This document shows positions 1-64,000 of a stretch of DNA of 64,000 nucleotides, piece after piece. The notes beneath the pieces are model-generated. The model saw nothing but the letters and a program-made list of their open reading frames with translations. It was not told the DNA's origin and ran no database searches. Source of the DNA: Sphaerisporangium corydalis. Its GTDB lineage: Bacteria > Actinomycetota > Actinomycetes > Streptosporangiales > Streptosporangiaceae. Made by a program: the position numbers and the translations under genes. The stretch lies in assembly GCF_025506355.1 (NCBI RefSeq), contig NZ_JANZYP010000001.1, positions 31,932-95,931 of the forward strand, given 5' to 3'. Numbering within the stretch: position 1 is the stretch's first letter; every line of letters begins with the position of its first letter.

Positions 1-95
1 CCCCCCTCGCCCAGCGGCGCCGCCCCCGGGGCCGCGGGCCCCCCGCCCCCGGGCCCCCGCGCTTCCCCGTAGCGCAGGGCCTGTGCCGCGCGGTC
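1..95. other. GC-rich window edge, no gene assigned
   Basis: This edge stretch is almost entirely G/C with nested GGGCCC/CCCGGG-type inverted repeats. It lies directly downstream of the minus-strand helicase gene, so it could hold that operon's terminator or the end of a further gene. The sequence is too short to decide, and no poly-T run follows any hairpin. Confidence 0.3.
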
Positions 96-1406
96 TCACC
101 GCAGGGGCGCCGCCTCGACGCGGTGCGCGGCGAGGTGGGCGAGCACGGCCTGGTTGGCCTCCCAGCCGTCGGGGAACTTCACCGGCACGTTGAGCCGCAC
201 CGGTTCGGCGGACGGGTGGGCGTCCAGCAGCTCGGGGATCCCGGCACGCGCGACGACGACGCAGGCGTGCCGGTGGCGCGAGGTGAGCACGCACAGCCGC
301 CCCGACTCCAGGTGGAAGGCCGTGGCGTCCCTGCGCCCCGACAGGGGGTGCAGGATGATCGTCACGTCGTACTCCCGGCCCTGCAACCGGTTGGCCGTGT
401 CGACGGTCACCCCCTCCGGCACCCCGGCGGCCTGGATCGCGGCCACCTGGTCGCGGTGCGCCGCGCCGATCGCGACGCGGTCGGCGGTGACGGGGTGCTC
501 GCCGCGCTCGGAGTGCGCGACCGGCGCCCGCTGGAGCAGCCGGGCCGCGAGCACGGCCACGGCTTGGACGGCCTCGGCGTCGGTGCGCACCGTGTGCCGG
601 TTCGGCAGCTCGTACAGCGCCCACCCCGAAACCGCCGCCTCCTCCAGGGCGCGGTCGTAGGCCGTGCGCATGCCGCCCGCCGCGAACGACAGGCGCCGCT
701 CGCCGGGCAGGGTGCCGGCCCGGAACCCGGTGTAGGGGTAGAACGCCTCCGACACCACCGGCGCGGCCGAGGCGGGCAGCCGCCAGGAGACCGGGAGCCG
801 GTGGACCGGGAGGCCGGGGTTGTGGCGCAGCAGCACCGCCACCGCGCTCTGCAGCGGGTCCCACGACAGGCCCGCCCAGCGGTCGCCGTCCACGATCGAG
901 AACGGGTCGAGCTGGCCGGGGTCCCCGACGAACAGGGCCCGGTCGAACAGCCCGGCGATGCGCAGCAGCTTGTCCGACCGCATCTGGTAGGCCTCGTCCA
1001 CGATGGCCCACGGCCAGGTGCGGTCGCCGGCCCAGGCCCACTTGTCGGCGGTGGCGACCACCACGGCCGGGTCGCCCAGGTCGGGCAGCTTGGTGCCGAT
1101 GCTCGCCTTGCCCATCACGCGGCGCGGCACCGAGTAGTCGGCGGCCGACAGCCGCCCGAGCGGCACGCCGGGGTGCTCGGCGGCCATCCGGACGATCAGG
1201 TCGTCCACCTGCTCGTTCGTCTGAGCGATGATCATCAGGGGTTCGCCGGTGGCGGCGAGGTGCCCGGCGGCCCGCACCACCAGGGTGGACTTGCCCGCGC
1301 CAGGCGGTGAGTCGACGACCACGCCGCGGTGGTCCGGCAGGTCGGCCAGGACCGCCTCCACGACCGCCGCCGCGTCGCGCGCGGTAGCGGGCTCCGTAAC
1401 GGTCAC
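96..1406 (-). CDS. Compact superfamily 1 DNA/RNA helicase, last gene of a nuclease-helicase cassette
   Basis: The 436-aa protein carries a full set of SF1 helicase motifs. Walker A is PPGAGKST (about residues 34-41), motif II is VDEAY (136-140), and motif III is VGDPGQLDP (about 160-168). A WRLP block follows, then motif V TANRLQGREYD (337-347) and motif VI LTSRHRHACVVVAR (374-387). The arrangement is closest to the UPF1/Dna2-like SF1B branch, without large accessory domains. The GTG start was chosen because it overlaps the stop of the upstream gene (GTGA), implying translational coupling. The 23 codons upstream of it lie inside the neighbour. It probably unwinds or translocates on nucleic acid powered by ATP. 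Its place behind a RecB/Cas4-type nuclease suggests a joint DNA-end-processing complex; that role is inference. Confidence 0.85.
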   Translation of the reverse strand: MTVTEPATARDAAAVVEAVLADLPDHRGVVVDSPPGAGKSTLVVRAAGHLAATGEPLMIIAQTNEQVDDLIVRMAAEHPGVPLGRLSAADYSVPRRVMGKASIGTKLPDLGDPAVVVATADKWAWAGDRTWPWAIVDEAYQMRSDKLLRIAGLFDRALFVGDPGQLDPFSIVDGDRWAGLSWDPLQSAVAVLLRHNPGLPVHRLPVSWRLPASAAPVVSEAFYPYTGFRAGTLPGERRLSFAAGGMRTAYDRALEEAAVSGWALYELPNRHTVRTDAEAVQAVAVLAARLLQRAPVAHSERGEHPVTADRVAIGAAHRDQVAAIQAAGVPEGVTVDTANRLQGREYDVTIILHPLSGRRDATAFHLESGRLCVLTSRHRHACVVVARAGIPELLDAHPSAEPVRLNVPVKFPDGWEANQAVLAHLAAHRVEAAPLR

Positions 1407-2875
1407 GCCCACTCCTCCTCGTCCGGTTCCTCCACGGCGGGGACGTGCTCGGGCGGCGGCCCGCCGTGCGTCCACGGGGTGTCCTCAGGGGCGGGCAGGC
1501 TCGCCGGCGGCTGGTACTCGTCGGTCAGGGCGGCGTAGCACACCCGCTCGCCGACCTCGGGCACCGAGCCGGGGCTGGCGGTCCTGCCGCGCCCCATCCC
1601 CTTGACGATCTTCAGGGTGACGTGCCCGCCGGTGATCTCGACGACCTCGGCCTGCTGGCCGCGCCGTTCGGGCGTGCCGAGCCGGGTCCCGGCCGCCAGC
1701 CGCACGGGGTCGGAGGTACGCACGGTGAGCAGCGGGCGCAGCTTGCGTCCCCGGCCCTCGCCCTCGGCGTGGTCGGGGTCGGCGGCCAGCACCGTGCCGG
1801 TGAACGCCTCGCCGGTGAGCCGGTGGCCCGCCATGACCAGCGGGTCGTCGTAGGCCCGCTGCGCGTCGTAGGAGGCCTGCGCCCGTTCCATGCGGGCCAG
1901 CCGCGACGCCGCGCCGACCGCGCCGTCCCGTTTGGGCTGCGGCGGGCCGCCCTCGGCGAGCTGGGCCGCGAAGCCGGTGAACGACGCGCGGTCACCCTCC
2001 CACCGCGCCGCGACGCCCGGCCCGGCGGGCAGCGCGCCGAGCAGGCCGACCGCCCGCCACATCAGCCGCCACGTCGGTTCGAGCTGCGAGCGCACCGCCT
2101 CGCCGACCCGCGCCGCCGCGCGGTCGGACCGGGTCTCCGCGTACGCCCGGATGGCGGGCGCCAGGACCTCGCTGTCGAAACCCGGGTCGGTGGCCGGCCC
2201 GGCGGGCGGCCAGACCAGCGGGTCCTCCGCCTCCCTGGCCGCCTCCGCCCCCGTCATGCCCGGAGGCGGGTCGATCCACCCCATCAGGGACGCGAGGTTG
2301 GCGTCCTCCAGCGCGCTCTGGCCGGTGGCCCAGTGCAGCGACATCGCCTCGGTGGCCGCGAGCAGCGACGCCGACCCGGGGTACTGCGCCCGCTGGGCCA
2401 GGAAGGTGAGCCACCGGCCCAGCACCGGCACCGACGGGTGCACCGCGTACTCGCCCTCGGCCCGGCGGAACCGGGTCGAGCGGCCGAGCAACTGGACGAA
2501 CGCGACGGCGCTCCGGTTGGGGACGATGACCTGCGGCGCGTCGACGCACCGCTCGAACGGCTCGGCGCCGCGCCGCTCGACCGTCTCGGTCGCCTTCTGC
2601 AGGCCCTCGATGTAGGGCAGCAGGATCTCGGCCAGCTCGGCGGCGAAGGCGAACCGCAGGTCGCGGTCGCGCGGCTGCGGCACCACCAGCAGCCGGGGAC
2701 GGGCGGGGTCGGTGCCCGCCATCGCGGCCAGCGGCGCCGCGGCCTCGCCCGCCAGCCTCAGCGGGATCAAGACCATCGGGCGTTCCGACAGGTGGCAGTG
2801 GCGCACGGTCGCCAGCCGCTGCGCGGCGCCGGTGTGCACCGCCCGCAGGCGCGCGAGCGCGGCGAGCGTGCTCAC
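1403..2875 (-). CDS. Unknown protein of the nuclease-helicase cassette
   Basis: I do not recognise this 490-aa protein. It is soluble, mostly alpha-helical by composition, rich in Ala/Arg/Glu, with no signal peptide, membrane segment or obvious catalytic motif. The N-terminal third has a hydrophobic patch (RPMVLIPLRLAG) and a PRLLVVPQPRDRD segment. The C-terminal quarter (about 385-460) looks like a beta-rich OB-like or SH3-like region (LLTVRTSDPVRLAAGTRLG, HVTLKIVKGMGRG). The tail is acidic and ends in EEEWA. The GTG start overlaps the stop of a 33-codon mini-ORF, and its own stop overlaps the helicase start. It is therefore likely made stoichiometrically with the helicase and may be a structural or DNA-binding subunit; that is inference. 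Confidence 0.75.
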   Translation of the reverse strand: MSTLAALARLRAVHTGAAQRLATVRHCHLSERPMVLIPLRLAGEAAAPLAAMAGTDPARPRLLVVPQPRDRDLRFAFAAELAEILLPYIEGLQKATETVERRGAEPFERCVDAPQVIVPNRSAVAFVQLLGRSTRFRRAEGEYAVHPSVPVLGRWLTFLAQRAQYPGSASLLAATEAMSLHWATGQSALEDANLASLMGWIDPPPGMTGAEAAREAEDPLVWPPAGPATDPGFDSEVLAPAIRAYAETRSDRAAARVGEAVRSQLEPTWRLMWRAVGLLGALPAGPGVAARWEGDRASFTGFAAQLAEGGPPQPKRDGAVGAASRLARMERAQASYDAQRAYDDPLVMAGHRLTGEAFTGTVLAADPDHAEGEGRGRKLRPLLTVRTSDPVRLAAGTRLGTPERRGQQAEVVEITGGHVTLKIVKGMGRGRTASPGSVPEVGERVCYAALTDEYQPPASLPAPEDTPWTHGGPPPEHVPAVEEPDEEEWA

Positions 2876-2973
2876 GCCGCCCCCGCGGGCGACGGCGGGC
2901 CGAGACCCGCAGGCGACGGCCCGCCGGTCCCTGTGAGTGGCGGCCCGCCGGGGCCCGCGTCCGGCGGGGTCAC
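2872..2973 (-). CDS. Possible 33-aa Pro/Gly-rich bridging mini-ORF
   Basis: This short ORF begins with a GTG that overlaps the nuclease stop (GTGA). It ends with a TGA that overlaps the GTG of the 490-aa gene (again GTGA). It encodes 33 residues dominated by Pro, Gly and Ala, with repeats of the type GGPSPAG / GPPSPAG. It may be a real small protein, or only a device that keeps ribosomes moving across the 94-nt spacer so that the next gene is translationally coupled. No independent Shine-Dalgarno sequence is obvious. Confidence 0.4.
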   Translation of the reverse strand: MTPPDAGPGGPPLTGTGGPSPAGLGPPSPAGAA

Positions 2974-4079
2974 GAGACCTCCGCGTACATGCGGTCGGCG
3001 AGGCGGAGCAGGCGGGCGATCTCCTCCTGCCCCTCGTCGGGGATGAGCGACCCGTCGGCCAGCCCGAGCGCCTCGGCGACCGTCGCCACCCCGCCGAGCG
3101 CGTCGCGCACCTGCCGGCCCAGCAGGTCGGTCGACCCCTCGGACGCGGCCTCGTCGCGGCAGAAGAAGCACAGGTCGCACGTCGACAGGCAGTCGGGCGC
3201 GTACCGGGCGCCGACCCCGCGCACCGCCTCGCGCAGGTCGGCCACCGGGCGGGTCGGCGCGCCGCCGGCGTCCGGCACCAGGTCGAAGGTCAGGCCGGGC
3301 TCCAGCGCGTCCACGATCGCGCCGACCCGGGTCATGCGGGCCAGCTGCCTCCTGAGCACGGCCAGCTCCCTGCGCACGTCGACCAGCGTCGCCGCCGGCC
3401 GGTTGGCGAAGTTCTCCGGGCACACCAGGACGACGTCGTGCGACACCCGCGCGGGGTCGTGGCCCAGTTCCTCCAGCGTGTCGCGCAACGCCAGCACGTA
3501 CACGGCGGCCTGGCGGGCCGCCGCCGCGACCTTGTCCGGCTCGGCCTGCCCGTCGATGACGGAGAACGACTTGATCTCCACGATGTGGAACCGGCCGCCC
3601 AGCCGGAACGCCACCACGTCCGGTTCGAGGTAGGAGGTGTGGCCGGCGATGTCCAGCCGCAGCAGCGGGTGGTCGTACAGCGTCCCGGCGTCGTCGCCGT
3701 CGCGGGCCGCCCGGTCCAGTAGCCGGCGGGTGTGGGAGTGGCGGAGGTGCGCCGACGGGTTGCCGCCGACGTCCCCGAGGTCGGTGTAGGAGGCCAGCGG
3801 GATCGGCAGGCCGAGGATCTCGCGCAGCAGCCTCAGCAGCTCCGCGCACCCGCTCTCCTTCACCAGCGCCTCGAACACGTTCCCCCGGGTGATGGCGAAC
3901 GGCGACTGGCCGAACGGGGCCGGGAACCCCAGGTGGGTGGCGGTGGCGTCCTTGTCGATCCCGGCCGCGTCCAGCACCGCGCGGCGGGCGCACCCGGGGT
4001 TGGCCGCCAGCGCGGCGATCGCCCGCGCGTCGTGGGGGCGCGGCGGCACCGGGCCGCGCAGTTCGTCGAGTCGGTCCAC
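2970..4079 (-). CDS. PD-(D/E)XK nuclease with probable Fe-S cluster (RecB/Cas4/Dna2-like)
   Basis: The 369-aa protein shows the nuclease core as D154 in YLEPDVVAF, E168-x-K170 in HIVEIKSF, and Q190 in ARQAAVYVLAL, the hallmark QxxxY helix of RecB-like nucleases. Cysteines occur at C30 (NPGCARRAV) and as a C-terminal cluster C297, C301, C304, C307 (DCLSTCDLCFFC). One N-terminal plus three C-terminal Cys is the 4Fe-4S staple pattern of Cas4, AddB and Dna2. The usual motif-I His after the first helix is not evident; the equivalent stretch reads RGNVFEALV. The GTG start lies 1 nt after the upstream stop. It likely cuts or trims ssDNA ends, perhaps with the helicase encoded two genes downstream. 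Nuclease fold is confident from motifs, substrate is inferred. Confidence 0.8.
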   Translation of the reverse strand: MDRLDELRGPVPPRPHDARAIAALAANPGCARRAVLDAAGIDKDATATHLGFPAPFGQSPFAITRGNVFEALVKESGCAELLRLLREILGLPIPLASYTDLGDVGGNPSAHLRHSHTRRLLDRAARDGDDAGTLYDHPLLRLDIAGHTSYLEPDVVAFRLGGRFHIVEIKSFSVIDGQAEPDKVAAAARQAAVYVLALRDTLEELGHDPARVSHDVVLVCPENFANRPAATLVDVRRELAVLRRQLARMTRVGAIVDALEPGLTFDLVPDAGGAPTRPVADLREAVRGVGARYAPDCLSTCDLCFFCRDEAASEGSTDLLGRQVRDALGGVATVAEALGLADGSLIPDEGQEEIARLLRLADRMYAEVS

Positions 4080-4080
4080 C

Positions 4081-4944
4081 TCACGCCTCTCTTCTGGCCA
4101 GGGTCAGCATCGCGCCGCCGAACAGCCGCTCGGGGTCGCGAAGCCGGTCGCGGGCGCGACCGGCGATCTCCGCGCGTGCCGTGGCGTCGGCGTCGGCGTG
4201 CACCGCCAGCTCGGCGCGGGCCGCCTTCACCACCACGGCCGGGTCGGGCACGGCGAACCCGGGCACCACGCCGGGACCCGCGCCCCTGACCGCGGCGCCC
4301 GCACCGGGCGTCCCGGTCCCGTACGGCGCGGCGCCGGGGATGTTCTGCGCCAGCCGGGCCAGCAGCCGCTGGGCGCCGGGCGGGGCCTGCTCGGCGGGCT
4401 CGTCCAGCCGCAGCAGGTGCTCGGCCACGCGGATGGCGGTGGTGAGGAAGTCGACGCGGGGGCTCAGCGGGCCGATGACCCGCTTCTCCAGCGGCCACGT
4501 GCTCACCGCGAGCAGTCCCCGCGACGCCGACAGGCGGTCGGTGAGCGCGGCGCACAGGTAGTACGGCCGGGCGAAGGGCGAGGTCCTGAACGAGCGTTCC
4601 TCGTCGCGGCGCAGGCTCGTGAGCTGCGGGCCCCTGAGCGAGCCCGCGCGCAGGGCGCCGTGCACCGCCACGATCATCTTCCCGGCGGCGGGCACGCCGA
4701 GCAGCGTGAGCGCCTGGTGGACCTGCTCGCGGACCGGGAGCAGCGACCCCGGCGGCTCGTCGGGGGCCGCCTCGTCGGGGGTGGGCTCGTGGGCGGCCAG
4801 CGCCTGGTCCCAGGCCCGCTCGGCCCCGCGCAGCTCGGCGCGCAACGACCTGGCGAGCGCGCCCTCGCGGGCCCGGACGGCCCGGCGGATCTCGCTCCGG
4901 AGCGTGTTGATCCGCTCCTCGAGATCGTCCAGCGATTCACTCAC
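4081..4944 (-). CDS. Unknown coiled-coil protein, first gene of the nuclease-helicase cassette
   Basis: This is a 287-aa protein I cannot assign to a family. Residues about 1-55 form a charged heptad-like helix (DDLEERINTLRSEIRRAVRA) compatible with a coiled coil. A Pro/Glu/Asp-rich linker follows, then a compact alpha-helical middle with PVREQVHQALTLLG and RDEERSFRTSPFARPYYLC. A Gly/Pro-rich spacer near 195-215 leads into a C-terminal helical region. No signal peptide or membrane span is present. The middle part has the feel of a DNA-binding helical domain, which is a guess. The GTG start is 6 nt downstream of a TACGCT -10-like box and has no Shine-Dalgarno, so the operon may start with a leaderless transcript. 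It ends 1 nt before the nuclease gene. Confidence 0.75.
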   Translation of the reverse strand: MSESLDDLEERINTLRSEIRRAVRAREGALARSLRAELRGAERAWDQALAAHEPTPDEAAPDEPPGSLLPVREQVHQALTLLGVPAAGKMIVAVHGALRAGSLRGPQLTSLRRDEERSFRTSPFARPYYLCAALTDRLSASRGLLAVSTWPLEKRVIGPLSPRVDFLTTAIRVAEHLLRLDEPAEQAPPGAQRLLARLAQNIPGAAPYGTGTPGAGAAVRGAGPGVVPGFAVPDPAVVVKAARAELAVHADADATARAEIAGRARDRLRDPERLFGGAMLTLARREA

Positions 4945-4956
4945 GCCCGGAGCGTA
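4945..4956 (-). promoter_or_regulatory. Putative -10 box (TACGCT) for the nuclease-helicase operon
   Basis: On the minus strand TACGCT (4956-4951) fits TANNNT and sits 6 nt before the GTG of the first cassette gene. That would put the transcript start at or next to the start codon. The -35 region 17 nt upstream reads CTGGAA, a poor match. GGAAC occurs twice at 10-bp spacing just upstream (GGAACTCAAGGGAAC), which might be a regulator site. This suggests the cassette is transcribed independently of the kinase gene. Confidence 0.4.
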
Positions 4957-5024
4957 CCAACAGTTCCCTTGAGTTCCAGGGATTTCCAGTGTTCACTCGG
5001 CGTGTCACCCGTCCCGCGCACCGG

Positions 5025-6785
5025 TCAGCTCAGGGGGCGGAAGTAGGTGCCGGGGCGGTCGCGGCCCATCACGCCGCCGACGCAGCGGTAGATCCGGACG
5101 CCCTCCTTGAACGCCTCGGGGGTCGGCGGCAGCACCGAGACCATCCACTTGGCCGGGGCGATCGCCTTGGCCGCGCCGTACCTCGACTGGATGAGCACCT
5201 GCATCGAGCACAGCTTCTTCACCAGAGGGTGCCCCTCCAGGTCCTGCAGGTCGTAGGTGATCGCGTCCACCGGCATCGGGGCCACGGCGAAGGTCTCCCA
5301 CGAATGGGTCTCCTCGCAGCCGCGCCGCTTGACCGACACCGAGCCCGTGATCGCCACGATGCCCCCCCAGCACTCCGCCTCCCGCCCGCAGGCGGCGTTC
5401 GCGCCGGCGACGGCCGCCGCCGGGCAGTTCACGGTGGTGGTCGCGACCGTGCCGGGGGAGGAGGACGACGGGGCCGCCGACACCGGACCGGCCGTACCGG
5501 TCACCGTCCGGCCCGGACCTGAGGAGACCTGGCCGTCCCCGGGCGCGAGCCTCTCGTGCAGCATGATCGCCGTCCCGGCCGCCAGGAGCAGGGCGAACAC
5601 GCCCGCCACCGCGACGTACCGCCCGGCATGCGCGTACTGCTTCGGCGAGGAGGGCGGGCGGGTCTCCCACGCGTCGCGGCCGCCCGGCCCGGCCGGCTCA
5701 GGGCCGGCACCGGGACCTCCCCGCCGGTCACGCCCGCCGTGGGTGGCCGCCCCGTCCCGGGAACCCGTCCCCGGCGCGGACTGGGACGGCGCCCCCGAAT
5801 AGGACGTGGCCGGACGAGGCGGCCTGGACGGGGCCGATCCAGGTCGCGACGGGTCGTACGGGGACGGTCCTGAGGGTCCGGAGTGGGGGGCGCCGGGACG
5901 CGAGGGTCCCTGGCCGGGGGCCATGGGGTGCGGCGCGGGGGCCGGGCGGGCGCCGGAGAGGACGTGCGCGGGGACCGCCGACAGCGCGTCCCGCAGCGCG
6001 GCGGCCGAGGGGACCCGCTCGCGCGGGTCGGTGGCCAGCCCGGCGCGCAGGACGGCGGTCAGCTCCGGCGGCACCCCGGGGATCTCCGGCACCGGCCGCC
6101 GGTGCAACGCCATGATGACCGCGATGTTGACCACGCCGGACTCGGGGAAGCGCGGCGGACGGCCGTTGAGCAGCGCGTACAGCGTCGCCGCCAGCGAGTA
6201 CACGTCGCCCGCCGGGCTCGGCTCGGCCAGCTCGAACGCCTCGGGCGGCCCGAACGCCGGCGTGAGCGAGTCGCGGGTGACCGACATGTCGCTGTCGGCC
6301 TGCGCGGTCATGGCCAGCCCGAAGTCCGACAGGGCCACCATCCCGTATCCGTTGACCAGGATGTTGGCGGGTTTGACGTCGCGGTGCAGCACGCCCGCCG
6401 CGTGGGCCGCCGCCAGCGCGTCGGCGACGCGCACGCCGATGTCGCGCACCTCGCGCGGGCTGAACGGGCCCTCCTCGCGCAGCCGGTCGGCCAGCGAGCC
6501 GCCAGGGCACAGCTCCAGCACCATGTACGGCCGGCCGTCGGCGAGCACCCCGGCGTCGTAGACGTCGGCCACGTGCGGGTGGCCGGACAGGGCGCCGGCC
6601 GAGGTGACCTCCCGCATGAACCGCCGCCGGTCGCGCTCGCTGACCAGAACGCGGTTGTCGACCTTGAGGGCGACCTCACGGCGCACGGCGAGCTGCCGGG
6701 CGCGGTACACCACGCCGAACCCGCCCTGCCCGAGGATGCCGAGCACCTCGTAGCCCGGCACATCGGGCGCCCCAGGCTCGCTCAC
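5025..6785 (-). CDS. Transmembrane Ser/Thr protein kinase (PknB/Hanks type)
   Basis: The 586-aa protein has an N-terminal kinase domain (about 11-270). It shows the glycine loop GQGGFGVVY, K41 in VALK, the catalytic loop HRDVKPAN (134-141), the DFG motif (154-156) and an activation loop with Ser/Thr residues near SVTRDSLTPAFG. A Pro/Ser-rich juxtamembrane linker (280-385) leads to one membrane helix (about 390-409). A C-terminal extracellular domain of about 175 residues with six cysteines probably forms three disulfides. There are no PASTA repeats, so the sensed ligand is not cell-wall muropeptide by that route. The GTG start is preceded by GGAGG. The gene is divergent from a TetR gene and lies 80 bp upstream of the nuclease-helicase cassette; functional linkage is unproven. 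Confidence 0.9.
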   Translation of the reverse strand: MSEPGAPDVPGYEVLGILGQGGFGVVYRARQLAVRREVALKVDNRVLVSERDRRRFMREVTSAGALSGHPHVADVYDAGVLADGRPYMVLELCPGGSLADRLREEGPFSPREVRDIGVRVADALAAAHAAGVLHRDVKPANILVNGYGMVALSDFGLAMTAQADSDMSVTRDSLTPAFGPPEAFELAEPSPAGDVYSLAATLYALLNGRPPRFPESGVVNIAVIMALHRRPVPEIPGVPPELTAVLRAGLATDPRERVPSAAALRDALSAVPAHVLSGARPAPAPHPMAPGQGPSRPGAPHSGPSGPSPYDPSRPGSAPSRPPRPATSYSGAPSQSAPGTGSRDGAATHGGRDRRGGPGAGPEPAGPGGRDAWETRPPSSPKQYAHAGRYVAVAGVFALLLAAGTAIMLHERLAPGDGQVSSGPGRTVTGTAGPVSAAPSSSSPGTVATTTVNCPAAAVAGANAACGREAECWGGIVAITGSVSVKRRGCEETHSWETFAVAPMPVDAITYDLQDLEGHPLVKKLCSMQVLIQSRYGAAKAIAPAKWMVSVLPPTPEAFKEGVRIYRCVGGVMGRDRPGTYFRPLS

Positions 6786-6820
6786 CGGCCACCTCCATCA
6801 CGATCCGCGAGCGGCACCCT

Positions 6821-6841
6821 ATCGGAAACGGTCCCTCCGAT
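6821..6841. repeat. Inverted repeat ATCGGA-N9-TCCGAT upstream of the kinase
   Basis: Perfect 6-nt arms with a 9-nt centre lie 36 nt upstream of the kinase start. It could be a regulator site or a 5' leader hairpin. No function is implied by sequence alone. Confidence 0.4.
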
Positions 6842-6903
6842 ATTTCCGCCAAGGCCACAGTTTCACGATGATCCATCGCTTATAACGCCAAATGGTGATG
6901 CTT

Positions 6904-6919
6904 GTGATGACACGATCAC
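6904..6919. promoter_or_regulatory. Palindromic operator GTGATGACACGATCAC, probable TetR site
   Basis: Arms GTGAT/ATCAC with a 6-nt centre lie in the divergent kinase-tetR spacer, 60 nt upstream of the chosen tetR start. The size and symmetry are typical of TetR-family operators, and most TetR regulators bind next to their own gene. A single site here could control both divergent genes. Confidence 0.5.
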
Positions 6920-6963
6920 CTGACAGCGGTACGTGACGGAGAAGTGCCCCTATGCTGTCCAGC

Positions 6964-7599
6964 ATGGCGACCGAGGCGGAGAAAGCGGGGCGTGACCCCG
7001 ACCGCCGCCGGGCCCTGCTCGACGCCGCCGACCGCGTCATCCGGCGCGAGGGCCCGCAGGCGTCGATGGTGTCCATCGCCGCCGAGGCCGGCATCTCCAA
7101 GCCCATCCTCTACCGCCACTTCGGCGACAAGAGCGGCCTCTACCAGGCCCTCGCCGACCGGCACATCCGCACGGTGATCAAGCAGCTCCGGCCCGAGTTC
7201 GCCAAGGCCCGCGCCGACCTGCGCGGCCGCGCCCGGGCCACCATCGGCACCTACCTCGACATGATCTCCGGCAACCTCAACCTCTACCGCTTCCTGTTCC
7301 ACCGCGCCGGCGCCGAGGACAGCAGGACGCACTCCCACATGGCCGGCATCGTCCGCAGCCTGGGGGAGGAGCTCGGCGCGGTCATCGCCGCCGACGGCGC
7401 CGTGGCCGACCCGGTGCGCGCCCAGATCCTCGGCCACGCGTTCGTCGGCATGGTGCAGACGACCGGCGACTGGTGGCTGGAGCACCACGAGGTCGACCGC
7501 CGCCAGGTGGTCGACGGGCTCGCCGACGTGATCGTCGCCGCCATGACGGCCCCCCCGCCCCTCAGCCGCGACCGGCCGGGCGGCCCGGCCGACGTGTAG
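6964..7599 (+). CDS. TetR/AcrR family transcriptional regulator
   Basis: The 211-aa protein has an N-terminal TetR helix-turn-helix (about 13-60) with the typical block ASMVSIAAEAGISKPILYRHFGDK, followed by a larger helical ligand-binding region. An alternative ATG lies 12 nt upstream at 6952. I prefer 6964 because the upstream ATG is embedded in TATGCT (6951-6956), a good -10 hexamer that would place the transcript start at about 6963. The downstream dihydroxyphthalate-decarboxylase-like gene and the divergent kinase are the nearest possible targets. The C-terminal phrase DWWLEHHEVDRRQVVDGL is common in regulators of lipid or acyl-CoA metabolism, which would suit the acyl-CoA dehydrogenase nearby. 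Specific ligand unknown. Confidence 0.85.
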   Translation: MATEAEKAGRDPDRRRALLDAADRVIRREGPQASMVSIAAEAGISKPILYRHFGDKSGLYQALADRHIRTVIKQLRPEFAKARADLRGRARATIGTYLDMISGNLNLYRFLFHRAGAEDSRTHSHMAGIVRSLGEELGAVIAADGAVADPVRAQILGHAFVGMVQTTGDWWLEHHEVDRRQVVDGLADVIVAAMTAPPPLSRDRPGGPADV

Positions 7600-7774
7600 G
7601 ACGATCCCGCCCCCGGCGCGGCGGCGGGGCGGAGCGGCCTCCGGTTCGTGGTCGCCTGGGTGATCTGTCCCGCTACCATCACCTTCGGTGGAATCGATCA
7701 CGCCGTCCGGGGACGAGCACGCGCGGTCCGGCCGTTCGTCACGTGAGGTCCCCGTGGAACGAAGGAGCGCCCGC

Positions 7775-8764
7775 ATGTCCGAACTCCCCCTGTCCTTCGC
7801 CTGCTGGGACTACGACCGCGTCAAGGCGCTGCGGGAGGGCAGGGTCCGGCCCGAGGGCATCGACCTGAACTGCCTGGCGCTGCCCGTCGAGGAGACCTTC
7901 TACCGGCAGTTGCGCCACCAGGAGTTCGACGTCAGCGAGATGAGCCTGTCGTCCTACGTGCTCACCCTGAACGAGCCCGACCCGCCGTTCGTCGCGCTGC
8001 CGGTGTTCCCCTCCCGGGCCTTCCGCCACCAGTCGATCTACGTCAACGCCAGGAGCGGCATCGAGAAGCCGCAGGACCTGGTGGGCAAGCGGGTCGGCAC
8101 CCCCGAGTACCAGATGACGGCCGGGGTCTGGCAGCGCGGGATCCTCGCCGAGGAGCACGGCGTGCCGGTCGACTCCGTGACCTACTGGACGGGCGGCATG
8201 GAGCAGAGCGGGCGCACCGAGAAGATCGCCCTGGACCTCCCCGGCACCATCCAGGTCACGCCGATCCCGCCCGGCAGCACCCTTTCCGGCATGCTGGCCG
8301 CGGGCGAGCTGGACGCCGTCTACAGCGCCGGGCAGCCGTCCTGCTTCGGCCGCGAACCGCACATCAGGCACTTGTTCGAGGACTTCAAGCAGGTCGAGCA
8401 GGACTACTACCGCCGCACCTCGATCTTCCCCATCATGCACACGGTCGTGATCAAGAAGGCGGTCCACGAGCGGCACCCGTGGGTCGCGCGGTCGCTGACC
8501 AAGGCCTTCGACGCGTCCCTGCGGCTGGCCTACGAGGACCTGACGCACCGCAACGCCCTGAAGGTCATGCTGCCGTGGCTGCACGACCACGTCCGCGAGA
8601 CCCTGGACGTGCTCGGCGCGGGGTACTGGGACCACGGGCTCGAGCGCAACCGCCACGTGCTGGAGAGGTTCGCCGGCTACTCCCACGAGCAGGGCCTGGC
8701 GAACCGCCGCTGGACCCCCGAGGAGCTGTTCCTCCCCAGCGCCTCCGACAGCTTCCGCCTCTGA
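7775..8764 (+). CDS. 4,5-dihydroxyphthalate decarboxylase-like / periplasmic-binding-fold protein
   Basis: The 329-aa protein resembles the family annotated as 4,5-dihydroxyphthalate decarboxylase. That family shares the two-lobed fold of ABC substrate-binding proteins. Recognisable segments are LSFACWDYDRVKALREG at the N terminus, VSEMSLSSYV, and the hinge block GKRVGTPEYQMTAGVWQRG. There is no signal peptide, so it acts in the cytosol, which favours an enzyme over a transport receptor. The ATG at 7775 was chosen for its GAAGGAG ribosome site 7-8 nt upstream; the longer reading to 7688 would have no such site. Neighbouring acyl-CoA dehydrogenase and VOC genes are consistent with aromatic-acid catabolism, but the substrate is not provable from sequence. 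Confidence 0.75.
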   Translation: MSELPLSFACWDYDRVKALREGRVRPEGIDLNCLALPVEETFYRQLRHQEFDVSEMSLSSYVLTLNEPDPPFVALPVFPSRAFRHQSIYVNARSGIEKPQDLVGKRVGTPEYQMTAGVWQRGILAEEHGVPVDSVTYWTGGMEQSGRTEKIALDLPGTIQVTPIPPGSTLSGMLAAGELDAVYSAGQPSCFGREPHIRHLFEDFKQVEQDYYRRTSIFPIMHTVVIKKAVHERHPWVARSLTKAFDASLRLAYEDLTHRNALKVMLPWLHDHVRETLDVLGAGYWDHGLERNRHVLERFAGYSHEQGLANRRWTPEELFLPSASDSFRL

Positions 8765-8830
8765 CCCGCCCGCACCCGCACCCGCGCACCGCCCGCCACG
8801 TCCACCGCCCACCGCCCGGCGGGCGCGAGG

Positions 8831-9817
8831 TCACGCGTCGAGCAGGCCCAGCAGGCCGAGCAGGTCCCACTCGTTCTCGCACACCCGGCGGCCGATCGCG
8901 GCCAGCTCCACCGACCGCGTGCCGCCGCCGAGGTGGCGCTCGGACTGCATCACGCAGATGACGCCCCACTTCAGCACGCCGAACGTCTCCCACCAGCGCA
9001 GTGCCGCGCGTCCCACCGGGTGCCCGCCGGCCTCCTCGTAGGCCCGCAGCAGCCGGTCGTAGTCCCCGAACCCGCCCACCGGCAGGGACGAGCCGAAACG
9101 CCACGCCTTCACGCACAGCCAGCCGAGGTCCTCGGCCGGGTCCCCGAGATGGGCCAGTTCCCAGTCGAGGACGGCCCTGACGCCGTCCGGGCCGACGACC
9201 AGGTTCCCATTGCGGAAGTCACCGTGCACGACGGCCACGTCCCCCGGGGCGGGCCGGGTCGCGGCCAGGCGCCGCAGCGCCAGCTCGAACACCGGGTGCG
9301 GCCGCCCGGTCGCGTCCAGCAGCTCCCGCCACTCCTCCAGCGGATCCCGCACCCCACCCGGGCCGCCCGCCCCCGGCCCCGGGCCGTCCGGTGACAGCGG
9401 GTCGTGCGGCATGCGGTGCACGGCGGCCAGGATCCGCCCGCACTGGTCGGTCAGCAGCGGGCCCAGGCCGGGAAAGCGGCGCAGGATCCGCCTCGGGATG
9501 GTCTCGCCCTCGATCCGGTCCATCAGGATGTACGCCCGCCCCTGCCCGGTGGTCCCCTCGGCGACCACCTCAGGGACGGGCACGCCGGTGGACCGCGCGG
9601 CCCGCATCAGGGCCGCCTCGCGGGGCAGCCCGGCACCGGCGCCGGGCGCGGCGCCGGGGGAGTCCAGGCGCAGGACCAGCTCGCGCCGGGCGCCGCCGGG
9701 GGTGACGGCGTCCAGCGACCACGTCTCCCGCGAGGCGCCGCCGGGCAGCCGGACCCGCGCCTCGACGGCCGTCCCCGGCCCGAAGACCTCCGCCACCAGC
9801 TCCTCGGCGTCCCCCAT
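8831..9817 (-). CDS. APH-fold phosphotransferase of the ACAD10/11-associated type
   Basis: The 328-aa protein has the aminoglycoside-phosphotransferase/choline-kinase fold. An N-lobe includes ELVLRLDSPG, the catalytic loop reads VVHGDFRNGNLVV with the expected Asp and Asn, and the metal-binding segment is VLDWELAHLGDPAEDLGW. It is transcribed just after an acyl-CoA dehydrogenase, 1 nt behind its stop. The two gene products match the two halves of mammalian ACAD10/ACAD11, where a kinase domain phosphorylates 4-hydroxyacyl-CoA before the dehydrogenase-like domain removes phosphate. By that precedent it may act in 4-hydroxy fatty acid breakdown. An antibiotic-resistance role is unlikely in this context. 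Confidence 0.85.
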   Translation of the reverse strand: MGDAEELVAEVFGPGTAVEARVRLPGGASRETWSLDAVTPGGARRELVLRLDSPGAAPGAGAGLPREAALMRAARSTGVPVPEVVAEGTTGQGRAYILMDRIEGETIPRRILRRFPGLGPLLTDQCGRILAAVHRMPHDPLSPDGPGPGAGGPGGVRDPLEEWRELLDATGRPHPVFELALRRLAATRPAPGDVAVVHGDFRNGNLVVGPDGVRAVLDWELAHLGDPAEDLGWLCVKAWRFGSSLPVGGFGDYDRLLRAYEEAGGHPVGRAALRWWETFGVLKWGVICVMQSERHLGGGTRSVELAAIGRRVCENEWDLLGLLGLLDA

Positions 9818-9818
9818 G

Positions 9819-11009
9819 TCAGCGCAGGCCGAACTCCCAGTTGCCGCCCGAGGCGTACTCGCCGAGGATCCGGCGGCCGACCGAGTCGATGTGCACCTCG
9901 TCGGGGCCGTCGTAGATGCGGCCCGCGCGGGCGTGCCGGTACATCCGGTCGAGCGGGGTGTCGGGCGTGAGCCCCATCGCGCCGTGGACCTGGATGGCCC
10001 GGTCGATCACGTTGTGCAGCATGCGGGCGGCCACCACCTTCACCGCCCCGATCTCCACCCTGGCCTGCTCGCCCCGGTCGATGGCCTGCGCGGCGTTCAG
10101 CGTGAGCAGCCGGGCCGACTGGATCTCGGTGTAGGAGTCGAACACGTGCTGGCGCATGAGCTGCTTCTTGGCCAGCGGCTGGCCGAACGCGCTGCGCTCG
10201 TGCAGCCGGGCGCACATCAGGTCGAAGGCGCGTTGCGCCTGGCCGAGCCAGCGCATGCAGTGGAAGATGCGCCCGGGGCCGAGGCGCTGCTGGGCGATCA
10301 CGAAGCCCTGCCCGCGCGGCCCGAGCAGGTTGCCCGAGGGCACGCGCACGTCCTCGTACCGCACCTCGCAGTGCCCGCTCTGGATCCCGAGCACGGGGGT
10401 GTCGCGCACGATCTCGTACCCGGGGGTGTCGGTGGGCACCAGGATCATGGAGAACGCCAGGTGGGGCGGGGCGTCGGTCTCGGTGCGGCACATCACCGTC
10501 GTGTAGGCGGCCCGGTTCGCCCCGGTGGTGAACCACTTGTGGCCGTTGACGACCCATTCGTCGCCGTCCAGCACGGCGGTGGTCCGCAACTGGGTGGGGT
10601 CGCTGCTGGACACCTCCGGCTCGGTCATCGCGAAGCTCGGCCAGATCTCCGCCTGGACCAGCGGCGCGAGGAACCGCTCGCGCTGCTCGTCGCTCGCGTA
10701 CTGGTTCAGCATCAGCGAGTCCTGGAGGGTGAAGGTGCCGAGCGCGAGCTGGCCGAGCTCGCTGCGGCCCTGCACCTCGTTGACGTAGACGTAGTCGAGG
10801 AACGGAAGGCCGCCGCCGCCCAGGTCCTTCGGATGGCCGAGCGCCCACAGGCCCTCCATCTTGGCCTGGCGCTGCAGGTCGCGCAGCGTGGTGGCGGCCT
10901 GCTCGCCGCCGCGGTGCACGATCTCCTCGGCGGGTTCGACCCGCTCGGTCATGAACGCGTGCACCGCGTCGCGGATCGGCCGCACGCTGTCGGGAACGGC
11001 GAAGCTCAT
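9819..11009 (-). CDS. Acyl-CoA dehydrogenase family protein (ACAD11-like partner)
   Basis: The 396-aa flavoprotein carries the acyl-CoA dehydrogenase signatures FAMTEPEVSSSD and WFTTGANRA in the middle domain. The C-terminal helical domain shows SAFGQPLAKKQLM and the ending block IQVHGAMGLTPDTPLDRMYRHARAGRIYDGPDEVH. It oxidises or rearranges an acyl-CoA using FAD and probably works with the APH-like kinase encoded immediately downstream. A DUF6285 gene is divergent, 50 bp away. This trio recurs together in actinobacteria from my knowledge of the families. The ATG start begins MSFAVPDSVRPIRD, which is normal for the family. Confidence 0.88.
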   Translation of the reverse strand: MSFAVPDSVRPIRDAVHAFMTERVEPAEEIVHRGGEQAATTLRDLQRQAKMEGLWALGHPKDLGGGGLPFLDYVYVNEVQGRSELGQLALGTFTLQDSLMLNQYASDEQRERFLAPLVQAEIWPSFAMTEPEVSSSDPTQLRTTAVLDGDEWVVNGHKWFTTGANRAAYTTVMCRTETDAPPHLAFSMILVPTDTPGYEIVRDTPVLGIQSGHCEVRYEDVRVPSGNLLGPRGQGFVIAQQRLGPGRIFHCMRWLGQAQRAFDLMCARLHERSAFGQPLAKKQLMRQHVFDSYTEIQSARLLTLNAAQAIDRGEQARVEIGAVKVVAARMLHNVIDRAIQVHGAMGLTPDTPLDRMYRHARAGRIYDGPDEVHIDSVGRRILGEYASGGNWEFGLR

Positions 11010-11059
11010 GCGACGATCTCATCGGAGAATCGTTGCCGGGTCAACGGACAGGAGCCCGC
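11010..11059. promoter_or_regulatory. Short divergent spacer with inverted repeat ACGAT-N11-ATCGT
   Basis: The 50-bp spacer between the acyl-CoA dehydrogenase and DUF6285 genes holds 5-nt arms at 11013-11017 and 11029-11033. An inner near-palindrome TCTC-ATCG-GAGA lies between them. A shared operator for the divergent pair is plausible. The downstream GACAGGAG serves as the DUF6285 ribosome site. Confidence 0.35.
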
Positions 11060-11473
11060 ATGACCGAGCCACCGCCCGCCGGCCGGCAGGACGCGACCCC
11101 CGGCCGTCCTGCCGAGGTGCCGCCCGCGTGCCCTCCGCATGACGTGCCCTCCGCCGCCGACCTGGTGGCGGCGGTGCGGGAGTTCCTGTCCGGCGAGGTG
11201 CTCCCGGCCCTGGAAGGGCGCACGGCCTTCCACACCCGGGTCGCGGTGAACGTGCTCGGCATGGTGGAACGCGAGATCCGCCTCGGCCCGGCCCAGGCCG
11301 AGGCGCACGCCGCCCGCCTGGCCGCCCTCGGCGTGACCGGCGACGCCGCCCTGGCCGCCGCCATCCGCGAGGGCCGCCTGGACGGGGACCCCGCGACGGC
11401 CGCCGCGCTGGTGGCGGCCGTGCGGGACAAGCTCCTGGTCGCGAACCCCGGCTACCTCGGCGAGGCTCAGTGA
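11060..11473 (+). CDS. DUF6285 family protein
   Basis: The 137-aa protein matches the DUF6285 type: a Pro-rich N terminus, then a helical domain with PSAADLVAAVREFLSGEVLP, TAFHTRVAVNVLGMVEREI and the ending VRDKLLVANPGYLG. Members are typically encoded beside an APH-like kinase and an acyl-CoA dehydrogenase, exactly as here, so it is probably an accessory of that lipid or acyl-CoA pathway. Biochemical role is unknown. The ATG at 11060 has an AGGAG ribosome site; an upstream in-frame start at 11033 lacks one. Its stop overlaps the stop of the convergent symporter gene by 7 nt. Confidence 0.8.
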   Translation: MTEPPPAGRQDATPGRPAEVPPACPPHDVPSAADLVAAVREFLSGEVLPALEGRTAFHTRVAVNVLGMVEREIRLGPAQAEAHAARLAALGVTGDAALAAAIREGRLDGDPATAAALVAAVRDKLLVANPGYLGEAQ

Positions 11474-13071
11474 GAGCCGGAGAGTTCGATCTCGTGGACG
11501 CGGGGGTCGCCCTCGTCGGCCTCGTAGTCGGCGGGGCGGGTGGCGTCGGTGCCGTCGGTGAGCTTGCCGGCCCGGGCGATGAGCGTGCCGGCGACCGCGA
11601 CCACGAGGTTGACGGCCAGCGCCAGGAAACCGGCGTAGATCGTCATCTTGGTGTCCAGGCCCAGCTTGGCCAGTGAGAAGGCCGAGCCGCCGAAGTGGGC
11701 GTGGTTGGTCGCCGGGTTGGCGACGTTGTAGAGCATCAGCACCCCCGCCGCCATGCCGGCGGTCCATCCGGCGATCAGGCCGGCCCGGTGGAACCAACGG
11801 GTGTACAGGCCGAGGGCCACCGCCGGCAGGGTCTGCAGGATGATCACGCCGCCGATGAGCTGGAGGTCGATGGAGAACTGCGGGTCGATCAGCAGGATGA
11901 CCAGCACCGCGCCGATCTTCACGACCAGCGAGGCGATCTTGCTGACCGCGGCCTCCTGGGCGTCGGTGGCGTCCCGCTTGATGTACTCCTTGTAGATGTT
12001 GCGGGTGAACAGGTTGGCCGCCGCGATGGACATGATCGCGGCCGGTACCAGGGCGCCGATGCCGATGGCGGCATAGGTGACCCCGGCGAACCAGTCGGGG
12101 AACATCTTGTCGAACAGCTGGGGGACCACCGTGTTGACGTCGGCCTTGCCGCCGGCGGTGATGGGCGTGATCTTGGCGGCGATGGCCATGTAGCCGAGCA
12201 GCGCGATCAGGCCGAGCAGCAGGCTGTACGCCGGCAGCGCCGACATGTTCCGCTTGATCACGCCGCGGCTGCGCGACGCGAGGACGCCGGTGACGCTGTG
12301 CGGGTACAGGAACAGCGCCATGGCCGAGCCGAGGGCCAGGGTGATGTACTGGAGCTGGTTGTTGGCGTTGAGCAGGATGCCGTCCGGCGCGGGGGTGGCG
12401 TCGAACTTGGCCTTGGCCGCGTCGAAGATCGAGCCCCAGCCGCCCAGCCGGGTCGGGATGTAGATGATCGCCACGATGATCACGACGTAGATCAGCGCGT
12501 CCTTGACGAAGGCGATCAGGGCGGGCGCGCGCAGGCCCGACTGGTAGGTGTAGGCGGCCAGGATCGCGAAGGCGATGATCAGCGGCAGGTCGCCGGTGAC
12601 GCCCATCGTCTTCAGCACCGCCTCGATGCCGACGAGCTGCAGCGCGATGTACGGCATGGTGGCCACCAGGCCGGTGATCGCGATCAGCAGCGCCAGCGTG
12701 GGGGAGCCGAAGCGGGCGCGCACGAAGTCGGCGGGCGTCACCATGCCGTGCACGTGGGCCACCGACCAGAGCCGGATCAGTACCAGGAACACCAGCGGGT
12801 AGACCACGACCGTGTACGGCAGGGCGAAGAAGCCCGTCGCCCCGGCGCCGAACAGCAGCGCGGGGACCGCCACGAAGGTGTAGGCGGTGTACAGGTCGCC
12901 GCCGACCAGGAACCAGGTGACCCAGGAGCCGAACTTGCGTCCGCCGAGCCCCCATTCGTCCAGGCTCGCCAGGTCGTCGGGGCGGCGCCAGCGGGCCGCG
13001 ACGAAGCCCATGCCGCTGACGATCAGGAACAGGATCGCGAAGACGACGATCTCGGTGACGTGGCCGCTCAT
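11467..13071 (-). CDS. Sodium:solute symporter family permease (monocarboxylate-type)
   Basis: The 534-aa integral membrane protein belongs to the SSS family, with about 13 predicted membrane helices. Characteristic segments are DEWGLGGRKFGSWVTWFLVGGD, split by helices TAYTFVAVPALLFGAG and GLVATMPYIALQLVG, and AIMSIAAANLFTRNIYKEY near the middle. The closest known relatives are actinobacterial MctC/MctP-like carriers for acetate, propionate or pyruvate and PanF-like permeases. The ATG overlaps the stop of the DUF3311 gene (ATGA), the usual pairing for this carrier type. It probably imports a short-chain acid feeding the nearby acyl-CoA genes; substrate is inferred. A charged hydrophilic tail follows the last helix. 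Confidence 0.88.
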   Translation of the reverse strand: MSGHVTEIVVFAILFLIVSGMGFVAARWRRPDDLASLDEWGLGGRKFGSWVTWFLVGGDLYTAYTFVAVPALLFGAGATGFFALPYTVVVYPLVFLVLIRLWSVAHVHGMVTPADFVRARFGSPTLALLIAITGLVATMPYIALQLVGIEAVLKTMGVTGDLPLIIAFAILAAYTYQSGLRAPALIAFVKDALIYVVIIVAIIYIPTRLGGWGSIFDAAKAKFDATPAPDGILLNANNQLQYITLALGSAMALFLYPHSVTGVLASRSRGVIKRNMSALPAYSLLLGLIALLGYMAIAAKITPITAGGKADVNTVVPQLFDKMFPDWFAGVTYAAIGIGALVPAAIMSIAAANLFTRNIYKEYIKRDATDAQEAAVSKIASLVVKIGAVLVILLIDPQFSIDLQLIGGVIILQTLPAVALGLYTRWFHRAGLIAGWTAGMAAGVLMLYNVANPATNHAHFGGSAFSLAKLGLDTKMTIYAGFLALAVNLVVAVAGTLIARAGKLTDGTDATRPADYEADEGDPRVHEIELSGSH

Positions 13072-13301
13072 CGCCCGCTCCTCTTCTTGCCCATCTGGTA
13101 CACCACGGTGGTGGCCGTGACGCCGAGGATGATGAACGCGAGCTGGAGCCAGTAGAAGAGCGGGAACCCGAACAGGCGGGGTTCGTCCGAGTTGTACAGG
13201 GCGGTGATCAAGGGAATCACGATCGGGACGATCAGCAGCCAGTTCCACGGGCTGCGGTCGCGGCGAGCGGGGCGCTGATCGCTGGGTGGCGTGGTCAACA
13301 C
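13068..13301 (-). CDS. DUF3311 small membrane protein, symporter partner
   Basis: The 77-aa protein has two hydrophobic helices (WNWLLIVPIVIPLITALYN and FYWLQLAFIILGVTATTVVYQ) and a basic C terminus (GKKRSGR). It overlaps the symporter start by 4 nt. DUF3311 proteins accompany SSS permeases and are thought to help assembly or activity. The GTG start follows TAGGAGAG at short spacing; the adjacent TTG codon is an alternative. Confidence 0.85.
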   Translation of the reverse strand: MLTTPPSDQRPARRDRSPWNWLLIVPIVIPLITALYNSDEPRLFGFPLFYWLQLAFIILGVTATTVVYQMGKKRSGR

Positions 13302-13518
13302 ACTCTCCTAGGGAGAAGAGAGGCGCAACTAGCCTGGTGAGGCCAGTCCTTCGGTTCTGCGAAGCGTATTTCGCGGCGGGGACGGTCTCCTCACCAATCG
13401 CCGAACGCGCGCGTTGGCGCGCCGAACGGCCACCGCTCAGGGACGCCGGTACGCCCCGGGATCGCCCTCGACGTCGCCGGCGATGTCGGCGCCTGGCCCT
13501 GCGGGTGCGGCGCGCGGA

Positions 13519-14076
13519 TCACAGGGTGCGGTCGGCGGCGGTCCTCGGCTCGTGGCGCACGGGGGAGGTGTCGGCGAGGTCGCGCGTCCAGGCGGCGAAC
13601 TCCAGCAGGATGCCGTCGGGGTCCTTGAAGTAGATGGACCGCACGAACACGCCATCGTGCATCTCGGGGGCCACGCCGAACTCGCTGTCGTCGTGGTTGA
13701 GGATCACCCCGACGTCGACGCCCTTGGCGATGAGCTTGTGCTGGTACTCCTCGATGCGCTCGGGCGGGACGTCGATGGCGATGTGGTTCATCGACCCCAC
13801 CGCCGACAGCAGCTCCCCCCGGTCGGGCAGCGACTTGGGCGCCGAGACCCCCGGCACCGCCTCGGGCGCGTCGGGGAACCAGAAGAACGCCAGCGCGTTC
13901 CCGCCGCCGCAGTCGAAGAAGAAGTGCTGGCCCCAGCCCAGGGGCAGCTCGATCGTCTTGATCAGCGGCATCCCGAGGACCTCGGAGTAGAACTCGACCG
14001 TCCGCCTCATGTCCGAGCAGACGAGCGCCAGGTGGTTGACCCCCCGCAGCTCGAACTCGGTGTTCACCGGTTCCAT
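13519..14076 (-). CDS. VOC (glyoxalase/extradiol dioxygenase fold) protein
   Basis: The 185-aa protein shows two paired betaalphabetabetabeta modules of the VOC superfamily. The first opens with ELRGVNHLALVCSDMRRTVEF and the second with GSMNHIAIDVPPERIEEY. Candidate metal ligands are H in NHLAL, H in NHIAI and E in GILLEFAAW, matching the His-His-Glu set of glyoxalases and extradiol dioxygenases. The ATG at 14076 is preceded by GCGAGGAGG. It may be a ring-cleavage or isomerising enzyme in the same catabolic region as the decarboxylase-like and CocE-like genes. Product not determinable. Confidence 0.8.
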   Translation of the reverse strand: MEPVNTEFELRGVNHLALVCSDMRRTVEFYSEVLGMPLIKTIELPLGWGQHFFFDCGGGNALAFFWFPDAPEAVPGVSAPKSLPDRGELLSAVGSMNHIAIDVPPERIEEYQHKLIAKGVDVGVILNHDDSEFGVAPEMHDGVFVRSIYFKDPDGILLEFAAWTRDLADTSPVRHEPRTAADRTL

Positions 14077-14133
14077 GGCCCCTCCTCGCGACGGCCCGCC
14101 TTCGCACCTGCCTATCACAACGCGGGGCGGAGG

Positions 14134-15729
14134 TCAGCCCGCCGCGTGGGGGAGGATCACCGCCGAGGGGCGGCCGGGGTCGTGGAAGATCTCCTGGTCG
14201 GCCGGGACGATCGTGCGCGCGGTGCCGAGCGGCTCGCCGCCGCCGAGGTTGCGGGCCACCCGGGGGTAGGCGCCGCTGGCCACGTGGACCCGCACGCGGT
14301 GGCCGCGCCGGAAGCGGTGGGCGATCGGCCACATCTCGACCTCGACGCGGCGCACGCCGTCGTCGTCGGAGGGCGGCGCCCCGGGGGTCAGGCGGCGGAC
14401 GCCCTCGCACACGTTCAGCGAGGTGCCGTCGGGGTGCACGTCGCACACCCGGACCACCAGGTCGGTGTGCTGGGTGCTGGACCGCAGGTGGACGTCGGCC
14501 GAGACCGGCCCGATCAGGTCCAGGTCCTCGGCGAGCACCTCCCCGGTGTAGACGAGCACGTCCGAGCGGGCCTCCAGCCGCCGGTTGTCGCGGGGCTCGG
14601 AGCTGCCGAGCAGCGTCGGCCCGCCCAGGAAGGGGGTCGGCCGCGCCGGGTGGTAGCGGTACCGGTCGGGGAAGGACGGCCCGGGACCCTCGGTGCCCAG
14701 GCCGAACCCCGACTGCAGGTGCCAGCGCCGCGCGGTGGTGCCGGGCACGGGCCAGTCGTCGTAGTCGCGCCACTCCCCGGCGCCGGTGACGTACAGGCGG
14801 ACGGGGCTGGCGCGCACGCCCGAGGGGTCGCCGAGCAGGTGGGCGCGGAACCAGGCCAGCGCGTCGAGGTTGGCCAGGCGCCCGTGCCGCACGTCGGCGT
14901 GGTGCCAGGGCCCGATCGTGAGGTGCGGGCGCCGCCCGGCCGCGCGCATGGCGGCGTAGTCCTTGAGCTGCCAGGGCAGGAACACGTCGTGCCAGCCGCC
15001 GGTCATGGTGACCGCCGCGTCGACCTCGCCGACGGTGGCCGAGAAGTCGCGTTTCTTCCAGAACGGCACGGCCGGGTCGGCGTGGTGGGTGACGACCTCC
15101 TGGTAGAACGGCAGCGAGCGCCCGGCCGCCACCAGGTCCAGCTCGCCGACCGGCCGGCCCGACAGCACGGCCCGCTGGGTCCGGCGCGGGGCGAACAGCA
15201 CCGCGGCGCCGCTGAGCGGCCCGGTCATCAGCGAGGTCAGCGTGCTCCAGCTGAGCGTGGACTCCAGGGCGAACGACCCGCCGACGTAGGCCGCGTCGCG
15301 GAACTGGGAGGCGGTCACCTGCGTGGCCATGGCCTTCAGGTCGGGGCCTGCGAACGGGGCGATGGCCCACTGGGCGTATCCGAGGTAGCTCGGCCCGTGC
15401 ATGGCGAAGGTCCCGCCGTACCACGGCTGGGCGCGCATCCACTCGACCGTCGCCAGGCCGTCGTCCTGCTCGTCGAGGGGGGCCAGCTCGCCGCCCGACC
15501 CGAACCCGCCCCGGCAGCTCTGCAGGATCACCTGGAAGCCCTGCCGGGCGAAGGCCCTGCCGTAGGCCAGCCCGAACAGGCCGCGCCGGCCGTACGGTGA
15601 GCGGATGAGGATGGTCGGGGGCCGGCTCACGCCGATCGGGATGTAGCGGTCCGCCGCGAGCAGGACGCCGTCGGTCATGGGGATCCGCATGTCCCTGTGG
15701 ACGACCACCCTGTACTGAACCCCAGCCAT
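14134..15729 (-). CDS. CocE/NonD family alpha/beta hydrolase
   Basis: The 531-aa protein has the X-Pro dipeptidyl-peptidase/CocE architecture. An N-terminal alpha/beta hydrolase domain carries the nucleophile Ser in HGPSYLGYAQW and the oxyanion segment IRSPYGRRG. Conserved HADVRHG and LTIGPWHH segments carry the likely catalytic His, and a C-terminal jelly-roll domain starts near LHLQSGFGLG. Family members hydrolyse esters or amides, cocaine esterase being the best known. It is the first gene of a minus-strand pair with the VOC protein 57 nt downstream. The start ATG is preceded by AGCGAGGAGCGCTC. The substrate is unknown; a role in aromatic or amide catabolism fits the neighbourhood. Confidence 0.87.
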   Translation of the reverse strand: MAGVQYRVVVHRDMRIPMTDGVLLAADRYIPIGVSRPPTILIRSPYGRRGLFGLAYGRAFARQGFQVILQSCRGGFGSGGELAPLDEQDDGLATVEWMRAQPWYGGTFAMHGPSYLGYAQWAIAPFAGPDLKAMATQVTASQFRDAAYVGGSFALESTLSWSTLTSLMTGPLSGAAVLFAPRRTQRAVLSGRPVGELDLVAAGRSLPFYQEVVTHHADPAVPFWKKRDFSATVGEVDAAVTMTGGWHDVFLPWQLKDYAAMRAAGRRPHLTIGPWHHADVRHGRLANLDALAWFRAHLLGDPSGVRASPVRLYVTGAGEWRDYDDWPVPGTTARRWHLQSGFGLGTEGPGPSFPDRYRYHPARPTPFLGGPTLLGSSEPRDNRRLEARSDVLVYTGEVLAEDLDLIGPVSADVHLRSSTQHTDLVVRVCDVHPDGTSLNVCEGVRRLTPGAPPSDDDGVRRVEVEMWPIAHRFRRGHRVRVHVASGAYPRVARNLGGGEPLGTARTIVPADQEIFHDPGRPSAVILPHAAG

Positions 15730-15780
15730 GAGCGCTCCTCGCTGTAAGCGGAGTCATGCCCCGGTCGATGTAAGCAGCGC

Positions 15781-15796
15781 GTTACTCACTGGTAAC
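15781..15796. promoter_or_regulatory. Palindrome GTTAC-N6-GTAAC between CocE hydrolase and trp leader
   Basis: Perfect 5-nt arms with a 6-nt centre, the same geometry as the site near the tetR gene at 6904. It lies 52 nt upstream of the CocE-like gene and about 120 nt before the trp leader, so it more likely controls the hydrolase. The regulator is not identified. Confidence 0.45.
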
Positions 15797-15918
15797 ATGC
15801 TAATGCTACCGTCCGCCGGGCGCTGTGACCAATGTCACCCTCCCGCCGTCCGGCCCCCGGAGGCCTCCCGTGCCGAACGAGTGGCGGGGGGACCGGCTGT
15901 GCCGCTACCATCGGGAGT

Positions 15919-15960
15919 ATGCGAACGAATTCACCTGCTCAGTGGTGGCGCTGCTTCTAG
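15919..15960 (+). CDS. trpL: trp leader peptide, 13 aa with tandem Trp codons
   Basis: ATG to TAG encodes MRTNSPAQWWRCF, with two adjacent TGG codons at 15943-15948. The position, about 100 nt upstream of trpEG and directly ahead of mutually exclusive hairpins, identifies an attenuation leader peptide. GGGAG lies only 1 nt before the ATG, too close for a normal ribosome site. TACCAT at 15906-15911 could be a -10 box giving a transcript that starts at the ATG, so leaderless initiation is likely. Stalling at the Trp codons when charged tRNA-Trp is scarce would free the antiterminator. Confidence 0.85.
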   Translation: MRTNSPAQWWRCF

Positions 15961-16014
15961 GCGGCGCGTGTTTCGCATTCATTTCGGACGGCCGCCCCGG
16001 GAGGCGGCCTTTTT
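15943..16014 (+). promoter_or_regulatory. trp transcription attenuator with alternative hairpins
   Basis: Segment 1 GCGCTGC (15948-15954) pairs with segment 2 GCGGCGC (15961-15967), one G-U pair, around a 6-nt loop holding the leader stop. Segment 2 GGCGGC (15960-15965) can instead pair with segment 3 GCCGCC (15991-15996), an antiterminator. Segment 3 otherwise pairs with segment 4 to form the terminator at 15990-16014. This is the classical ribosome-stalling arrangement; attenuation of trpEG has been reported in Streptomyces. Confidence 0.85.
15990..16014 (+). terminator. Intrinsic terminator of the trp attenuator
   Basis: Stem GGCCGCC/GGCGGCC with loop CCGGGA is followed directly by TTTTT, a complete Rho-independent terminator. 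Poly-T terminators are rare in this GC-rich window, which underlines its regulatory role ahead of trpEG. Confidence 0.9.
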
Positions 16015-16060
16015 CGTGCCCGCCCGGGGTCAAACGAAGATCAAGAAGGGCGAGGCAAGG

Positions 16061-18196
16061 GTGGACATAAGCGGATATACCACCGCTGGCGGCATCGACG
16101 TGGAGGTGTCGACCGCCGACGTTCCGGAATCGGTGCTCGAGGAGGTCGTCTCCTCGCTCGGCGAGCGGCGCGGCGGCGTGCTCTCCTCCGGCATGGAGTA
16201 CCCCGGCCGCTACAGCCGATGGCACCTCGCCTACATCGACCCCGTGCTGGAGATCGTCGCCCGGGGCCGCAGGATCTCCGCGCGCGCGCTGAACGACCGG
16301 GGCCGCGTCGTGCTCCCCGCCGTCGCCTCCTGCCTGCTGGCCGCGGGCAAGCCCACCACCGAGCCCACCGGCGACCACGTCGAGGTGCGCGTCGAGGAGT
16401 CCGCGGAGATCCTCCCCGAGGAGATGCGCAGCCGCCGTCCCACGGTCTTCACCGCCATCCGCGAGGTGATCGCCGCCTTCGCCGGCCAGGACGGGCACCT
16501 CGGGCTGTACGGGGCGTTCGGCTACGACCTGGCGTTCCAGTTCGAGCCCATCCGCCAGGAGCTCGAACGGGCCGCCGACCAGCGCGACCTGGTCCTGCAC
16601 CTGCCCGACCGCGTCATGGTGATCGACCGCAAGCGCGAGACCAGCAGGGAGTACCTGTACGAGTTCACCGTCGACGGCGTCTCCACCCGGGGCCTGCCCC
16701 GCGCCGGCGAGTCGGTCCCGCTCACCCCCGCCCCCGCCGAGATCCCCGGCAACCCGGTCCGGGGGGACTACGCCACCATCGTCGAGGCCGCCAAGCGGAA
16801 ATTCCGGCGCGGCGACCTGTTCGAGGTGGTCCCCGGCCAGGTCTTCCACGCCCCCTGCCCCGACCCCTCGGGCTTCTACCGGGGCCTGCGCCACAGCAAC
16901 CCCGCGCCCTACGAGTTCCTGTTCAACCTCGGCGAGGGCGAGCACCTCGTCGGCGCCTCCCCGGAGATGTACGTCCGCGTCCTGGGAGACCGGGTCGAGA
17001 CCTGCCCGATCTCCGGCACCATCGCCAGGGGCACCAACCCCGTCGAGGACGCCGAGGCCATCCGCACCCTGCTCACCTCGGTCAAGGAGGAGTCGGAGCT
17101 GACGATGTGCACCGACGTCGACCGCAACGACAAGTCGCGGGTCTGCGTCCCGGGCACCGTCCAGGTCATCGGCCGCCGCCAGATCGAGATGTACTCCCGC
17201 CTCATCCACACCGTCGACCACATCGAGGGCCGCCTGCGCCCCGAGTTCGACGCCCTGGACGCCTTCCTCACCCACATGTGGGCCGTCACCGTCACCGGCG
17301 CGCCCAAGACCTGGGCCATGCAGTTCATCGAGGACCATGAGTCCACCGCCCGCCGCTGGTACGGCGGGGCCGTCGGCTACCTCGGGTTCGACGGGTCGAT
17401 GAACACCGGCCTCACGCTGCGCACCGCCCAGATCCGGGGCGGCGTCGCCACCGTACGGGCCGGCGCGACGCTGCTGTTCGACTCCGACCCCGGCGCCGAG
17501 GAGCGCGAGACCGAGCTCAAGGCCAGCGCCCTGCTCGGGGCCCTGGCGGCCGTCGGGGCCCCCGAGACCCCGGCCGGGGCGGCGGCGCCCGCGGCCGAAC
17601 GGCCAGGGGAGGGCATGAAGGTCCTGCTCGTCGACCACGAGGACTCCTTCGTCAACACCCTGGCCGACTACTTCCGCCAGCACGGCGCCGACGTCGTCAC
17701 GCTGCGGCACGGCTTCCCGGCCGCGATGCTCGACCAGATCGCCCCCGACATGGTCGTGCTCTCACCGGGCCCCGGCTGGCCGTCCGACTTCGGCTGCTCG
17801 GCCCTGGTGGACGCCCTGTACGCCCGGGAACTGCCCGTGTTCGGCGTCTGCCTCGGCCTGCAGGCGATGGTCGAGCACGCCGGCGGCACCCTGTCGCTGC
17901 TGGACCACCCCGAGCACGGCAAGCGGGGACAGGTCGGCCGCGTCGGCGACAGCGCGCTGCTGGAGGGGCTGCCCGAGCGGTTCACCGCCGCCCGCTACCA
18001 CTCCCTGCACGCCAAGCGGCCCGGCGTCGAGGGCTTCACGGTGACCGCGCTGACCCCCGACGGCGCGGTCATGGCCATCGAGGACACCGCCAACCGCCGG
18101 TTCGGCGTCCAGTTCCACCCCGAGTCCATCCTCACCGCCGAGGGCGGCGCCGGGGCCAGGATCGTCGGCAACGTGTTGCGGCTGTGCCGTGGTTGA
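16061..18196 (+). CDS. trpEG: Anthranilate synthase, fused TrpE-TrpG
   Basis: The 711-aa protein joins both subunits of anthranilate synthase. The TrpE part (about 1-500) binds chorismate, with the conserved blocks GDLFEVVPGQVF, GASPEMYVRVLG, CPISGTIARGTNP and TVTGAPKTWAMQFIED. A linker of Ala/Pro residues leads to the glutamine amidotransferase domain (about 520-711). Its catalytic triad is visible as Cys in FGVCLGLQAMVEH and His-Glu in GVQFHPESI. It makes anthranilate for tryptophan or for secondary metabolites. The GTG start at 16061 follows GAGGCAAGG and lies after the attenuator terminator. The single-chain form is common in Streptomyces relatives. No other trp gene is nearby. Confidence 0.95.
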   Translation: MDISGYTTAGGIDVEVSTADVPESVLEEVVSSLGERRGGVLSSGMEYPGRYSRWHLAYIDPVLEIVARGRRISARALNDRGRVVLPAVASCLLAAGKPTTEPTGDHVEVRVEESAEILPEEMRSRRPTVFTAIREVIAAFAGQDGHLGLYGAFGYDLAFQFEPIRQELERAADQRDLVLHLPDRVMVIDRKRETSREYLYEFTVDGVSTRGLPRAGESVPLTPAPAEIPGNPVRGDYATIVEAAKRKFRRGDLFEVVPGQVFHAPCPDPSGFYRGLRHSNPAPYEFLFNLGEGEHLVGASPEMYVRVLGDRVETCPISGTIARGTNPVEDAEAIRTLLTSVKEESELTMCTDVDRNDKSRVCVPGTVQVIGRRQIEMYSRLIHTVDHIEGRLRPEFDALDAFLTHMWAVTVTGAPKTWAMQFIEDHESTARRWYGGAVGYLGFDGSMNTGLTLRTAQIRGGVATVRAGATLLFDSDPGAEERETELKASALLGALAAVGAPETPAGAAAPAAERPGEGMKVLLVDHEDSFVNTLADYFRQHGADVVTLRHGFPAAMLDQIAPDMVVLSPGPGWPSDFGCSALVDALYARELPVFGVCLGLQAMVEHAGGTLSLLDHPEHGKRGQVGRVGDSALLEGLPERFTAARYHSLHAKRPGVEGFTVTALTPDGAVMAIEDTANRRFGVQFHPESILTAEGGAGARIVGNVLRLCRG

Positions 18197-18201
18197 GTAA
18201 A

Positions 18202-18219
18202 GGCGGCGGGGAAGCCGCC
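18202..18219 (+). terminator. Hairpin just after trpEG
   Basis: GGCGGC/GCCGCC arms with loop GGGGAA begin 5 nt after the trpEG stop. There is no T-run, as is usual for actinobacterial terminators, so confidence is moderate. Confidence 0.5.
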
Positions 18220-18300
18220 GCCGGGGCCGTGACCCGCCCTTAGAGTCCACAGGCCGGGCACCGGGGCCGCGTGCACTGACGACAAGGCGGGGTGGGACCG

Positions 18301-19470
18301 ATGGACCAGGACGGCGCGCTCCCGGTCCAGGTCCCCTCCGCGGTGCGCGCGGCGCTGCTCGCCCCGCTCGTCGACCATCACTGCCGGGGCGTCCGCCGCG
18401 ACGAGCTCGACCGCGCCCGCTTCGAGACCCTGATCACCGCGGCGGGCACCCCGGCGCCGCCGGGGACGACGCACTTCGACACCCCGCTGGGCACCGCCAT
18501 CCGGCGCTGGTGCGCCCCGGTGCTCGGACTCGACCCGCACGCGCCCCCGGCGGTCTACCTGGCGCGCCGGGCCGAGCTCGGCCCGGCCGAGGCCAACGGG
18601 CGGCTGCTGCGCGCGGCCGGGGTCGTCGCCTTCCTGGTCGACGGCGGACCCGACGGCGGACGAGACGGCGAGCTGCTCACCGCCGCCGAGATGGGGCGGC
18701 TCGGCGGCGCCGCCGCCGACGAGGTCGTCCGGCTGGAGCCCATCGAGGAGGACCTCGCCAAGGAGGGGCCGACCGCGGTGGGCTACCCGCGCGCCCTCGC
18801 CGAGCGGCTCGCCGACCGCGCCTCCCGTGCCGTGGCCCTGAAGTCGGTCGCCGCCTGCCGCCACGGCCTGGACCTGGACCCGGCCCGCCCCGGCCGGGGC
18901 ACGGTGATCGCGGCGGCCGGGCGGCGGCTCGCCCGGCCGGGGGAGCCGCTCACCGACCCCGTCCTGCTGCGCCACCTGCTGTGGACGGCGGTCGACGTCG
19001 CCCGCGAGCGCGGCCTGCCCCTGCAGGTCCACACCGGGTACGCCGACCCGCACGCCGACCTGACCCGGTCCGACCCCGCGCTGCTGACCGGCTTCCTGCG
19101 CGCGCTGCGCCCGACCGGCGTCCCGGCGATCCTGCTGCACTGCCACCCCTTCCACCGCCAGGCGGCCTACCTGGCCGGCGTGCTGCCGCACGTGTACGTC
19201 GACGTGGGCCTCGGGCCGGCCCGCGCGGCGACCGGCTCGGCCGCGATCCTCGGCGAGCTGCTGGAACTGGCCCCGTACCACAAGCTGATGTTCAGCTCCG
19301 GCTGCCACGGCGCCGCCGAGACGAGCCACCTGGGCGCGCTGTGCTTCCGGCGCGGCCTGGCCCGCGTGCTCGCCGCCCGGCTCGGCGAGGGGGAGTGGAG
19401 CACCGCCGACGCGGCCCGCGTCGCCCACATGCTCGGCTCGGGCAACGCCCGCCGCGTCTACCGCCTCTGA
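18301..19470 (+). CDS. Amidohydrolase-2 family protein (COG2159-like)
   Basis: The 389-aa protein has features of the metal-dependent TIM-barrel amidohydrolases: VDHHCRG near the N terminus, LPLQVHTGYADPHADL, LLHCHPFHRQAAYLAG, VYVDVGLG and FSSGCHGAAETSHLGAL. These resemble the N-terminal amidohydrolase-like domain of FluG-type glutamine-synthetase fusions. The usual HxH metal motif near the start appears as DHH, so metal binding may be altered. The ATG at 18301 was chosen over a GTG 9 nt upstream. It stands alone between trpEG and an ABC exporter, and its reaction cannot be named. Confidence 0.78.
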   Translation: MDQDGALPVQVPSAVRAALLAPLVDHHCRGVRRDELDRARFETLITAAGTPAPPGTTHFDTPLGTAIRRWCAPVLGLDPHAPPAVYLARRAELGPAEANGRLLRAAGVVAFLVDGGPDGGRDGELLTAAEMGRLGGAAADEVVRLEPIEEDLAKEGPTAVGYPRALAERLADRASRAVALKSVAACRHGLDLDPARPGRGTVIAAAGRRLARPGEPLTDPVLLRHLLWTAVDVARERGLPLQVHTGYADPHADLTRSDPALLTGFLRALRPTGVPAILLHCHPFHRQAAYLAGVLPHVYVDVGLGPARAATGSAAILGELLELAPYHKLMFSSGCHGAAETSHLGALCFRRGLARVLAARLGEGEWSTADAARVAHMLGSGNARRVYRL

Positions 19471-19531
19471 CGCACGCCCTCGCCGGCCCCTCCCTAGGCA
19501 CGCCGGTCGAATATGCGGATAATCCCGGGTG

Positions 19532-20482
19532 ATGCCTGCGATCGAGATCCGCAACCTGTCCAAGTCCTTCGGCGCCGTCCGCGCCGTGGACGACGTGTCG
19601 TTCACCGTGGAGGCGGGCACCGTCACGGGCTACCTCGGCCCGAACGGGGCCGGGAAGACCACCACCCTGCGCTCCCTGCTCGGCCTGGTCGCCCCCGACT
19701 CCGGCGAGGCCCTGGTCAACGGCCGCAGGTACGCCGACCTGGCCCGGCCGGTGTGCGAGGTCGGCGCGGTGCTGGAGGCGACGAACTTCCATCCCGGCCG
19801 CACCGCCCGCGACCACCTCAGGGTGCTGTGCGCCGCCGCCGGGCTGCCCGAGGCCCGCGCCGAGCAGACCCTCGGCCAGGTCGGCCTCGCCGACGTGGCG
19901 CGCAAACGGGTCGCCGGGTTCTCCCTCGGGATGCGCCAGCGCCTGGCCCTGGCGACCGCCCTGCTCGGCGAGCCCCGGATCCTCATCCTGGACGAGCCCG
20001 CGAACGGCCTGGACCCCGGCGGGATCCAGTGGCTGCGCGGGTTCCTGCGGTTCCTCGCCGACGACCAGGGCTGCGCCGTGCTGGTCTCCAGCCACGTCCT
20101 GGCCGAGGTCGAGCAGACGGTGGACGACGTCGTCATCATCGCCGGGGGCCGCATGGTGCGGGAGGGCACGCTGGCCGAGCTGACCTCGGCCGGCGACCGC
20201 GGCGTGCGGGTCGCCGGCGCCGGGGTCGAGCGGCTGCGGGCCCGCCTCGAAGCGGCCGGCGCCACCGTGGAGTCGCCGCAGGACGGTGTCCTGCTGGTGC
20301 ACGGCGCCCCGCCCGAGACGGTCGGCCAGGCGGCGCTGGACGAGCGGGTCGTGCTGTCGGAGCTGGTCAGGGAGCGGTCCGACCTCGAGGCGGTCTTCAT
20401 GGAACTCACCGCCGCCCCCGGCGGGCCGCCCCCGCCCCCGGTCGCCGGCGCCGTGACCGGCGCCCCCGGGAGCGCGTCATGA
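19532..20482 (+). CDS. ABC exporter ATP-binding protein (DrrA/NatA type)
   Basis: The 316-aa ATPase has Walker A GPNGAGKTTT, signature SLGMRQRLALA, Walker B ILILDEPANGLDPGG and the H-loop SSHVLAEVE. The C-terminal extension of about 90 residues is typical of drug or lantibiotic-type exporters. It overlaps the permease gene by 4 nt (ATGA). GATAAT (19518-19523) lies 5 nt before a GTG at 19529 and 8 nt before the ATG used here, so transcription may begin at the start codon. The cargo is unknown. Confidence 0.9.
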   Translation: MPAIEIRNLSKSFGAVRAVDDVSFTVEAGTVTGYLGPNGAGKTTTLRSLLGLVAPDSGEALVNGRRYADLARPVCEVGAVLEATNFHPGRTARDHLRVLCAAAGLPEARAEQTLGQVGLADVARKRVAGFSLGMRQRLALATALLGEPRILILDEPANGLDPGGIQWLRGFLRFLADDQGCAVLVSSHVLAEVEQTVDDVVIIAGGRMVREGTLAELTSAGDRGVRVAGAGVERLRARLEAAGATVESPQDGVLLVHGAPPETVGQAALDERVVLSELVRERSDLEAVFMELTAAPGGPPPPPVAGAVTGAPGSAS

Positions 20483-21231
20483 CGCGGCTGGTCAGGGCGG
20501 AGCTGCTGAAGGTCTTCACCACGCGCATGGTCTGGGGCATGCTCGCGCTCTCCCTGGGCTTCACCGCCATCGGGCTGGTCGCGCTGAGCGTCCTGTCCGG
20601 CGCCCAGGGCGTCCCGGCCGTCACCGGCCCCGAGGGGGTGCGCAACCTGTTCAGCCAGGCGGGCACCGGCCTGGTGTTCGCGTTCGTCATCGGCACCCTG
20701 CTGATGACGGGGGAGTACCGCTTCCAGACGATCACCTACACCTTCCTGGTGACCCCGCGCAGGGAACGGGTCGTGGCCGCCAAGCTCGCCGCCTGCGCCG
20801 TCGTCGGCCTGCTGTTCGGCCTGGCGGGGATCGCGCTCGCCTTCGCCGTCGCGATACCGGCGCTGCTCATCAGGGGGGCGAGCCTGTCCCTGATCGGCGG
20901 CGACGTCGCCCGCGTGTGCGCCGGGGTCGTCGGGGCGATGGCGCTGTACGCCATCCTCGGCCTCGCCGTCGGATCCCTGCTGCGCAACCAGGTCGCGGCC
21001 ATCGTCGTCGGCGTCGGCTGGGTCTATGTCCTGGAGAGCATCCTCGTGGCGCTGCTGCCGAGCGTCGGCAAGTGGCTGCCGGGCGGGGCCGCCCAGGCGG
21101 TGTACGGGGTCTCGTCGCCGTTCGGCAGCGGCTACCTGCCGGCCTGGGGCGGCGCGGCGCTGCTCGTCGGGTACGCGGCGGTCTTCGCGGCCGTCGCGTC
21201 CCTGACCACCATCCGCCGCGACATCACCTGA
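20479..21231 (+). CDS. ABC-2 type exporter permease
   Basis: The 250-aa membrane protein has six hydrophobic helices and the family landmarks MTRLVRAELLKVFTTRMVW at the N terminus, TGEYRFQTITYTFLVTPRRERVVAAKL and LGLAVGSLLRNQVAAIVVG. It is translationally coupled to the ATPase and forms with it a two-gene exporter. Similar permeases export antibiotics or lipids; none is indicated here. Confidence 0.88.
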   Translation: MTRLVRAELLKVFTTRMVWGMLALSLGFTAIGLVALSVLSGAQGVPAVTGPEGVRNLFSQAGTGLVFAFVIGTLLMTGEYRFQTITYTFLVTPRRERVVAAKLAACAVVGLLFGLAGIALAFAVAIPALLIRGASLSLIGGDVARVCAGVVGAMALYAILGLAVGSLLRNQVAAIVVGVGWVYVLESILVALLPSVGKWLPGGAAQAVYGVSSPFGSGYLPAWGGAALLVGYAAVFAAVASLTTIRRDIT

Positions 21232-21305
21232 ACATCCGAGCCGTCCGCGCCGCCGGCGGGCACCTCCCCTACGATGTGGACGGCCGACGACGAGGGGACC
21301 CGGGC

Positions 21306-22016
21306 GTGAGATTTCTGAACGACGTGACGGTGGAGCTGGTCAGGCACAACGCCTCCGACTCCGACGTGGTGTGGGCGGCCCGGGTGTCCACCGCGGGCGA
21401 GCAGTCCCTGGAGGCGGTCGACCAGGATCCCGCGCGCTCCAAGGGCCTGATCAACTACCTGATGCGCGACCGCCACGGCAGCCCTTTCGAGCACAACTCC
21501 ATGACCTTCTTCATCGGCGCCCCCATCCTGGTGTTCCGGGAATTCCACCGGCACAGGGTGGGATGGTCATATAACGAGGAAAGCGGGAGATATCGGGAGC
21601 TTCAGCCGGTTTTTTATGTTCCCGGGCGGGAGCGGAAACTGGTGCAGGAAGGAAAGCCGGGGCGTTACGAGTTCGTCGAGGGAGACGCCGAGCAGTACAA
21701 GGTGGTGACCGAGGCGATGGAGAATTCCTATCGGCGGTCTTATGCGGCATATCAGGACATGTTGGAGGCCGGGGTCGCGCGCGAGGTGGCGCGGGCGGTG
21801 CTGCCCGTCGGGCTGTTCTCCTCCATGTACGCCACGTGCAACGCCCGCTCGCTGATGCACTTCCTGTCGCTGCGCACCAAGGACGAGCGGGCCGTCGTGC
21901 CGTCGTTCCCCCAGCGCGAGATCGAGATGGTGGCCGAGAAGATGGAGGCGCTCTGGTCGGGGCTGATGCCGCTCACCCACGCCGCCTTCAACGCCTCGGG
22001 CCGCGTGGCCCCGTAG
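21306..22016 (+). CDS. thyX: FAD-dependent thymidylate synthase
   Basis: The 236-aa protein has the diagnostic ThyX motif RHRVGWSYNEESGRY (RHRxxSxNExSxRY type). It also has VREFHRHR context, GVAREVARAVLPVGLFSSM and RNARSLMHFLSLR-like segments binding dUMP and FAD. It makes dTMP from dUMP using methylene-tetrahydrofolate and NAD(P)H. The GTG start gives VRFLNDVTVELVRHNASD. Stretches between 21550 and 21770 use noticeably more A/T-ending codons than the neighbours, a local codon-use dip within a clearly functional gene. It converges with the MoaD-like gene with 10 nt between stops. Confidence 0.97.
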   Translation: MRFLNDVTVELVRHNASDSDVVWAARVSTAGEQSLEAVDQDPARSKGLINYLMRDRHGSPFEHNSMTFFIGAPILVFREFHRHRVGWSYNEESGRYRELQPVFYVPGRERKLVQEGKPGRYEFVEGDAEQYKVVTEAMENSYRRSYAAYQDMLEAGVAREVARAVLPVGLFSSMYATCNARSLMHFLSLRTKDERAVVPSFPQREIEMVAEKMEALWSGLMPLTHAAFNASGRVAP

Positions 22017-22026
22017 CCGTCCGGCC

Positions 22027-22332
22027 CTACAGGGCGGGCAGGACGTAGACCTCCGCGCCCGGGGGCAGGGCGCAGGCCAGGCCGCCGAGGCGGCGGGCGT
22101 TCTCCCCGCACACGAACATGCTGATGTGGCGGCGGATCCCGCCGTGCTCGTCGCACAGCCGTTTCTCGAGCATCGGGTGGGTGCGGCGCAGGGTGTGGAG
22201 GGCGCCGCCCAGCGTGGGGCGGCCCTCGTCGGAGTCCGCCACGGCGAAGACGCGGACCTCGGTCGCCCCGCTGCCCCAGTGTCCGAGGGTGCTGGGCAGG
22301 ACGAACGTCACGAGCGTGACCGGCTTGGCCAT
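22027..22332 (-). CDS. MoaD/ThiS-like beta-grasp protein without C-terminal Gly-Gly
   Basis: The 101-aa protein has the ubiquitin-like layout of MoaD/ThiS family sulfur carriers: VTLVTFVLPSTLGHWG at the start, LGGALHTLRRTHPMLEKRLCDE in the middle and LPPGAEVYVLPAL at the end. Active sulfur carriers end in Gly-Gly; this one ends VLPAL. It is therefore either a non-carrier relative or needs processing not evident here. It is the last gene after the globin-reductase gene and a 28-codon ORF on the same strand, suggesting one operon. Confidence 0.75.
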   Translation of the reverse strand: MAKPVTLVTFVLPSTLGHWGSGATEVRVFAVADSDEGRPTLGGALHTLRRTHPMLEKRLCDEHGGIRRHISMFVCGENARRLGGLACALPPGAEVYVLPAL

Positions 22333-22337
22333 GGGAG

Positions 22338-22424
22338 TCAGCGCGCGGCCGGAGCGGCGGAGCGGACCGGCGCGGCATGGGGAGGGAGTCGCCTGGTGCC
22401 GGCGGCGGGCAGGGTGCCCTGCAT
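22338..22424 (-). CDS. Possible 28-aa small ORF with strong ribosome site
   Basis: ATG at 22424 is preceded at 6 nt by GGAAAGGAAG, one of the better ribosome sites in the window. The ORF runs 28 codons (starting MQGTLPAAGTRRLPP) and stops 5 nt before the MoaD-like start. It could be a small protein or a leader that couples translation to the next gene. It contains no Cys or Trp runs that would suggest attenuation. Confidence 0.45.
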   Translation of the reverse strand: MQGTLPAAGTRRLPPHAAPVRSAAPAAR

Positions 22425-22522
22425 GATCGCCTTCCTTTCCGGGTGCCGGGCCCGCACCGCCTGTCCCCCGGCTCGGCGTGGGCGCCCGGTCAGCGTGTTC
22501 GGCCGCTGCGCGCGGATCGGCA

Positions 22523-23743
22523 TCATCGTGTCACGTCGCCGGGACGACCGCCGGACTCCACGCGATTTGGCTGAGCGGTTCGCCCGGATAGTCCTTGAAT
22601 TTCTGGTTGAACGTGGTAGATCGACCGGGACTCTCCCTGTGCGGGGTCGCAGTGGATGCGCGCGGGCGGCACCCCGTCGCCCTCCAGGCGCCGCACGGTC
22701 TCGGCGACCATGGCCGGCGGGCCGCAGACGTACACCTCGTGGTCGGCCCAGGAGTGGAAGCGCTGCACGACCTCCGGCAGCGGGCCGCGCATCCCGTCGT
22801 AGCCCGGGTCGTCGGACACCACCGGCAGGACCCGCAACCAGGGGAACCCGGCCTCCATGCGGGACAGGTCGGCCAGGTCGTACAGCTCGGCGGCGGTGCG
22901 CGCGCCGACCAGGAGGTGGATGTTCGGCCGCCGGCCGGAGGCGATCACGTGCTCGACGATGGCCTTCAGCGGCGCCAGGCCGGTGCCGCCGGCGACGCAG
23001 ATGATGTCGCGCATGCACTCCGCGGGCGGGGCCATGGTGCCGACCGGCGGCCCGAGCAGCAGGGTGTCGCCGATCCGCGTGTGCTTGACCAGGGCGGTGC
23101 TGACCCACCCGCCGCTGATGGCCCGCACGTGCAGGCGGATGGTGTTGTCGGGCCGGGGGGCGTTGGCGATGGAGAAGGTGCGCCAGACGCGCGGCCAGCG
23201 GGCGACCTGCAGGTTGAGGTACTGCCCTGGGACGAAGTCCATCGGCGTGCCCGGCCGCAGGGTGACGACGGCGATGCCGGGGGCGCGCAGCTCGTGGTCG
23301 ATCACCTCGGCCGGCCACCACGCGGGCGAGACCCCGGCGTCGGCCTCGGCCGACTCGATCATGATGTTCGCCGCGGCGGTGTAGGCCGCGACCCAGGCGG
23401 CCTCGATCTCGTCGGTCCACGTGTCGCCGGCGAAGCGCTTGATCGTGGCCAGCAGCGCGTTGCCCACGGCGGTGTAGTGCTCGGCCAGCACGCCGTACTT
23501 GCGGTGGTCCCTGCCGAGCTGGGCGAGATAGGAGCCGAGGCTGTCAGGGCTGTCCAGGCTCCACACGACGCGGGTCAGCGCGCTGAACAGCCGGTCGCGC
23601 TGGACGTCCATGGCGGGCGGGAACATGCCGCGAAGGTGCGGGCTCGCCGCGAAAAGCCTGCCGTAGAAGTACGCGACGGCCTTGCCCATGACCGGCTCGA
23701 TGGCCGAGAAACTCTCCTTGACAAGACGCGGATTCAACGACAT
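22523..23743 (-). CDS. Globin-reductase fusion (flavohemoprotein-like)
   Basis: The 406-aa protein joins an N-terminal globin (about 1-135; proximal-His region RDHRKYGVLAEHYTAVGNALL) to a ferredoxin-NADP reductase-like part. The FAD-binding site is WRTFSIANAP and the NAD-binding sites are ICVAGGTGLAPLKAIVEH and VYVCGPPAMVAETVRRLE. Flavohemoproteins of this layout detoxify nitric oxide by dioxygenation. The usual Arg-x-Tyr-Ser FAD motif reads RTFS, so Tyr is replaced by Phe, a variant also seen in some actinobacterial members. The C-terminal tail after CDPAQGES is an Arg/Gly-rich extension. A palindrome 21 nt upstream may be its operator. Confidence 0.87.
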   Translation of the reverse strand: MSLNPRLVKESFSAIEPVMGKAVAYFYGRLFAASPHLRGMFPPAMDVQRDRLFSALTRVVWSLDSPDSLGSYLAQLGRDHRKYGVLAEHYTAVGNALLATIKRFAGDTWTDEIEAAWVAAYTAAANIMIESAEADAGVSPAWWPAEVIDHELRAPGIAVVTLRPGTPMDFVPGQYLNLQVARWPRVWRTFSIANAPRPDNTIRLHVRAISGGWVSTALVKHTRIGDTLLLGPPVGTMAPPAECMRDIICVAGGTGLAPLKAIVEHVIASGRRPNIHLLVGARTAAELYDLADLSRMEAGFPWLRVLPVVSDDPGYDGMRGPLPEVVQRFHSWADHEVYVCGPPAMVAETVRRLEGDGVPPARIHCDPAQGESRSIYHVQPEIQGLSGRTAQPNRVESGGRPGDVTR

Positions 23744-23763
23744 ATGTCGACGCCACCCTAATT

Positions 23764-23784
23764 GATCGGATTCAACATCCGATC
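23764..23784. promoter_or_regulatory. Perfect palindrome upstream of the globin gene
   Basis: Arms GATCGGAT and ATCCGATC around a 5-nt centre (TCAAC) lie 21 nt upstream of the globin ATG. A partly overlapping CAACA-N8-TGTTG repeat (23773-23790) follows. The location suits a repressor site, perhaps for a nitric-oxide or redox regulator. The regulator is not encoded next to it. Confidence 0.5.
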
Positions 23785-24003
23785 TTGTTGGTCCACCTCC
23801 CTGACGGTCCGGGTCGTGAGCGTCCGGTGGCCCCGGCTCGACCGATCGCTCGAATTGGAGTCTTCCATTCCCTCATGAGCCTCACAACCGTTTCACCACA
23901 AGGTGACGTGAAAGCGAACTCTTTGTAATTGGGGCGTGATTCTCCGTAATGAGGGCCGGAGGTGCCGGGAATAGAGGTGAAAAATAATCGCGTTCGCTTT
24001 TAT

Positions 24004-24044
24004 CGCATTCCCCGGGCCGGTGGCCGTGCCCCGCCCGGAATGCG
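24004..24044. repeat. Long imperfect hairpin in the divergent spacer
   Basis: CGCATTCC/GGAATGCG arms continue as GGGC/GCCC with a 2-nt bulge and a loop of about 15 nt. No T-run follows on either strand. It could be a structured RNA element or a weak terminator. Confidence 0.4.
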
Positions 24045-24278
24045 CCGGGCCCCCCGCCGCCCCCTTCCCGGACGGCCTCCCGGGTGCGGCGCCAGGGGCC
24101 GTGGGGCGGGTGGGGCTCGTGGGACTGATGGGGCTTATGGTGCGGAAGTGACGGGACTGATACCCGGATACGTGACATACCCGAAATGTTGTGCGCAATG
24201 ATGGGTTCGCCACTGCTGATGGGCTGGGTGCCGCTGCGACATGGCGGTACGACCTTGGCGCGAGCCCCTGGAGACCGC

Positions 24279-24965
24279 ATGTCCCGACCGTTGATCGGTA
24301 TCACCACCTACTTCGACGCCGCCCGCTGGGGCACGTGGGTCCGCGAGGCCGTGCTCTCGCCGCCCGCTTACGCGAAGTCGGTGGACAAGGCGGGGGGCGC
24401 CCCCGTGCTCGTCCCCCCGCTCAGCCTGGGGGCCATCGACGGCTACGTCCGTGGCCTCTCCGGCCTCATCCTGGCCGGCGGCGTGGAGGTCGACCCCGGC
24501 GCCTACGGCGAGGAGCGCGACGAGCGGGTCGAGGAGCCCCAGCCCGCGCGCGACCGGTTCGAGATCGGGCTCGCCAGGGCCGCCGTGCAGGCCGGCATCC
24601 CGGTCCTCGGCGTCTCGCGCGGCATGCACGTCCTGAACGTCGCCCTGGGCGGGAACCTGATCCGGTGGCTCCCCGAGGCGGTGCACCACGAGCGGCACGC
24701 CGCGAGCGCCCCGCACGTGATCCAGATCAGCGTGTCCAGCAAGGTGGGCAAGGCGGTGGGCGACCGCATCGAGGTGGCCACCCCCCACCACCAGGCGCTC
24801 AAGCGGCTCGGCGAGGGCTTGCTGGCCGTCGCCTGGGCCGACGACCAGATCGTCGAGGCCGTCGAGCTGCAGGGCCACCGCTTCTGCGTGGGCGTCCAGT
24901 GGCACCCCGAGCGCGGGGAGGACAACCGCCTCGTGGACGCCCTGGTCGAGGCGGCCATGCCGTAG
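24279..24965 (+). CDS. Class I glutamine amidotransferase-like hydrolase (peptidase C26 family), nucleophile replaced by Ser
   Basis: The 228-aa protein matches gamma-glutamyl-gamma-aminobutyrate hydrolase (PuuD-like) proteins throughout: PLIGITTYFDAARWG, GLILAGGVEVDPGAYGEE, VNSHHHQAL-equivalent VATPHHQALKRLG, and VGVQWHPE with the catalytic His and Glu. The nucleophile elbow, normally GVCRG, reads GVSRGMHVLNVALGG. Residue 113 is encoded by TCG at 24615-24617, so the catalytic Cys is Ser. The enzyme may be inactive, act by a weaker Ser mechanism, or have a binding role. The ATG at 24279 follows CTGGAG. The gene has its own promoter region and no operon partner. Confidence 0.85.
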   Translation: MSRPLIGITTYFDAARWGTWVREAVLSPPAYAKSVDKAGGAPVLVPPLSLGAIDGYVRGLSGLILAGGVEVDPGAYGEERDERVEEPQPARDRFEIGLARAAVQAGIPVLGVSRGMHVLNVALGGNLIRWLPEAVHHERHAASAPHVIQISVSSKVGKAVGDRIEVATPHHQALKRLGEGLLAVAWADDQIVEAVELQGHRFCVGVQWHPERGEDNRLVDALVEAAMP

Positions 24966-24974
24966 GGAGCGGGC

Positions 24975-26156
24975 TCAGAAGCTCCTCGGCAGGCCGAGCA
25001 CCTGCGTGGCCAGGTAGTTGAGCAGCAGCTCCTCGGTGACGGGCGCGACCCTGCCGATCCGGGCGTCGGCCAGCAACCGGGCCACCGGGTACTCCAGCGA
25101 GTACGCCATCCCGCCGTGCGTCTGGAAGGCGTGGTCGGCGGCCTCCCAGGCCACCTGCGAGGCCGTGAGCTTGGCGATGTTGGCCTCGGTGCCGCACGGC
25201 AGCTGGCGGTCGAACAGCCACGCCGCCTTGTACAGCATCAGCCTGGCCAGCTCGATCTTCGCCTTGACCTGCGCGAGCGGGAAGGCGATCGCCTGGTTGG
25301 CGCCGATGGGCCGGCCGAACACCTGGCGCTCCTTGGCGTAGGCGACCGCGACCCGCAGCGCCACCTCGGCCCCGCCCAGGGCGCTGGCGCCCAGCAGGAC
25401 GCGCTCGGGGTTGAGGATGTCCCACAGCACGGCCGCGCCCTGGTCGGCCTGCCCGAGCACGCTGGTGGCGGGCACCCGCAGGTCGTCGATGAAGACCATG
25501 TTCGAGGGGGTGGTGTTGGCGCCCATCTTCGGGATCGGCCGGTAGGACATCCGGCCCGCCGCCACCGCCTCGGGCACGTTCACCAGGAACACCGTGAGCC
25601 CGTTGGTGCGCGGCCGGGCCTCGGCCGCCGGGATCGTGCGGGTGACCAGCAGCATCCACGTCGCCCGCTGGACGCCGGTGATCCAGATCTTCTGGCCGTT
25701 GATCACGTACTCGCCGCCGTCGCGGCGCGCCGAGGTCGTGATGGCCAGCGAGTTGGACCCCGCGTCCGGCTCGGTCAGCGCGAAGCAGGTCTCCACCTCG
25801 CCCGCGGCGAGCCTCGGCAGCAGTTCGGCCCGCTGCTCGGCCGAGCCGTGCCGGGCGATCGTCATCGCGCCGAAGCCGGGCGTCAGCACGTAGGTGAACG
25901 CCGACCCGCCCGCCGAGCCCGAGGCCGACAGGGTCTCGGTGGCCACCGCCAGCTCCAGCAGGCCCTGGCCGCCGCCGCCGTACTCCTCGGGCACCGCCAG
26001 GCCGAGCCAGCCGCCCTTGGCCAGCTCGGCCCACACCTCCTCGGGCCAGCGCTTCTCGGACTCGCACCGCTGCCAGTAGTCCATGTCGTAGCGCGAGCAG
26101 ATGTCGCCGATGCCGCGCCGCACGTCCAGGGCGCTCTCGGGAAGCGTGAAGTCCAC
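24975..26156 (-). CDS. Acyl-CoA dehydrogenase
   Basis: The 393-aa flavoprotein shows FALTEPDAGSNSLAITTSA and KIWITGVQRATW in the beta domain. The C-terminal helices carry RQVFGRPIGANQAIAFPLA and FQTHGGMAYSLEYPVARLLADARIGRVAPVTEELLLNYLA. The family catalytic base region is present but the exact Glu cannot be assigned by eye. It begins VDFTLPESALDVRRG from the GTG at 26156, chosen for the GGAGAGACACG preceding it; a longer reading to 26204 lacks a site. It acts in fatty- or branched-acid oxidation. It lies 78 nt downstream of a methyltransferase gene on the same strand and converges on the amidotransferase-like gene. Confidence 0.9.
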   Translation of the reverse strand: MDFTLPESALDVRRGIGDICSRYDMDYWQRCESEKRWPEEVWAELAKGGWLGLAVPEEYGGGGQGLLELAVATETLSASGSAGGSAFTYVLTPGFGAMTIARHGSAEQRAELLPRLAAGEVETCFALTEPDAGSNSLAITTSARRDGGEYVINGQKIWITGVQRATWMLLVTRTIPAAEARPRTNGLTVFLVNVPEAVAAGRMSYRPIPKMGANTTPSNMVFIDDLRVPATSVLGQADQGAAVLWDILNPERVLLGASALGGAEVALRVAVAYAKERQVFGRPIGANQAIAFPLAQVKAKIELARLMLYKAAWLFDRQLPCGTEANIAKLTASQVAWEAADHAFQTHGGMAYSLEYPVARLLADARIGRVAPVTEELLLNYLATQVLGLPRSF

Positions 26157-26234
26157 CGTGTCTCTCCGTTCGTCGGCGCTGCGGGCGGTGCGTCGCGGCG
26201 CCATGGTAGAACGTGGTTCGGTCGAGCGCGCGGT

Positions 26235-26825
26235 TCAGTGGCGCGGACGCCGGGCGTGGTACACGAAGGCCGGGGGCACGTTGCCCCACACCGTCCTGCT
26301 CGGCACGACCTCCTCGAAGGACTCCAGCAGCCGGCGGCGGAATCGCATCGCCGGCGGCAGCGTGCGCGCGTGCACGTAGGCGAACGTGGTGAACGCCCCC
26401 GCGGGCGCGAGCACCTGGCGGATCGCCTCCAGCAGCCGGTCCTGGAGCCCGCCGGGGAACGCCGCCCAGGGCAGCCCGCTGACCACCACGTCGGCCCGCT
26501 CCAGCCCGTCCTTGGCCAGCAGCGCGGGGAGGTTCACCGCGTCGGCCACGACGACCTTGGCCCCCGGATGGCGGTCGGCGAGCCGCGCGGCGAGCGCGGG
26601 GTTGATCTCGACGGCCAGGTGGTGCCCCCGCCCGCCGAGCCGGCGCTGGATCTCGGCGGTGAAGACCCCCGTCCCCGGGCCGAGCTCCACGACGACGGGG
26701 TCCCCCCGTTCGGGGACGGGCGAGGTGACGACCCTCGCCAGGCGTTGTGAGCTGGGCAGGACCGCCCCGGTGGTGCCGGGCGACCGCACGAACTGCCCGA
26801 AGAAGAGCGTTGCGTCATTGGCCAT
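26235..26825 (-). CDS. Class I SAM-dependent methyltransferase, phospholipid N-methyltransferase-like
   Basis: The 196-aa protein has a Rossmann methyltransferase core: motif I VVVELGPGTGVFTAEI, the acidic end of strand 2 in LAVEINPALAARL, KVVVADAVNL and the post-core VVSGLPWAAFPGG. It begins MANDATLFFGQFVRSPGTTG, a layout seen in PmtA-like proteins that methylate phosphatidylethanolamine and in rRNA-dimethylase relatives. It is divergent from a CDP-alcohol phosphatidyltransferase gene, which supports a lipid substrate, but this is inference. Confidence 0.82.
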   Translation of the reverse strand: MANDATLFFGQFVRSPGTTGAVLPSSQRLARVVTSPVPERGDPVVVELGPGTGVFTAEIQRRLGGRGHHLAVEINPALAARLADRHPGAKVVVADAVNLPALLAKDGLERADVVVSGLPWAAFPGGLQDRLLEAIRQVLAPAGAFTTFAYVHARTLPPAMRFRRRLLESFEEVVPSRTVWGNVPPAFVYHARRPRH

Positions 26826-26912
26826 GGCACTGACCCTAAAGAACAAAACGGTCCACTCGCGTCTGACGTACGGCCGATCTCGTGGGTCCCCCGGAGGCCG
26901 CCCGCTCCTCCC

Positions 26913-26930
26913 CGGGGACGATGGTCCCCG
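26913..26930. repeat. Hairpin CGGGGAC-N4-GTCCCCG in a divergent spacer
   Basis: Perfect 7-nt arms lie between the methyltransferase gene and the CDP-alcohol phosphatidyltransferase gene. It may be an operator or a leader hairpin. The surrounding 236-bp spacer holds no ORF I would support. Confidence 0.35.
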
Positions 26931-27061
26931 CCCCGGAGGGGCCCCTGCCGGCCCGGGCGCCTCGTCGTCCCAGGATATGACGCGATACCGGGCTCCTCCC
27001 CAGCGCCGTACGGCGGCGTACCCGGGTAGGGTCGGCACCAGGATCACGAGGGGAGTCACGG

Positions 27062-27640
27062 GTGGAATCGGCTGAGGACCGCATCTGGACGGTTCCGAAC
27101 GCGCTGAGCCTGCTGCGGCTGCTCGGCGTGCCGGTGTTCCTGTGGCTGGTGCTCGGGCCCAAGGCCGACGCGTGGGCCCTCGCGCTGCTGCTGGCGGCGG
27201 GCTTCTCCGACTGGCTGGACGGCAAACTGGCCCGGGCGTGGAACCAGACCAGCAAACTGGGCAGGCTGCTCGACCCGCTGGCCGACCGGCTCTACATCCT
27301 GGCCACGCTGATCGGGCTGACGCTGCGCGAGGTCATCCCCTGGTGGCTGACCGCCGTGGTCGTCGCGCGGGACGTGGTGCTGCTGCTCGGCGTCCCGGTC
27401 CTGCGCAGGTACGGCTTCGGCCCCGCCCTGCCGGTGCACTTCCTCGGCAAGGCGGCGACGGCCAACCTGCTCTACGCCTTCCCGCTGCTCTTCCTGGCCT
27501 CCCACGACGGCTGGTACGCCGACGTGGCCCGGATCCTGGGATGGGCCTTCGTCATCTGGGGAACAGGTCTTTATTGGTGGGCGGGGGCGCTGTACGTGGT
27601 TCAGGGGCGCCGGCTCATCGGAGGGGCGAGCCGGGCATGA
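27062..27640 (+). CDS. CDP-alcohol phosphatidyltransferase family enzyme
   Basis: The 192-aa membrane enzyme carries the family motif DG-x2-AR-x8-G-x3-D-x3-D as DGKLARAWNQTSKLGRLLDP followed by LADR. About six membrane helices surround it. Such enzymes make phosphatidylglycerol phosphate, phosphatidylinositol phosphate or cardiolipin from CDP-diacylglycerol. Its place at the head of a block matching the mycobacterial pgsA2-garA region favours the PgsA2 type. The GTG start follows GAGGGGAG. Its stop overlaps the ATG of a 33-codon ORF (ATGA). Confidence 0.9.
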   Translation: MESAEDRIWTVPNALSLLRLLGVPVFLWLVLGPKADAWALALLLAAGFSDWLDGKLARAWNQTSKLGRLLDPLADRLYILATLIGLTLREVIPWWLTAVVVARDVVLLLGVPVLRRYGFGPALPVHFLGKAATANLLYAFPLLFLASHDGWYADVARILGWAFVIWGTGLYWWAGALYVVQGRRLIGGASRA

Positions 27641-27738
27641 GCGATCGTGGGGCCGCCCCGGCGGATCCCCACGGCGACTGCCCGCGCGAGCGCGACCGTG
27701 CGCCCACCGTGTCGGAACAGCCGGAGGGTGATCTGTGA
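27637..27738 (+). CDS. Possible 33-aa bridging mini-ORF
   Basis: ATG overlaps the upstream stop (ATGA), and the TGA overlaps the GTG of the nucleotidyltransferase gene (GTGA). The 33-aa product starts [18 protein letters not shown] and is hydrophilic, charged and probably disordered. The ribosome site for the next gene (GGAGG) lies inside it. It may only couple translation across a 94-nt gap, as does the mini-ORF at 2872-2973, which has exactly the same length. Confidence 0.45.
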
Positions 27739-30236
27739 AGGCCGTCGTGATGGCGGGCGGTGAGGGCACTCGGCTGCGGCCGATGACCGCCAACCAGCCC
27801 AAACCCCTGCTCCCCGTAGTCAACCGGCCGATCATGGAGCATGTGCTGCGCCTGCTGAAGCGGCACGGCTTCACCGAGACCGTCGTCACCGTCCAGTTCC
27901 TCGCCGCCCTGGTGCGCAACTACTTCGGCGACGGCGACGAACTGGGCATGAGCCTGCACTACGCCACCGAGGAGATCCCCCTCGGCACGGCGGGGAGCGT
28001 GAAGAACGCCGCCGACAAGCTGCGCGACGAGCGCTTCCTGGTGATCTCCGGCGACGCGCTGACCGACATCGACCTGACCGACATGATCAGGTTCCACGAG
28101 GAGAACGGCGCGATGGTCACCATCGGGCTGAAACGCGTCCCGAACCCCCTGGAGTTCGGGATCATCATCGTCGACGAGCAGGGCCGGGTGCAGCGCTTCC
28201 TGGAGAAGCCCACCTGGGGCCAGGTGTTCTCCGACACCGTCAACACCGGCGTGTACGTGATGGAGCCCGAGGTCCTGGACGAGGTCGCCCCCGGCGTGCC
28301 GGTCGACTGGTCCTCGGACGTGTTCCCCAAGCTGCTGGCCCGCGGCGCCCCGCTGTACGGCTACGTCACCGGCGGCTACTGGGAGGACGTCGGCACCCAC
28401 GAGAGCTACCTGAAGGCCCAGGCCGACGCCCTGTCGGGCCGGGTGCGGCTGGACGCCGACGGCTTCGAGCTCTCCCCGGGCGTCTGGGTCGCCGAGGGCG
28501 CCTCGGTCGACCCCGACGCCATACTCAAGGGCCCCCTGTACATCGGCGGGTACGCCAAGGTCGAGGCGGGCGCCGAGATCCGCGAGTACACCGTCATCGG
28601 CGACAACGTGGTGGTCAAGGAGGGCGCCTTCCTGCACCGCGCCGTCGTCCACGACAACGTCTACATCGGCCCGAGCGCCCACCTGCGCGGCTGCGTGATC
28701 GGCAAGAACACCGACGTGATGACCGGCGCCCGCATCGAGGAGAACGCCATCGTCGGCGACGAGTGCGTGATCGAGGCCGAGGCCTACGTCTCCTCCGGCG
28801 TCAAGATCTACCCCTTCAAGACCATCGAGGCCGGCGCGGTCGTCAACACCAGCGTCATCTGGGAGTCGCGCGGCCAGCGCAGCCTGTTCGGCCCGCGCGG
28901 CGTCTCCGGCCTGGTCAACGTCGAGATCACCCCCGAGCTGTGCGTGCGCCTGGCCAGCGCCTACGCCACGACGCTGAAGAAGGGCGCCTCGGTCATCACC
29001 TCCCGCGACTCCTCGCGGGCGGCCCGCGCCCTCAAGCGCGCCGTCATCAGCGCCCTCACCGCCAGCGCGATCAACGTGCTCGACCTGGAGGCCACCCCGC
29101 TGCCGGTGGCGCGCTTCCACACCTCCAACGAGACCGCCTCGGGCGGCATCGCGCTGCGCACCACCCCGGGCGACCCCCAGAGCGTCGACATCATCTTCAT
29201 GGACGAGAACGGCGCCGACCTGTCCCAGGGCGCCCAGCGCAAGCTGGAGCGCGTCTTCTCCCGCCAGGAGTTCCGCCGCGCCTTCCCCGGCGAGATCGCC
29301 GAGCTGAGCTTCCCCGCCAGGGCCGTGGAGGACTACACCCGCGAGCTGCTGCGCTGGATCGACATGTCCGGCGTGCGGGACGCCGAGATGAAGGTCGTGA
29401 TCGACTGCGCGGGCGGCACCTCCTCGCTGGTGCTGCCGAGCCTGCTCGGCCGGGTCGGGGTGGACGTGCTCACCGTCAACAACCGCCTGGACGACGCCTC
29501 GCCGACCGAGACGCTCGCCGAGCGCCGCAGGGACCTCCAGCGCCTGGCGGAGCTCGTAGGGTCCTCCAGGGCCGCTTTCGGCGTGCGTTTCGACCCGGTG
29601 GGGGAGCGCATCTCCCTGGTCGACGAGATGGGGCAGCTGATCAGCGAGGAGCGGGCGCAGCTCGTCGTGCTCGACCTGGTGGCCGCCGAGCGCCGCGGCG
29701 GCCGGGTGGCCCTGCCGGTGACCACCACCCGGGTGGCCGAGCAGGTGTGCCGCTTCCACGGGGCGCAGGTGCAGTGGACCTCCACCGCCCTGGACGCCCT
29801 GACCTCCGCGGCCGCCGACCCCGAGCTGATCTTCGCGGCGGACGGGCGCGGCGGCTTCATCGTCCCGGAGTTCGCCCCGACGGTGGACGGCCTGGCGGCC
29901 TTCCTGCGCATCCTCGGGCTGGTGGCGCGCACCCGGCTGTCGCTCAGCCAGATCGACGCCCGCATCCCGCAGGCCAAGATGCTCAAACGCACCGTCCCTA
30001 CCCCCTGGGCGGCCAAGGGGGCGGTCATGCGCTCGGTGGTGGAGGCCGCCGACGGGTACGACCTGGACACCACCGACGGGGTGCGCGTGGTGGAGGAGGA
30101 CGGCGGCTGGGCGCTGATCCTGCCCGACCCCACCGAGGCCGTCACCCACCTGTGGGCCGAGGGGGACGACCTCGACATCGCCCAGGGGCTCCTGGAGCGC
30201 TGGGCACGCGTCGTGGAGCAGGCCGTCGGCACCTGA
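27735..30236 (+). CDS. Nucleotidyltransferase fused to a degenerate phosphomannomutase-like domain
   Basis: The 833-aa protein starts with a GlmU/ManC-type nucleotidyltransferase ([44 protein letters not shown], about 1-235). Left-handed beta-helix repeats follow (about 250-375; [19 protein letters not shown]). A C-terminal alpha-D-phosphohexomutase-like region covers about 385-833. The mutase catalytic TASHNP loop aligns with RTTPGDP (near 473-479), which lacks the phosphoserine, and the DGDGDR metal loop reads ADGRGGF (near 700). The mutase part is therefore probably inactive and regulatory. The first domain likely makes GDP-mannose or a related NDP-sugar for glycolipids or polysaccharide. 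The GTG start is coupled to the mini-ORF before it. Confidence 0.88.
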
Positions 30237-30273
30237 CCCCGGCCGCGTCCCGGCACCGGCCGGGGGCCGCGCT

Positions 30274-30292
30274 CCGGCACCGGCCGTGCCGG
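30274..30292 (+). terminator. Stem-loop CCGGCAC-N5-GTGCCGG after the nucleotidyltransferase gene
   Basis: Perfect 7-nt arms with a 5-nt loop lie 38 nt after the stop. It has no T-run. A terminator is the simplest reading, since a new promoter lies downstream. Confidence 0.45.
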
Positions 30293-30549
30293 GCCCACCG
30301 CGGCCCTCGGCCGGGTCCGGCCAGGGACCCGGGCCCCGTTCTGCCACGAACCACCCTTTTCCGGTCACAATCGAACGGCGCGCCGCATGGACCGGAGGGC
30401 GGCGTGGGCGGTAGCTTTGGACCGGCGCGGCGAGCCGGGCCGGAAGGAGCGTGGGCGAGCACCGTCAGGAACGTACGCGAGCCCCCGCCACCGAGTACCC
30501 GAGCGAGCCCTGCCAGTAGCATGTCCGAACACGTGAGCCTGCCCTCATC

Positions 30550-30578
30550 TTGACCTTTGCGACTCATCAGCGTAAGTT
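30550..30578 (+). promoter_or_regulatory. Sigma-70 type promoter for the garA-ftsR genes
   Basis: TTGACC (30550-30555), a 17-nt spacer and TAAGTT (30573-30578) give a good housekeeping promoter about 100 nt upstream of the FHA gene. Confidence 0.65.
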
Positions 30579-30677
30579 GCGGCATTCGCAGTCTGAGCAA
30601 CTATGAGAAGCGAAGATCCGAGGCACGCCGCCCAAGCACCGTCGCCGCGACTTCGCGGTAGGAGGCCGAGCCGATCG

Positions 30678-31181
30678 ATGCCGAGCGTCTACTGCACGCA
30701 GTGCGGTCATGCCAACCCTGACGACGCCCGTTTCTGCTCACGGTGCGGGTCGCCGCTGAATCGTGTCGAGACTACGCCGGGGGACACCACCTCCACGATC
30801 TCCCTCAGCGGGATCGAGGCGATGGACGGCGACGCGACAGGACAGACGCTCATACCCGACCGGGCGGCCGTCGACCAGTTGCCGCCCGGGACGGCCCTGC
30901 TGGTCGTGATGCGGGGCCCGAACGCCGGAAGCCGCTTCCTGCTCGACAGCGAGCTCACCACGGCGGGGCGCCACCCCGAGAGCGACATCTTCCTGGACGA
31001 CGTGACCGTCTCGCGCAGGCACGCGGAGTTCTACCGGCGGGGTGACTACTTCACCGCACGCGACGTCGGCAGCCTCAACGGCACCTACGTCAACCGCGAG
31101 CGCATCGAGGAGCAGCCCCTGACGGGCGGCGACGAAGTCCAGATCGGCAAGTTCCGGCTGGTGTTCCTCACGCGTGGGTGA
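30678..31181 (+). CDS. garA: Zinc-ribbon FHA-domain regulator, GarA/OdhI homologue
   Basis: The 167-aa protein has an N-terminal zinc ribbon (C6, C9, C20, C23 in YCTQCG and FCSRCG). A Thr-rich phospho-acceptor stretch follows (ETTPGDTTSTISLSG, with T37-T38 resembling the ETT kinase site of GarA). The FHA domain covers about 75-160, with GRHPESDIFLDD, VSRRHAEF and GSLNGTYVN. In mycobacteria and corynebacteria GarA/OdhI is phosphorylated by Ser/Thr kinases and inhibits 2-oxoglutarate dehydrogenase. The zinc ribbon is an extra seen in Streptomyces-like orders. The ATG at 30678 follows TAGGAGG at a longish 12 nt. It precedes ftsR with 12 nt between. Confidence 0.88.
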   Translation: MPSVYCTQCGHANPDDARFCSRCGSPLNRVETTPGDTTSTISLSGIEAMDGDATGQTLIPDRAAVDQLPPGTALLVVMRGPNAGSRFLLDSELTTAGRHPESDIFLDDVTVSRRHAEFYRRGDYFTARDVGSLNGTYVNRERIEEQPLTGGDEVQIGKFRLVFLTRG

Positions 31182-31193
31182 GGAGGAGCGGTG

Positions 31194-31871
31194 ATGGGCG
31201 CGCAGGCGGCCAGGGCGTTCATGAGCATCGGGGAGGTCCTCGAGATCCTGCGGGGCGACTTCCCCGACGTCACCGTCTCCAAGATCCGCTTTCTGGAGGG
31301 CGAGGGGCTCATCGAGCCCCAGCGCTCCCCGTCGGGGTACCGCAAGTTCACCCACGCCGACGTCGAACGCCTGCGCTACATCCTCACCGCCCAGCGCGAC
31401 CGCTACCTGCCGCTCAGGGTGATCAAGGACCACCTGGAGACCGAGGAGGCCGGGGGGCCGCACGCCACCCGGCCCCGGTCCCTCGGGGTCGACGCGTCCC
31501 CGGAGGTCCGGCTGAGTCGCGCCGAGCTGCTGCGCGCCGCCGGCGTCGACGAGGAGACCCTCGTGGAGCTGGAGGACTACGGCCTGCTGGCCCCGGTCGC
31601 CCGGTGGTACGACGCCGAGGACCTCGCCGTGGCCAGGACCTCGGGCGCGCTGTCCAGGTTCGGCCTGCACCCCCGCCACCTGCGGGTGCTCAAGGCCGCC
31701 GCCGAGCGCGAGGCCGGGCTCGTGGAGCAGGCCGTGGCGCCGCTGCGGCGCCGCCGCGCCCCGGGCGCGGCCGACCAGGCCGAGGAGACCGCCAAGGAGC
31801 TCTCGGTCCTGCTCCTTGAGCTGCACACCGCCCTGGTGCGGGGCGGTCTGAGGGGCATTCTGGGCCGCTGA
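31194..31871 (+). CDS. ftsR: MerR-family regulator FtsR
   Basis: The 225-aa protein carries a MerR helix-turn-helix (FMSIGEVLEILRGDFPDVTV then ISKIRFLE-like SKIRFLEGEGLIEPQRSPSGYRK). The effector region is long and has no metal-binding Cys. Homologues (Rv1828, corynebacterial FtsR) activate ftsZ and cell-division genes. The order garA-ftsR-DUF151-merR is conserved across Actinobacteria and fixes the identity. AGGAGG lies 7 nt before the ATG; a GTG one codon earlier is possible. Confidence 0.88.
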   Translation: MGAQAARAFMSIGEVLEILRGDFPDVTVSKIRFLEGEGLIEPQRSPSGYRKFTHADVERLRYILTAQRDRYLPLRVIKDHLETEEAGGPHATRPRSLGVDASPEVRLSRAELLRAAGVDEETLVELEDYGLLAPVARWYDAEDLAVARTSGALSRFGLHPRHLRVLKAAAEREAGLVEQAVAPLRRRRAPGAADQAEETAKELSVLLLELHTALVRGGLRGILGR

Positions 31872-32002
31872 CGGAGGCGCCCGGACAATTCGGGGTGCGG
31901 GGATGTTACGTTGAATTTTGCGGCGATGGTCACGCCGCGAGCCGGGAGCCGCAAAGGAACAGGCCCGGAGCGGGCCGGTGACCCAATGAGACGGAGCAGC
32001 CT

Positions 32003-32473
32003 GTGTTGCAGATGGAGGTCGTGGGGGTTCGTGTAGAGATGCCCTCCAACCAACCCATCGTCCTGCTCAAAGAGGCGAAGGGTGAGCGTTATCTGCCTAT
32101 CTGGATTGGGATGACCGAGGCCACGGCCATCGCTCTGGCGCAGGCGGAGGAGCCGCCTCCCCGGCCGCTGACCCACGACCTGTTCAAGGACGTGGTCGAG
32201 GCCCTCGGGGTGCGGTTGCAGACGGTCAACATCGTGGCGCTGCGTGACGGCATCTTCTTCGCCGACCTGGTCTTCTCCAACGGGGTCGAGGTGAGCGCGC
32301 GCCCGTCGGACTCGATCGCGCTGGCGCTCCGCACCGGCGCCAGCATCTTCGCGAGCGAGGACGTCGTGCGCGAGGCCGGCGTGATCATTCCCGACGACCA
32401 GGAGGACGAGGTCGAGAAGTTCCGCGAGTTCCTCGACACGATCACGCCGGAGGACTTCGGCCGTGCCGGTTAG
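32003..32473 (+). CDS. DUF151 bifunctional nuclease family protein
   Basis: The 156-aa protein matches the DUF151 family: VVGVRVEMPSNQPIVLLKE, RYLPIWIGMTEATAIALAQ, TVNIVALRDGIFFADLVF and ARPSDSIALALRTGASIF. Plant and Thermotoga homologues are described as having RNase and DNase activity. In mycobacteria the gene is Rv1829. The GTG start reads VLQMEVVGVR. It lies 131 nt after ftsR in a spacer with no strong promoter that I can place. Confidence 0.9.
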   Translation: MLQMEVVGVRVEMPSNQPIVLLKEAKGERYLPIWIGMTEATAIALAQAEEPPPRPLTHDLFKDVVEALGVRLQTVNIVALRDGIFFADLVFSNGVEVSARPSDSIALALRTGASIFASEDVVREAGVIIPDDQEDEVEKFREFLDTITPEDFGRAG

Positions 32474-32516
32474 CCATATCGGGCATTTACGCTTCACGAC
32501 GCGCCGAGCGGGATCG

Positions 32517-32545
32517 TTGACTGAGGATCGCGCCAGTCCTACGGT
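32517..32545 (+). promoter_or_regulatory. Sigma-70 type promoter for the second MerR gene
   Basis: TTGACT (32517-32522), 17-nt spacer, TACGGT (32540-32545). The hexamers fit housekeeping consensus and lie 75 nt upstream of the GTG start. Confidence 0.6.
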
Positions 32546-32619
32546 GCAAGGGAAACCACGGTTGTAATTCGCGAACCCCCAGATCAGACCGTGGGATGAG
32601 AGAAAGCCGGAGGTCCGCA

Positions 32620-33240
32620 GTGGCGGTCAGCAGCGGCGAGGGAAAGACGGCCGGCCAGCATGATCCGGCCCAGCGCCAGTCGGCGCGGGAGCGCGCGGGT
32701 GAGCAGGGCCTGTTGTTCGACGAGCGGCCATCGTCGCTGCCCGCCGACGTGGGATACCGCGGCCCGACCGCTTGCTCGGCGGCCGGGATCACCTACCGCC
32801 AGCTCGACTACTGGGCACGCACCCAGCTCGTCGAGCCGTCGGTCCGGGCGGCGCACGGTTCGGGATCGCAGCGGCTCTACGGCTTCCGCGACATCCTCGT
32901 TCTGAAGGTGGTCAAGCGCCTGCTCGACACCGGGGTGTCGCTCCAGCAGATACGCACCGCCGTCCATCATCTGCGCGAGCGCGGGGTCAACGACCTGGCG
33001 CGGATCACCTTGATGAGCGATGGCGTGAGCGTCTACGAGTGCACCTCGGCCGACGAGGTGATCGACCTGCTCGAGGGCGGCCAGGGCGTGTTCGGCATCG
33101 CCCTCGGCGGCGTGTGGCGTGAGGTCGAGGGATCCCTCGCGGAGCTGCCGGGGGAACGGGTGGAGCCGGCCGTCAGGGACTCCGAGGAGCACCCCGGTGA
33201 CGAGCTGGCTCGGCGCCGCAAGGCCCGCAAGACGGGCTGA
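32620..33240 (+). CDS. MerR-family regulator (Rv1830 type)
   Basis: The 206-aa protein has a flexible N terminus with the conserved QGLLFDERPSSLPADVGYRG. A MerR DNA-binding domain follows (TACSAAGITYRQLDYWARTQLV, RLYGFRDILVLKVVKRLLDTGVSLQQIR). It ends in a basic tail RRRKARKTG. Mycobacterial Rv1830 occupies the same position. The GTG at 32620 was chosen because GGAGG sits 6 nt upstream; an ATG at 32596 has no site. It sits directly before the glycine riboswitch, with a hairpin after its stop. Confidence 0.86.
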   Translation: MAVSSGEGKTAGQHDPAQRQSARERAGEQGLLFDERPSSLPADVGYRGPTACSAAGITYRQLDYWARTQLVEPSVRAAHGSGSQRLYGFRDILVLKVVKRLLDTGVSLQQIRTAVHHLRERGVNDLARITLMSDGVSVYECTSADEVIDLLEGGQGVFGIALGGVWREVEGSLAELPGERVEPAVRDSEEHPGDELARRRKARKTG

Positions 33241-33264
33241 CCCCCACCACGGGCAGGGGTGGGG
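33241..33264 (+). terminator. Hairpin after the second MerR gene
   Basis: CCCCACC (33242-33248) and GGTGGGG (33258-33264) form a 7-nt stem right after the stop codon. There is no T-run. It separates merR from the riboswitch-controlled gcvP unit. Confidence 0.5.
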
Positions 33265-33308
33265 ACGGTAGGGCGGGGCTCCAGAAACGGTAGGGCGGGG
33301 CTCCAGAA
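33265..33308 (+). repeat. Perfect tandem duplication of 22 bp
   Basis: Units at 33265-33286 and 33287-33308 are identical (ACGGTAGGGCGGGG then CTCCAGAA). A partial third start (GGAGCCCGGGC) follows. It lies between the merR terminator and the riboswitch. A recent slippage duplication is the simplest explanation. It may alter spacing of the gcvP promoter region. Confidence 0.85.
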
Positions 33309-33435
33309 GGAGCCCGGGCATACGCGGATGAACCGGGCAAAGCCGCAGGTCAGGGTAAGACCCGGCAAAACCGGAGGATAGGGGTAGCCCCTTACGTGGG
33401 GCGAGAAGGTACCATTGGCGCAAGGCTTATGACCC

Positions 33436-33675
33436 TGTGCGGGAGAGTCCAGGGCACGGGCCGGCGCCGCGCTCCACGTGGCGCCGGTGAGTGACCCCGG
33501 CGCCGAAGGAGCAACCTCCCCGGAATCTCTCAGGCCCACGTACCGCACGGGTGAGGCGACTCTGGAAAGTAGACGTGCCCGCCAGGCGTGTCTCACCGAC
33601 GGTGCAAATCCCCCGTACTGGGATGAAGCTCTCAGGTCGCGACGAGAAGGTCGCGCTGACAGAGGGGGAGACCCG
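33436..33675 (+). promoter_or_regulatory. Tandem glycine riboswitch
   Basis: Aptamer 1 (about 33436-33569) has GGGAGAGTCC, GCGCCGAAGGAGCAA, CCGGAATCTCTCAGGC and GACTCTGGAAAG. Aptamer 2 (about 33577-33675) has CACCGACGGTGCAAATCCCC, GAAGCTCTCAGGT and CTGACAGAGGGGGAG. These are the signature blocks of the tandem gcvT-type glycine riboswitch. It lies 43 nt before gcvP. CCCCCTTC (33701-33708) next to the ribosome site could pair with either GAGGGGG of aptamer 2 or the AGGAGGG site, so control may act on translation. The on-switch direction is known for the family. Confidence 0.92.
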
Positions 33676-33718
33676 GCATACGCGCGCGCCCAGTCTCTAC
33701 CCCCTTCAGGAGGGCCCC

Positions 33719-36577
<2,859 letters not shown>

Positions 36578-36682
36578 GCGACGACCCTCGGACGCCCGTC
36601 CGGATCGGCATAATATGTCGCGCGCGACGGCGCGCCCGCGTCGCGAGGCCCGGGAGTCCCCCTATGCGGAGAAGAGGTCTCG

Positions 36683-37642
36683 ATGGCGGCCCACGAGGTC
36701 AGGTCCGGGCGGCGCATCGAGGACGCGCGGCGGCTGGCCGAGAGCGGTGAGCTCGACGCGGCGGCCGAGATCTTCGCCGAGCTGGCGTCCGACGAGCGGG
36801 AGGCCGACCGGGCCCAGGCCGCCGTCGGCCTGGCCGTCGTGCTGGAGCAGAGCGGTGACGTGACCGGTGCCAGGGCCGCCGCCCGCGTCGCCCTGGCCAC
36901 CGGGCATCCGGAGTACGCCGCCCAGGCGGCCTGCCACCTCGCGCGCGGCTTCGAGCGCGACGACATGACCGATCAGGCCCGCGCGGCCTGGCAGGCCGTG
37001 ATCGGCGTCGGCACCCCCGCCTACCTGCCGGCCGCCCACCTGGCCTTGGCGCGCATCGCCGTCCAGCAGGGGGACGACCGGGAGGCCGAGGCGTCCCTGC
37101 GCGCCGCCCTGGCCACCCGCGACGGCGGCGCCGCCTCCCTGGCGGCGCAGCGCCTGGCGGAGTACCTGCTCGGCGAGGGCGAACCGGGGGAGGCCGCCGA
37201 CGTGCTGATCGAGGCGCTGGACATCCCCGACGTCACCGACGCCGGGCGGTTGCGCGTCCTGCTCGGCATCGCCCACCTGGACATGGCGTGCGGCCAGTTC
37301 GCCGCCGCCGTCGAGAGCGGCACCACCCCCGCCGAGGACGGCCCGCCCCCCGTCGAGCACGACGAGGACCCCTACGGCGACGCGGGCCAGGGGGACGCGG
37401 GCCACGGAGGCGCCGGCCAAGGAGACGTCGGCCAGGGAGGCCCCGGGGGCGGGGGCCTGGACGCCGGCGGCGCCGCCCTGGCCATCGAGCTGCTGGCCCG
37501 CGTCCTGCCCTTGCGCGGGCGCGACGACGACGCCGAGGCGGTGTGGGCCTACGGCCTCGACCACCCCGACCCGGACGTGGCCGACCAGGTCCGCCGCCGC
37601 CTCCACCGCGCCGGCCCCCCACCAGAGCCGACCCTCGGCTGA
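36683..37642 (+). CDS. TPR-like helical repeat protein with a pentapeptide-repeat linker
   Basis: The 319-aa soluble protein is built from helical repeats of TPR type: RRLAESGELDAAAEIFAEL, LAVVLEQSGDVTGARAAAR and LALARIAVQQGDDREAEASL. Between about 214 and 258 a disordered insert splits the last repeats. It includes five consecutive five-residue units (GDAGQ, GDAGH, GGAGQ, GDVGQ, GGPGG). TPR proteins bind partners; none is evident. The start ATG follows AGAAGAGG. A TAATAT -10-like box (36611-36616) lies in the spacer after gcvP. Confidence 0.8.
   Translation: MAAHEVRSGRRIEDARRLAESGELDAAAEIFAELASDEREADRAQAAVGLAVVLEQSGDVTGARAAARVALATGHPEYAAQAACHLARGFERDDMTDQARAAWQAVIGVGTPAYLPAAHLALARIAVQQGDDREAEASLRAALATRDGGAASLAAQRLAEYLLGEGEPGEAADVLIEALDIPDVTDAGRLRVLLGIAHLDMACGQFAAAVESGTTPAEDGPPPVEHDEDPYGDAGQGDAGHGGAGQGDVGQGGPGGGGLDAGGAALAIELLARVLPLRGRDDDAEAVWAYGLDHPDPDVADQVRRRLHRAGPPPEPTLG
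37376..37450 (+). repeat. In-frame 15-nt tandem repeat, five units
   Basis: Five 15-nt units encode GDAGQ-like pentapeptides within the TPR protein. The units differ at a few bases, so expansion was not very recent. Glycine-rich repeats like this are usually flexible linkers. Confidence 0.8.
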
Positions 37643-37674
37643 CGACGTCGGCCCCCGCCCCCGCGCCGGGCGGT

Positions 37675-39963
37675 CTAGGCGAGGCCGACGGTGACCGTGT
37701 TCGAGGCGCCGCCGCGGTCCGACAGGCGGGCGAAGGTCAGTGACAGGCGTGAGCCGGTCGTGGCGCCCGTCAGGCGGGGGTGCCCCCGGAGCACCGCGGC
37801 CACCGGCCGGTCCCAGGTCACGGTCAGGTCGGCGAGGTCGCGCCGGGGGTCGGACACCGACACCGTGGCCGTGCCGTCGCCGTGCTCCCTGACCAGGACC
37901 GCGCACGGCGCCGAGGCGCCCAGGCCGCCGGCGGCGCCGGCCTGCCAGAAGTTGACGGCGGTGAGGCCGAGGGAGGGGACCTGAACGCCCTGCGCGCGGG
38001 CGGTGTTGGCGGTCACGCGCGCCCAGCCGGGCTCGGCCGCGCGGGCCCGCGTCGCGGCCAGGGTCGCGCCCGGCAGCAGCAGGTAGACGTACCCGGCCGC
38101 GACGGGGTCGGTGCCGTGGTCGAGCCACAGGGTCACGTAGCCGCGCGTCACCGGGGGCGCCCCGCCGGTGCGCTCCCCGCGCGCGGTGCGCAGGCTCGGG
38201 CGGCCGGGCAGGACGTAGCCGCCGTGCCCGGGGAGGTGCGCCCACCCCGCCGCCCGGTCGACGGTGAGCCGCGCGCCGGCCCTGCGGTTGTCCACGATGG
38301 TCTCGACCGGCACGCCGTCCCCGCCGGTGATCCCGGCGCCCAGGCAGACCACCGCGTCGTCCAGGAAGAACCAGGACTTGAAGGCCTCCATCGTGCTCTC
38401 GAAGCCGTACAGGTGCTGGCCCGCCGCCCCGTACACGCCGTCGGTGACGCCGCCCGCCCAGCGGGCCGGCGGGCAGGTGCCGCCCCACGCGGGGCCCGCG
38501 CCGTCGGCCAGGCGCCGGGTGGAGACCGTGGTGCCCGGCAGGCGGTAGGGGTCGACGGTCGGCCAGAAGGAGTCGGAGTACTGGTCGCCGTGGCCCCCGG
38601 CCCACCAGTAGAGCATGCCCGACCCGGTGTGCCAGCCGCGCGGGTTCTCGCCGTTGCCGTGCTCGTAGTGGCAGATCCGGCTGGACGCCATGCTGAGCGC
38701 CGCGCACCAGCCCGGCCGGCGGTGGACGGCGCGGGCGCTCATCGCCGTCATCCGGTGCCCGGCGGGCTCGGCCGCCGCGGGGACCGCGTCGTCGGCCAGG
38801 ATCGCGGCGAGCCGGGCGTGGAACGCCAGGTCGGTACGCCCGGCCTCCGCCGCCATGGGCCGGGTGGTGTTCCGCGCCGCCCACCCCTTGACCATGGCCT
38901 GCCAGCGGGCCCGCTCGGGGGCGGAGGCGCTGTCGCCGAGCAGCAGGACCGCGGCGGCGATCTCCCGTCCCCGCCGGTGGTCGCCGTACGGCTCCCGGGT
39001 GACCGCCCGGCCGCGGACCAGGTCCATGCAGGCTCCGTCGTGGACGAACGGGGCGAACGACCGCTCCACCATGTCGAAGATCCGCTGGTCGGTGACCTGC
39101 CACGGCGAGCCGCGCAGCACCGCGAACAGCGTCGCCAGCCCGGTCAGCAGTACCGCCCCGTACCCGCCCTGGTAGGGGACGGTCGAGTGCTGGAGGTAGG
39201 AGCCGTCCCGGTAGAACCCGTCACCCTCCGACACGCAGGGGAACACCGGCGCCAGCGCCGAGACGGCCCGCGCGGCCCCCTCCGGGTCCGACGCCAGCAT
39301 GGCGCGCAGCAGCCGCACCACGCACAGGTCCACGCGGTTGGCGCCGGTACTGGTGCCGCCGTAGTCGTCCAGCCGGCATTCGGGGACGAAGTGGTCCACG
39401 GCCTCCAGCAGCGCCGCGTTCCGCGTGCCGCCCAGGTGCGGGCCGATCAGCACGGCCGCGTCCAGGAGCGCCTTGGGGACGCCGATCTGCCAGGGCCACC
39501 AGTTGCCGGTCTGCTCGGCGCCCGCCGCGTACACCCGCCGCCGGTAGTGGTCCAGGCCGGCGGCGACGGCCAAGGCCAGCCCCGCGTCCCCGGTCAGGCC
39601 GGTGCCCGGCAGCACGTACGCGCGGGCCATGTCCCGCAGCCGCGCCGGGGTCCGCTCGAACGAGGGGAACGCCAGGCCCGGCCACAGCGAGCCGGCGGCC
39701 GGCGCCATGGTGTCGCGGAGCCCGGCCGCCGCCGCGCCCAGCTCCGCGAGCCGGGTGCGGTACGGCTCGGCCGACGCGTCGAACCCCGCCCCGGCCGTCA
39801 CCTCCCGCCAGCGGCGGCGCAGCGGCACGAAGGAGTCGTCGGGCGCGTGCGCGGCCCGCGCCGGGAACAGCCCGCCGAGCGCCCCGGCCGCCGCCAGGGC
39901 GCCGAACCGCAGGAACGACCGCCTCGGTGAGCCACCCACACCCGAATCATCCCGCGAAACCAC
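37675..39963 (-). CDS. Secreted polysaccharide lyase family 8 (hyaluronate/xanthan lyase type)
   Basis: The 762-aa protein has a twin-arginine signal (SPRRSFLRFGALAAAGALGG, then ARAAHA) for Tat export. The alpha/alpha toroid follows with the catalytic Asn region NWWPWQIGVPKALLD, His region YLQHSTVPYQGGYG with the nearby Tyr, then the beta-sandwich domains (NPRGWHTGSGMLYWWAGG and later). PL8 enzymes cleave hyaluronan, chondroitin or xanthan by beta-elimination. Start choice is uncertain: GTG at 39963 gives an N terminus of ordinary length, GTG at 39939 also keeps the Tat motif. The gene is alone, so the substrate is not suggested by context. Confidence 0.87.
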   Translation of the reverse strand: MVSRDDSGVGGSPRRSFLRFGALAAAGALGGLFPARAAHAPDDSFVPLRRRWREVTAGAGFDASAEPYRTRLAELGAAAAGLRDTMAPAAGSLWPGLAFPSFERTPARLRDMARAYVLPGTGLTGDAGLALAVAAGLDHYRRRVYAAGAEQTGNWWPWQIGVPKALLDAAVLIGPHLGGTRNAALLEAVDHFVPECRLDDYGGTSTGANRVDLCVVRLLRAMLASDPEGAARAVSALAPVFPCVSEGDGFYRDGSYLQHSTVPYQGGYGAVLLTGLATLFAVLRGSPWQVTDQRIFDMVERSFAPFVHDGACMDLVRGRAVTREPYGDHRRGREIAAAVLLLGDSASAPERARWQAMVKGWAARNTTRPMAAEAGRTDLAFHARLAAILADDAVPAAAEPAGHRMTAMSARAVHRRPGWCAALSMASSRICHYEHGNGENPRGWHTGSGMLYWWAGGHGDQYSDSFWPTVDPYRLPGTTVSTRRLADGAGPAWGGTCPPARWAGGVTDGVYGAAGQHLYGFESTMEAFKSWFFLDDAVVCLGAGITGGDGVPVETIVDNRRAGARLTVDRAAGWAHLPGHGGYVLPGRPSLRTARGERTGGAPPVTRGYVTLWLDHGTDPVAAGYVYLLLPGATLAATRARAAEPGWARVTANTARAQGVQVPSLGLTAVNFWQAGAAGGLGASAPCAVLVREHGDGTATVSVSDPRRDLADLTVTWDRPVAAVLRGHPRLTGATTGSRLSLTFARLSDRGGASNTVTVGLA

Positions 39964-40269
39964 CCACCCGGCCCCCGGCGACCGTGGAGGACCTGCCGGC
40001 GGCTCCCGGGAACGCCGACCCGGCCGCCTGTCCGGGACGACGTCCGCACGCCAGGTCGCCTCCACGACATCGCCGGGCCGGGTCTCCTCGCGCTCAGGGC
40101 GGGACGGGCACGTCCGGCCGGGCGGGGTTGCCTTGACGTGGGTGGCAACGTTCTAGCGTGGCGGCGGCGCGGGGGAGCCGGGGTCCCGCGCCGGCGCGTG
40201 GCGGGCCCGCGACGCGGCCACGTACCGGTGCCCGGGCGGTCGCCGCGCCGTCCGGCTGGAGGACCGACG

Positions 40270-41124
40270 ATGAAGTTCGCGATCAGCTACAACACCGCCC
40301 ACTACGGCACCGACCCGGACAGGCTCATCGCCTACGCCCGGCATGCCGAGGACTGCGGCTTCGAGGCGCTCTACCTGCCCGAGCACATCGCCCTGTACCC
40401 CGGCGCGAGCCTCGGGTCCTTCGAGATCCCGCCCTCGCTGCCCTACGCCGACCCGCTCGACTGCCTGGGCCTCGCCGCCGCCGCCACCCGGCGGATCCTG
40501 CTCGGCACGGGCGTGCTGTTGCTGCCGTACCACCACCCGGTGGTGCTCGCCAAGCGGCTGGCGACCATCGACGTGCTGTCCGGGGGGCGGATGCGGCTGC
40601 TGACCGTGGGTCTGGGCAGCCTGCCGGGGGAGGCGCGGGCGATGGGCGTCGACTTCGCCACCCGGGGCCGCCGCGCGGATGAGGCGATCGACGTGATGCG
40701 GCTGCTCTGGGCGGGCGGCGAGGAGGGCGTCGGCTTCGCGGGGGAGTTCTTCTCCTTCGAGGCCCTGTGCAGCTTCCCCAAGCCCCTCGGGGTCGCCCAC
40801 CTGCCGATCCACGTCGGCGGGTCGAGCCGGGCCGCCGCCCGCCGGGCCGGGCGACGCGGCGACGGGTACTTCCCCGGCGGCATGCTCACCCCGGCCGAAC
40901 GGGCGGCTCAGCTCGACCTCGCCCGCGCGTCCGCCACCGAGGCCGGCCGCGACCCCGGGGCGCTGGAGTACACCCGCTGGGGATCACTGGACATGACCCC
41001 CGGACAGGTCGAGGACCTGGCCGCCCAGGGCGTGACCCGCCTCGTCCTCGGCGGACCTCCCACCCCCGACCCCTCCCACCACCACGACGCCCTGTCGACC
41101 TTCGCCACCCGCTTCGCCCTCTGA
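40270..41124 (+). CDS. LLM-class F420-dependent oxidoreductase
   Basis: The 284-aa protein has the bacterial luciferase-like TIM barrel: MKFAISYNTAHYGTDP, EDCGFEALYLPEHI, RRILLGTGVLLLPYHHPVVLAKRLATIDVLS split by short loops, and IHVGGSSRAAARRAGRRGDG. This subgroup in Actinobacteria usually uses F420 as cofactor, with the TGV/HP motifs at the cofactor site. Substrate unknown. The ATG is preceded by GGAGG at 7 nt. It is transcribed alone, convergent with a MerR gene. Confidence 0.87.
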   Translation: MKFAISYNTAHYGTDPDRLIAYARHAEDCGFEALYLPEHIALYPGASLGSFEIPPSLPYADPLDCLGLAAAATRRILLGTGVLLLPYHHPVVLAKRLATIDVLSGGRMRLLTVGLGSLPGEARAMGVDFATRGRRADEAIDVMRLLWAGGEEGVGFAGEFFSFEALCSFPKPLGVAHLPIHVGGSSRAAARRAGRRGDGYFPGGMLTPAERAAQLDLARASATEAGRDPGALEYTRWGSLDMTPGQVEDLAAQGVTRLVLGGPPTPDPSHHHDALSTFATRFAL

Positions 41125-41133
41125 GGGGCGAGG

Positions 41134-41574
41134 TCAGTGCGAATGCATTTTCTCGTGGGCCTGTTCGAGGGTGGATCCGGCGAGGACGGCGGCGACGCTG
41201 CCGGTGAAGTTGGCGCACGCGAGGATGTCCTCGTGCGGGCAGGCCAGGCCGTGGGCGATGGCGGTGCGTGCCGCCTGGGTCTGGGCGATGCGCCGGTCGA
41301 GTTCGGTGAGCTTGCGCCGGTACAGCTCGCGCCAGTCGTCGTCGCCGGCCAGCAGGCGGGAGGTGACGAACACCTTGACCTCCCGCAGCGTGAAACCGGC
41401 GTCGCGCAGCAGCAGCACCACGCCGACCGTCTCGATCGCCGAGGGCGGGTAGCGCCGCTGTCCTGAGACCCGGGCGGGCGCCGGCAGCAGGCCGAGTTCC
41501 TCCCAGTAGCGCAGGGCGGAGGTGGCGACACCGGTGCGGCTCGCCAGTTCGCCGATCGTCAGCTGTTCGTCCAT
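41134..41574 (-). CDS. MerR-family regulator with C-x7-C C-terminal motif
   Basis: The 146-aa protein has a MerR DNA-binding domain (LTIGELASRTGVATSALRYWEE, RRYPPSAIETVGVVLLLRDAGFTLREVK), a dimerisation helix and a C-terminal loop CPHEDILAC. The C-x7-C spacing equals that of the metal loop in CueR, so metal or thiol sensing is possible. Sequence around it is otherwise unlike CueR. The ATG at 41574 lies 3 nt from a perfect palindrome that overlaps a TACGCT -10-like box. The nearest genes give no metal clue. Confidence 0.83.
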   Translation of the reverse strand: MDEQLTIGELASRTGVATSALRYWEELGLLPAPARVSGQRRYPPSAIETVGVVLLLRDAGFTLREVKVFVTSRLLAGDDDWRELYRRKLTELDRRIAQTQAARTAIAHGLACPHEDILACANFTGSVAAVLAGSTLEQAHEKMHSH

Positions 41575-41577
41575 TGA

Positions 41578-41595
41578 CTTCAAGCGTACTTGAAG
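41578..41595. promoter_or_regulatory. Palindromic operator CTTCAAG-N4-CTTGAAG of the MerR gene
   Basis: Perfect 7-4-7 dyad immediately before the merR ATG. On the minus strand TACGCT, a -10-like hexamer, occupies its centre, 8 nt before the ATG. A self-bound regulator would block or distort this promoter, so autoregulation is likely. Confidence 0.7.
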
Positions 41596-41726
41596 CCGTT
41601 GACTGGCGATCATGCGGCTGACAGGCACGACCCTCAAGCAACGCGTGATCAGGAAACTGGTGGGCCAGGCGCACCGCCCCCGGGGTGTCACCCGGCGGGC
41701 ACGCTGTCATGACCGGCGGGGAGGGG

Positions 41727-42110
41727 TCAGCGGCGGCGGCGGCCGAAGGCGGCGGCGACGTTGACCAGGATGATGCCGGTCCAGGCGAGGAACAGCCCGG
41801 CCGGGCCCGCCTGGGTGGCGGCGATCGCCGTCAGCGGGATGCCGATGCCCAGCGACCCGAGCGCGATCGGGATGGTGCCGTCCACCTGCTTGGCGGCCTT
41901 GCCCTGGCCCTGGTGCTGCCCGGTGAAGGGCGCGCCCTGGTGCCCGTAGCCGTTCTGGGCCGCCACTTCTGAACGCACCCGCGTGTCGATCGCGGCGTCG
42001 ATCTTCTCGATGAAGGACTCGATCAGCGCGTGCTCGTAGTCGGGGCCGAGCTCGCGCCGGGCCTCGACGGTCGCGCGCAGCTCATCACGGGGGAGGGTGT
42101 TATCCGGCAC
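41727..42110 (-). CDS. Small membrane protein with two C-terminal helices
   Basis: The 127-aa protein has a charged helical N half (LRATVEARRELGPDYEHALIESF, split by short turns, then IEKIDAAIDTRVRSEV), a Gln/Gly linker and two hydrophobic helices (TIPIALGSLGIGIPLTAIAA and AGLFLAWTGIILVNVAAAF). It ends GRRRR. Similar unassigned membrane proteins are common in Streptomyces relatives. The GTG start touches GGGAGG with no spacer, so a leaderless or alternative start is possible. Function unknown. Confidence 0.72.
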   Translation of the reverse strand: MPDNTLPRDELRATVEARRELGPDYEHALIESFIEKIDAAIDTRVRSEVAAQNGYGHQGAPFTGQHQGQGKAAKQVDGTIPIALGSLGIGIPLTAIAATQAGPAGLFLAWTGIILVNVAAAFGRRRR

Positions 42111-42190
42111 CCTCCCAATGTGGCACGGCGCGCGGGCGCTCACATCCCCCGGGAGTAGGAGACGCGTCGTCCGCCGGTACGGTGTTCGGC

Positions 42191-42784
42191 ATGCGGATCG
42201 TGACGGCGCGCGGGCCGGCGATCGTGGAGGTCGACCAGGCGGCCGACCCACGGTTCCTGCTCGTGCTGACCCACGGATCGGCGGGGGGAGTGGAGGCGCC
42301 CGACCTGCTGGCGGTCCGCGACGCGGTGATCGCGATCGGCGGGACGGTCGCGCGGGTCATGCAGCCGTTCCGGGTCGCCGGCGGGCGCGCGCCGGGGCCG
42401 CCGGCCGGGCAGGACGAGGCGTGGACCACGCTGGTGGCCAAGATCCGGAAACGGTATCCCGGCCTGGCCCTGGTGCAGGGCGGCCGGAGCAACGGGGCAC
42501 GGGTGACCTGCCGGACGGCGCGCGCGGTGGGGGCCGAGGCGGTGGTGGCGCTGGCGTTCCCCCTGCACCCGCCCGGGAGGCCGGAGCGCTCGCGCGCTGC
42601 TGAGCTGCGCGAGGCGGGTGTCGACGTGCTGGTGGTCAGCGGTGGTCGCGACCGCTTCGGGGTGCCCGAAGCGGCGGACTCGGCCCGCCTGGTAGTGCTC
42701 CCCGCTGAGGGTCATGACCTCAGCAAAAACCCCGCCCAGGTGGGCGAGGTGGTGGCCAACTGGCTCTGCCCCCGGTTCCGCTGA
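42191..42784 (+). CDS. Alpha/beta hydrolase (KANL3/Tex30-like family)
   Basis: The 197-aa protein has an alpha/beta hydrolase core. LLVLTHGSAGGVEAP is the oxyanion segment, GGRSNGARVTCRTA the nucleophile elbow (Ser in GRSNG), VLVVSGGRDRFG carries the Asp and LPAEGHDLSKNP carries the His. The short, cap-less form matches the dienelactone-hydrolase-like KANL3/Tex30 group. A GTG 9 nt upstream is an alternative start. It is divergent from a small membrane protein. Substrate unknown. Confidence 0.82.
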   Translation: MRIVTARGPAIVEVDQAADPRFLLVLTHGSAGGVEAPDLLAVRDAVIAIGGTVARVMQPFRVAGGRAPGPPAGQDEAWTTLVAKIRKRYPGLALVQGGRSNGARVTCRTARAVGAEAVVALAFPLHPPGRPERSRAAELREAGVDVLVVSGGRDRFGVPEAADSARLVVLPAEGHDLSKNPAQVGEVVANWLCPRFR

Positions 42785-42786
42785 TC

Positions 42787-42987
42787 TCAGGCCGCGCTGA
42801 CGGCCAGGTCGGTGGGTCGGTGCGGCGCGATCACCGCGCCGTTGGGCAGGAGCTCCCCGGTGTCCTCGAAAAGCACGATGCCGTTGCACAACAGGCTCCA
42901 CCCCTGCTCAGGGTGGGCCGCTATCGTGCGGGCGGCTTCGCGGTCCGGCGCGGAAGTGCTCGGACAGGACGGCTCATGCGGGCACAT
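42787..42987 (-). CDS. DUF5999 family small protein
   Basis: The 66-aa protein begins MCPHEPSCPSTSAPDREAAR and continues GWSLLCNGIVLFEDTGELL, a close match to the DUF5999 proteins widespread in streptomycetes. Three Cys (two in the N-terminal CPHEPSC) may bind metal. GGAGG lies 7 nt before the ATG. Function unknown; often encoded near regulators. Confidence 0.85.
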   Translation of the reverse strand: MCPHEPSCPSTSAPDREAARTIAAHPEQGWSLLCNGIVLFEDTGELLPNGAVIAPHRPTDLAVSAA

Positions 42988-43314
42988 CGGCGTGCCTCCG
43001 GTTTTCTCTCTCGGTCTGGTGCTCGGCCGGGAGACACCGGTGCCGGCGGCACTGCCCGGCCGATTCCCCCACTCCCCGTCGGACGGGGACGAGCGCTGTG
43101 TGAATGACGTGTGCGCTACCGCACACCTACAAGAGTAAGTGTGCTGCGGGTCACACGCGGGCGACATAGCCCGTTAGGACGATTTCGATCCTTCGAACAG
43201 GGGGTCCGAGGGGGGCCCAAAGGGCTGGTTCAGTGGTGTGACCTGCGACACAAGCGTGTCTCACCGAAGATAACGGTCCAAGCACGACTCGCCGCCGAAC
43301 TGATAAACGATAGG
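42988..43314. other. 327-bp spacer with dyads, no gene
   Basis: This stretch between DUF5999 and a tetR gene contains a perfect GTGTGCG-N4-CGCACAC dyad (43109-43126) and GACAC-N4-GTGTC (43247-43260). GTCACAC-like repeats lie near both. No ORF in it has a ribosome site. It probably holds the DUF5999 promoter and its control sites. Confidence 0.55.
43109..43126. promoter_or_regulatory. Dyad GTGTGCG-N4-CGCACAC upstream of DUF5999
   Basis: Perfect 7-4-7 inverted repeat about 120 nt upstream of the DUF5999 start. Candidate operator; cognate regulator not known. Confidence 0.5.
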
Positions 43315-43908
43315 TTACGTACGCGCAATGCCCCTGAGCAGGGCGTCCAGGCCGCGCTCGAAAGCGGCCACGGCCTCCTCGTCCGGCTCCGGGCCCGGGG
43401 CCGCCGCGCCCGCCCCCGTGTCGCCATCCCCTATCGCCGCCCAGCCCGACCGCTGGATCTCCACCGCGACGCTGCCCATCACGTACGCGCGCAGCGTCCG
43501 CACCGCCTCGGCCGCGTCGCCGAGCCCCGAGGCCGACAGCTGCTCGGCCTGTTCCCGGATCGCCGCCAGCGCGGTGCCCTGCGGCGGTTTGGTGAGGGCC
43601 AGCGCGAGCACCCCGGGGTGCGCCAGCAGCGCGGCCCGCCCCGCCCGCGCCCAGGCGCGGGCCAGCTCGGCCCAGTCGCCGGTCGAGGGCCGCTCGACGG
43701 TGACCGTGGTGACGTGCTCGGCGAGCGCGTCCATGAGGGCCTCCTTGCCGCGCGGCAGGTGGTGGTAGATCGCCATCGCCTCCACCTGCAGGGCGTCGCC
43801 CAGCCGCCGCATGGTCAGGCGCCGCAGCCCCTGGCCGTCGGCGATGTGCAGTGCGGCGTCGATGATGCGCTCGCGGGACAGGGGGACGGGAGGTCGCTTC
43901 GCCGGCAT
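43315..43908 (-). CDS. TetR-family regulator (TetR_C-type)
   Basis: The 197-aa protein opens MPAKRPPVPLSRERIIDAA and has a TetR helix-turn-helix with LRRLTMRRLGDALQVEAMAI then YHHLPRGKEALMDAL. The C-terminal domain resembles TetR_C drug-binding regulators. The ATG has no strong ribosome site. CTTTACAAAG lies about 30 nt upstream as a possible operator. No efflux gene is adjacent; the divergent neighbour is a small coiled-coil protein. Confidence 0.84.
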   Translation of the reverse strand: MPAKRPPVPLSRERIIDAALHIADGQGLRRLTMRRLGDALQVEAMAIYHHLPRGKEALMDALAEHVTTVTVERPSTGDWAELARAWARAGRAALLAHPGVLALALTKPPQGTALAAIREQAEQLSASGLGDAAEAVRTLRAYVMGSVAVEIQRSGWAAIGDGDTGAGAAAPGPEPDEEAVAAFERGLDALLRGIART

Positions 43909-44047
43909 AGAAGCATGATCCAGACGATGGATTACTTTGTAAAGGGCGCCACGCCGTACCGGCGGCCCCACCTGCCCCCGGGGCGCGTACGCTATGGGCG
44001 TGCGACCTCCGCCGGACCATCGGCGGCGCGGCGAGAAGGGGCGGCAG

Positions 44048-44446
44048 ATGGCGTTTTTCCGACCGGGCGTGAGCCGGGAGGCGGAGGTCAGGCACCACGC
44101 CGACCAGGAGGTCGGCAGGAGCTTCGAGGAGCTGCTCGGCCGGGCGCGCGAAGCGGAGCGCGAGCTGCGCCGCCTCCAGGCCGCCCGCTCCGGCGCCGCG
44201 GAGCTGCGGGCCGCGGGGCTCGCCTTCGACCGGGCGCTCACCGAGGCCCTGCGCTCCGCCGAGGCGGCCCGGCGCGCGGTCTTCGGCGTCAAGGCCTACG
44301 ACGACCGCATCCGGCGCCGCAAGGGCGTCGCCACCCCCGACGGCGCGCGGTGGACCGCCGAGGTCGACCGGCTCCGCACGCTGCGCGAGGAGAACCGGCT
44401 GACCGGCATCCCCCGCGTGCCGCGCCCCTTCGCCCCCGCCCGCTGA
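44048..44446 (+). CDS. Small coiled-coil protein, unknown function
   Basis: The 132-aa protein starts MAFFRPGVSREAEVRHHADQ and is dominated by charged helices (EELLGRAREAERELRRLQAA, LTEALRSAEAARRAVFG). It ends in a Pro-rich tail. It has no signal or membrane segment. The ATG at 44048 was chosen for the GAAGGGGCGG preceding it; an earlier ATG at 43994 is possible. I do not recognise a family. Confidence 0.68.
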   Translation: MAFFRPGVSREAEVRHHADQEVGRSFEELLGRAREAERELRRLQAARSGAAELRAAGLAFDRALTEALRSAEAARRAVFGVKAYDDRIRRRKGVATPDGARWTAEVDRLRTLREENRLTGIPRVPRPFAPAR

Positions 44447-44471
44447 GGAGGGGGACGGCGGGGCGGGCGGG

Positions 44472-45890
44472 TCAGCTCGCCCAGTCGAGCAGGGGACGGG
44501 TGTTGCTCGGGTGCCGCAGCTTGGAGAGGGACTCCTTCTCCAGCTGCCGGATCCGCTCCCGGGTCAGCCCCAGGTGCTTGCCGATCTCGTCGAGGGTGTG
44601 CGGCTTGCCGTCGACGAGCCCGAAGCGCAGCGCCATGATCTTGGCCTCGCGCGGGGTCAGGTTGCCCAGCACCCCGCGCAGCTCGGCGCCGAGCAGCTGG
44701 CGGTCCACGACCTCGGAGGCCTCGGGGGCGTCCACGTCCTCGATGAGGTCGCCGATGGTCGTCTCGCCGTCCTCGCCGATGGTGGCGTTGAGGCTGATCG
44801 GCTGGCGGCTGGTGCGCAGCAGCTCCTCGATCTGGTCGGGGGTCTTGTCGAGCTCCACCGCCAGCTCCTCGGGGGTGGGCTCGCGGCCCAGGCGCTGGTG
44901 CATGTCCCGCTCGATGCGCGACAGCTTCGACAGCAGCTCCAGCACGTGCACCGGCAGCCGGATCGTGCGGGCCGAGTCGGCGAAGCCGCGCTGGATCGCC
45001 TGCCTGATCCACCACATGGCGTAGGTCGAGAACTTGTAGCCCTTGGAGTAGTCGAACTTCTCCACCGCGCGGATGAGCCCGAGGTTGCCCTCCTGGACCA
45101 CGTCCAGCAGCGCCATGCCGCGGTCGGTGTACTTCTTGGCCACCGAGACGACCAGGCGGAGGTTGGCCTCCAGCATGTGGTCCTTGGCGCGGCGGCCGTC
45201 GGCGGCCACCCACTCCAGGTCGGCGCGCCGGGCGGGGGCGGGGGACTCGGTCTCCAGCTTGTGCTCGGCGTACAGGCCGGCCTCGATGCGCTTGGCCAGC
45301 TCGACCTCCTCCGCCGCGGTCAGCAGCGTGCGGCGGCCGATCGACTTCAGGTAGGTGTGCACCGAGTCGCCCATGACCGAGGACTGGTCGTCCAGGTCGA
45401 AGGTCTCGCTCTGGACCTCCTCGGGCTCGCTCCCGCCCTCCTCGCCCTCGGCGGGCTCGTCGTCGCGGTCGGCGGGCTTGGCGGCCACCGGCGCGGCCTC
45501 GGCCGTCTTGCGCGTGCCTCGGCGGGCCGCGCGCCTGGGGCGGGGCTCGGCGGTCTCCTCGGGGGAGCCGGGGGCGTCCGCGGGGGTGATGGTGGTGCCG
45601 GTCATGGGGCTCTTCGTGGTGGTCTTCATGGTGGTGCTCTTACGGGTCTTCCCGGTCCGGCCGCCGGAGCCGAGTACGGGCTCGTTCTCCGCGGCGAGGC
45701 GCACGCCGGCCTCGGAGAGCTCGCGCAGGATGGAACGTCCCTTGGCCGGGCTGATCTGGGCCGAGGAGAAGGCCTCGCGCAGTTCCGCGAGGGAAAGGTG
45801 ACCTTGGGCTCGCCCTCGGTCGAGGACCTGGGCGAGGGACGTCGGGGTCGCCTCGCGCTCAGTCGAGGTCGCCACGGCGGTTCGGGGCAT
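44472..45890 (-). CDS. Primary-type (group 1/2) sigma-70 factor, HrdB/RpoD-like
   Basis: The 472-aa protein has a region 1.1-like N terminus (SLAQVLDRGRAQGHLSLAEL) and a long Thr/Lys/Pro/Glu-rich linker. Regions 1.2-2.4 show DSVHTYLKSIGRRTLLTAAE and FDYSKGYKFSTYAMWWIRQA. Regions 3 and 4 end with TLDEIGKHLGLTRERIRQLE. Region 2.4 to 3.0 reads IQRGFADSARTIRLPVHVLE and the tail is HPSNTRPLLDWAS. Both differ from the usual HrdB forms (MADQARTIRIPVH, and a tail ending in LRDYLD). It may be a paralogue of the main sigma. GGAGGAGG lies before the ATG, and an ECF-type promoter sits about 85 nt upstream. Confidence 0.9.
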   Translation of the reverse strand: MPRTAVATSTEREATPTSLAQVLDRGRAQGHLSLAELREAFSSAQISPAKGRSILRELSEAGVRLAAENEPVLGSGGRTGKTRKSTTMKTTTKSPMTGTTITPADAPGSPEETAEPRPRRAARRGTRKTAEAAPVAAKPADRDDEPAEGEEGGSEPEEVQSETFDLDDQSSVMGDSVHTYLKSIGRRTLLTAAEEVELAKRIEAGLYAEHKLETESPAPARRADLEWVAADGRRAKDHMLEANLRLVVSVAKKYTDRGMALLDVVQEGNLGLIRAVEKFDYSKGYKFSTYAMWWIRQAIQRGFADSARTIRLPVHVLELLSKLSRIERDMHQRLGREPTPEELAVELDKTPDQIEELLRTSRQPISLNATIGEDGETTIGDLIEDVDAPEASEVVDRQLLGAELRGVLGNLTPREAKIMALRFGLVDGKPHTLDEIGKHLGLTRERIRQLEKESLSKLRHPSNTRPLLDWAS

Positions 45891-45972
45891 GAGCACACCT
45901 CCTCCGTCACGGAGTCGTCTTTTCGGTCGATGGGATGGCGCGGCGTTCGGCGTTCGGCGCACCAGTATCAAT

Positions 45973-45998
45973 AACGCCGAGCGGCGTCTTTTGTTCCC
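45973..45998 (-). promoter_or_regulatory. Possible ECF-sigma promoter (GGGAAC-N17-GTT) for the sigma factor
   Basis: On the minus strand GGGAAC (45998-45993) and GTT (45975-45973) are 17 nt apart, close to the stress ECF (SigR-like) pattern. hrdB of Streptomyces has a SigR-dependent promoter, which makes this plausible. It would give a leader of about 75 nt. Confidence 0.4.
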
Positions 45999-46112
45999 GT
46001 GGACTCCATGACCATTGCGAAATCCTTCCTGATCGTCGGGCTCGTCGTGCCTGGTCGTCACCCTCTTCCCGAGATCGCCCGTTCCACACGAGATCATCGG
46101 CCCGGCACGCCG

Positions 46113-46144
46113 AGAGGCGGGCCGCCGTCCGGCGACCCGCCTCT
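46113..46144 (-). terminator. Hairpin after the small exported protein gene
   Basis: Arms AGAGGCGGG (46113-46121) and CCCGCCTCT (46136-46144) with a 14-nt loop lie 21 nt past the stop. No T-run. It separates the small gene from the sigma factor downstream. Confidence 0.55.
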
Positions 46145-46164
46145 GGAAAGCCCGCTGGCCCGGG

Positions 46165-46521
46165 CTACTTCTTCGGCTTCTTCTCCCCGGTGATGACCGG
46201 GATCGGGAGCGGCTCGGCGTTCTCCATGCGCTTCTCGGTCCAGAACTCCGCGACCTTCTTCGGGTCGGGGTTGATGTCGTCGTTGGTCACGACGAAATCC
46301 TTCGGCGCCCGCGTGGGCTCGGCGTTCGCCGAGACCTCGGGGCCGGGGATCTGGCCGGGGGCCTCGCCTGGGCCGTAGGTCTTGGTGACGGCCGTCTCCT
46401 GGCTGACCTCGCCGGTCTTGTCGCCCCGTCCCGACGCCGCGGCCGCCGCGACGGAGATGCCCCCGGCGAGGACCACTCCCACCACTCCGGCGGAGATCCA
46501 CATCTTGCGGGTTGGGTTCAT
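46165..46521 (-). CDS. Small membrane-anchored or exported protein, unknown function
   Basis: The 118-aa protein has one N-terminal hydrophobic helix (MWISAGVVGVVLAGGISVAA), then AAAASG that could be a cleavage site. The rest is a hydrophilic region with TKTYGPGEAPGQIPGPEVSA and FVVTNDDINPDPKKVAEFW. It ends in Lys (GEKKPKK). There is no lipobox Cys. It is probably anchored on or released outside the membrane. GGAAGGA precedes the start, and an ECF-type promoter lies upstream, so an envelope-stress role is possible but unproven. Confidence 0.7.
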   Translation of the reverse strand: MNPTRKMWISAGVVGVVLAGGISVAAAAASGRGDKTGEVSQETAVTKTYGPGEAPGQIPGPEVSANAEPTRAPKDFVVTNDDINPDPKKVAEFWTEKRMENAEPLPIPVITGEKKPKK

Positions 46522-46554
46522 CAAGGCGTCCTTCCTAGATCCAGATGTCTGTAT

Positions 46555-46581
46555 GACGCGCCGGACGCGACTTCCGGTTCC
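46555..46581 (-). promoter_or_regulatory. Possible ECF-sigma promoter (GGAACC-N17-CGTC) of the small exported protein gene
   Basis: GGAACC (46581-46576) and CGTC (46558-46555) match the general ECF consensus, with a 34-nt leader to the ATG. Directly upstream is the dyad CTTGAC-N11-GTCAAG (46582-46604), which overlaps the last codon of menE. Confidence 0.5.
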
Positions 46582-46604
46582 CTTGACGGCACATTGTGGT
46601 CAAG
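46582..46604. repeat. Dyad CTTGAC-N11-GTCAAG at the menE end
   Basis: Perfect 6-nt arms lie between menE and the small exported protein gene. It could be a regulator site or a weak hairpin at the menE end. Confidence 0.4.
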
Positions 46605-47790
46605 AACCATCCGCTATGCCAGCAAACCCGGAAATATCCCGGCGGATGGCTACAAGATCATGCTTGCCGTTGGGCAGCACCGGCAACCGGTCCCGCAGCG
46701 CCAGCGCCCGGGGGGCCGCGTACCCCGGCAGGAGCCCCTTCACCAGGGCGCGCAGCTCGCCGAGCGCCGGCGGGTCGGCCGGGTCGGCCGCCACCACCAC
46801 CGCCACGACCTCCTCGCCCCACTCCGGATGCGGGCGGCCGACCACCACCGCCTCCCGCACCGCCGGATGGCCGGCCAGCAGCCCGGCCACCGACCCGGCC
46901 ACCACCTTGCGCCCCCCGGTGTTGATCACGTCGTCGGACCGTCCGAGCACCCGCAGCCGCCCCCGCGCCAGCACGCCGAGGTCGGAGGTGGCGAACACGC
47001 CGCCGGACAGGACCCCGGCCGTCAGGTCCGGCCGCAGCCGGTACCCCGAGAAAAGCACCGGCCCCGACACCCGGACCCGCCCGTCCGCGCCCACCTCCAC
47101 GCCCACCCCGTCCAGCGGCACCCCGTCGTAGACGCACCCGCCGCACGTCTCGCTCATCCCGTACGTCGTGACCACCCGCGCCCCCGACCCGCGCGCCGCG
47201 TCCAGCAGGCCGGCGGGCGCGGCGGCGCCGCCGAGCAGGATCGTCCCGAACGCCGACAGGTCCGCGCCGTGGTCGATCATGCGCCTGAGCTGCGTGGGGA
47301 CCAGGGACACGTGGTCGGCCCCGCTCGCGGCCACCGCGCCGGGGGAGAAGCGCTCGTGGATCATCGGCTCCGAGCCGCTCAGCAGCGCGCGGACCAGCAC
47401 CTGCAGCCCCGACACGTGCGAGGGCGGCAGGCAGCACAGCCACCGCTCGCCCGGCCCGGCCGACAGCCGCCGCAGCGAGGCCGACGCCGAGGCGACCAGC
47501 GCGGCGGCCGGCAGCTCCACCCCCTTGGGCGGCCCCGTGGAGCCGCTCGTCGCGATGATCACCGCGGTGCCGCCGTCCGCGGGCACCCCCTCAGGACGGG
47601 TACGCACCCCGCCGGGGGTGACCACGTGCGTGGGCCGCAGCGCCTCCAGCGCGGACGACAGCGCGGGGGCGGGCAGGTCGGGCGGCAGGGGGAGCACGGC
47701 GGGACCCGAACCGAGCACCGCCTCGCGAACCATGTCGAACAGGGCCGGACCAGGAGGTAGCACCACCGCATGCACAGGACGCTCACTCAC
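46600..47790 (-). CDS. menE: o-Succinylbenzoate-CoA ligase
   Basis: The 396-aa ANL-family enzyme has the P-loop IIATSGSTGPPKGVELP, motif ATYGMSE-equivalent VVTTYGMSETCGG, the hinge GRSDDVINTGGRKV and the catalytic Lys near the end (LPNGKHDL). It activates o-succinylbenzoate with ATP and CoA in menaquinone synthesis. It is short for the family, as usual in Actinobacteria. It is divergent from menB with about 80 bp between. The GTG start begins VSERPVHAVVLPPG. Confidence 0.9.
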   Translation of the reverse strand: MSERPVHAVVLPPGPALFDMVREAVLGSGPAVLPLPPDLPAPALSSALEALRPTHVVTPGGVRTRPEGVPADGGTAVIIATSGSTGPPKGVELPAAALVASASASLRRLSAGPGERWLCCLPPSHVSGLQVLVRALLSGSEPMIHERFSPGAVAASGADHVSLVPTQLRRMIDHGADLSAFGTILLGGAAAPAGLLDAARGSGARVVTTYGMSETCGGCVYDGVPLDGVGVEVGADGRVRVSGPVLFSGYRLRPDLTAGVLSGGVFATSDLGVLARGRLRVLGRSDDVINTGGRKVVAGSVAGLLAGHPAVREAVVVGRPHPEWGEEVVAVVVAADPADPPALGELRALVKGLLPGYAAPRALALRDRLPVLPNGKHDLVAIRRDISGFAGIADGS

Positions 47791-47871
47791 GGTCGTAAGG
47801 TTAGTCCCGTCGGAGGCGGCCCCCCGCCGGTGACCTCGGCCGGGGCGACGCGCAGGTGAGTGAGGAGCGAA

Positions 47872-48699
47872 GTGACCGTGAGCACTGTCGACTGGAAGCG
47901 GTCGGGTGACTACGAGGACATCATCTACGAGACCGCCGAAGGCATGGCGAAGATCACGATCAACCGCCCGGAGCGGCGCAACGCCTTCCGCCCCACCACG
48001 CTGTCGGAGCTGCAGCACGCCTTCACCAGCGCGCGCGACGACGGCGAGGTCGGCGTGGTCATCCTCACCGGCGCCGGCACCGAGGCGTTCTGCTCGGGCG
48101 GCGACCAGAAGATCCGCGGCGACGACGGCTACATCGGCCCCGACGGCATCGGCCGGCTGAACGTGCTCGACCTGCAGGTCCAGATACGCCGCCTGCCCAA
48201 ACCGGTCATCGCCATGGTCGCCGGGTACGCCGTGGGCGGCGGCCACGTCCTGCACGTCTGCTGCGACCTGACCATCGCCGCCGACAACGCCATGTTCGGC
48301 CAGACCGGCCCCAAGGTCGGCTCCTTCGACGGCGGCTACGGCGCGTGGCTGCTGGCCGAGACCGTCGGGCTGAAGAAGGCCCGCGAGATCTGGTACCTGT
48401 GCCGGTTCTACAACGCCGAGGAGGCCCTCGGCATGGGCCTGGTCAACAAGGTCGTCCCGCTCGAGGAGCTGGAGGCCGAGACCGTCCAGTGGTGCCGGGA
48501 GATGCTCGACAAGTCCCCCCTGGCCCTGCGCATGCTCAAGGGCGCGATCAACGCCGTCAGCGACGGCGCCGCGGGCATGCAGCAGTTCGCCGGCGACGCC
48601 ACCCTGCTCTACTACATGAGCGAGGAGGCGCAGGAGGGCCGCGACGCCTTCAAGGAGAAGCGCCGCCCCGACTTCTCCCGCTTCCCGCGCCGCCCCTAG
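47872..48699 (+). CDS. menB: 1,4-Dihydroxy-2-naphthoyl-CoA synthase
   Basis: The 275-aa crotonase-fold enzyme has [20 protein letters not shown], the oxyanion and substrate loop [29 protein letters not shown] and the MenB-specific [14 protein letters not shown]. It closes the second ring of menaquinone from o-succinylbenzoyl-CoA. GAGGAG precedes the GTG; a second GTG 6 nt later ([10 protein letters not shown]) is equally plausible. menD follows after 65 nt. Confidence 0.96.
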
Positions 48700-48764
48700 A
48701 TGAGGTCTCTCCCCGTTCCCCTGATCACGCGCGCACCCAGGCGGCCGGCCCCGGCGGAGGGCGG

Positions 48765-50420
48765 GTGAACCCCGCCACCGCCCTGTCCGGCGTCCTGCTC
48801 GACGAGCTGGTGCGCTGCGGGCTCACCGACGTGGTGCTGGCCCCCGGCTCGCGCTCGGCGCCGCTGGCCATCGCCGCCCACGGCGACTCGCGCGTCCGCC
48901 TGCACGTCCGGATCGACGAGCGCTCGGCGTCGTTCCTGGCGCTCGGCCTTGCCCGCAGGTCCGGCCGGCCGGTCGCCCTGGCCTGCACCTCCGGCACCGC
49001 CGCCGCCAACTTCCACCCGGCGGTGATCGAGGCCCACGAGTCCGGCGTCCCGCTGCTGGTCCTGACCGCCGACCGGCCCCCCGAGCTGCGCGCCACCGGC
49101 GCCAGCCAGACCATCGACCAGATCAAGCTGTACGGCGACGCGGTCCGCTGGTTCTGCGAGGTCGGCGCCCCCGAGGAGCGGCCCGGCCAGGTCGCCTACT
49201 GGCGGTCCCTGGCCTGCCGCGCCTACCAGCGTGCCCTCGGCCCCGGCGACGCCGGCCCGGTCCACCTCAACCTCGCCTTCCGCGAGCCGCTCATCCCCGA
49301 CGGCGACTCCTCCTGGTGCGAGCCCCTGGACGGCGACGCCGCCGGCCCCTGGGTACGGGCCCGCGTCGCGTCCCCCTCGTCGGGCCTGCACGTCTCACCC
49401 ACGCGCAGGGGCGTGCTGGTCGTCGGCGACGGCGCCGTCAACGTGCGGCGCCACGTCGCCGCCGCGAACATGGCCGGCTGGCCGGTGCTGTCGGAGCCCA
49501 CCGGCGGCGGCCGGTACGGCGACCACGCCGTCTCCGCCTACCACTTCCTGCTCGGCACCCCCGAGTTCGCCGACGCCCACCGGCCCGACGTGGTGGTGAC
49601 CCTCGGCCGTCCGAGCCTGTCGCGCCCGCTGCTGTCGTGGCTCAAGCACGCGGGCGAGCACATCGTCGTCGCCTCCGACCTCACCCGCTGGCCCGACCCC
49701 ACCCGCTCGGCCACCCAGGTCGCCGAGGCCGTGGAGATCGCCGTCGCGGCCGGCGACGACACCTGGCTGCGGTCCTGGCGCGCCGCCGACGCCGCCGCCC
49801 GCGAGGCCGTGGACGCCGTGCTGGACGACTCGGGCATGAGCGAGCCGCGCCTGGCCCGCGACCTGGCCGAGGCGCTGCCGAACAACGCCCTGCTGTTCTG
49901 CGGCTCCTCGATGCCCATCAGGGACCTGGACCAGGCCATGCGCCCCCGTCGCGGCCTGCGCCTGCTCGCCAACCGCGGCGCCTCGGGCATCGACGGGCTG
50001 GTCTCCACCGCGATCGGCGCCGCCCTGGCCCACAACGGCCCCTCCTACGCGCTGCTCGGCGACCTGACCCTGCTGCACGACCAGAACGGCCTCATCCTCG
50101 GGCCGCGCGAGCCCCGGCCCGACCTGTGCCTGGTCGTCGTCAACAACGACGGCGGCGGCATCTTCTCCCTGCTGCCGCAGGCCGCGCTGCCCGACTCCTT
50201 CGAACGCGTCTTCGGCACCCCGCACGGGGTGGACCTGTCGTTCCTGGCGGCGGCCACCGGCACCCCGTACACCCTGCTGTCCTCGATCGAGGACCTGCCG
50301 AAGGCGATCAGGGGCGGCGGCGTGCGCGTCGTCGAGGCCAGGACCGATCGCGAGGAGAACGCCCGCGTGCACGTCGCGATGCGCGAGGCCGCCCAGAAGG
50401 CGGTCCGCGCGCTGTCCTGA
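48765..50420 (+). CDS. menD: SEPHCHC synthase (MenD)
   Basis: The 551-aa thiamine-diphosphate enzyme starts VNPATALSGVLLDELVRCGL and has the isochorismate site VLAPGSRSAPLAIAAH, TADRPPELRATGASQTIDQ and the ThDP-binding stretch GDLTLLHDQNGL to NNDGGGIFSLLPQ. It joins isochorismate with 2-oxoglutarate in menaquinone synthesis. GGAGGG precedes the GTG. menC and menH are not in the window; menF lies 4.6 kb to the right. Confidence 0.96.
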   Translation: MNPATALSGVLLDELVRCGLTDVVLAPGSRSAPLAIAAHGDSRVRLHVRIDERSASFLALGLARRSGRPVALACTSGTAAANFHPAVIEAHESGVPLLVLTADRPPELRATGASQTIDQIKLYGDAVRWFCEVGAPEERPGQVAYWRSLACRAYQRALGPGDAGPVHLNLAFREPLIPDGDSSWCEPLDGDAAGPWVRARVASPSSGLHVSPTRRGVLVVGDGAVNVRRHVAAANMAGWPVLSEPTGGGRYGDHAVSAYHFLLGTPEFADAHRPDVVVTLGRPSLSRPLLSWLKHAGEHIVVASDLTRWPDPTRSATQVAEAVEIAVAAGDDTWLRSWRAADAAAREAVDAVLDDSGMSEPRLARDLAEALPNNALLFCGSSMPIRDLDQAMRPRRGLRLLANRGASGIDGLVSTAIGAALAHNGPSYALLGDLTLLHDQNGLILGPREPRPDLCLVVVNNDGGGIFSLLPQAALPDSFERVFGTPHGVDLSFLAAATGTPYTLLSSIEDLPKAIRGGGVRVVEARTDREENARVHVAMREAAQKAVRALS

Positions 50421-50471
50421 AGATCGGCGGTCCCGCCGTACGGGCCCAACTCACGACATAGGGTGTGAGCC

Positions 50472-51131
50472 ATGCATGTCGAGGAATGGCTTCAGTCGAT
50501 CCCCCCGGTCTGGATCTGCGTGATCGTGGGCGTCGTGATCGGCGTGGAGAGCCTCGGCATCCCGCTGCCCGGCGAGGTGGTCCTGGTCAGCGCGGCGCTG
50601 CTGTCGGCGCAGCACGTCGTCGACCCGCTGTGGGTGGGGGTGTGCGCGAGCGCCGGCGCCATCATCGGCGACTCGATCGGCTACCTCATCGGCCGCAAGG
50701 GCGGGCAGCCGCTGTTCGACCGCCTCGGCCGCCGATTCCCCAAGCACTTCGGCCCCGGCCACATCGCCAAGGCCAAGAACGCCTTCGACCGGTGGGGCAT
50801 GTGGGCGGTCTTCTTCGGCCGCTTCATCGCGCTGCTGCGCATCCTCGCCGGGCCGCTCGCGGGGGCCCTGCACATGCCCTACTGGCGGTTCCTGATCGCC
50901 AACGTGCTCGGCGGCGTCGCCTGGGCGGGCGGCACCACCGCCGTGATCTACTACCTCGGCGTCGTGGCCGACCGGTGGCTCAAGGGCTTCTCCTGGGTGG
51001 CGCTCGCCGCCGCGGTCCTGTTCGGCATCGGCACCACCCTGTACATCAAGCACCGCGCCTCCCGCGCCTCTGAACCCGAGGAGGGCGCGGAGGCCGATCA
51101 GCGCTCGATGAGCGTGACTTCCAGCGAGTAG
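50472..51131 (+). CDS. DedA family membrane protein
   Basis: The 219-aa protein has the DedA (VTT) fold: ESLGIPLPGEVVLVSAALLS as the first re-entrant loop, GRKGGQPLFDRLG, and the second FFGRFIALLRILAGPLAG with conserved Arg. About five helices span the membrane. DedA proteins are lipid scramblases or undecaprenyl-phosphate transporters. It lies 51 nt after menD. Its last 34 nt overlap the end of the convergent gntR gene. Confidence 0.9.
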   Translation: MHVEEWLQSIPPVWICVIVGVVIGVESLGIPLPGEVVLVSAALLSAQHVVDPLWVGVCASAGAIIGDSIGYLIGRKGGQPLFDRLGRRFPKHFGPGHIAKAKNAFDRWGMWAVFFGRFIALLRILAGPLAGALHMPYWRFLIANVLGGVAWAGGTTAVIYYLGVVADRWLKGFSWVALAAAVLFGIGTTLYIKHRASRASEPEEGAEADQRSMSVTSSE

Positions 51132-51838
51132 TGCGAGGCGCGGTAGACGTGGGAGCCGTGCTCCACGGCCCTGCCCTGGTCGTCGTAGGTCGTGCGGACC
51201 ATCGTGAGCAGCGGCGCGCCCCGGCGCTCGTCCAGCAGCCGCGCCTCGGCCGGGCCGGCCGACCGGGCGCCGATGCGCTGGTTGGCCACCCGCATCCGCA
51301 CCCCGGCCGCGCGCAGCAGCTCGTACAGGCCGCGCTCCTCCAGGGCCTGCGCGGTCAGCGGCCCGAGCCCGGCGGGCAGCCAGTTGTGCAGCAGGGCCAG
51401 CGGCTCGCCCCCGGCGTAGCGCACCCGCTCCAGGCGCAGGACCTGCGTGCCCGCCGCGACCCCGAGGACGGCGGCGATCTCCTCGTCGGCGCCGACGGGC
51501 TGCAGGGAGATGACGCGGGTGGTGGGCTCCTGGCCGGCGCGGCGCAGGTCGTCGTACAGGCTGGTCAGCTCGACCGAGCGCTTGACCTGGCCGTGCACGA
51601 CCTGGGTGCCGACGCCGCGCTTGCGCACCAGCAGGCCCTTGTCGACCAGATACTGGATGGCCTGGCGGATGGTGGGACGGGACAGGCCTAGCCGCTCGGC
51701 GAGCAGGATCTCGTTGTCGAGGCGGGCGCCGGGCGCGAGCTCGCCCTTGCGTATCGCCTCGGCGATCTGCTCGGCCACCTGGAAGTACAGCGGCACGGGG
51801 CTGGAGCGATCGAGGTCGATGTCGAGTCGAGTGCCCAT
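51098..51838 (-). CDS. GntR/HutC-type regulator of the adjacent sugar ABC importer
   Basis: The 246-aa protein has a winged-helix GntR domain (PVPLYFQVAEQIAEAIRKGE, LLAERLGLSRPTIRQAIQYL) and a UTRA ligand domain (about 95-240, ending EHGSHVYRASHYSLEVTLIE). The ATG follows GGGAGTAGTC. It is divergent from a sugar ABC operon. The spacer holds three copies of an ATGTC-N2-GACA box, one over its own -35 and one beside the transporter promoter. Repression relieved by a sugar phosphate is likely. Confidence 0.9.
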   Translation of the reverse strand: MGTRLDIDLDRSSPVPLYFQVAEQIAEAIRKGELAPGARLDNEILLAERLGLSRPTIRQAIQYLVDKGLLVRKRGVGTQVVHGQVKRSVELTSLYDDLRRAGQEPTTRVISLQPVGADEEIAAVLGVAAGTQVLRLERVRYAGGEPLALLHNWLPAGLGPLTAQALEERGLYELLRAAGVRMRVANQRIGARSAGPAEARLLDERRGAPLLTMVRTTYDDQGRAVEHGSHVYRASHYSLEVTLIER

Positions 51839-51875
51839 GACTACTCCCGGCTCTTCACTGATCGCTGGCCCTACG

Positions 51876-51905
51876 AGGCTAGCGGACATCAGAATGTCCT
51901 GACAA
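51876..51905 (-). promoter_or_regulatory. gntR promoter overlapped by operator 1
   Basis: Minus-strand TTGTCA (51905-51900), 18-nt spacer and TAGCCT (51881-51876). The operator TGTCCTGACA (51895-51904) covers the -35, and GGACAT-N4-ATGTCC (51884-51899) fills the spacer. A bound GntR would repress its own gene. Confidence 0.6.
51895..51904. promoter_or_regulatory. GntR operator box 1, TGTCCTGACA
   Basis: Core of a longer match CATCAGAATGTC-N2-GACAAA shared with box 3. It lies upstream of gntR over its -35. Confidence 0.75.
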
Positions 51906-52043
51906 ATATCGACCTGCGAGAACACCGGCTCGTGCGCGATCTGAGCTGACGTACCTGTCCCCCCGCCCGGCGAGGCCTTCTCGCCGGGCTCTTTGGTGTC
52001 ACGGACCAGGTGGGAGCCTTGACCGCCCGCGCGAGCGTCAGTA

Positions 52044-52053
52044 TGTCCGGACA
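52044..52053. promoter_or_regulatory. GntR operator box 2, TGTCCGGACA
   Basis: Perfect palindrome with flanks TCAGTA and AAG matching the other boxes. It lies in the middle of the divergent spacer, suggesting looping or cooperative binding. Confidence 0.75.
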
Positions 52054-52084
52054 AAGCCAGGGAAAAGTAAGCAATACATCAGAA

Positions 52085-52094
52085 TGTCACGACA
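52085..52094. promoter_or_regulatory. GntR operator box 3, TGTCACGACA
   Basis: Shares CATCAGAATGTC-N2-GACAAA with box 1. It ends 5 nt before the transporter -35, so a bound repressor would exclude RNA polymerase. Confidence 0.78.
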
Positions 52095-52099
52095 AACAA

Positions 52100-52128
52100 T
52101 TGACAGGGGCGTTACCTGAGGTTACAAA
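52100..52128 (+). promoter_or_regulatory. Promoter of the sugar ABC operon
   Basis: TTGACA (52100-52105), 17-nt spacer, TACAAA (52123-52128): one of the strongest promoters in the window. It would give a leader of about 40 nt to the substrate-binding gene. Confidence 0.7.
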
Positions 52129-52176
52129 CCTGGAATGTGGCCGATCCCGCCCCCTGGGACGGCACGGGAGGTTTCC

Positions 52177-53166
52177 ATGAGGCGAGTCACCCGATTGATC
52201 ACAGCGGCGGCGCTGGGCGCGCTGGTGCTGAGCGGTTGTTCCAGCGGCGATGACCCCGCGCCGGCGCCGGGCGCCTCCGCGTCCCCCGCGGCGGGCGGGG
52301 GCGAGAGCGGCGGCACCTTCGCCGTCATCACGCACGGCGCGCCCGGAGACTCCTTCTGGGACGTCGTCAAGAACGGCGCCGAGGCGGCCGGCAAGCAGTA
52401 CGGCGCCAAGGTCACCTACCAGGGCGACGGCGACCCCGCCAAGCAGGCCCAGCTCATCGACCAGGCCATCAGCCAGAAGGTCGACGGCGTGGTGGTCTCC
52501 ATGGCCAACCCCGACGCGCTCAAGGAGTCCATCGCCAAGGCCGTCTCGGCCAAGATCCCGGTCGTCACCATCAACTCCGGCGCCGACGAGTCCAAGGAGT
52601 TCGGCGCGATCACCCACGTCGGCCAGTCCGAGGAGGTGGCCGGGCGCGGCGCGGGGGAGAAGCTGAAGGCCGAGGGCGTCACCAAGCTCCTGTGCGTCAT
52701 CCACGAGGCGGGCAACGTCGGCCTCGACCAGCGGTGCAACGGCGCCACGGCGACCCTGGGCGGCAGTGTCGAACGGCTGCAGGTGGACGTCAGCAACCTC
52801 GCCGACGCCACCTCCAAGATCAAGGCCAAGCTGCAGAGCGACACCTCGGTCAACGGCGTGCTCACCCTCAACCCCGCGGTGGCCGTGGCCGCCCGCGACG
52901 CGATCGCCGACGGCGGCTCCAAGGCCAAGCTCGCCACCTTCGACCTGTCGGCCGACGTCGTCGACGCGATCGAGGCCGGGGAGATCCTTTTCGCGGTCGA
53001 CCAGCAGCAGTACCTCCAGGGATGGCTGCCGATCACCTTCCTCTACCTGTACAAGAAGAACCTCAACACCGTCGGCGGCGGCCTGCCGGTCAACACCGGG
53101 CCGGGCTTCGTCACCAAGGAGAACGCCGCCCAGGTGGCCAAGCTCGCGCAAAGCGGCACTCGGTGA
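52177..53166 (+). CDS. Sugar ABC transporter substrate-binding lipoprotein
   Basis: The 329-aa protein has a lipoprotein signal ([11 protein letters not shown], Cys about 21). The mature part is a type I periplasmic-binding fold of the ribose/fructose group ([52 protein letters not shown]). Aromatic and acidic residues expected around the sugar are present but cannot be assigned precisely. The ATG has GGGAGG upstream. It captures a sugar outside the membrane for the permease and ATPase encoded next. Its stop overlaps the permease GTG (GTGA). Confidence 0.92.
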
Positions 53167-54193
53167 CCACGGTCACCGCCGACGAACGGGTCGCGGGCGC
53201 CGGGCCCCTCCGGCGCCTGCTGGTCCGCCCCGAGCTCGGCTCGGTGGTCGGCGCCATCGCGGTCTTCGCGTTCTTCTCCGCCCAGTCGCCGGTGTTCCGC
53301 TCGGCCGACGGCGTGGCGAACTGGCTGGACCCGGCGTCCACGCTCGGCATCATGGCCGTCGCCATCGCCCTGCTGATGATCGGCGGGGAGTTCGACCTGT
53401 CGGCCGGCGTGCTGACGGGGACGACCGGGCTGGTCATGGTCACCCTCGCCACCCGGTACGGGTGGAACGTGTGGGCGGCCATGCTCGCCGGCCTGGTCCT
53501 GGCGCTGGCCGTCGGGTTCGCCAACGGCCTGCTGGTGGTGCGCACCAAGCTGCCCAGCTTCATCGTCACCCTCGGCACGTTCTTGATGCTGCAGGGCCTC
53601 AACCTCGGCGTCACCAAGGCGCTCACCGGCACCGTGCAGGTCAGCGGCCTGCGCAGGGCCGAGGGGTACCAGGCGGCGCGGTCGCTGCTGGCCGGTTCGG
53701 TCTCGGTCGGCGGGGTGGAGTTCCGGGTGGCGATCTTCTGGTGGATCGGGGTGACCGTCCTGGCCACCTGGGTGCTGATGCGCTCCCGGGCCGGGAACTG
53801 GATCTTCGCGGTCGGTGGGAACGAGCAGGCGGCGCGGGCCGTCGGCGTGCCCGCCGCGCGCACCAAGATCGTGCTGTTCATGACCACGGCCACCGCCGCC
53901 TGGCTGGTCGGCTCGATCCTGGCCCTGCGCTTCACCTCGGTCCAGGCCAACTCCGGCATCGGCCAGGAGTTCATCTACATCATCGCCGCGGTGATCGGCG
54001 GCTGCCTGCTCACCGGCGGCTACGGATCGGCGATCGGCGCGTCCATCGGCGCGGTGATCTTCGGGATGGCCGACAAGGGCATCGTGTTCGCCGGCTGGGA
54101 CGCCGACTGGTTCAAGTTCTTCCTGGGCGCGATGCTGCTGCTGGCGACGCTCGCCAACCGCCTGGTCCGCCGCTACGCCGAGGAGGTGCGGCG

Positions 54194-54197
<4 letters not shown>
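53163..54197 (+). CDS. Sugar ABC transporter permease (RbsC/FrcC family)
   Basis: The 344-aa membrane protein has about nine helices and the family landmarks [60 protein letters not shown] and [20 protein letters not shown]. It forms the membrane channel, probably as a homodimer. Overlaps the binding-protein stop and the ATPase start by 4 nt each. Confidence 0.93.
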
Positions 54198-55006
<809 letters not shown>

Positions 55007-55010
55007 CGAC

Positions 55011-56249
55011 TCAGCCCTCCAGGGCGTAGCGCATCACGCGGAACTTGGCCTGGGCCTCGGCGAGCTCGGCCGCCGGGTCCGAGCCGCCCATGATGCCGCA
55101 CCCGGCGAACAGGCGGGCCCGGCGGCCCTCGACCTGCGCGCACCGCAGGGCGATGCCCCACTCGCCGTCGCCGCGGGCGTCGATCCAGCCGACCGGGCCG
55201 GCGTACCCGCCGCGTTCCATGCCCTCCAGCTCGCGGATCACCTCCAGGGCGACGCCGGTGGGGGTGCCGCCGACGGCGGCCGTCGGGTGCATGGCGGCGA
55301 CCACGTCGAGCACCGAGGCGCCGTCGGTCAGCCGGCCGCTGACCCGGCTGGCGAGGTGCTGGACGTTCGGCAGCACCAGCAGCTCCGGCTCCTCGGGCAC
55401 CGTCAGCGCCGAGCACAGCGGGGTGAGGGCGTCGCGCACCGAGGCCACCGCGCAGGCGTGCTCGTGGCGGTCCTTGGCCGAGGCGAACAGAGCGGCGCCC
55501 TTGGCGCGGTCCTCGGCCGGGCCGGCGCCCCGGTAGGTGGTCCCGGCCAGCACCAGCGACTCGATGGCCTGCCCGGTGTGCCGTACCAGCAGCTCGGGGG
55601 TGGCGCCGACCAGGCCGGCGCAGGAGAAGGTGTAGCAGTCGGGGTAGGCGCGGGCCAGGCGGTCGAGCAGGACCCGCACGTCGATGTCCCGCTCGGCGGT
55701 CGCGACCAGGTCGCGGGCCAGCACGGCCTTCTCCAGCCGCCCCGACCGGATCCGGCGCACCGCGCGCGACACGGCGTGCTGCCACTGGGGCGCGCTGAGC
55801 GACCCGTCGCCGTACACGATCCTGCCGGGGGTGGCGGCCGGGGTCATCAGGTCGATGGGCGCCTCGCCGACCGTGGTCAGCCACGCGTGCCCGTCCCTGC
55901 GGCCGAGCACGACCCGGGGGACCACCAGCACCGACCCCGCGGCGTCGGGGTCGAAGGTGAACGAGCCGAACGCCACCGGTCCCGAGCCGGGCACGTGCAC
56001 GCCGTCGTCGATGTGCGCCTCGCCGAACACCGAGGCCAGCCAGCCCCGGGCCCAGTCGAACCGGCCGGGGCCCGGCGGGACGTTCACCCGCGCGGCCTCG
56101 CCCCAGGCGACCAGGCCCTCGCCGTGGTGGACCCAGGCGTAGGGCGGGGCCTGCGGCAGTCGCGCGATCAGGTCTTCGGGGTGGTGGACGGGGATGCTGC
56201 GAACCAGCGGGGGGCGGGTTATCCCGAGCGCGACACTCACTCTGCCCAC
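55011..56249 (-). CDS. menF: Isochorismate synthase
   Basis: The 412-aa enzyme of the chorismate-binding family shows RSGRLEKAVLARDLVATAE, PELLVRHTGQAIESLVLAGT, AMHPTAAVGGTPTGVALEVI and FAGCGIMGGSDPAAELAEAQ. It converts chorismate to isochorismate, the first menaquinone step. Salicylate- or siderophore-linked EntC would be the alternative, but the nearby menBDE genes favour MenF. A second GTG 9 nt downstream is a possible start. Confidence 0.93.
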   Translation of the reverse strand: MGRVSVALGITRPPLVRSIPVHHPEDLIARLPQAPPYAWVHHGEGLVAWGEAARVNVPPGPGRFDWARGWLASVFGEAHIDDGVHVPGSGPVAFGSFTFDPDAAGSVLVVPRVVLGRRDGHAWLTTVGEAPIDLMTPAATPGRIVYGDGSLSAPQWQHAVSRAVRRIRSGRLEKAVLARDLVATAERDIDVRVLLDRLARAYPDCYTFSCAGLVGATPELLVRHTGQAIESLVLAGTTYRGAGPAEDRAKGAALFASAKDRHEHACAVASVRDALTPLCSALTVPEEPELLVLPNVQHLASRVSGRLTDGASVLDVVAAMHPTAAVGGTPTGVALEVIRELEGMERGGYAGPVGWIDARGDGEWGIALRCAQVEGRRARLFAGCGIMGGSDPAAELAEAQAKFRVMRYALEG

Positions 56250-56482
56250 CCTATGCGGAAACTGAACGCGTTCGACAAGGAGTGGCCGGTCTCACAGCTT
56301 CACGGGCGCGGGGTGATTCGCTGACACGGATCTCTACACGAGAGTCATGTCCTGTCAAGCCGCGATAGGAACTTGGTCAACGGTAGCAACGCCTCGCCTC
56401 ACGGTAATAGAGCGGGCCCCCTCCGGTCCCTACCTTGGTTCTCGGTCTCTTCCGGGATCGATCGTCCCAGGTGGAGGTGACC

Positions 56483-57334
56483 ATGGTCAGAGGGATCGCG
56501 CTCGTCCTCGCCGCCGCGGCGCTGTGCGCGCCCGGCACGGCCGCCGCGGCGGCCGACCCGGTGCCCCCGGTGATGGCGGCGCTCGGCGACTCGATCAGCG
56601 CGGGGTTCAACGCCTGCGGCTGGTACGTCGTGTGCACCTCCCGGTCCTGGTCGGCGGGGGACTCGGCGGAGGTCGGCAGCCACTACCTGCGCCTGACCGC
56701 GATCTCCCCGGCCGTCAAGGGGCACAACTTCAACTTCGCGGTGCCCGGGTCCACCAGCGCCGGCCTGGCCGCCCAGGCGGCGCGGGCGGTGGCCGCCAGG
56801 GCCGCCTACGTCACGATCCTGATCGGCGCGCAGGACGCCTGCGTGGCCACCGAGGCGGGCATGACCCCGGTCGCCACCTACCGCGCCAACCTCGACCGCG
56901 CGTTCGCCACCCTGGCGACGGCGGGCGTGCGCGTCTTCGCCGCCAGCATCCCCGACCTGCGGCGGCTCTGGCGCATCGGCAAGGACAACATCGTGGCCAG
57001 GTCCTTCTGGACGATCGGCCACATCTGCCCCACGATGCTGGCCGGCGCCGCCTCCAAGGCCAAGAAGGACCAGGCCCGGCGCGCGCGGGTCAGGGAGCGC
57101 GTCCAGGACTACAACGAGCAGATGGCGGCGGCGTGCGCCGCCTACGGCCCGTCCTGCCGGTACGACGGGGGCGCGATCTTCTCCTATCCGTTCACCCTCG
57201 ACCACATCAGCAAGTGGGACTTCTTCCACCCCAACACCGCCGGCCAGCGGGCGCTGGCCGGGGCGACCTTCGGGCGGGGCTTCCCCTGGGAGCAGGACAC
57301 CCTCACCCGCGCGCCCCTCGTCGTGGCCCCCTGA
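56483..57334 (+). CDS. Secreted SGNH/GDSL-type esterase or lipase
   Basis: The 283-aa protein has a Sec signal (MVRGIALVLAAAALCAPGTA, cleavage after the Ala run). It has the GDSL block I AALGDSISAGFNACGWYVVC with the nucleophile Ser, block II Gly in NFAVPGSTSAG, the block III Asn position replaced in LIGAQDACV, and block V DFFHPNTAGQ with Asp and His. The usual GGND reads GAQD, so the oxyanion Asn is absent. Five or six Cys suggest disulfides. It hydrolyses an ester or acyl group outside the cell. GGAGG lies upstream of the ATG. Confidence 0.87.
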   Translation: MVRGIALVLAAAALCAPGTAAAAADPVPPVMAALGDSISAGFNACGWYVVCTSRSWSAGDSAEVGSHYLRLTAISPAVKGHNFNFAVPGSTSAGLAAQAARAVAARAAYVTILIGAQDACVATEAGMTPVATYRANLDRAFATLATAGVRVFAASIPDLRRLWRIGKDNIVARSFWTIGHICPTMLAGAASKAKKDQARRARVRERVQDYNEQMAAACAAYGPSCRYDGGAIFSYPFTLDHISKWDFFHPNTAGQRALAGATFGRGFPWEQDTLTRAPLVVAP

Positions 57335-57405
57335 CACCGGCGGTGCCGGCCGCCCCCTCGGCCGCCGTGAATCGGGCGGAAGATGCCGGGCCCCCGTGAG
57401 GACGG

Positions 57406-58011
57406 TCAGAGCCAGCCGTGGTGGCGCGCGAGGGTGGCGGCCTCGATGCGGTTGCGGGTGCCGGTCTTGCCGATGGCCGCCGACAGGTAGTTGCGCACGG
57501 TGCTCTCCGACAGGTGCAGCCGGGCGGCGACGTCGGCGATCGTCGAGCCGCCGGCCGCCGCGGCCAGCACGTCGCGCTCACGGTCGGTCAGCGGGCTGGG
57601 CCCGGCGCTCAGCGCCGCCGCCGCCAGCGCGGGGTCGATCACGCGCTCCCCGGCCAGGACCCGCCGGACCGCCGCCGCCAGCTCCTCGACCGGGCCGTCC
57701 TTCACCATGAACCCCTGGGCCCCGGCCTCCATGGCCCGGCGCAGGTACCCGGGCCGGCCGAAGGTGGTGAGGATCAGCACCCGGCAGGAGGGCAGCGCCC
57801 CCCGCAGGTCGGCCGCGGCGTCCAGCCCGCTGCGGCCGGGCATCTCGATGTCCAGCAGCGCCACGTCGGGACGGTGCTCCAGCGCCGCCGCGACCACCTG
57901 CTCCCCGGAGGACACCTGGGCCACGATCTCGATGTCGTCCTCCAGCCCGAGCAGCAGCGCCAGCGCCCCGCGCATCATCCCCTGGTCCTCGGCCAGCAGC
58001 ACCCGGATCAT
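57406..58011 (-). CDS. NarL/DesR-type response regulator
   Basis: The 201-aa protein has a receiver domain with phospho-acceptor D54 in VALLDIEMPGRSG and Lys in GFMVKDG, then a LuxR helix-turn-helix (LTDRERDVLAAAAGGSTIAD, LHLSESTVRNYLSAAI). It is encoded 25 nt behind its partner histidine kinase. Such pairs often control an adjacent ABC exporter, here the ABC-2 system just upstream. Confidence 0.92.
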   Translation of the reverse strand: MIRVLLAEDQGMMRGALALLLGLEDDIEIVAQVSSGEQVVAAALEHRPDVALLDIEMPGRSGLDAAADLRGALPSCRVLILTTFGRPGYLRRAMEAGAQGFMVKDGPVEELAAAVRRVLAGERVIDPALAAAALSAGPSPLTDRERDVLAAAAGGSTIADVAARLHLSESTVRNYLSAAIGKTGTRNRIEAATLARHHGWL

Positions 58012-58036
58012 CGGGCGCCCCGGCGGCCGACGCGGG

Positions 58037-59176
58037 TCATCGGGGCTCCGCGGGCAGCGTGACGCGCAGCCGGAACCCGCCCGGGTCCTGGTCGGTCACC
58101 TCCAGCAGCCCGCCCGTCGCGGCGACGCGCTCGCGCAGCCCCTTCAGGCCGTGCCCCGACCACGCCAGGGGGGCGCCGCCCCTGCCGTCGTCGAGGATCT
58201 CCAGCACCGTGCCGTCGTCGCCCGCGGCCAGGTCGATGCGGCACGTGCGCGCCCCGCTGTGCCGGATCAGGTTGGTCACCCCTTCGCGCACGGCCCATCC
58301 GAGCAGCGCGTCGGCCTCGGGCGCCAGCTCCAGCACCCGGGCGCGCGTGGTGAGCCGCACCCCCGCGTCGGCGAGGACGGTGCGGGCGGACTCCAGCTCG
58401 GCCGACAGCCCGCGCCCCCGGTAGCCGGTGACCGCCGCGCGCACCTCGGTGAGGGCCTCGCGCCCGATGCGCTCGATGTCGGCGGCCTGCTGGACGGCGG
58501 CGGCGGTGTCGCCGGGCAGCACGCGCCGCACGGCCTCGGCCTTGACCACCATCACCGACAGCGTGTGCCCGAGCAGGTCGTGCAGGTCGCGCGAGAACCG
58601 CAGGCGCTCCTCGGCCACGGCCCTGGCGGCGAGCTCCTCGCGGGTCCGCTTGAGCTGTTCGATCACCTCGAACAGCCGCAGCATGATGGAGGGGACAAGG
58701 CCCGCCGAGAAGGTGCCCCAGCACAGCGACAGCACCGTGCCCCAGTCCTCGCCGTGACTCAGGGTGACGGCGAACACGGCGCCCAGCGTGACCAGCAGGA
58801 CCACGGAGATCCGTCCCACCCCCTTGACCGCCACGCCGCAGGCGATCGCGAAGAGGGCGAAGAGCACGTACCAGTTGCCGTGCATCGTCCAGGCCAGCAC
58901 CAGGGTGAGCGCGCCCAGGGCGGGCAGCGGCCCCCGCTCGGCCTTGCGCGGGTCGGCGAAGGCCGTCCGGATCGTCCCCACGTACAGCGCGCCGGCGGCG
59001 GCGACACCGGAGATCGCCAGCCACAGCGGGCGGGAGCCGCCGGCGAAGGTGTCCCACAGGGGACCGGTCAGCAGGACCAGCCACGGGTAGAACCCCTTGG
59101 CGTCGGGTCCCTCGGTCGCGAAGTCGTCGCCGCGGCCGCCCTGCCGCCCCTCCAGGGCGGGATGCGACGTGCTCAC
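58037..59176 (-). CDS. HisKA_3 sensor histidine kinase
   Basis: The 379-aa protein has about five to six membrane helices (about 33-180) and the phospho-acceptor His in RLRFSRDLHDLLGHTLSVMV. The ATPase domain has GWAVREGVTNLIRHSGA (N box), LEILDDGRGG (G1) and SGHGLKGLRERV (G2). It resembles DesK-like sensors of membrane state. The GTG start (VSTSHPALEG) lies 53 nt after the permease stop. Signal unknown. Confidence 0.92.
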   Translation of the reverse strand: MSTSHPALEGRQGGRGDDFATEGPDAKGFYPWLVLLTGPLWDTFAGGSRPLWLAISGVAAAGALYVGTIRTAFADPRKAERGPLPALGALTLVLAWTMHGNWYVLFALFAIACGVAVKGVGRISVVLLVTLGAVFAVTLSHGEDWGTVLSLCWGTFSAGLVPSIMLRLFEVIEQLKRTREELAARAVAEERLRFSRDLHDLLGHTLSVMVVKAEAVRRVLPGDTAAAVQQAADIERIGREALTEVRAAVTGYRGRGLSAELESARTVLADAGVRLTTRARVLELAPEADALLGWAVREGVTNLIRHSGARTCRIDLAAGDDGTVLEILDDGRGGAPLAWSGHGLKGLRERVAATGGLLEVTDQDPGGFRLRVTLPAEPR

Positions 59177-59229
59177 CGCCACACCGTAGCCGCTGCCGGC
59201 AGGGGTGTCGTCCGGCCCGGGGGAGGGGG

Positions 59230-59955
59230 TCACGAGCGTTCGCCGGCGCGGCGGTAGCCGTACATGGCGTACAGGCCGAACACGGCGAGCCAGCCGAGCA
59301 GGATGAGCGCCGCCCGCGCGGTGGGCGCCTGCCCGAAGGCCACGTCCCGTGCCAGGTCGGCGTAGGCGCGGGCCGGGGTCCAGTCGGAGATCGCCTTCAG
59401 CCAGCCGGGGAACCGGTCGGTGGGCAGCCACAGGCCGCCGACGACGGCCAGGGCCATGCCGGCGGCGAAGTTCGCGATCCCGGCGGCCTGCCCGGTGAGG
59501 CGGTAGCCGTTGCCGAGGCCGAACAGGGTGAACGGGACGGTCCCCGCCCACAGCAGGCAGATCACGGCCGCCCACCGGCCGGGGCTCAGGGAGACGCCGT
59601 TGATCAGCGTGCCGGCCAGCAGGATCGCGACGATGGCGGGGACCACGACCGCCATCCCGGTCACGGTCTTGCCCGCGATGACGGTGACCGGCCGCAGGGG
59701 CGTGAGGCGGAGCTGCCGCAGCCAGCCGAGGGCCTTGTCCTCGCCGAGCCCGGTGCCGTTGTTGAACGCCGCCCCCATCCCCCCGTAGGCGGCCATGCTG
59801 ACCATGAGGTACAGCGCGACCTCCCGCTCGTCGCCCGGGGCCAGGCCGAGGTTGGTGAAGATGAGGTACATCACCACGGGCATGGCGATGCCGAACAGTA
59901 CGAAGGTGAGGTCGCGCACGACGCGGAGCAGTTCCAGGCGGATGTAACCGATCAT
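59230..59955 (-). CDS. ABC-2 type exporter permease
   Basis: The 241-aa membrane protein has six helices: MIGYIRLELLRVVRDLTFVL at the N terminus, VALYLMVSMAAYGGMGAAFN, LGEDKALGWLRQLRLTPLRP and RYALIL-like end region. The ATG overlaps the stop of the ATPase (ATGA). With the ATPase it forms an exporter, probably regulated by the two-component system just downstream. Cargo unknown. Confidence 0.9.
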   Translation of the reverse strand: MIGYIRLELLRVVRDLTFVLFGIAMPVVMYLIFTNLGLAPGDEREVALYLMVSMAAYGGMGAAFNNGTGLGEDKALGWLRQLRLTPLRPVTVIAGKTVTGMAVVVPAIVAILLAGTLINGVSLSPGRWAAVICLLWAGTVPFTLFGLGNGYRLTGQAAGIANFAAGMALAVVGGLWLPTDRFPGWLKAISDWTPARAYADLARDVAFGQAPTARAALILLGWLAVFGLYAMYGYRRAGERS

Positions 59956-60866
59956 CGTGCGGCGCTCGTTTCTGGGGTCGGGGGAAGGGGGGCGGCGGTG
60001 AGGGCGACGAAGGCGTCCTCCAGGTCGGCGGGGGAGACCTCCAGGTCGCGGATGGCCCGCGCCTCGGCCAGGGCCGTCACGGTGGCGTCGGAGTCGGTGC
60101 TGCGCAGGCGGGCGCGCCCGCCGCGGATCTCGACGGCCGACACCCCGGGCAGGCGGGCCAGCCAGGCCGTCTCCCCGCTGACGGTCAGGCTGACCGTGGT
60201 CAGGGCGGTGACGCGCTTGATCTCCTTGGCGGTGCCGTCGGCGACCACCCGGCCACCGCTGATCATCACGATGCGGTCGGCGTGGTCGTCGGCCTCGTCC
60301 AGGTAGTGGGTGGAGAACAGGATCGTCGTGCCCCGCGCGGCGAAGTGGTGCATGCCCTCCCAGAACTCCCGCCGGGCCTCGACGTCCAGGGCGGCGGTGG
60401 GCTCGTCCAGGACGAGCAGGCCGGGGTCGCCGACCAGGGCCATGGCGAACCGCACCCGCTGGGCCTGGCCGCCGGACAGCCGGTCCGCCCGGCGGCCCGC
60501 CAGGCCGGTCAGGCGGGCGGTGGCCAGCACCTGGTCCACCGGCAGCGGCGCGGGGTAGCAGCCGGCGACGAATCCGACCAGCTCGCGGACCGTCACCCTC
60601 GGGATCAGGCCGCCCTCCTGGGTCATGGCGCCCACGCGCCCGGCCCGCACGGCGGCCTGCGGGCCGCCGCCGAACACCTCGGCGGTGCCGGAGTCGGGGG
60701 CGGAGAGGCCGAGGAGCATGCCGATGGCGGTGGACTTGCCCGCGCCGTTGGGACCGAGAAGGGCGAGGGTCTGCCCTTGGGGGATGTCGAGGGTCAGGCC
60801 GTCGACGGCCCTGACCGTGCCGAAGCTCTTGGTGAGCTCGGTGAGTGTTACGGCGTTCACGCTCAT
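59952..60866 (-). CDS. ABC exporter ATP-binding protein
   Basis: The 304-aa ATPase has Walker A GPNGAGKSTAIGML, signature DRLSGGQAQRVRFAMALV, Walker B LLVLDEPTAALDVEARRE and H-loop FSTHYLDEADDHADR. The C-terminal extension is of DrrA/CcmA type. The ATG was chosen at 60866 (MSVNAVTLTELTKSFG); the longer frame lacks a ribosome site. First gene of a four-gene ABC-kinase-regulator operon. Confidence 0.92.
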   Translation of the reverse strand: MSVNAVTLTELTKSFGTVRAVDGLTLDIPQGQTLALLGPNGAGKSTAIGMLLGLSAPDSGTAEVFGGGPQAAVRAGRVGAMTQEGGLIPRVTVRELVGFVAGCYPAPLPVDQVLATARLTGLAGRRADRLSGGQAQRVRFAMALVGDPGLLVLDEPTAALDVEARREFWEGMHHFAARGTTILFSTHYLDEADDHADRIVMISGGRVVADGTAKEIKRVTALTTVSLTVSGETAWLARLPGVSAVEIRGGRARLRSTDSDATVTALAEARAIRDLEVSPADLEDAFVALTAAPLPPTPETSAAR

Positions 60867-61085
60867 GTGGGCAACGCTAGGGATCACCCACGGGCGCCGG
60901 TAGAAACGTGAATCCGGCTTCCGGCAGGACAAAAGTCCTACGCCGCCGCCCCGCGAGGTACGGCCGATGGGCAGGCGGCGGTGTCGTCGGCTTCGGGGAT
61001 GTACGGTCCGCCGACCCGCCGCCTGCCCCCCGGTCGCGCCCCTCTGCGGTGGGCGGGTCCCCGAGACAACCCACCTGGCCTTGAT

Positions 61086-61979
61086 CTACAAAGTAAAGGC
61101 CTCGGCTTTGGGTCCCCACACGGTCTCCCAGGCTTCCAGCGCCGCCGCGACCGTGTCCGGAGAGGCGGCCAGCAGCGGCAGCCGTACGGCCGGGGTGGGG
61201 ATGTCGCCGCGCGCGTGCAGCACCGCCTTGATCACCGTGGGGTTCGGCTCCGCGAACAGCCGCAGCGACAGCAGCGCCAGGCGGTGCCCGAGGGCGCGCG
61301 CCTCGCGCACCTCGCCGGACCGCCACGCGCCGACCAGCCGCGCGAAGCCGGCGGTGTCGACCAGCGCCGAGGCCAGGATGCCGCCGTGCGCGCCGAGGGC
61401 CAGCATCGGCGAGATGTACGGGTCGTCGCCGCCGAGGATCGCGAACCCCGGGGGCGGGTCGGCCAGCAGGCCGACGGTGTCCTCGTCGATCCCGCCGCGC
61501 GCGGACTTCACCCCGGCCACGCCGGGGATCGCGGCGAGCCTGCGCAGCGCCGCGACCGGCAGGTACTGGCCCGTGCGGTACGGGATGTCGTAGACGATCA
61601 GCGGCGCCGGGCTCAGCCCGGCGAGGTGCGCGAAGTGCGCGAGAACGCCCTCCTGGCCGGGGCGGACGAACGGGGGCACCACGGTCAGCGCGGCGACGAC
61701 CTCCGGGTGGCCGCCCAGCTCCCGCAGCTCCCCGGCCGTGTTCGCGCCCACCACCAGCGGTGCCCGCCGCTCCCTGCACACCCGGGCCGCCACCTCGATC
61801 ACGGCCCGCTTCTCCGCGTCCGTGAGCGCGCCGGGCTCGCCGGTGGTGCCGAGCGCGACCAGGCCGGCCGCGCCGTCGGCGAGCAGACGCCGCGCGAGCG
61901 CCTCCAGCGCGCCGAGGGCCACCTCGCCCGAGGCCTCGAACGGAGTGATCAATGGGACGTGGAGACCGTGGAGTGTCAT
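61086..61979 (-). CDS. DapA-family class I aldolase (4-hydroxy-tetrahydrodipicolinate synthase-like)
   Basis: The 297-aa TIM-barrel protein has GTTGE (44-48), YDIPYRTG with Y130 and R135, and the Schiff-base lysine K158 in GVAGVKSARGG. All match the catalytic set of dihydrodipicolinate synthase. DapA relatives also split keto-deoxy sugar acids or other pyruvate adducts, and the divergent LysR regulator suggests a regulated catabolic role rather than constitutive lysine synthesis. The ATG at 61979 gives MTLHGLHVPLITPF. The 3' end is unusually A/T-rich for the window. Confidence 0.88.
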   Translation of the reverse strand: MTLHGLHVPLITPFEASGEVALGALEALARRLLADGAAGLVALGTTGEPGALTDAEKRAVIEVAARVCRERRAPLVVGANTAGELRELGGHPEVVAALTVVPPFVRPGQEGVLAHFAHLAGLSPAPLIVYDIPYRTGQYLPVAALRRLAAIPGVAGVKSARGGIDEDTVGLLADPPPGFAILGGDDPYISPMLALGAHGGILASALVDTAGFARLVGAWRSGEVREARALGHRLALLSLRLFAEPNPTVIKAVLHARGDIPTPAVRLPLLAASPDTVAAALEAWETVWGPKAEAFTL

Positions 61980-62050
61980 GGGCACCATCGTCGCGCGGCC
62001 CAATGTGAAGGACCAGTTCCGATTCGTGAAGGCATGCGTAAGCTGAGCTT

Positions 62051-63079
62051 GTGCTTGATGTGCGCCGCCTGCGGCTGCTCCGCGACCTGGCCAGGCTCGG
62101 CACCATCGCCGCGGTGGCCCAGGCCCACGCCTATTCGCCGTCGGCGGTGTCCCAGCAGCTCGCGGCGCTGCAACGGGAGGCGGGGGTGCCGCTGCTGGAG
62201 CGGACCGGCCGCGGGGTGGCGCTCACCCCGGCGGGCGCCGCGCTGGTCGGGCACACCGAGACCGTGCTCGCCGCGCTGGAGGCGGCCTCGGCGACCCTCG
62301 CCGCCACCCGGACCGGGCTGAGCGGCACCGTGCGCATCGGGGCGTTCCCGACCGCCGTGCGCACCGTGCTGCCGGCGGCGCTGGTCGCGCTGGGCCGCGA
62401 CCACCCGGGGCTCGACCTGATGGTCACCGAACTGGACCCGGCCGCCGCCCCGGAAGCGCTACGGGAGCGGCGGCTGGACGTGGCGCTGCTGCAGGACTAC
62501 GACCTGGCCCCCGTCGAGCCCGACCCGTCGCTCGACTCGACACCCCTGCTGGAGGAGACGGTCTTCCTGGCGGTCCCGGATACGGCACAGGGCGCGCCTC
62601 CCACCGATCCGGAAGGCACGGCTCCCGTCCATGCGGAGGGTGCGGCTCCCGCCGATTCGGAGGGCGCGGCTCCCGTCCATGCGGCTCCCGCCGGTCCGGG
62701 GGGCGCGGCTCCCGTGGATCCGGTCGGTGGGTTCCGGGACGCGGACTGGATCGTGGCCTCGCCGGGCACGCTGTGCCATGCCGTGGCCTGGCGCGCCTGC
62801 CAGGCGGCGGGGTTCACCCCGAGGGTCCGTCACCACGTGGACGACTTCACCGCCGTGCTGGCGCTGGTCGCGGCCGGTCAGGGCGTCGCCCTGGTGCCGA
62901 GGCTCGGCGCCGGCCGGCCCCCGGGCGGTGTGCGTCTCCTGCCGCTGCCGGTCCGGCGCCGGACCCGGGTCGCCTACCGCCGGGGAGCGGGGGAGCATCC
63001 GGCGGTGGCCGCGTGCGTCCGCGCCATCCGCGCCGCGACCGAGGACCACCTGGCCGACCCCCGCTCGCCGGGCGACTAG
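62051..63079 (+). CDS. LysR-family regulator with repeat insert
   Basis: The 342-aa protein has a LysR winged helix (RRLRLLRDLARLGTIAAVAQ, AYSPSAVSQQLAALQREAGV) and an effector domain of two lobes (SGTVRIGAFPTAVRTVLPAA, AWRACQAAGFTPRVRHHVDD). At about 178-226, the loop normally reading HPLAG and so on, it carries a low-complexity insert of repeated eight-residue units of the type EGAAPVHA. The insert sits between effector lobes and may be a disordered loop. Divergent from the dapA-like gene, which it likely controls. The GTG start follows GCTGAGCTT, a weak site. Confidence 0.88.
   Translation: MLDVRRLRLLRDLARLGTIAAVAQAHAYSPSAVSQQLAALQREAGVPLLERTGRGVALTPAGAALVGHTETVLAALEAASATLAATRTGLSGTVRIGAFPTAVRTVLPAALVALGRDHPGLDLMVTELDPAAAPEALRERRLDVALLQDYDLAPVEPDPSLDSTPLLEETVFLAVPDTAQGAPPTDPEGTAPVHAEGAAPADSEGAAPVHAAPAGPGGAAPVDPVGGFRDADWIVASPGTLCHAVAWRACQAAGFTPRVRHHVDDFTAVLALVAAGQGVALVPRLGAGRPPGGVRLLPLPVRRRTRVAYRRGAGEHPAVAACVRAIRAATEDHLADPRSPGD
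62591..62725 (+). repeat. In-frame 24-nt-type repeats within the LysR gene
   Basis: Imperfect units built on GGCGCGGCTCCCGTCCATGC encode GTAPVHAE, GAAPADSE, GAAPVHA, APAGPG and GAAPVDPV. One unit is shortened. Slippage within coding sequence has expanded a surface loop without breaking the frame. Confidence 0.8.
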
Positions 63080-63118
63080 GCCCGGCCAGGGCGAGCCCCG
63101 AAGCCGCGATCCACGACG

Positions 63119-64000
63119 TCATGGTCCGGGCGCGGACGGCGTCTCGATGGTGGCCAGTGCCCGCATGGCGTCGTGTTCGAGCCGTGAGAGGTCGTGCAGG
63201 AGCGTCGCGGCCTGGTCCAGGGGTGCGGGGTCGCCGGACTCGCCGGCCTTGGCGATCAGGCCGGCGACGCCGGTCCACATCGCGGCGGCGCGCCCGTACA
63301 TCTCGTGGCCGGTGCGCAGCGCGGCGTCGTCACGCAGCTCCGCGCATTCGCCGAGGAAGTCCCGGTAGAGGTTGCGGAACAGGGCGCCGCCGGTCCCGGC
63401 GTGCTCCATCAGCAGCGCGGCCCGAGGCAGGTCCCGGGCGGGGTCCGCGCTGCGGCCCCACCACCTCCCGATCTGCCGGGCGGTCTTCTCGATGCCACGG
63501 TGGCCGAGGTTGGCGATGGGCGGGTCGAGGAATCCCGCCGCGCAGGCCTTGATCGCCGGGACGACGACGTCACGCGGGGCGGGGACCCGTTCGGGGACGG
63601 TGAGGGTGAACGACCGGTTCCGCGCCGTCATCGGGCCGCGTTCGGCCCTCGCCGCGGCCAGGGCGGCCAGGCCGGTCGTGACCGCCCCGCCCTGCTGGCC
63701 GGTGTCGACCAGGCGGGCGGCGTCGTCGTCGTACCCGTACATGGCCACGATGTGGCCGCCGAAGTGCTCCTTCGAGGTGAAGTAGTCCAGGTGGTGGCTG
63801 TCGAGCTGCAGTCCCACCGCCCGCCCCGCGTCGATGTGGTCGGTGACGTTCTGCCAGGCCTTGCGCCGCGAGGTGGTCTCCCGCACCTCCAGGTCCAGTC
63901 CCAGCCGGCCGGCGAGGTTCCTGGTCAGCTCGAACGGCCTGACCCGGCCGCCAAGGAACGGGAGGTCCATCCCCTTGGCGTCCCAGTAGACGAAACCCAG
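63119..64000 (-). CDS. BtrH_N/DUF4872 family protein, 5' end beyond the window
   Basis: The open frame is intact to the window edge, where it reads LGFVYWDAKGMDLPFLGGRV. The gene continues past 64000 and 293 residues are visible. The N-terminal domain matches the BtrH_N cysteine-peptidase-like or acyltransferase fold (GRAVGLQLDSHHLDYFTSKE, HIVAMYGYDDDAARLVDT). The rest matches DUF4872 (FLDPPIANLGHRGIEKTARQ). The catalytic Cys, usually near the start, would lie outside the window. BtrH in butirosin synthesis moves a gamma-glutamyl-acyl group. A biosynthetic neighbourhood to the right is possible. Confidence 0.82.
   Translation of the reverse strand: MGFVYWDAKGMDLPFLGGRVRPFELTRNLAGRLGLDLEVRETTSRRKAWQNVTDHIDAGRAVGLQLDSHHLDYFTSKEHFGGHIVAMYGYDDDAARLVDTGQQGGAVTTGLAALAAARAERGPMTARNRSFTLTVPERVPAPRDVVVPAIKACAAGFLDPPIANLGHRGIEKTARQIGRWWGRSADPARDLPRAALLMEHAGTGGALFRNLYRDFLGECAELRDDAALRTGHEMYGRAAAMWTGVAGLIAKAGESGDPAPLDQAATLLHDLSRLEHDAMRALATIETPSAPGP

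Follow-up and report, generated by a model that had tools for sequence, protein, structure and literature searches.

Organization and Conservation of the Gene Set

Four co-directional genes on the minus strand (A–D, positions 96–4944 of the window, which is the whole stretch of 64,000 nucleotides that was analyzed) form a genuine, conserved unit, and their products B, C, and D are probably three chains of one nuclease–helicase for DNA ends, working in genome upkeep and defence. All four genes, which an earlier note on this DNA had placed here, were present with coding-type third-position GC (0.955–0.984 in the frames of A, B, C, and D), and protein homologues were found for each. The junctions of 4 or 1 nt given in that note held for A/B (1-nt gap) and C/D (4-nt overlap) but not for B/C, where 94 nt separate the B stop at 2970 from the C start at 2875 in the frame that has homologues. 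An alternative B frame overlapping C (2872–3993) was rejected because its codon bias was wrong. Among the relatives, using start codons chosen by a script, a 4-nt overlap was counted at B/C in 71 of 159 and at C/D in 71 of 136. The gene order B-C-D was kept down to 33–34% identity (L043) and in another class, and thus the set is not a chance arrangement.

The two proteins for which the earlier note had seen no recognisable fold (A and C) were found together with the set. C was never without B, which adjoins it in 159/159 distinct loci, and near full-length homologues of A adjoined C in 21/21. D adjoined C in 136 of the 159 loci. The 'BC-only' loci (Micromonospora and the like) were considered as cases of D loss, and this was rejected because D turned up at another genomic position for 21 of the 23 loci without an adjacent D: in all 19 named genomes searched and in two further genomes, where it lies 36 and 49 kb downstream of the locus on the same strand. 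The remaining two loci stop at contig ends. In the 19 genomes, D was a single near full-length match in 15 (one with an in-frame TAG), two adjoining pieces in three, and in pieces in one. No fused ORF joining members of the set was found in 168 loci. One genome scan yielded at least 531 relatives of C, which occurred in 70 of the 394 genomes of the class but, across the phylum, in just 12 of 296; no relative of C was found in phage records or viral contigs.

Proteins Encoded by Genes A, B, and D

Gene B (2970..4079, minus strand) encodes a 369-aa putative nuclease of the RecB/Cas4-type PD-(D/E)XK group, assigned by motif. In an alignment of 167 rows (the window and 166 loci, with some duplicates among them), the motifs E152/D154/E168-x-K170/Q190-x3-Y194 and the cysteines C30, C297, C301, and C307 were conserved in 161–167 rows. 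The catalytic core EPD...EIKS (residues 152–171) is encoded at 3567..3626. The codon of the N-terminal Cys30 lies at 3990..3992 (166/167 rows, the remaining row having X), and residues 297–307, with C297, C301, and C307 each in 167/167 rows, lie at 3159..3191, all on the minus strand. One N-terminal and three C-terminal cysteines make up the Cas4-type pattern, and we take the four near-invariant cysteines of B to be a putative Fe-S staple. B resembles the Cas4/AddB/RecB nucleases in this arrangement and in having PD-(D/E)XK with QxxxY, and it differs from them in its C-terminal cysteine spacing (CxxxCxxxxxC) and in having no Pfam match. The RecB/Cas4 motifs and the N- and C-terminal cysteines described earlier were borne out by motif conservation. 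No match to B above the cut-off was obtained in Pfam, NCBIfam, or PADLOC, and a PDB search with the B profile returned two engineered proteins only, which were taken as spurious.

Gene D (96..1406, minus strand) encodes a compact 436-aa SF1B helicase of the Upf1/SMUBP2/Dna2 branch, which begins just upstream of Walker A and is without an N-terminal 1B domain of its own. Walker A (SPPGAGKS, residues 33–40) is encoded at 1287..1310 on the minus strand, with G38 and K39 in 136/136 rows. The checked residues of SF1 motifs I, II, III, and IV–VI were present in 130–136 of the 136 rows, with R203 in 123; this near-invariance confirmed the compact SF1 helicase with complete motifs that had been recognised before. 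Against solved structures, D was closest to SMUBP2 (E 3e-12; residues 195–609 with D 16–384) and DNA2 (E 2e-11).

Among solved structures, the top relatives of D include RNA-acting proteins (SMUBP2, UPF1, and those of the senataxin type), so the set could be conceived of as an RNA or R-loop enzyme consisting of a Sen1/SMUBP2-like RNA helicase and a nuclease partner. This reading is very improbable, as D scores better with DNA2 than with UPF1 and B falls by motif among the RecB/Cas4-type DNA nucleases.

Gene A (4081..4944, minus strand), an optional member of the set, encodes a 287-aa protein with an N-terminal coiled coil, in agreement with its earlier description. No match to A above the cut-off was found in Pfam, NCBIfam, or PADLOC, the Pfam match to DUF1192 (E 0.0037) being sub-threshold. 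A PDB sequence search with A retrieved chains that were for the most part coiled-coil or designed, with a best E of 0.012.

Predicted Structure of C and Comparison with Dna2

Gene C (1403..2875, minus strand) encodes a protein of 490 aa, the length noted before. Sequence searches of Pfam, NCBIfam, and PADLOC returned no match to C, nor did a PDB search with the C profile. The former view that C has no recognisable fold did not survive structure modelling (pLDDT 92.6). The model predicts with high confidence a DEDD-exonuclease-like fold without the first catalytic acids (exo I) in residues 30–294 (1994..2788, minus strand), after which residues 316–453 (1517..1930, minus strand) form beta-barrel 1B with its stalk, as in SF1B helicases of the SMUBP2/Dna2 kind. 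The N-terminal fold is of the kind named DEDD exonuclease, whose exo I residues in KOD are D141 and E143. SMUBP2 residues 10–142 match C 316–453, and Dna2 ranks beside SMUBP2 in this comparison as in that of D.

Dna2 combines both activities in one polypeptide, with a nuclease that threads ssDNA and 5'-3' translocation, and its familiar domain order and motif pattern served as the reference. As C is predicted to have the Dna2/SMUBP2-type 1B barrel that D is without, B, C, and D in succession reproduce the domain order of Dna2, which supports the split Dna2-like nuclease–helicase proposed in the earlier note. Compared with Dna2 (PDB 5ean, 5eax), the RecB-type nuclease with Fe-S cysteines is paralleled by B by motif, and the SF1B core with 1B barrel and stalk is matched but split between C and D. 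The set differs from Dna2 in comprising three genes rather than one chain, in the extra exonuclease-like domain of C, and in the optional A. The helicase core of IGHMBP2/SMUBP2, UPF1, and Sen1 likewise corresponds to the C barrel plus D, but here it is split over two proteins and has a nuclease partner.

The statement that no named system has this gene set was upheld in that A, B, and C had no above-cut-off match in Pfam, NCBIfam, or PADLOC. D matched PLuB_AAA of the PLuB helicase-like protein (NF040671; E 7e-12, 43.5 bits) and, weakly in PADLOC, Mokosh MkoA (E 1e-5, 21.6 bits), MkoC (6e-5), and mad8 (3e-4); for PLuB_AAA and MkoA, both of them long proteins, the best stretch fell within the C-terminal part. 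Neither the PLuB system nor the gene set turned up in the literature searched, which for the gene set included PMC5704561, PMC3702460, PMC2743648, and part of PMC10482375; the gene set may nonetheless have been published. Where annotation was seen (two RefSeq plasmid records), three of the four proteins (A, B, and C) were annotated as 'hypothetical protein'.

Comparison with TIGR03491 Proteins

The TIGR03491 proteins (TM0106-type RecB-like nucleases) share the domain order of B-C-D, their RNase H-type domain, placed between the nuclease and the helicase, having a possible counterpart in C. Unlike the set, they are single chains and possess the RNase H acids that are absent in C, and the TIGR03491 model does not detect B or C. 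The three proteins scanned (1128, 1152, and 1199 aa) contained nuclease, RNase_H_2, and AAA_11/12 domains. Using hhalign, B matched the nuclease part (P 4e-4), the C-terminus of C matched the inter-domain region (P 0.005), and D aligned end to end with the helicase (E 2e-25), giving a domain-by-domain diagonal, with other pairings and reversed controls at 0.08 or worse. C matched the RNase H-like domain in fold only (sequence profile 0.09), and A, B, and C had no NCBIfam match, TIGR03491 included, at E 1. Counting TIGR03491 matches with E below about 1e-6, C co-occurred with this family in 3 of 394 genomes, compared with 24.3 expected. Two genomes of another class have a single gene string in which a TIGR03491-type RecB/RNase H protein comes after B-C-D. 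These genomes weakened the idea that B, C, and D arose by simple fission of TIGR03491, because the TIGR03491-type protein present alongside B-C-D has nuclease and RNase H parts of its own.

Genomic Context and Proposed Function

In the proposed mechanism, D would be the ATP-driven SF1B motor, on which C would dock with its C-terminal barrel and stalk to give domain 1B in trans. The N-terminal domain of C, with its exo I acids lost, probably acts as an ssDNA guide or scaffold, and B, closed by an iron-sulfur cluster, would cut the strand moved by D. The substrate may be DNA ends, flaps, or gaps, and A may be an optional adaptor or sensor. B-C-D would be equivalent to Dna2 in domain order and kin to the TIGR03491 proteins, which unite RecB nuclease, RNase H, and helicase in a single chain. 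A defence or end-repair role, as suggested before, may be divided among copies, with fixed chromosomal copies serving genome upkeep and defence-island copies attacking foreign DNA.

The copies in the window, in genus g46, and in several other genera occupy genus-typical loci with ordinary neighbours, and many copies, that of the window included, are fixed chromosomal loci. C was kept in 9 of 10 congeners. In a FastTree tree that gave long-branch warnings, 38 B-C-D loci of g46, for the most part syntenic, group as one clade. This clade, together with the nearly mutually exclusive occurrence of C and TIGR03491 proteins, favors a housekeeping enzyme for DNA-end or flap processing in repair or replication, with hitch-hiking accounting for its presence in defence islands. 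We consider such a purely housekeeping role unlikely given the cargo genes between C and D (GmrSD or RhuM genes in 3 of 136 C-D pairs), the copies on plasmids, and the repeated partnership of the set with Wadjet and SbcCD-like genes.

Other copies lie beside defence genes: pPIWI-RE at L209 and L213, HmaA at L209, Wadjet II at L217, Wadjet I at L220 and on two Streptomyces plasmids with the set, type I methyltransferases at L068, type IV restriction at L067 and L069, and PDC-S37/Hhe at L072. Pooled neighbours matched 154 PADLOC families for 15 accessory loci versus 27 for 15 core loci, the accessory loci having been chosen after some of their neighbours were already seen. Matches at the core loci scanned were mostly to kinase-type models (PD-T4-6 is a kinase). 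At L070 and L212, the single neighbour scanned at each had no hit, and no known defence gene was recognised beside the window copy, whose neighbours were not family-searched. Co-location with known defence genes, a kind of neighbourhood that the earlier note would have taken as support, was clear at part of the accessory loci and not at the core loci scanned or the window copy. These neighbours and the C-D cargo would suit a system devoted in all copies, window included, to defence against phages or plasmids, in which A senses invader DNA and B-C-D degrades it. The genus-typical loci, the retention of C among congeners, the selection of accessory loci, and the unmatched single neighbours at L070 and L212 argue against this, and we consider it unlikely.

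The nuclease–helicase shared by upkeep and defence is preferred. In a broader form, which we put forward tentatively, the set may be an actinobacterial machine, widespread and as yet unnamed, whose helicase takes 1B on loan from a dead-exonuclease protein and works with an Fe-S nuclease. It may be a modular DNA-end degrader, directed against foreign DNA with A and cargo (GmrSD, RhuM, SbcCD-like, Wadjet), that in some large genera has become part of the core repair machinery. If this is true, actinobacteria have a Dna2-type nuclease–helicase in pieces, and one enzyme is common to repair and defence. The set would also offer a natural test of domain 1B function in UPF1/Dna2-type helicases, because the domain can be removed by omitting one subunit.

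Large C-D gaps at three other loci were rejected as co-directional cargo. At L047 (same genome as L028), the gap contains an alpha/beta hydrolase gene on the opposite strand; at L169, it contains an antisense frame that appears TnpB-like by reading, without a family search; at L124, it measures 366 nt.

Gene layout and linkage

The four-gene set lies on the minus strand of the window at 96-4944 by gene calls. It comprises A (4081-4944, 287 aa), with an N-terminal coiled coil; B (2970-4079, 369 aa); C (1403-2875, 490 aa), with a predicted exonuclease-like fold and a stalk/beta-barrel 1B domain; and D (96-1406, 436 aa), all in the minus orientation. A and B are separated by 1 nt and B and C by 94 nt, and C and D overlap by 4 nt. 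A Ser/Thr kinase-like gene, read by eye, is located directly upstream of A (5025-6785, minus strand), and a similar gene preceded A in five (L027, L028, L029, L031, and L032) of the first 20 loci retrieved.

The 168 fetched loci with C corresponded to 160 distinct loci, or 159 after one fragment was removed; as the 80 genome-contig loci among them were the best-scoring of 531, the linkage counts are biased to close relatives. B adjoined C in all 159 distinct loci, and the C-D gap was at most 300 nt in 130 of 136. The loci were of the types ABCD (79), BCD (56), and BC without D nearby (20), and four were cut on one side by a contig end. The BC loci formed a single clade bearing Micromonospora names, and D was found elsewhere in the genome for all 19 named BC genomes searched. 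In two further genomes, it lay downstream on the same strand, at 35,935 nt in G135 and 48,716 nt in G235. A was found in 23 of 394 genomes. In 21 of them the match was nearly complete, and its coordinates placed it next to C each time; the remaining two (one with a stop, one a fragment) were away from C. We infer that B, C, and D constitute one enzyme.

Motifs of B and D

The D profile matched SMUBP2 (E 3e-12), DNA2 (2e-11), and UPF1 (3e-7) in the PDB, and its motif residues were near-invariant in 136 rows; judged by its sequence, D is a helicase. D 16-76 aligned to SMUBP2 195-255 and D 333-384 to SMUBP2 557-609. As the Walker A motif begins at residue 33, the start of D corresponds to that of the SMUBP2 helicase core, after the 1B domain of SMUBP2. 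The barrel of C would dock on D.

B is a nuclease by motif. Residues E152, D154, E168, K170, Q190, and Y194 were conserved in 161-167 of 167 aligned rows (the window and 166 loci, some duplicates), as were C30 (166 rows) and C297, C301, and C307 (all 167). A Pfam search with B gave zero matches. B-C-D would probably cut DNA.

Comparison with TIGR03491 proteins

The single-chain TIGR03491 proteins of relatives (n = 3) are ordered as N-terminal nuclease, RNase_H_2, and AAA_11/AAA_12, the nuclease being picked up by Pfam in two of three. D aligned over its full length with their helicase (hhalign E 2e-25). With domains cut apart, B resembled the nuclease part (P 4e-4) and the C-terminus of C the pre-helicase stretch (P 0.005), while the N-terminus of C against the RNase H gave 0.09, within the control range of 0.08 to 0.6.

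Among 394 genomes, C was present in 70 and TIGR03491 in 137 (E below about 1e-6), with both in three versus 24.3 expected (Fisher 8e-11, a value inflated by kinship among genomes). At E 0.001, TIGR03491 was found in 154 genomes, seven shared with C. In G677 and G840, genomes of another class, the gene directly after B-C-D encodes a TIGR03491-type protein that has nuclease and RNase H parts but lacks the helicase; it retains the RNase H acids in G677. The two genes were located at 7059-8714 (minus strand) of locus L287 and 4174-6198 (plus strand) of L290. G677 and G840 gave the only two hits among 198 genomes of their class, and at E 1e-3 the other 168 loci yielded no TIGR03491-type gene. The occurrence of both in G677 and G840 argues against simple replacement of one by the other.

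Core and accessory copies

Beyond the window edge, 3' of D, the gene calls were similar to those of congener locus L046, where Pfam matched Ppx/GppA, MFS, and TetR. For the window copy, the surrounding genes point to a stable chromosomal function, as does the finding of C in nine of 10 congeners. The 38 B-C-D loci of one genus (g46) were largely syntenic and formed one clade, with GGDEF/EAL, His-phosphatase, and TPR genes neighbouring L166. Genus-typical neighbours also surrounded the Nonomuraea, Streptosporangium, and Actinomadura copies.

In hand-picked loci, 68 neighbours from 15 accessory loci matched 154 PADLOC families at 1e-15, versus 27 for 68 neighbours from 15 core loci, counted as families rather than proteins; among the 25 core-locus families listed, most were kinase-type. 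Neighbours of L070 and L212 that were scanned singly gave zero hits. A pPIWI-RE island adjoins L209 (scanned) and L213 (same gene clusters), and HmaA also adjoins L209. Type IV restriction genes were present at L067 and L069, type I methyltransferases at L068, and a PDC-S37/Hhe-like gene at L072. In Micromonospora, GmrSD (L068 and L072) or RhuM (L069) lies co-directionally between C and D. Wadjet II genes adjoin L217. In L220, Wadjet I JetA is about 4 kb from C, and C sits about 15 kb in from the beginning of its contig, which is 8.87 Mb long. On two Streptomyces plasmids, the positions of the genes around the match to C indicate the operon, with JetABCD after it; on one of the two, annotated SbcCD-like genes precede it. 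The plasmid annotation lists A, B, and C as hypothetical and D as an AAA protein. Georjon et al. (PMC10482375) report Lamassu and Wadjet as enriched at Streptomyces chromosome ends. B-C-D may serve in repair or defence.

An SbcD-like phosphoesterase gene was divergent from A in accessory copies L217, L219, L220, L221, L222, and L276, several with an SMC-like ATPase. The SbcD-like cluster is common to the first five (scanned in L219) and is followed by an SMC-like gene in L219 (scanned) and L221; L217 has a gene of similar size at this position. These genes and the accessory copies possibly form a larger module.

Several loci were unusual. In L169, C and D are separated by an antisense insertion, a TnpB-like frame identified by eye (10809-11996, minus strand). 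A congener of the window genome carries a degraded second copy with C and D fragments (L044, G005:C72). The genome of L043 (G034:C193) has a standard copy, and L043 itself is a second, divergent A-B-C-D set with about 34% identity; its D is split over two frames, and a UvrD/GajB-like helicase gene comes after the set. Elsewhere in the window, a glycine riboswitch aptamer (RF00504, 33430-33555, plus strand, 54.6 bits) was the sole Rfam match at or above the gathering score.
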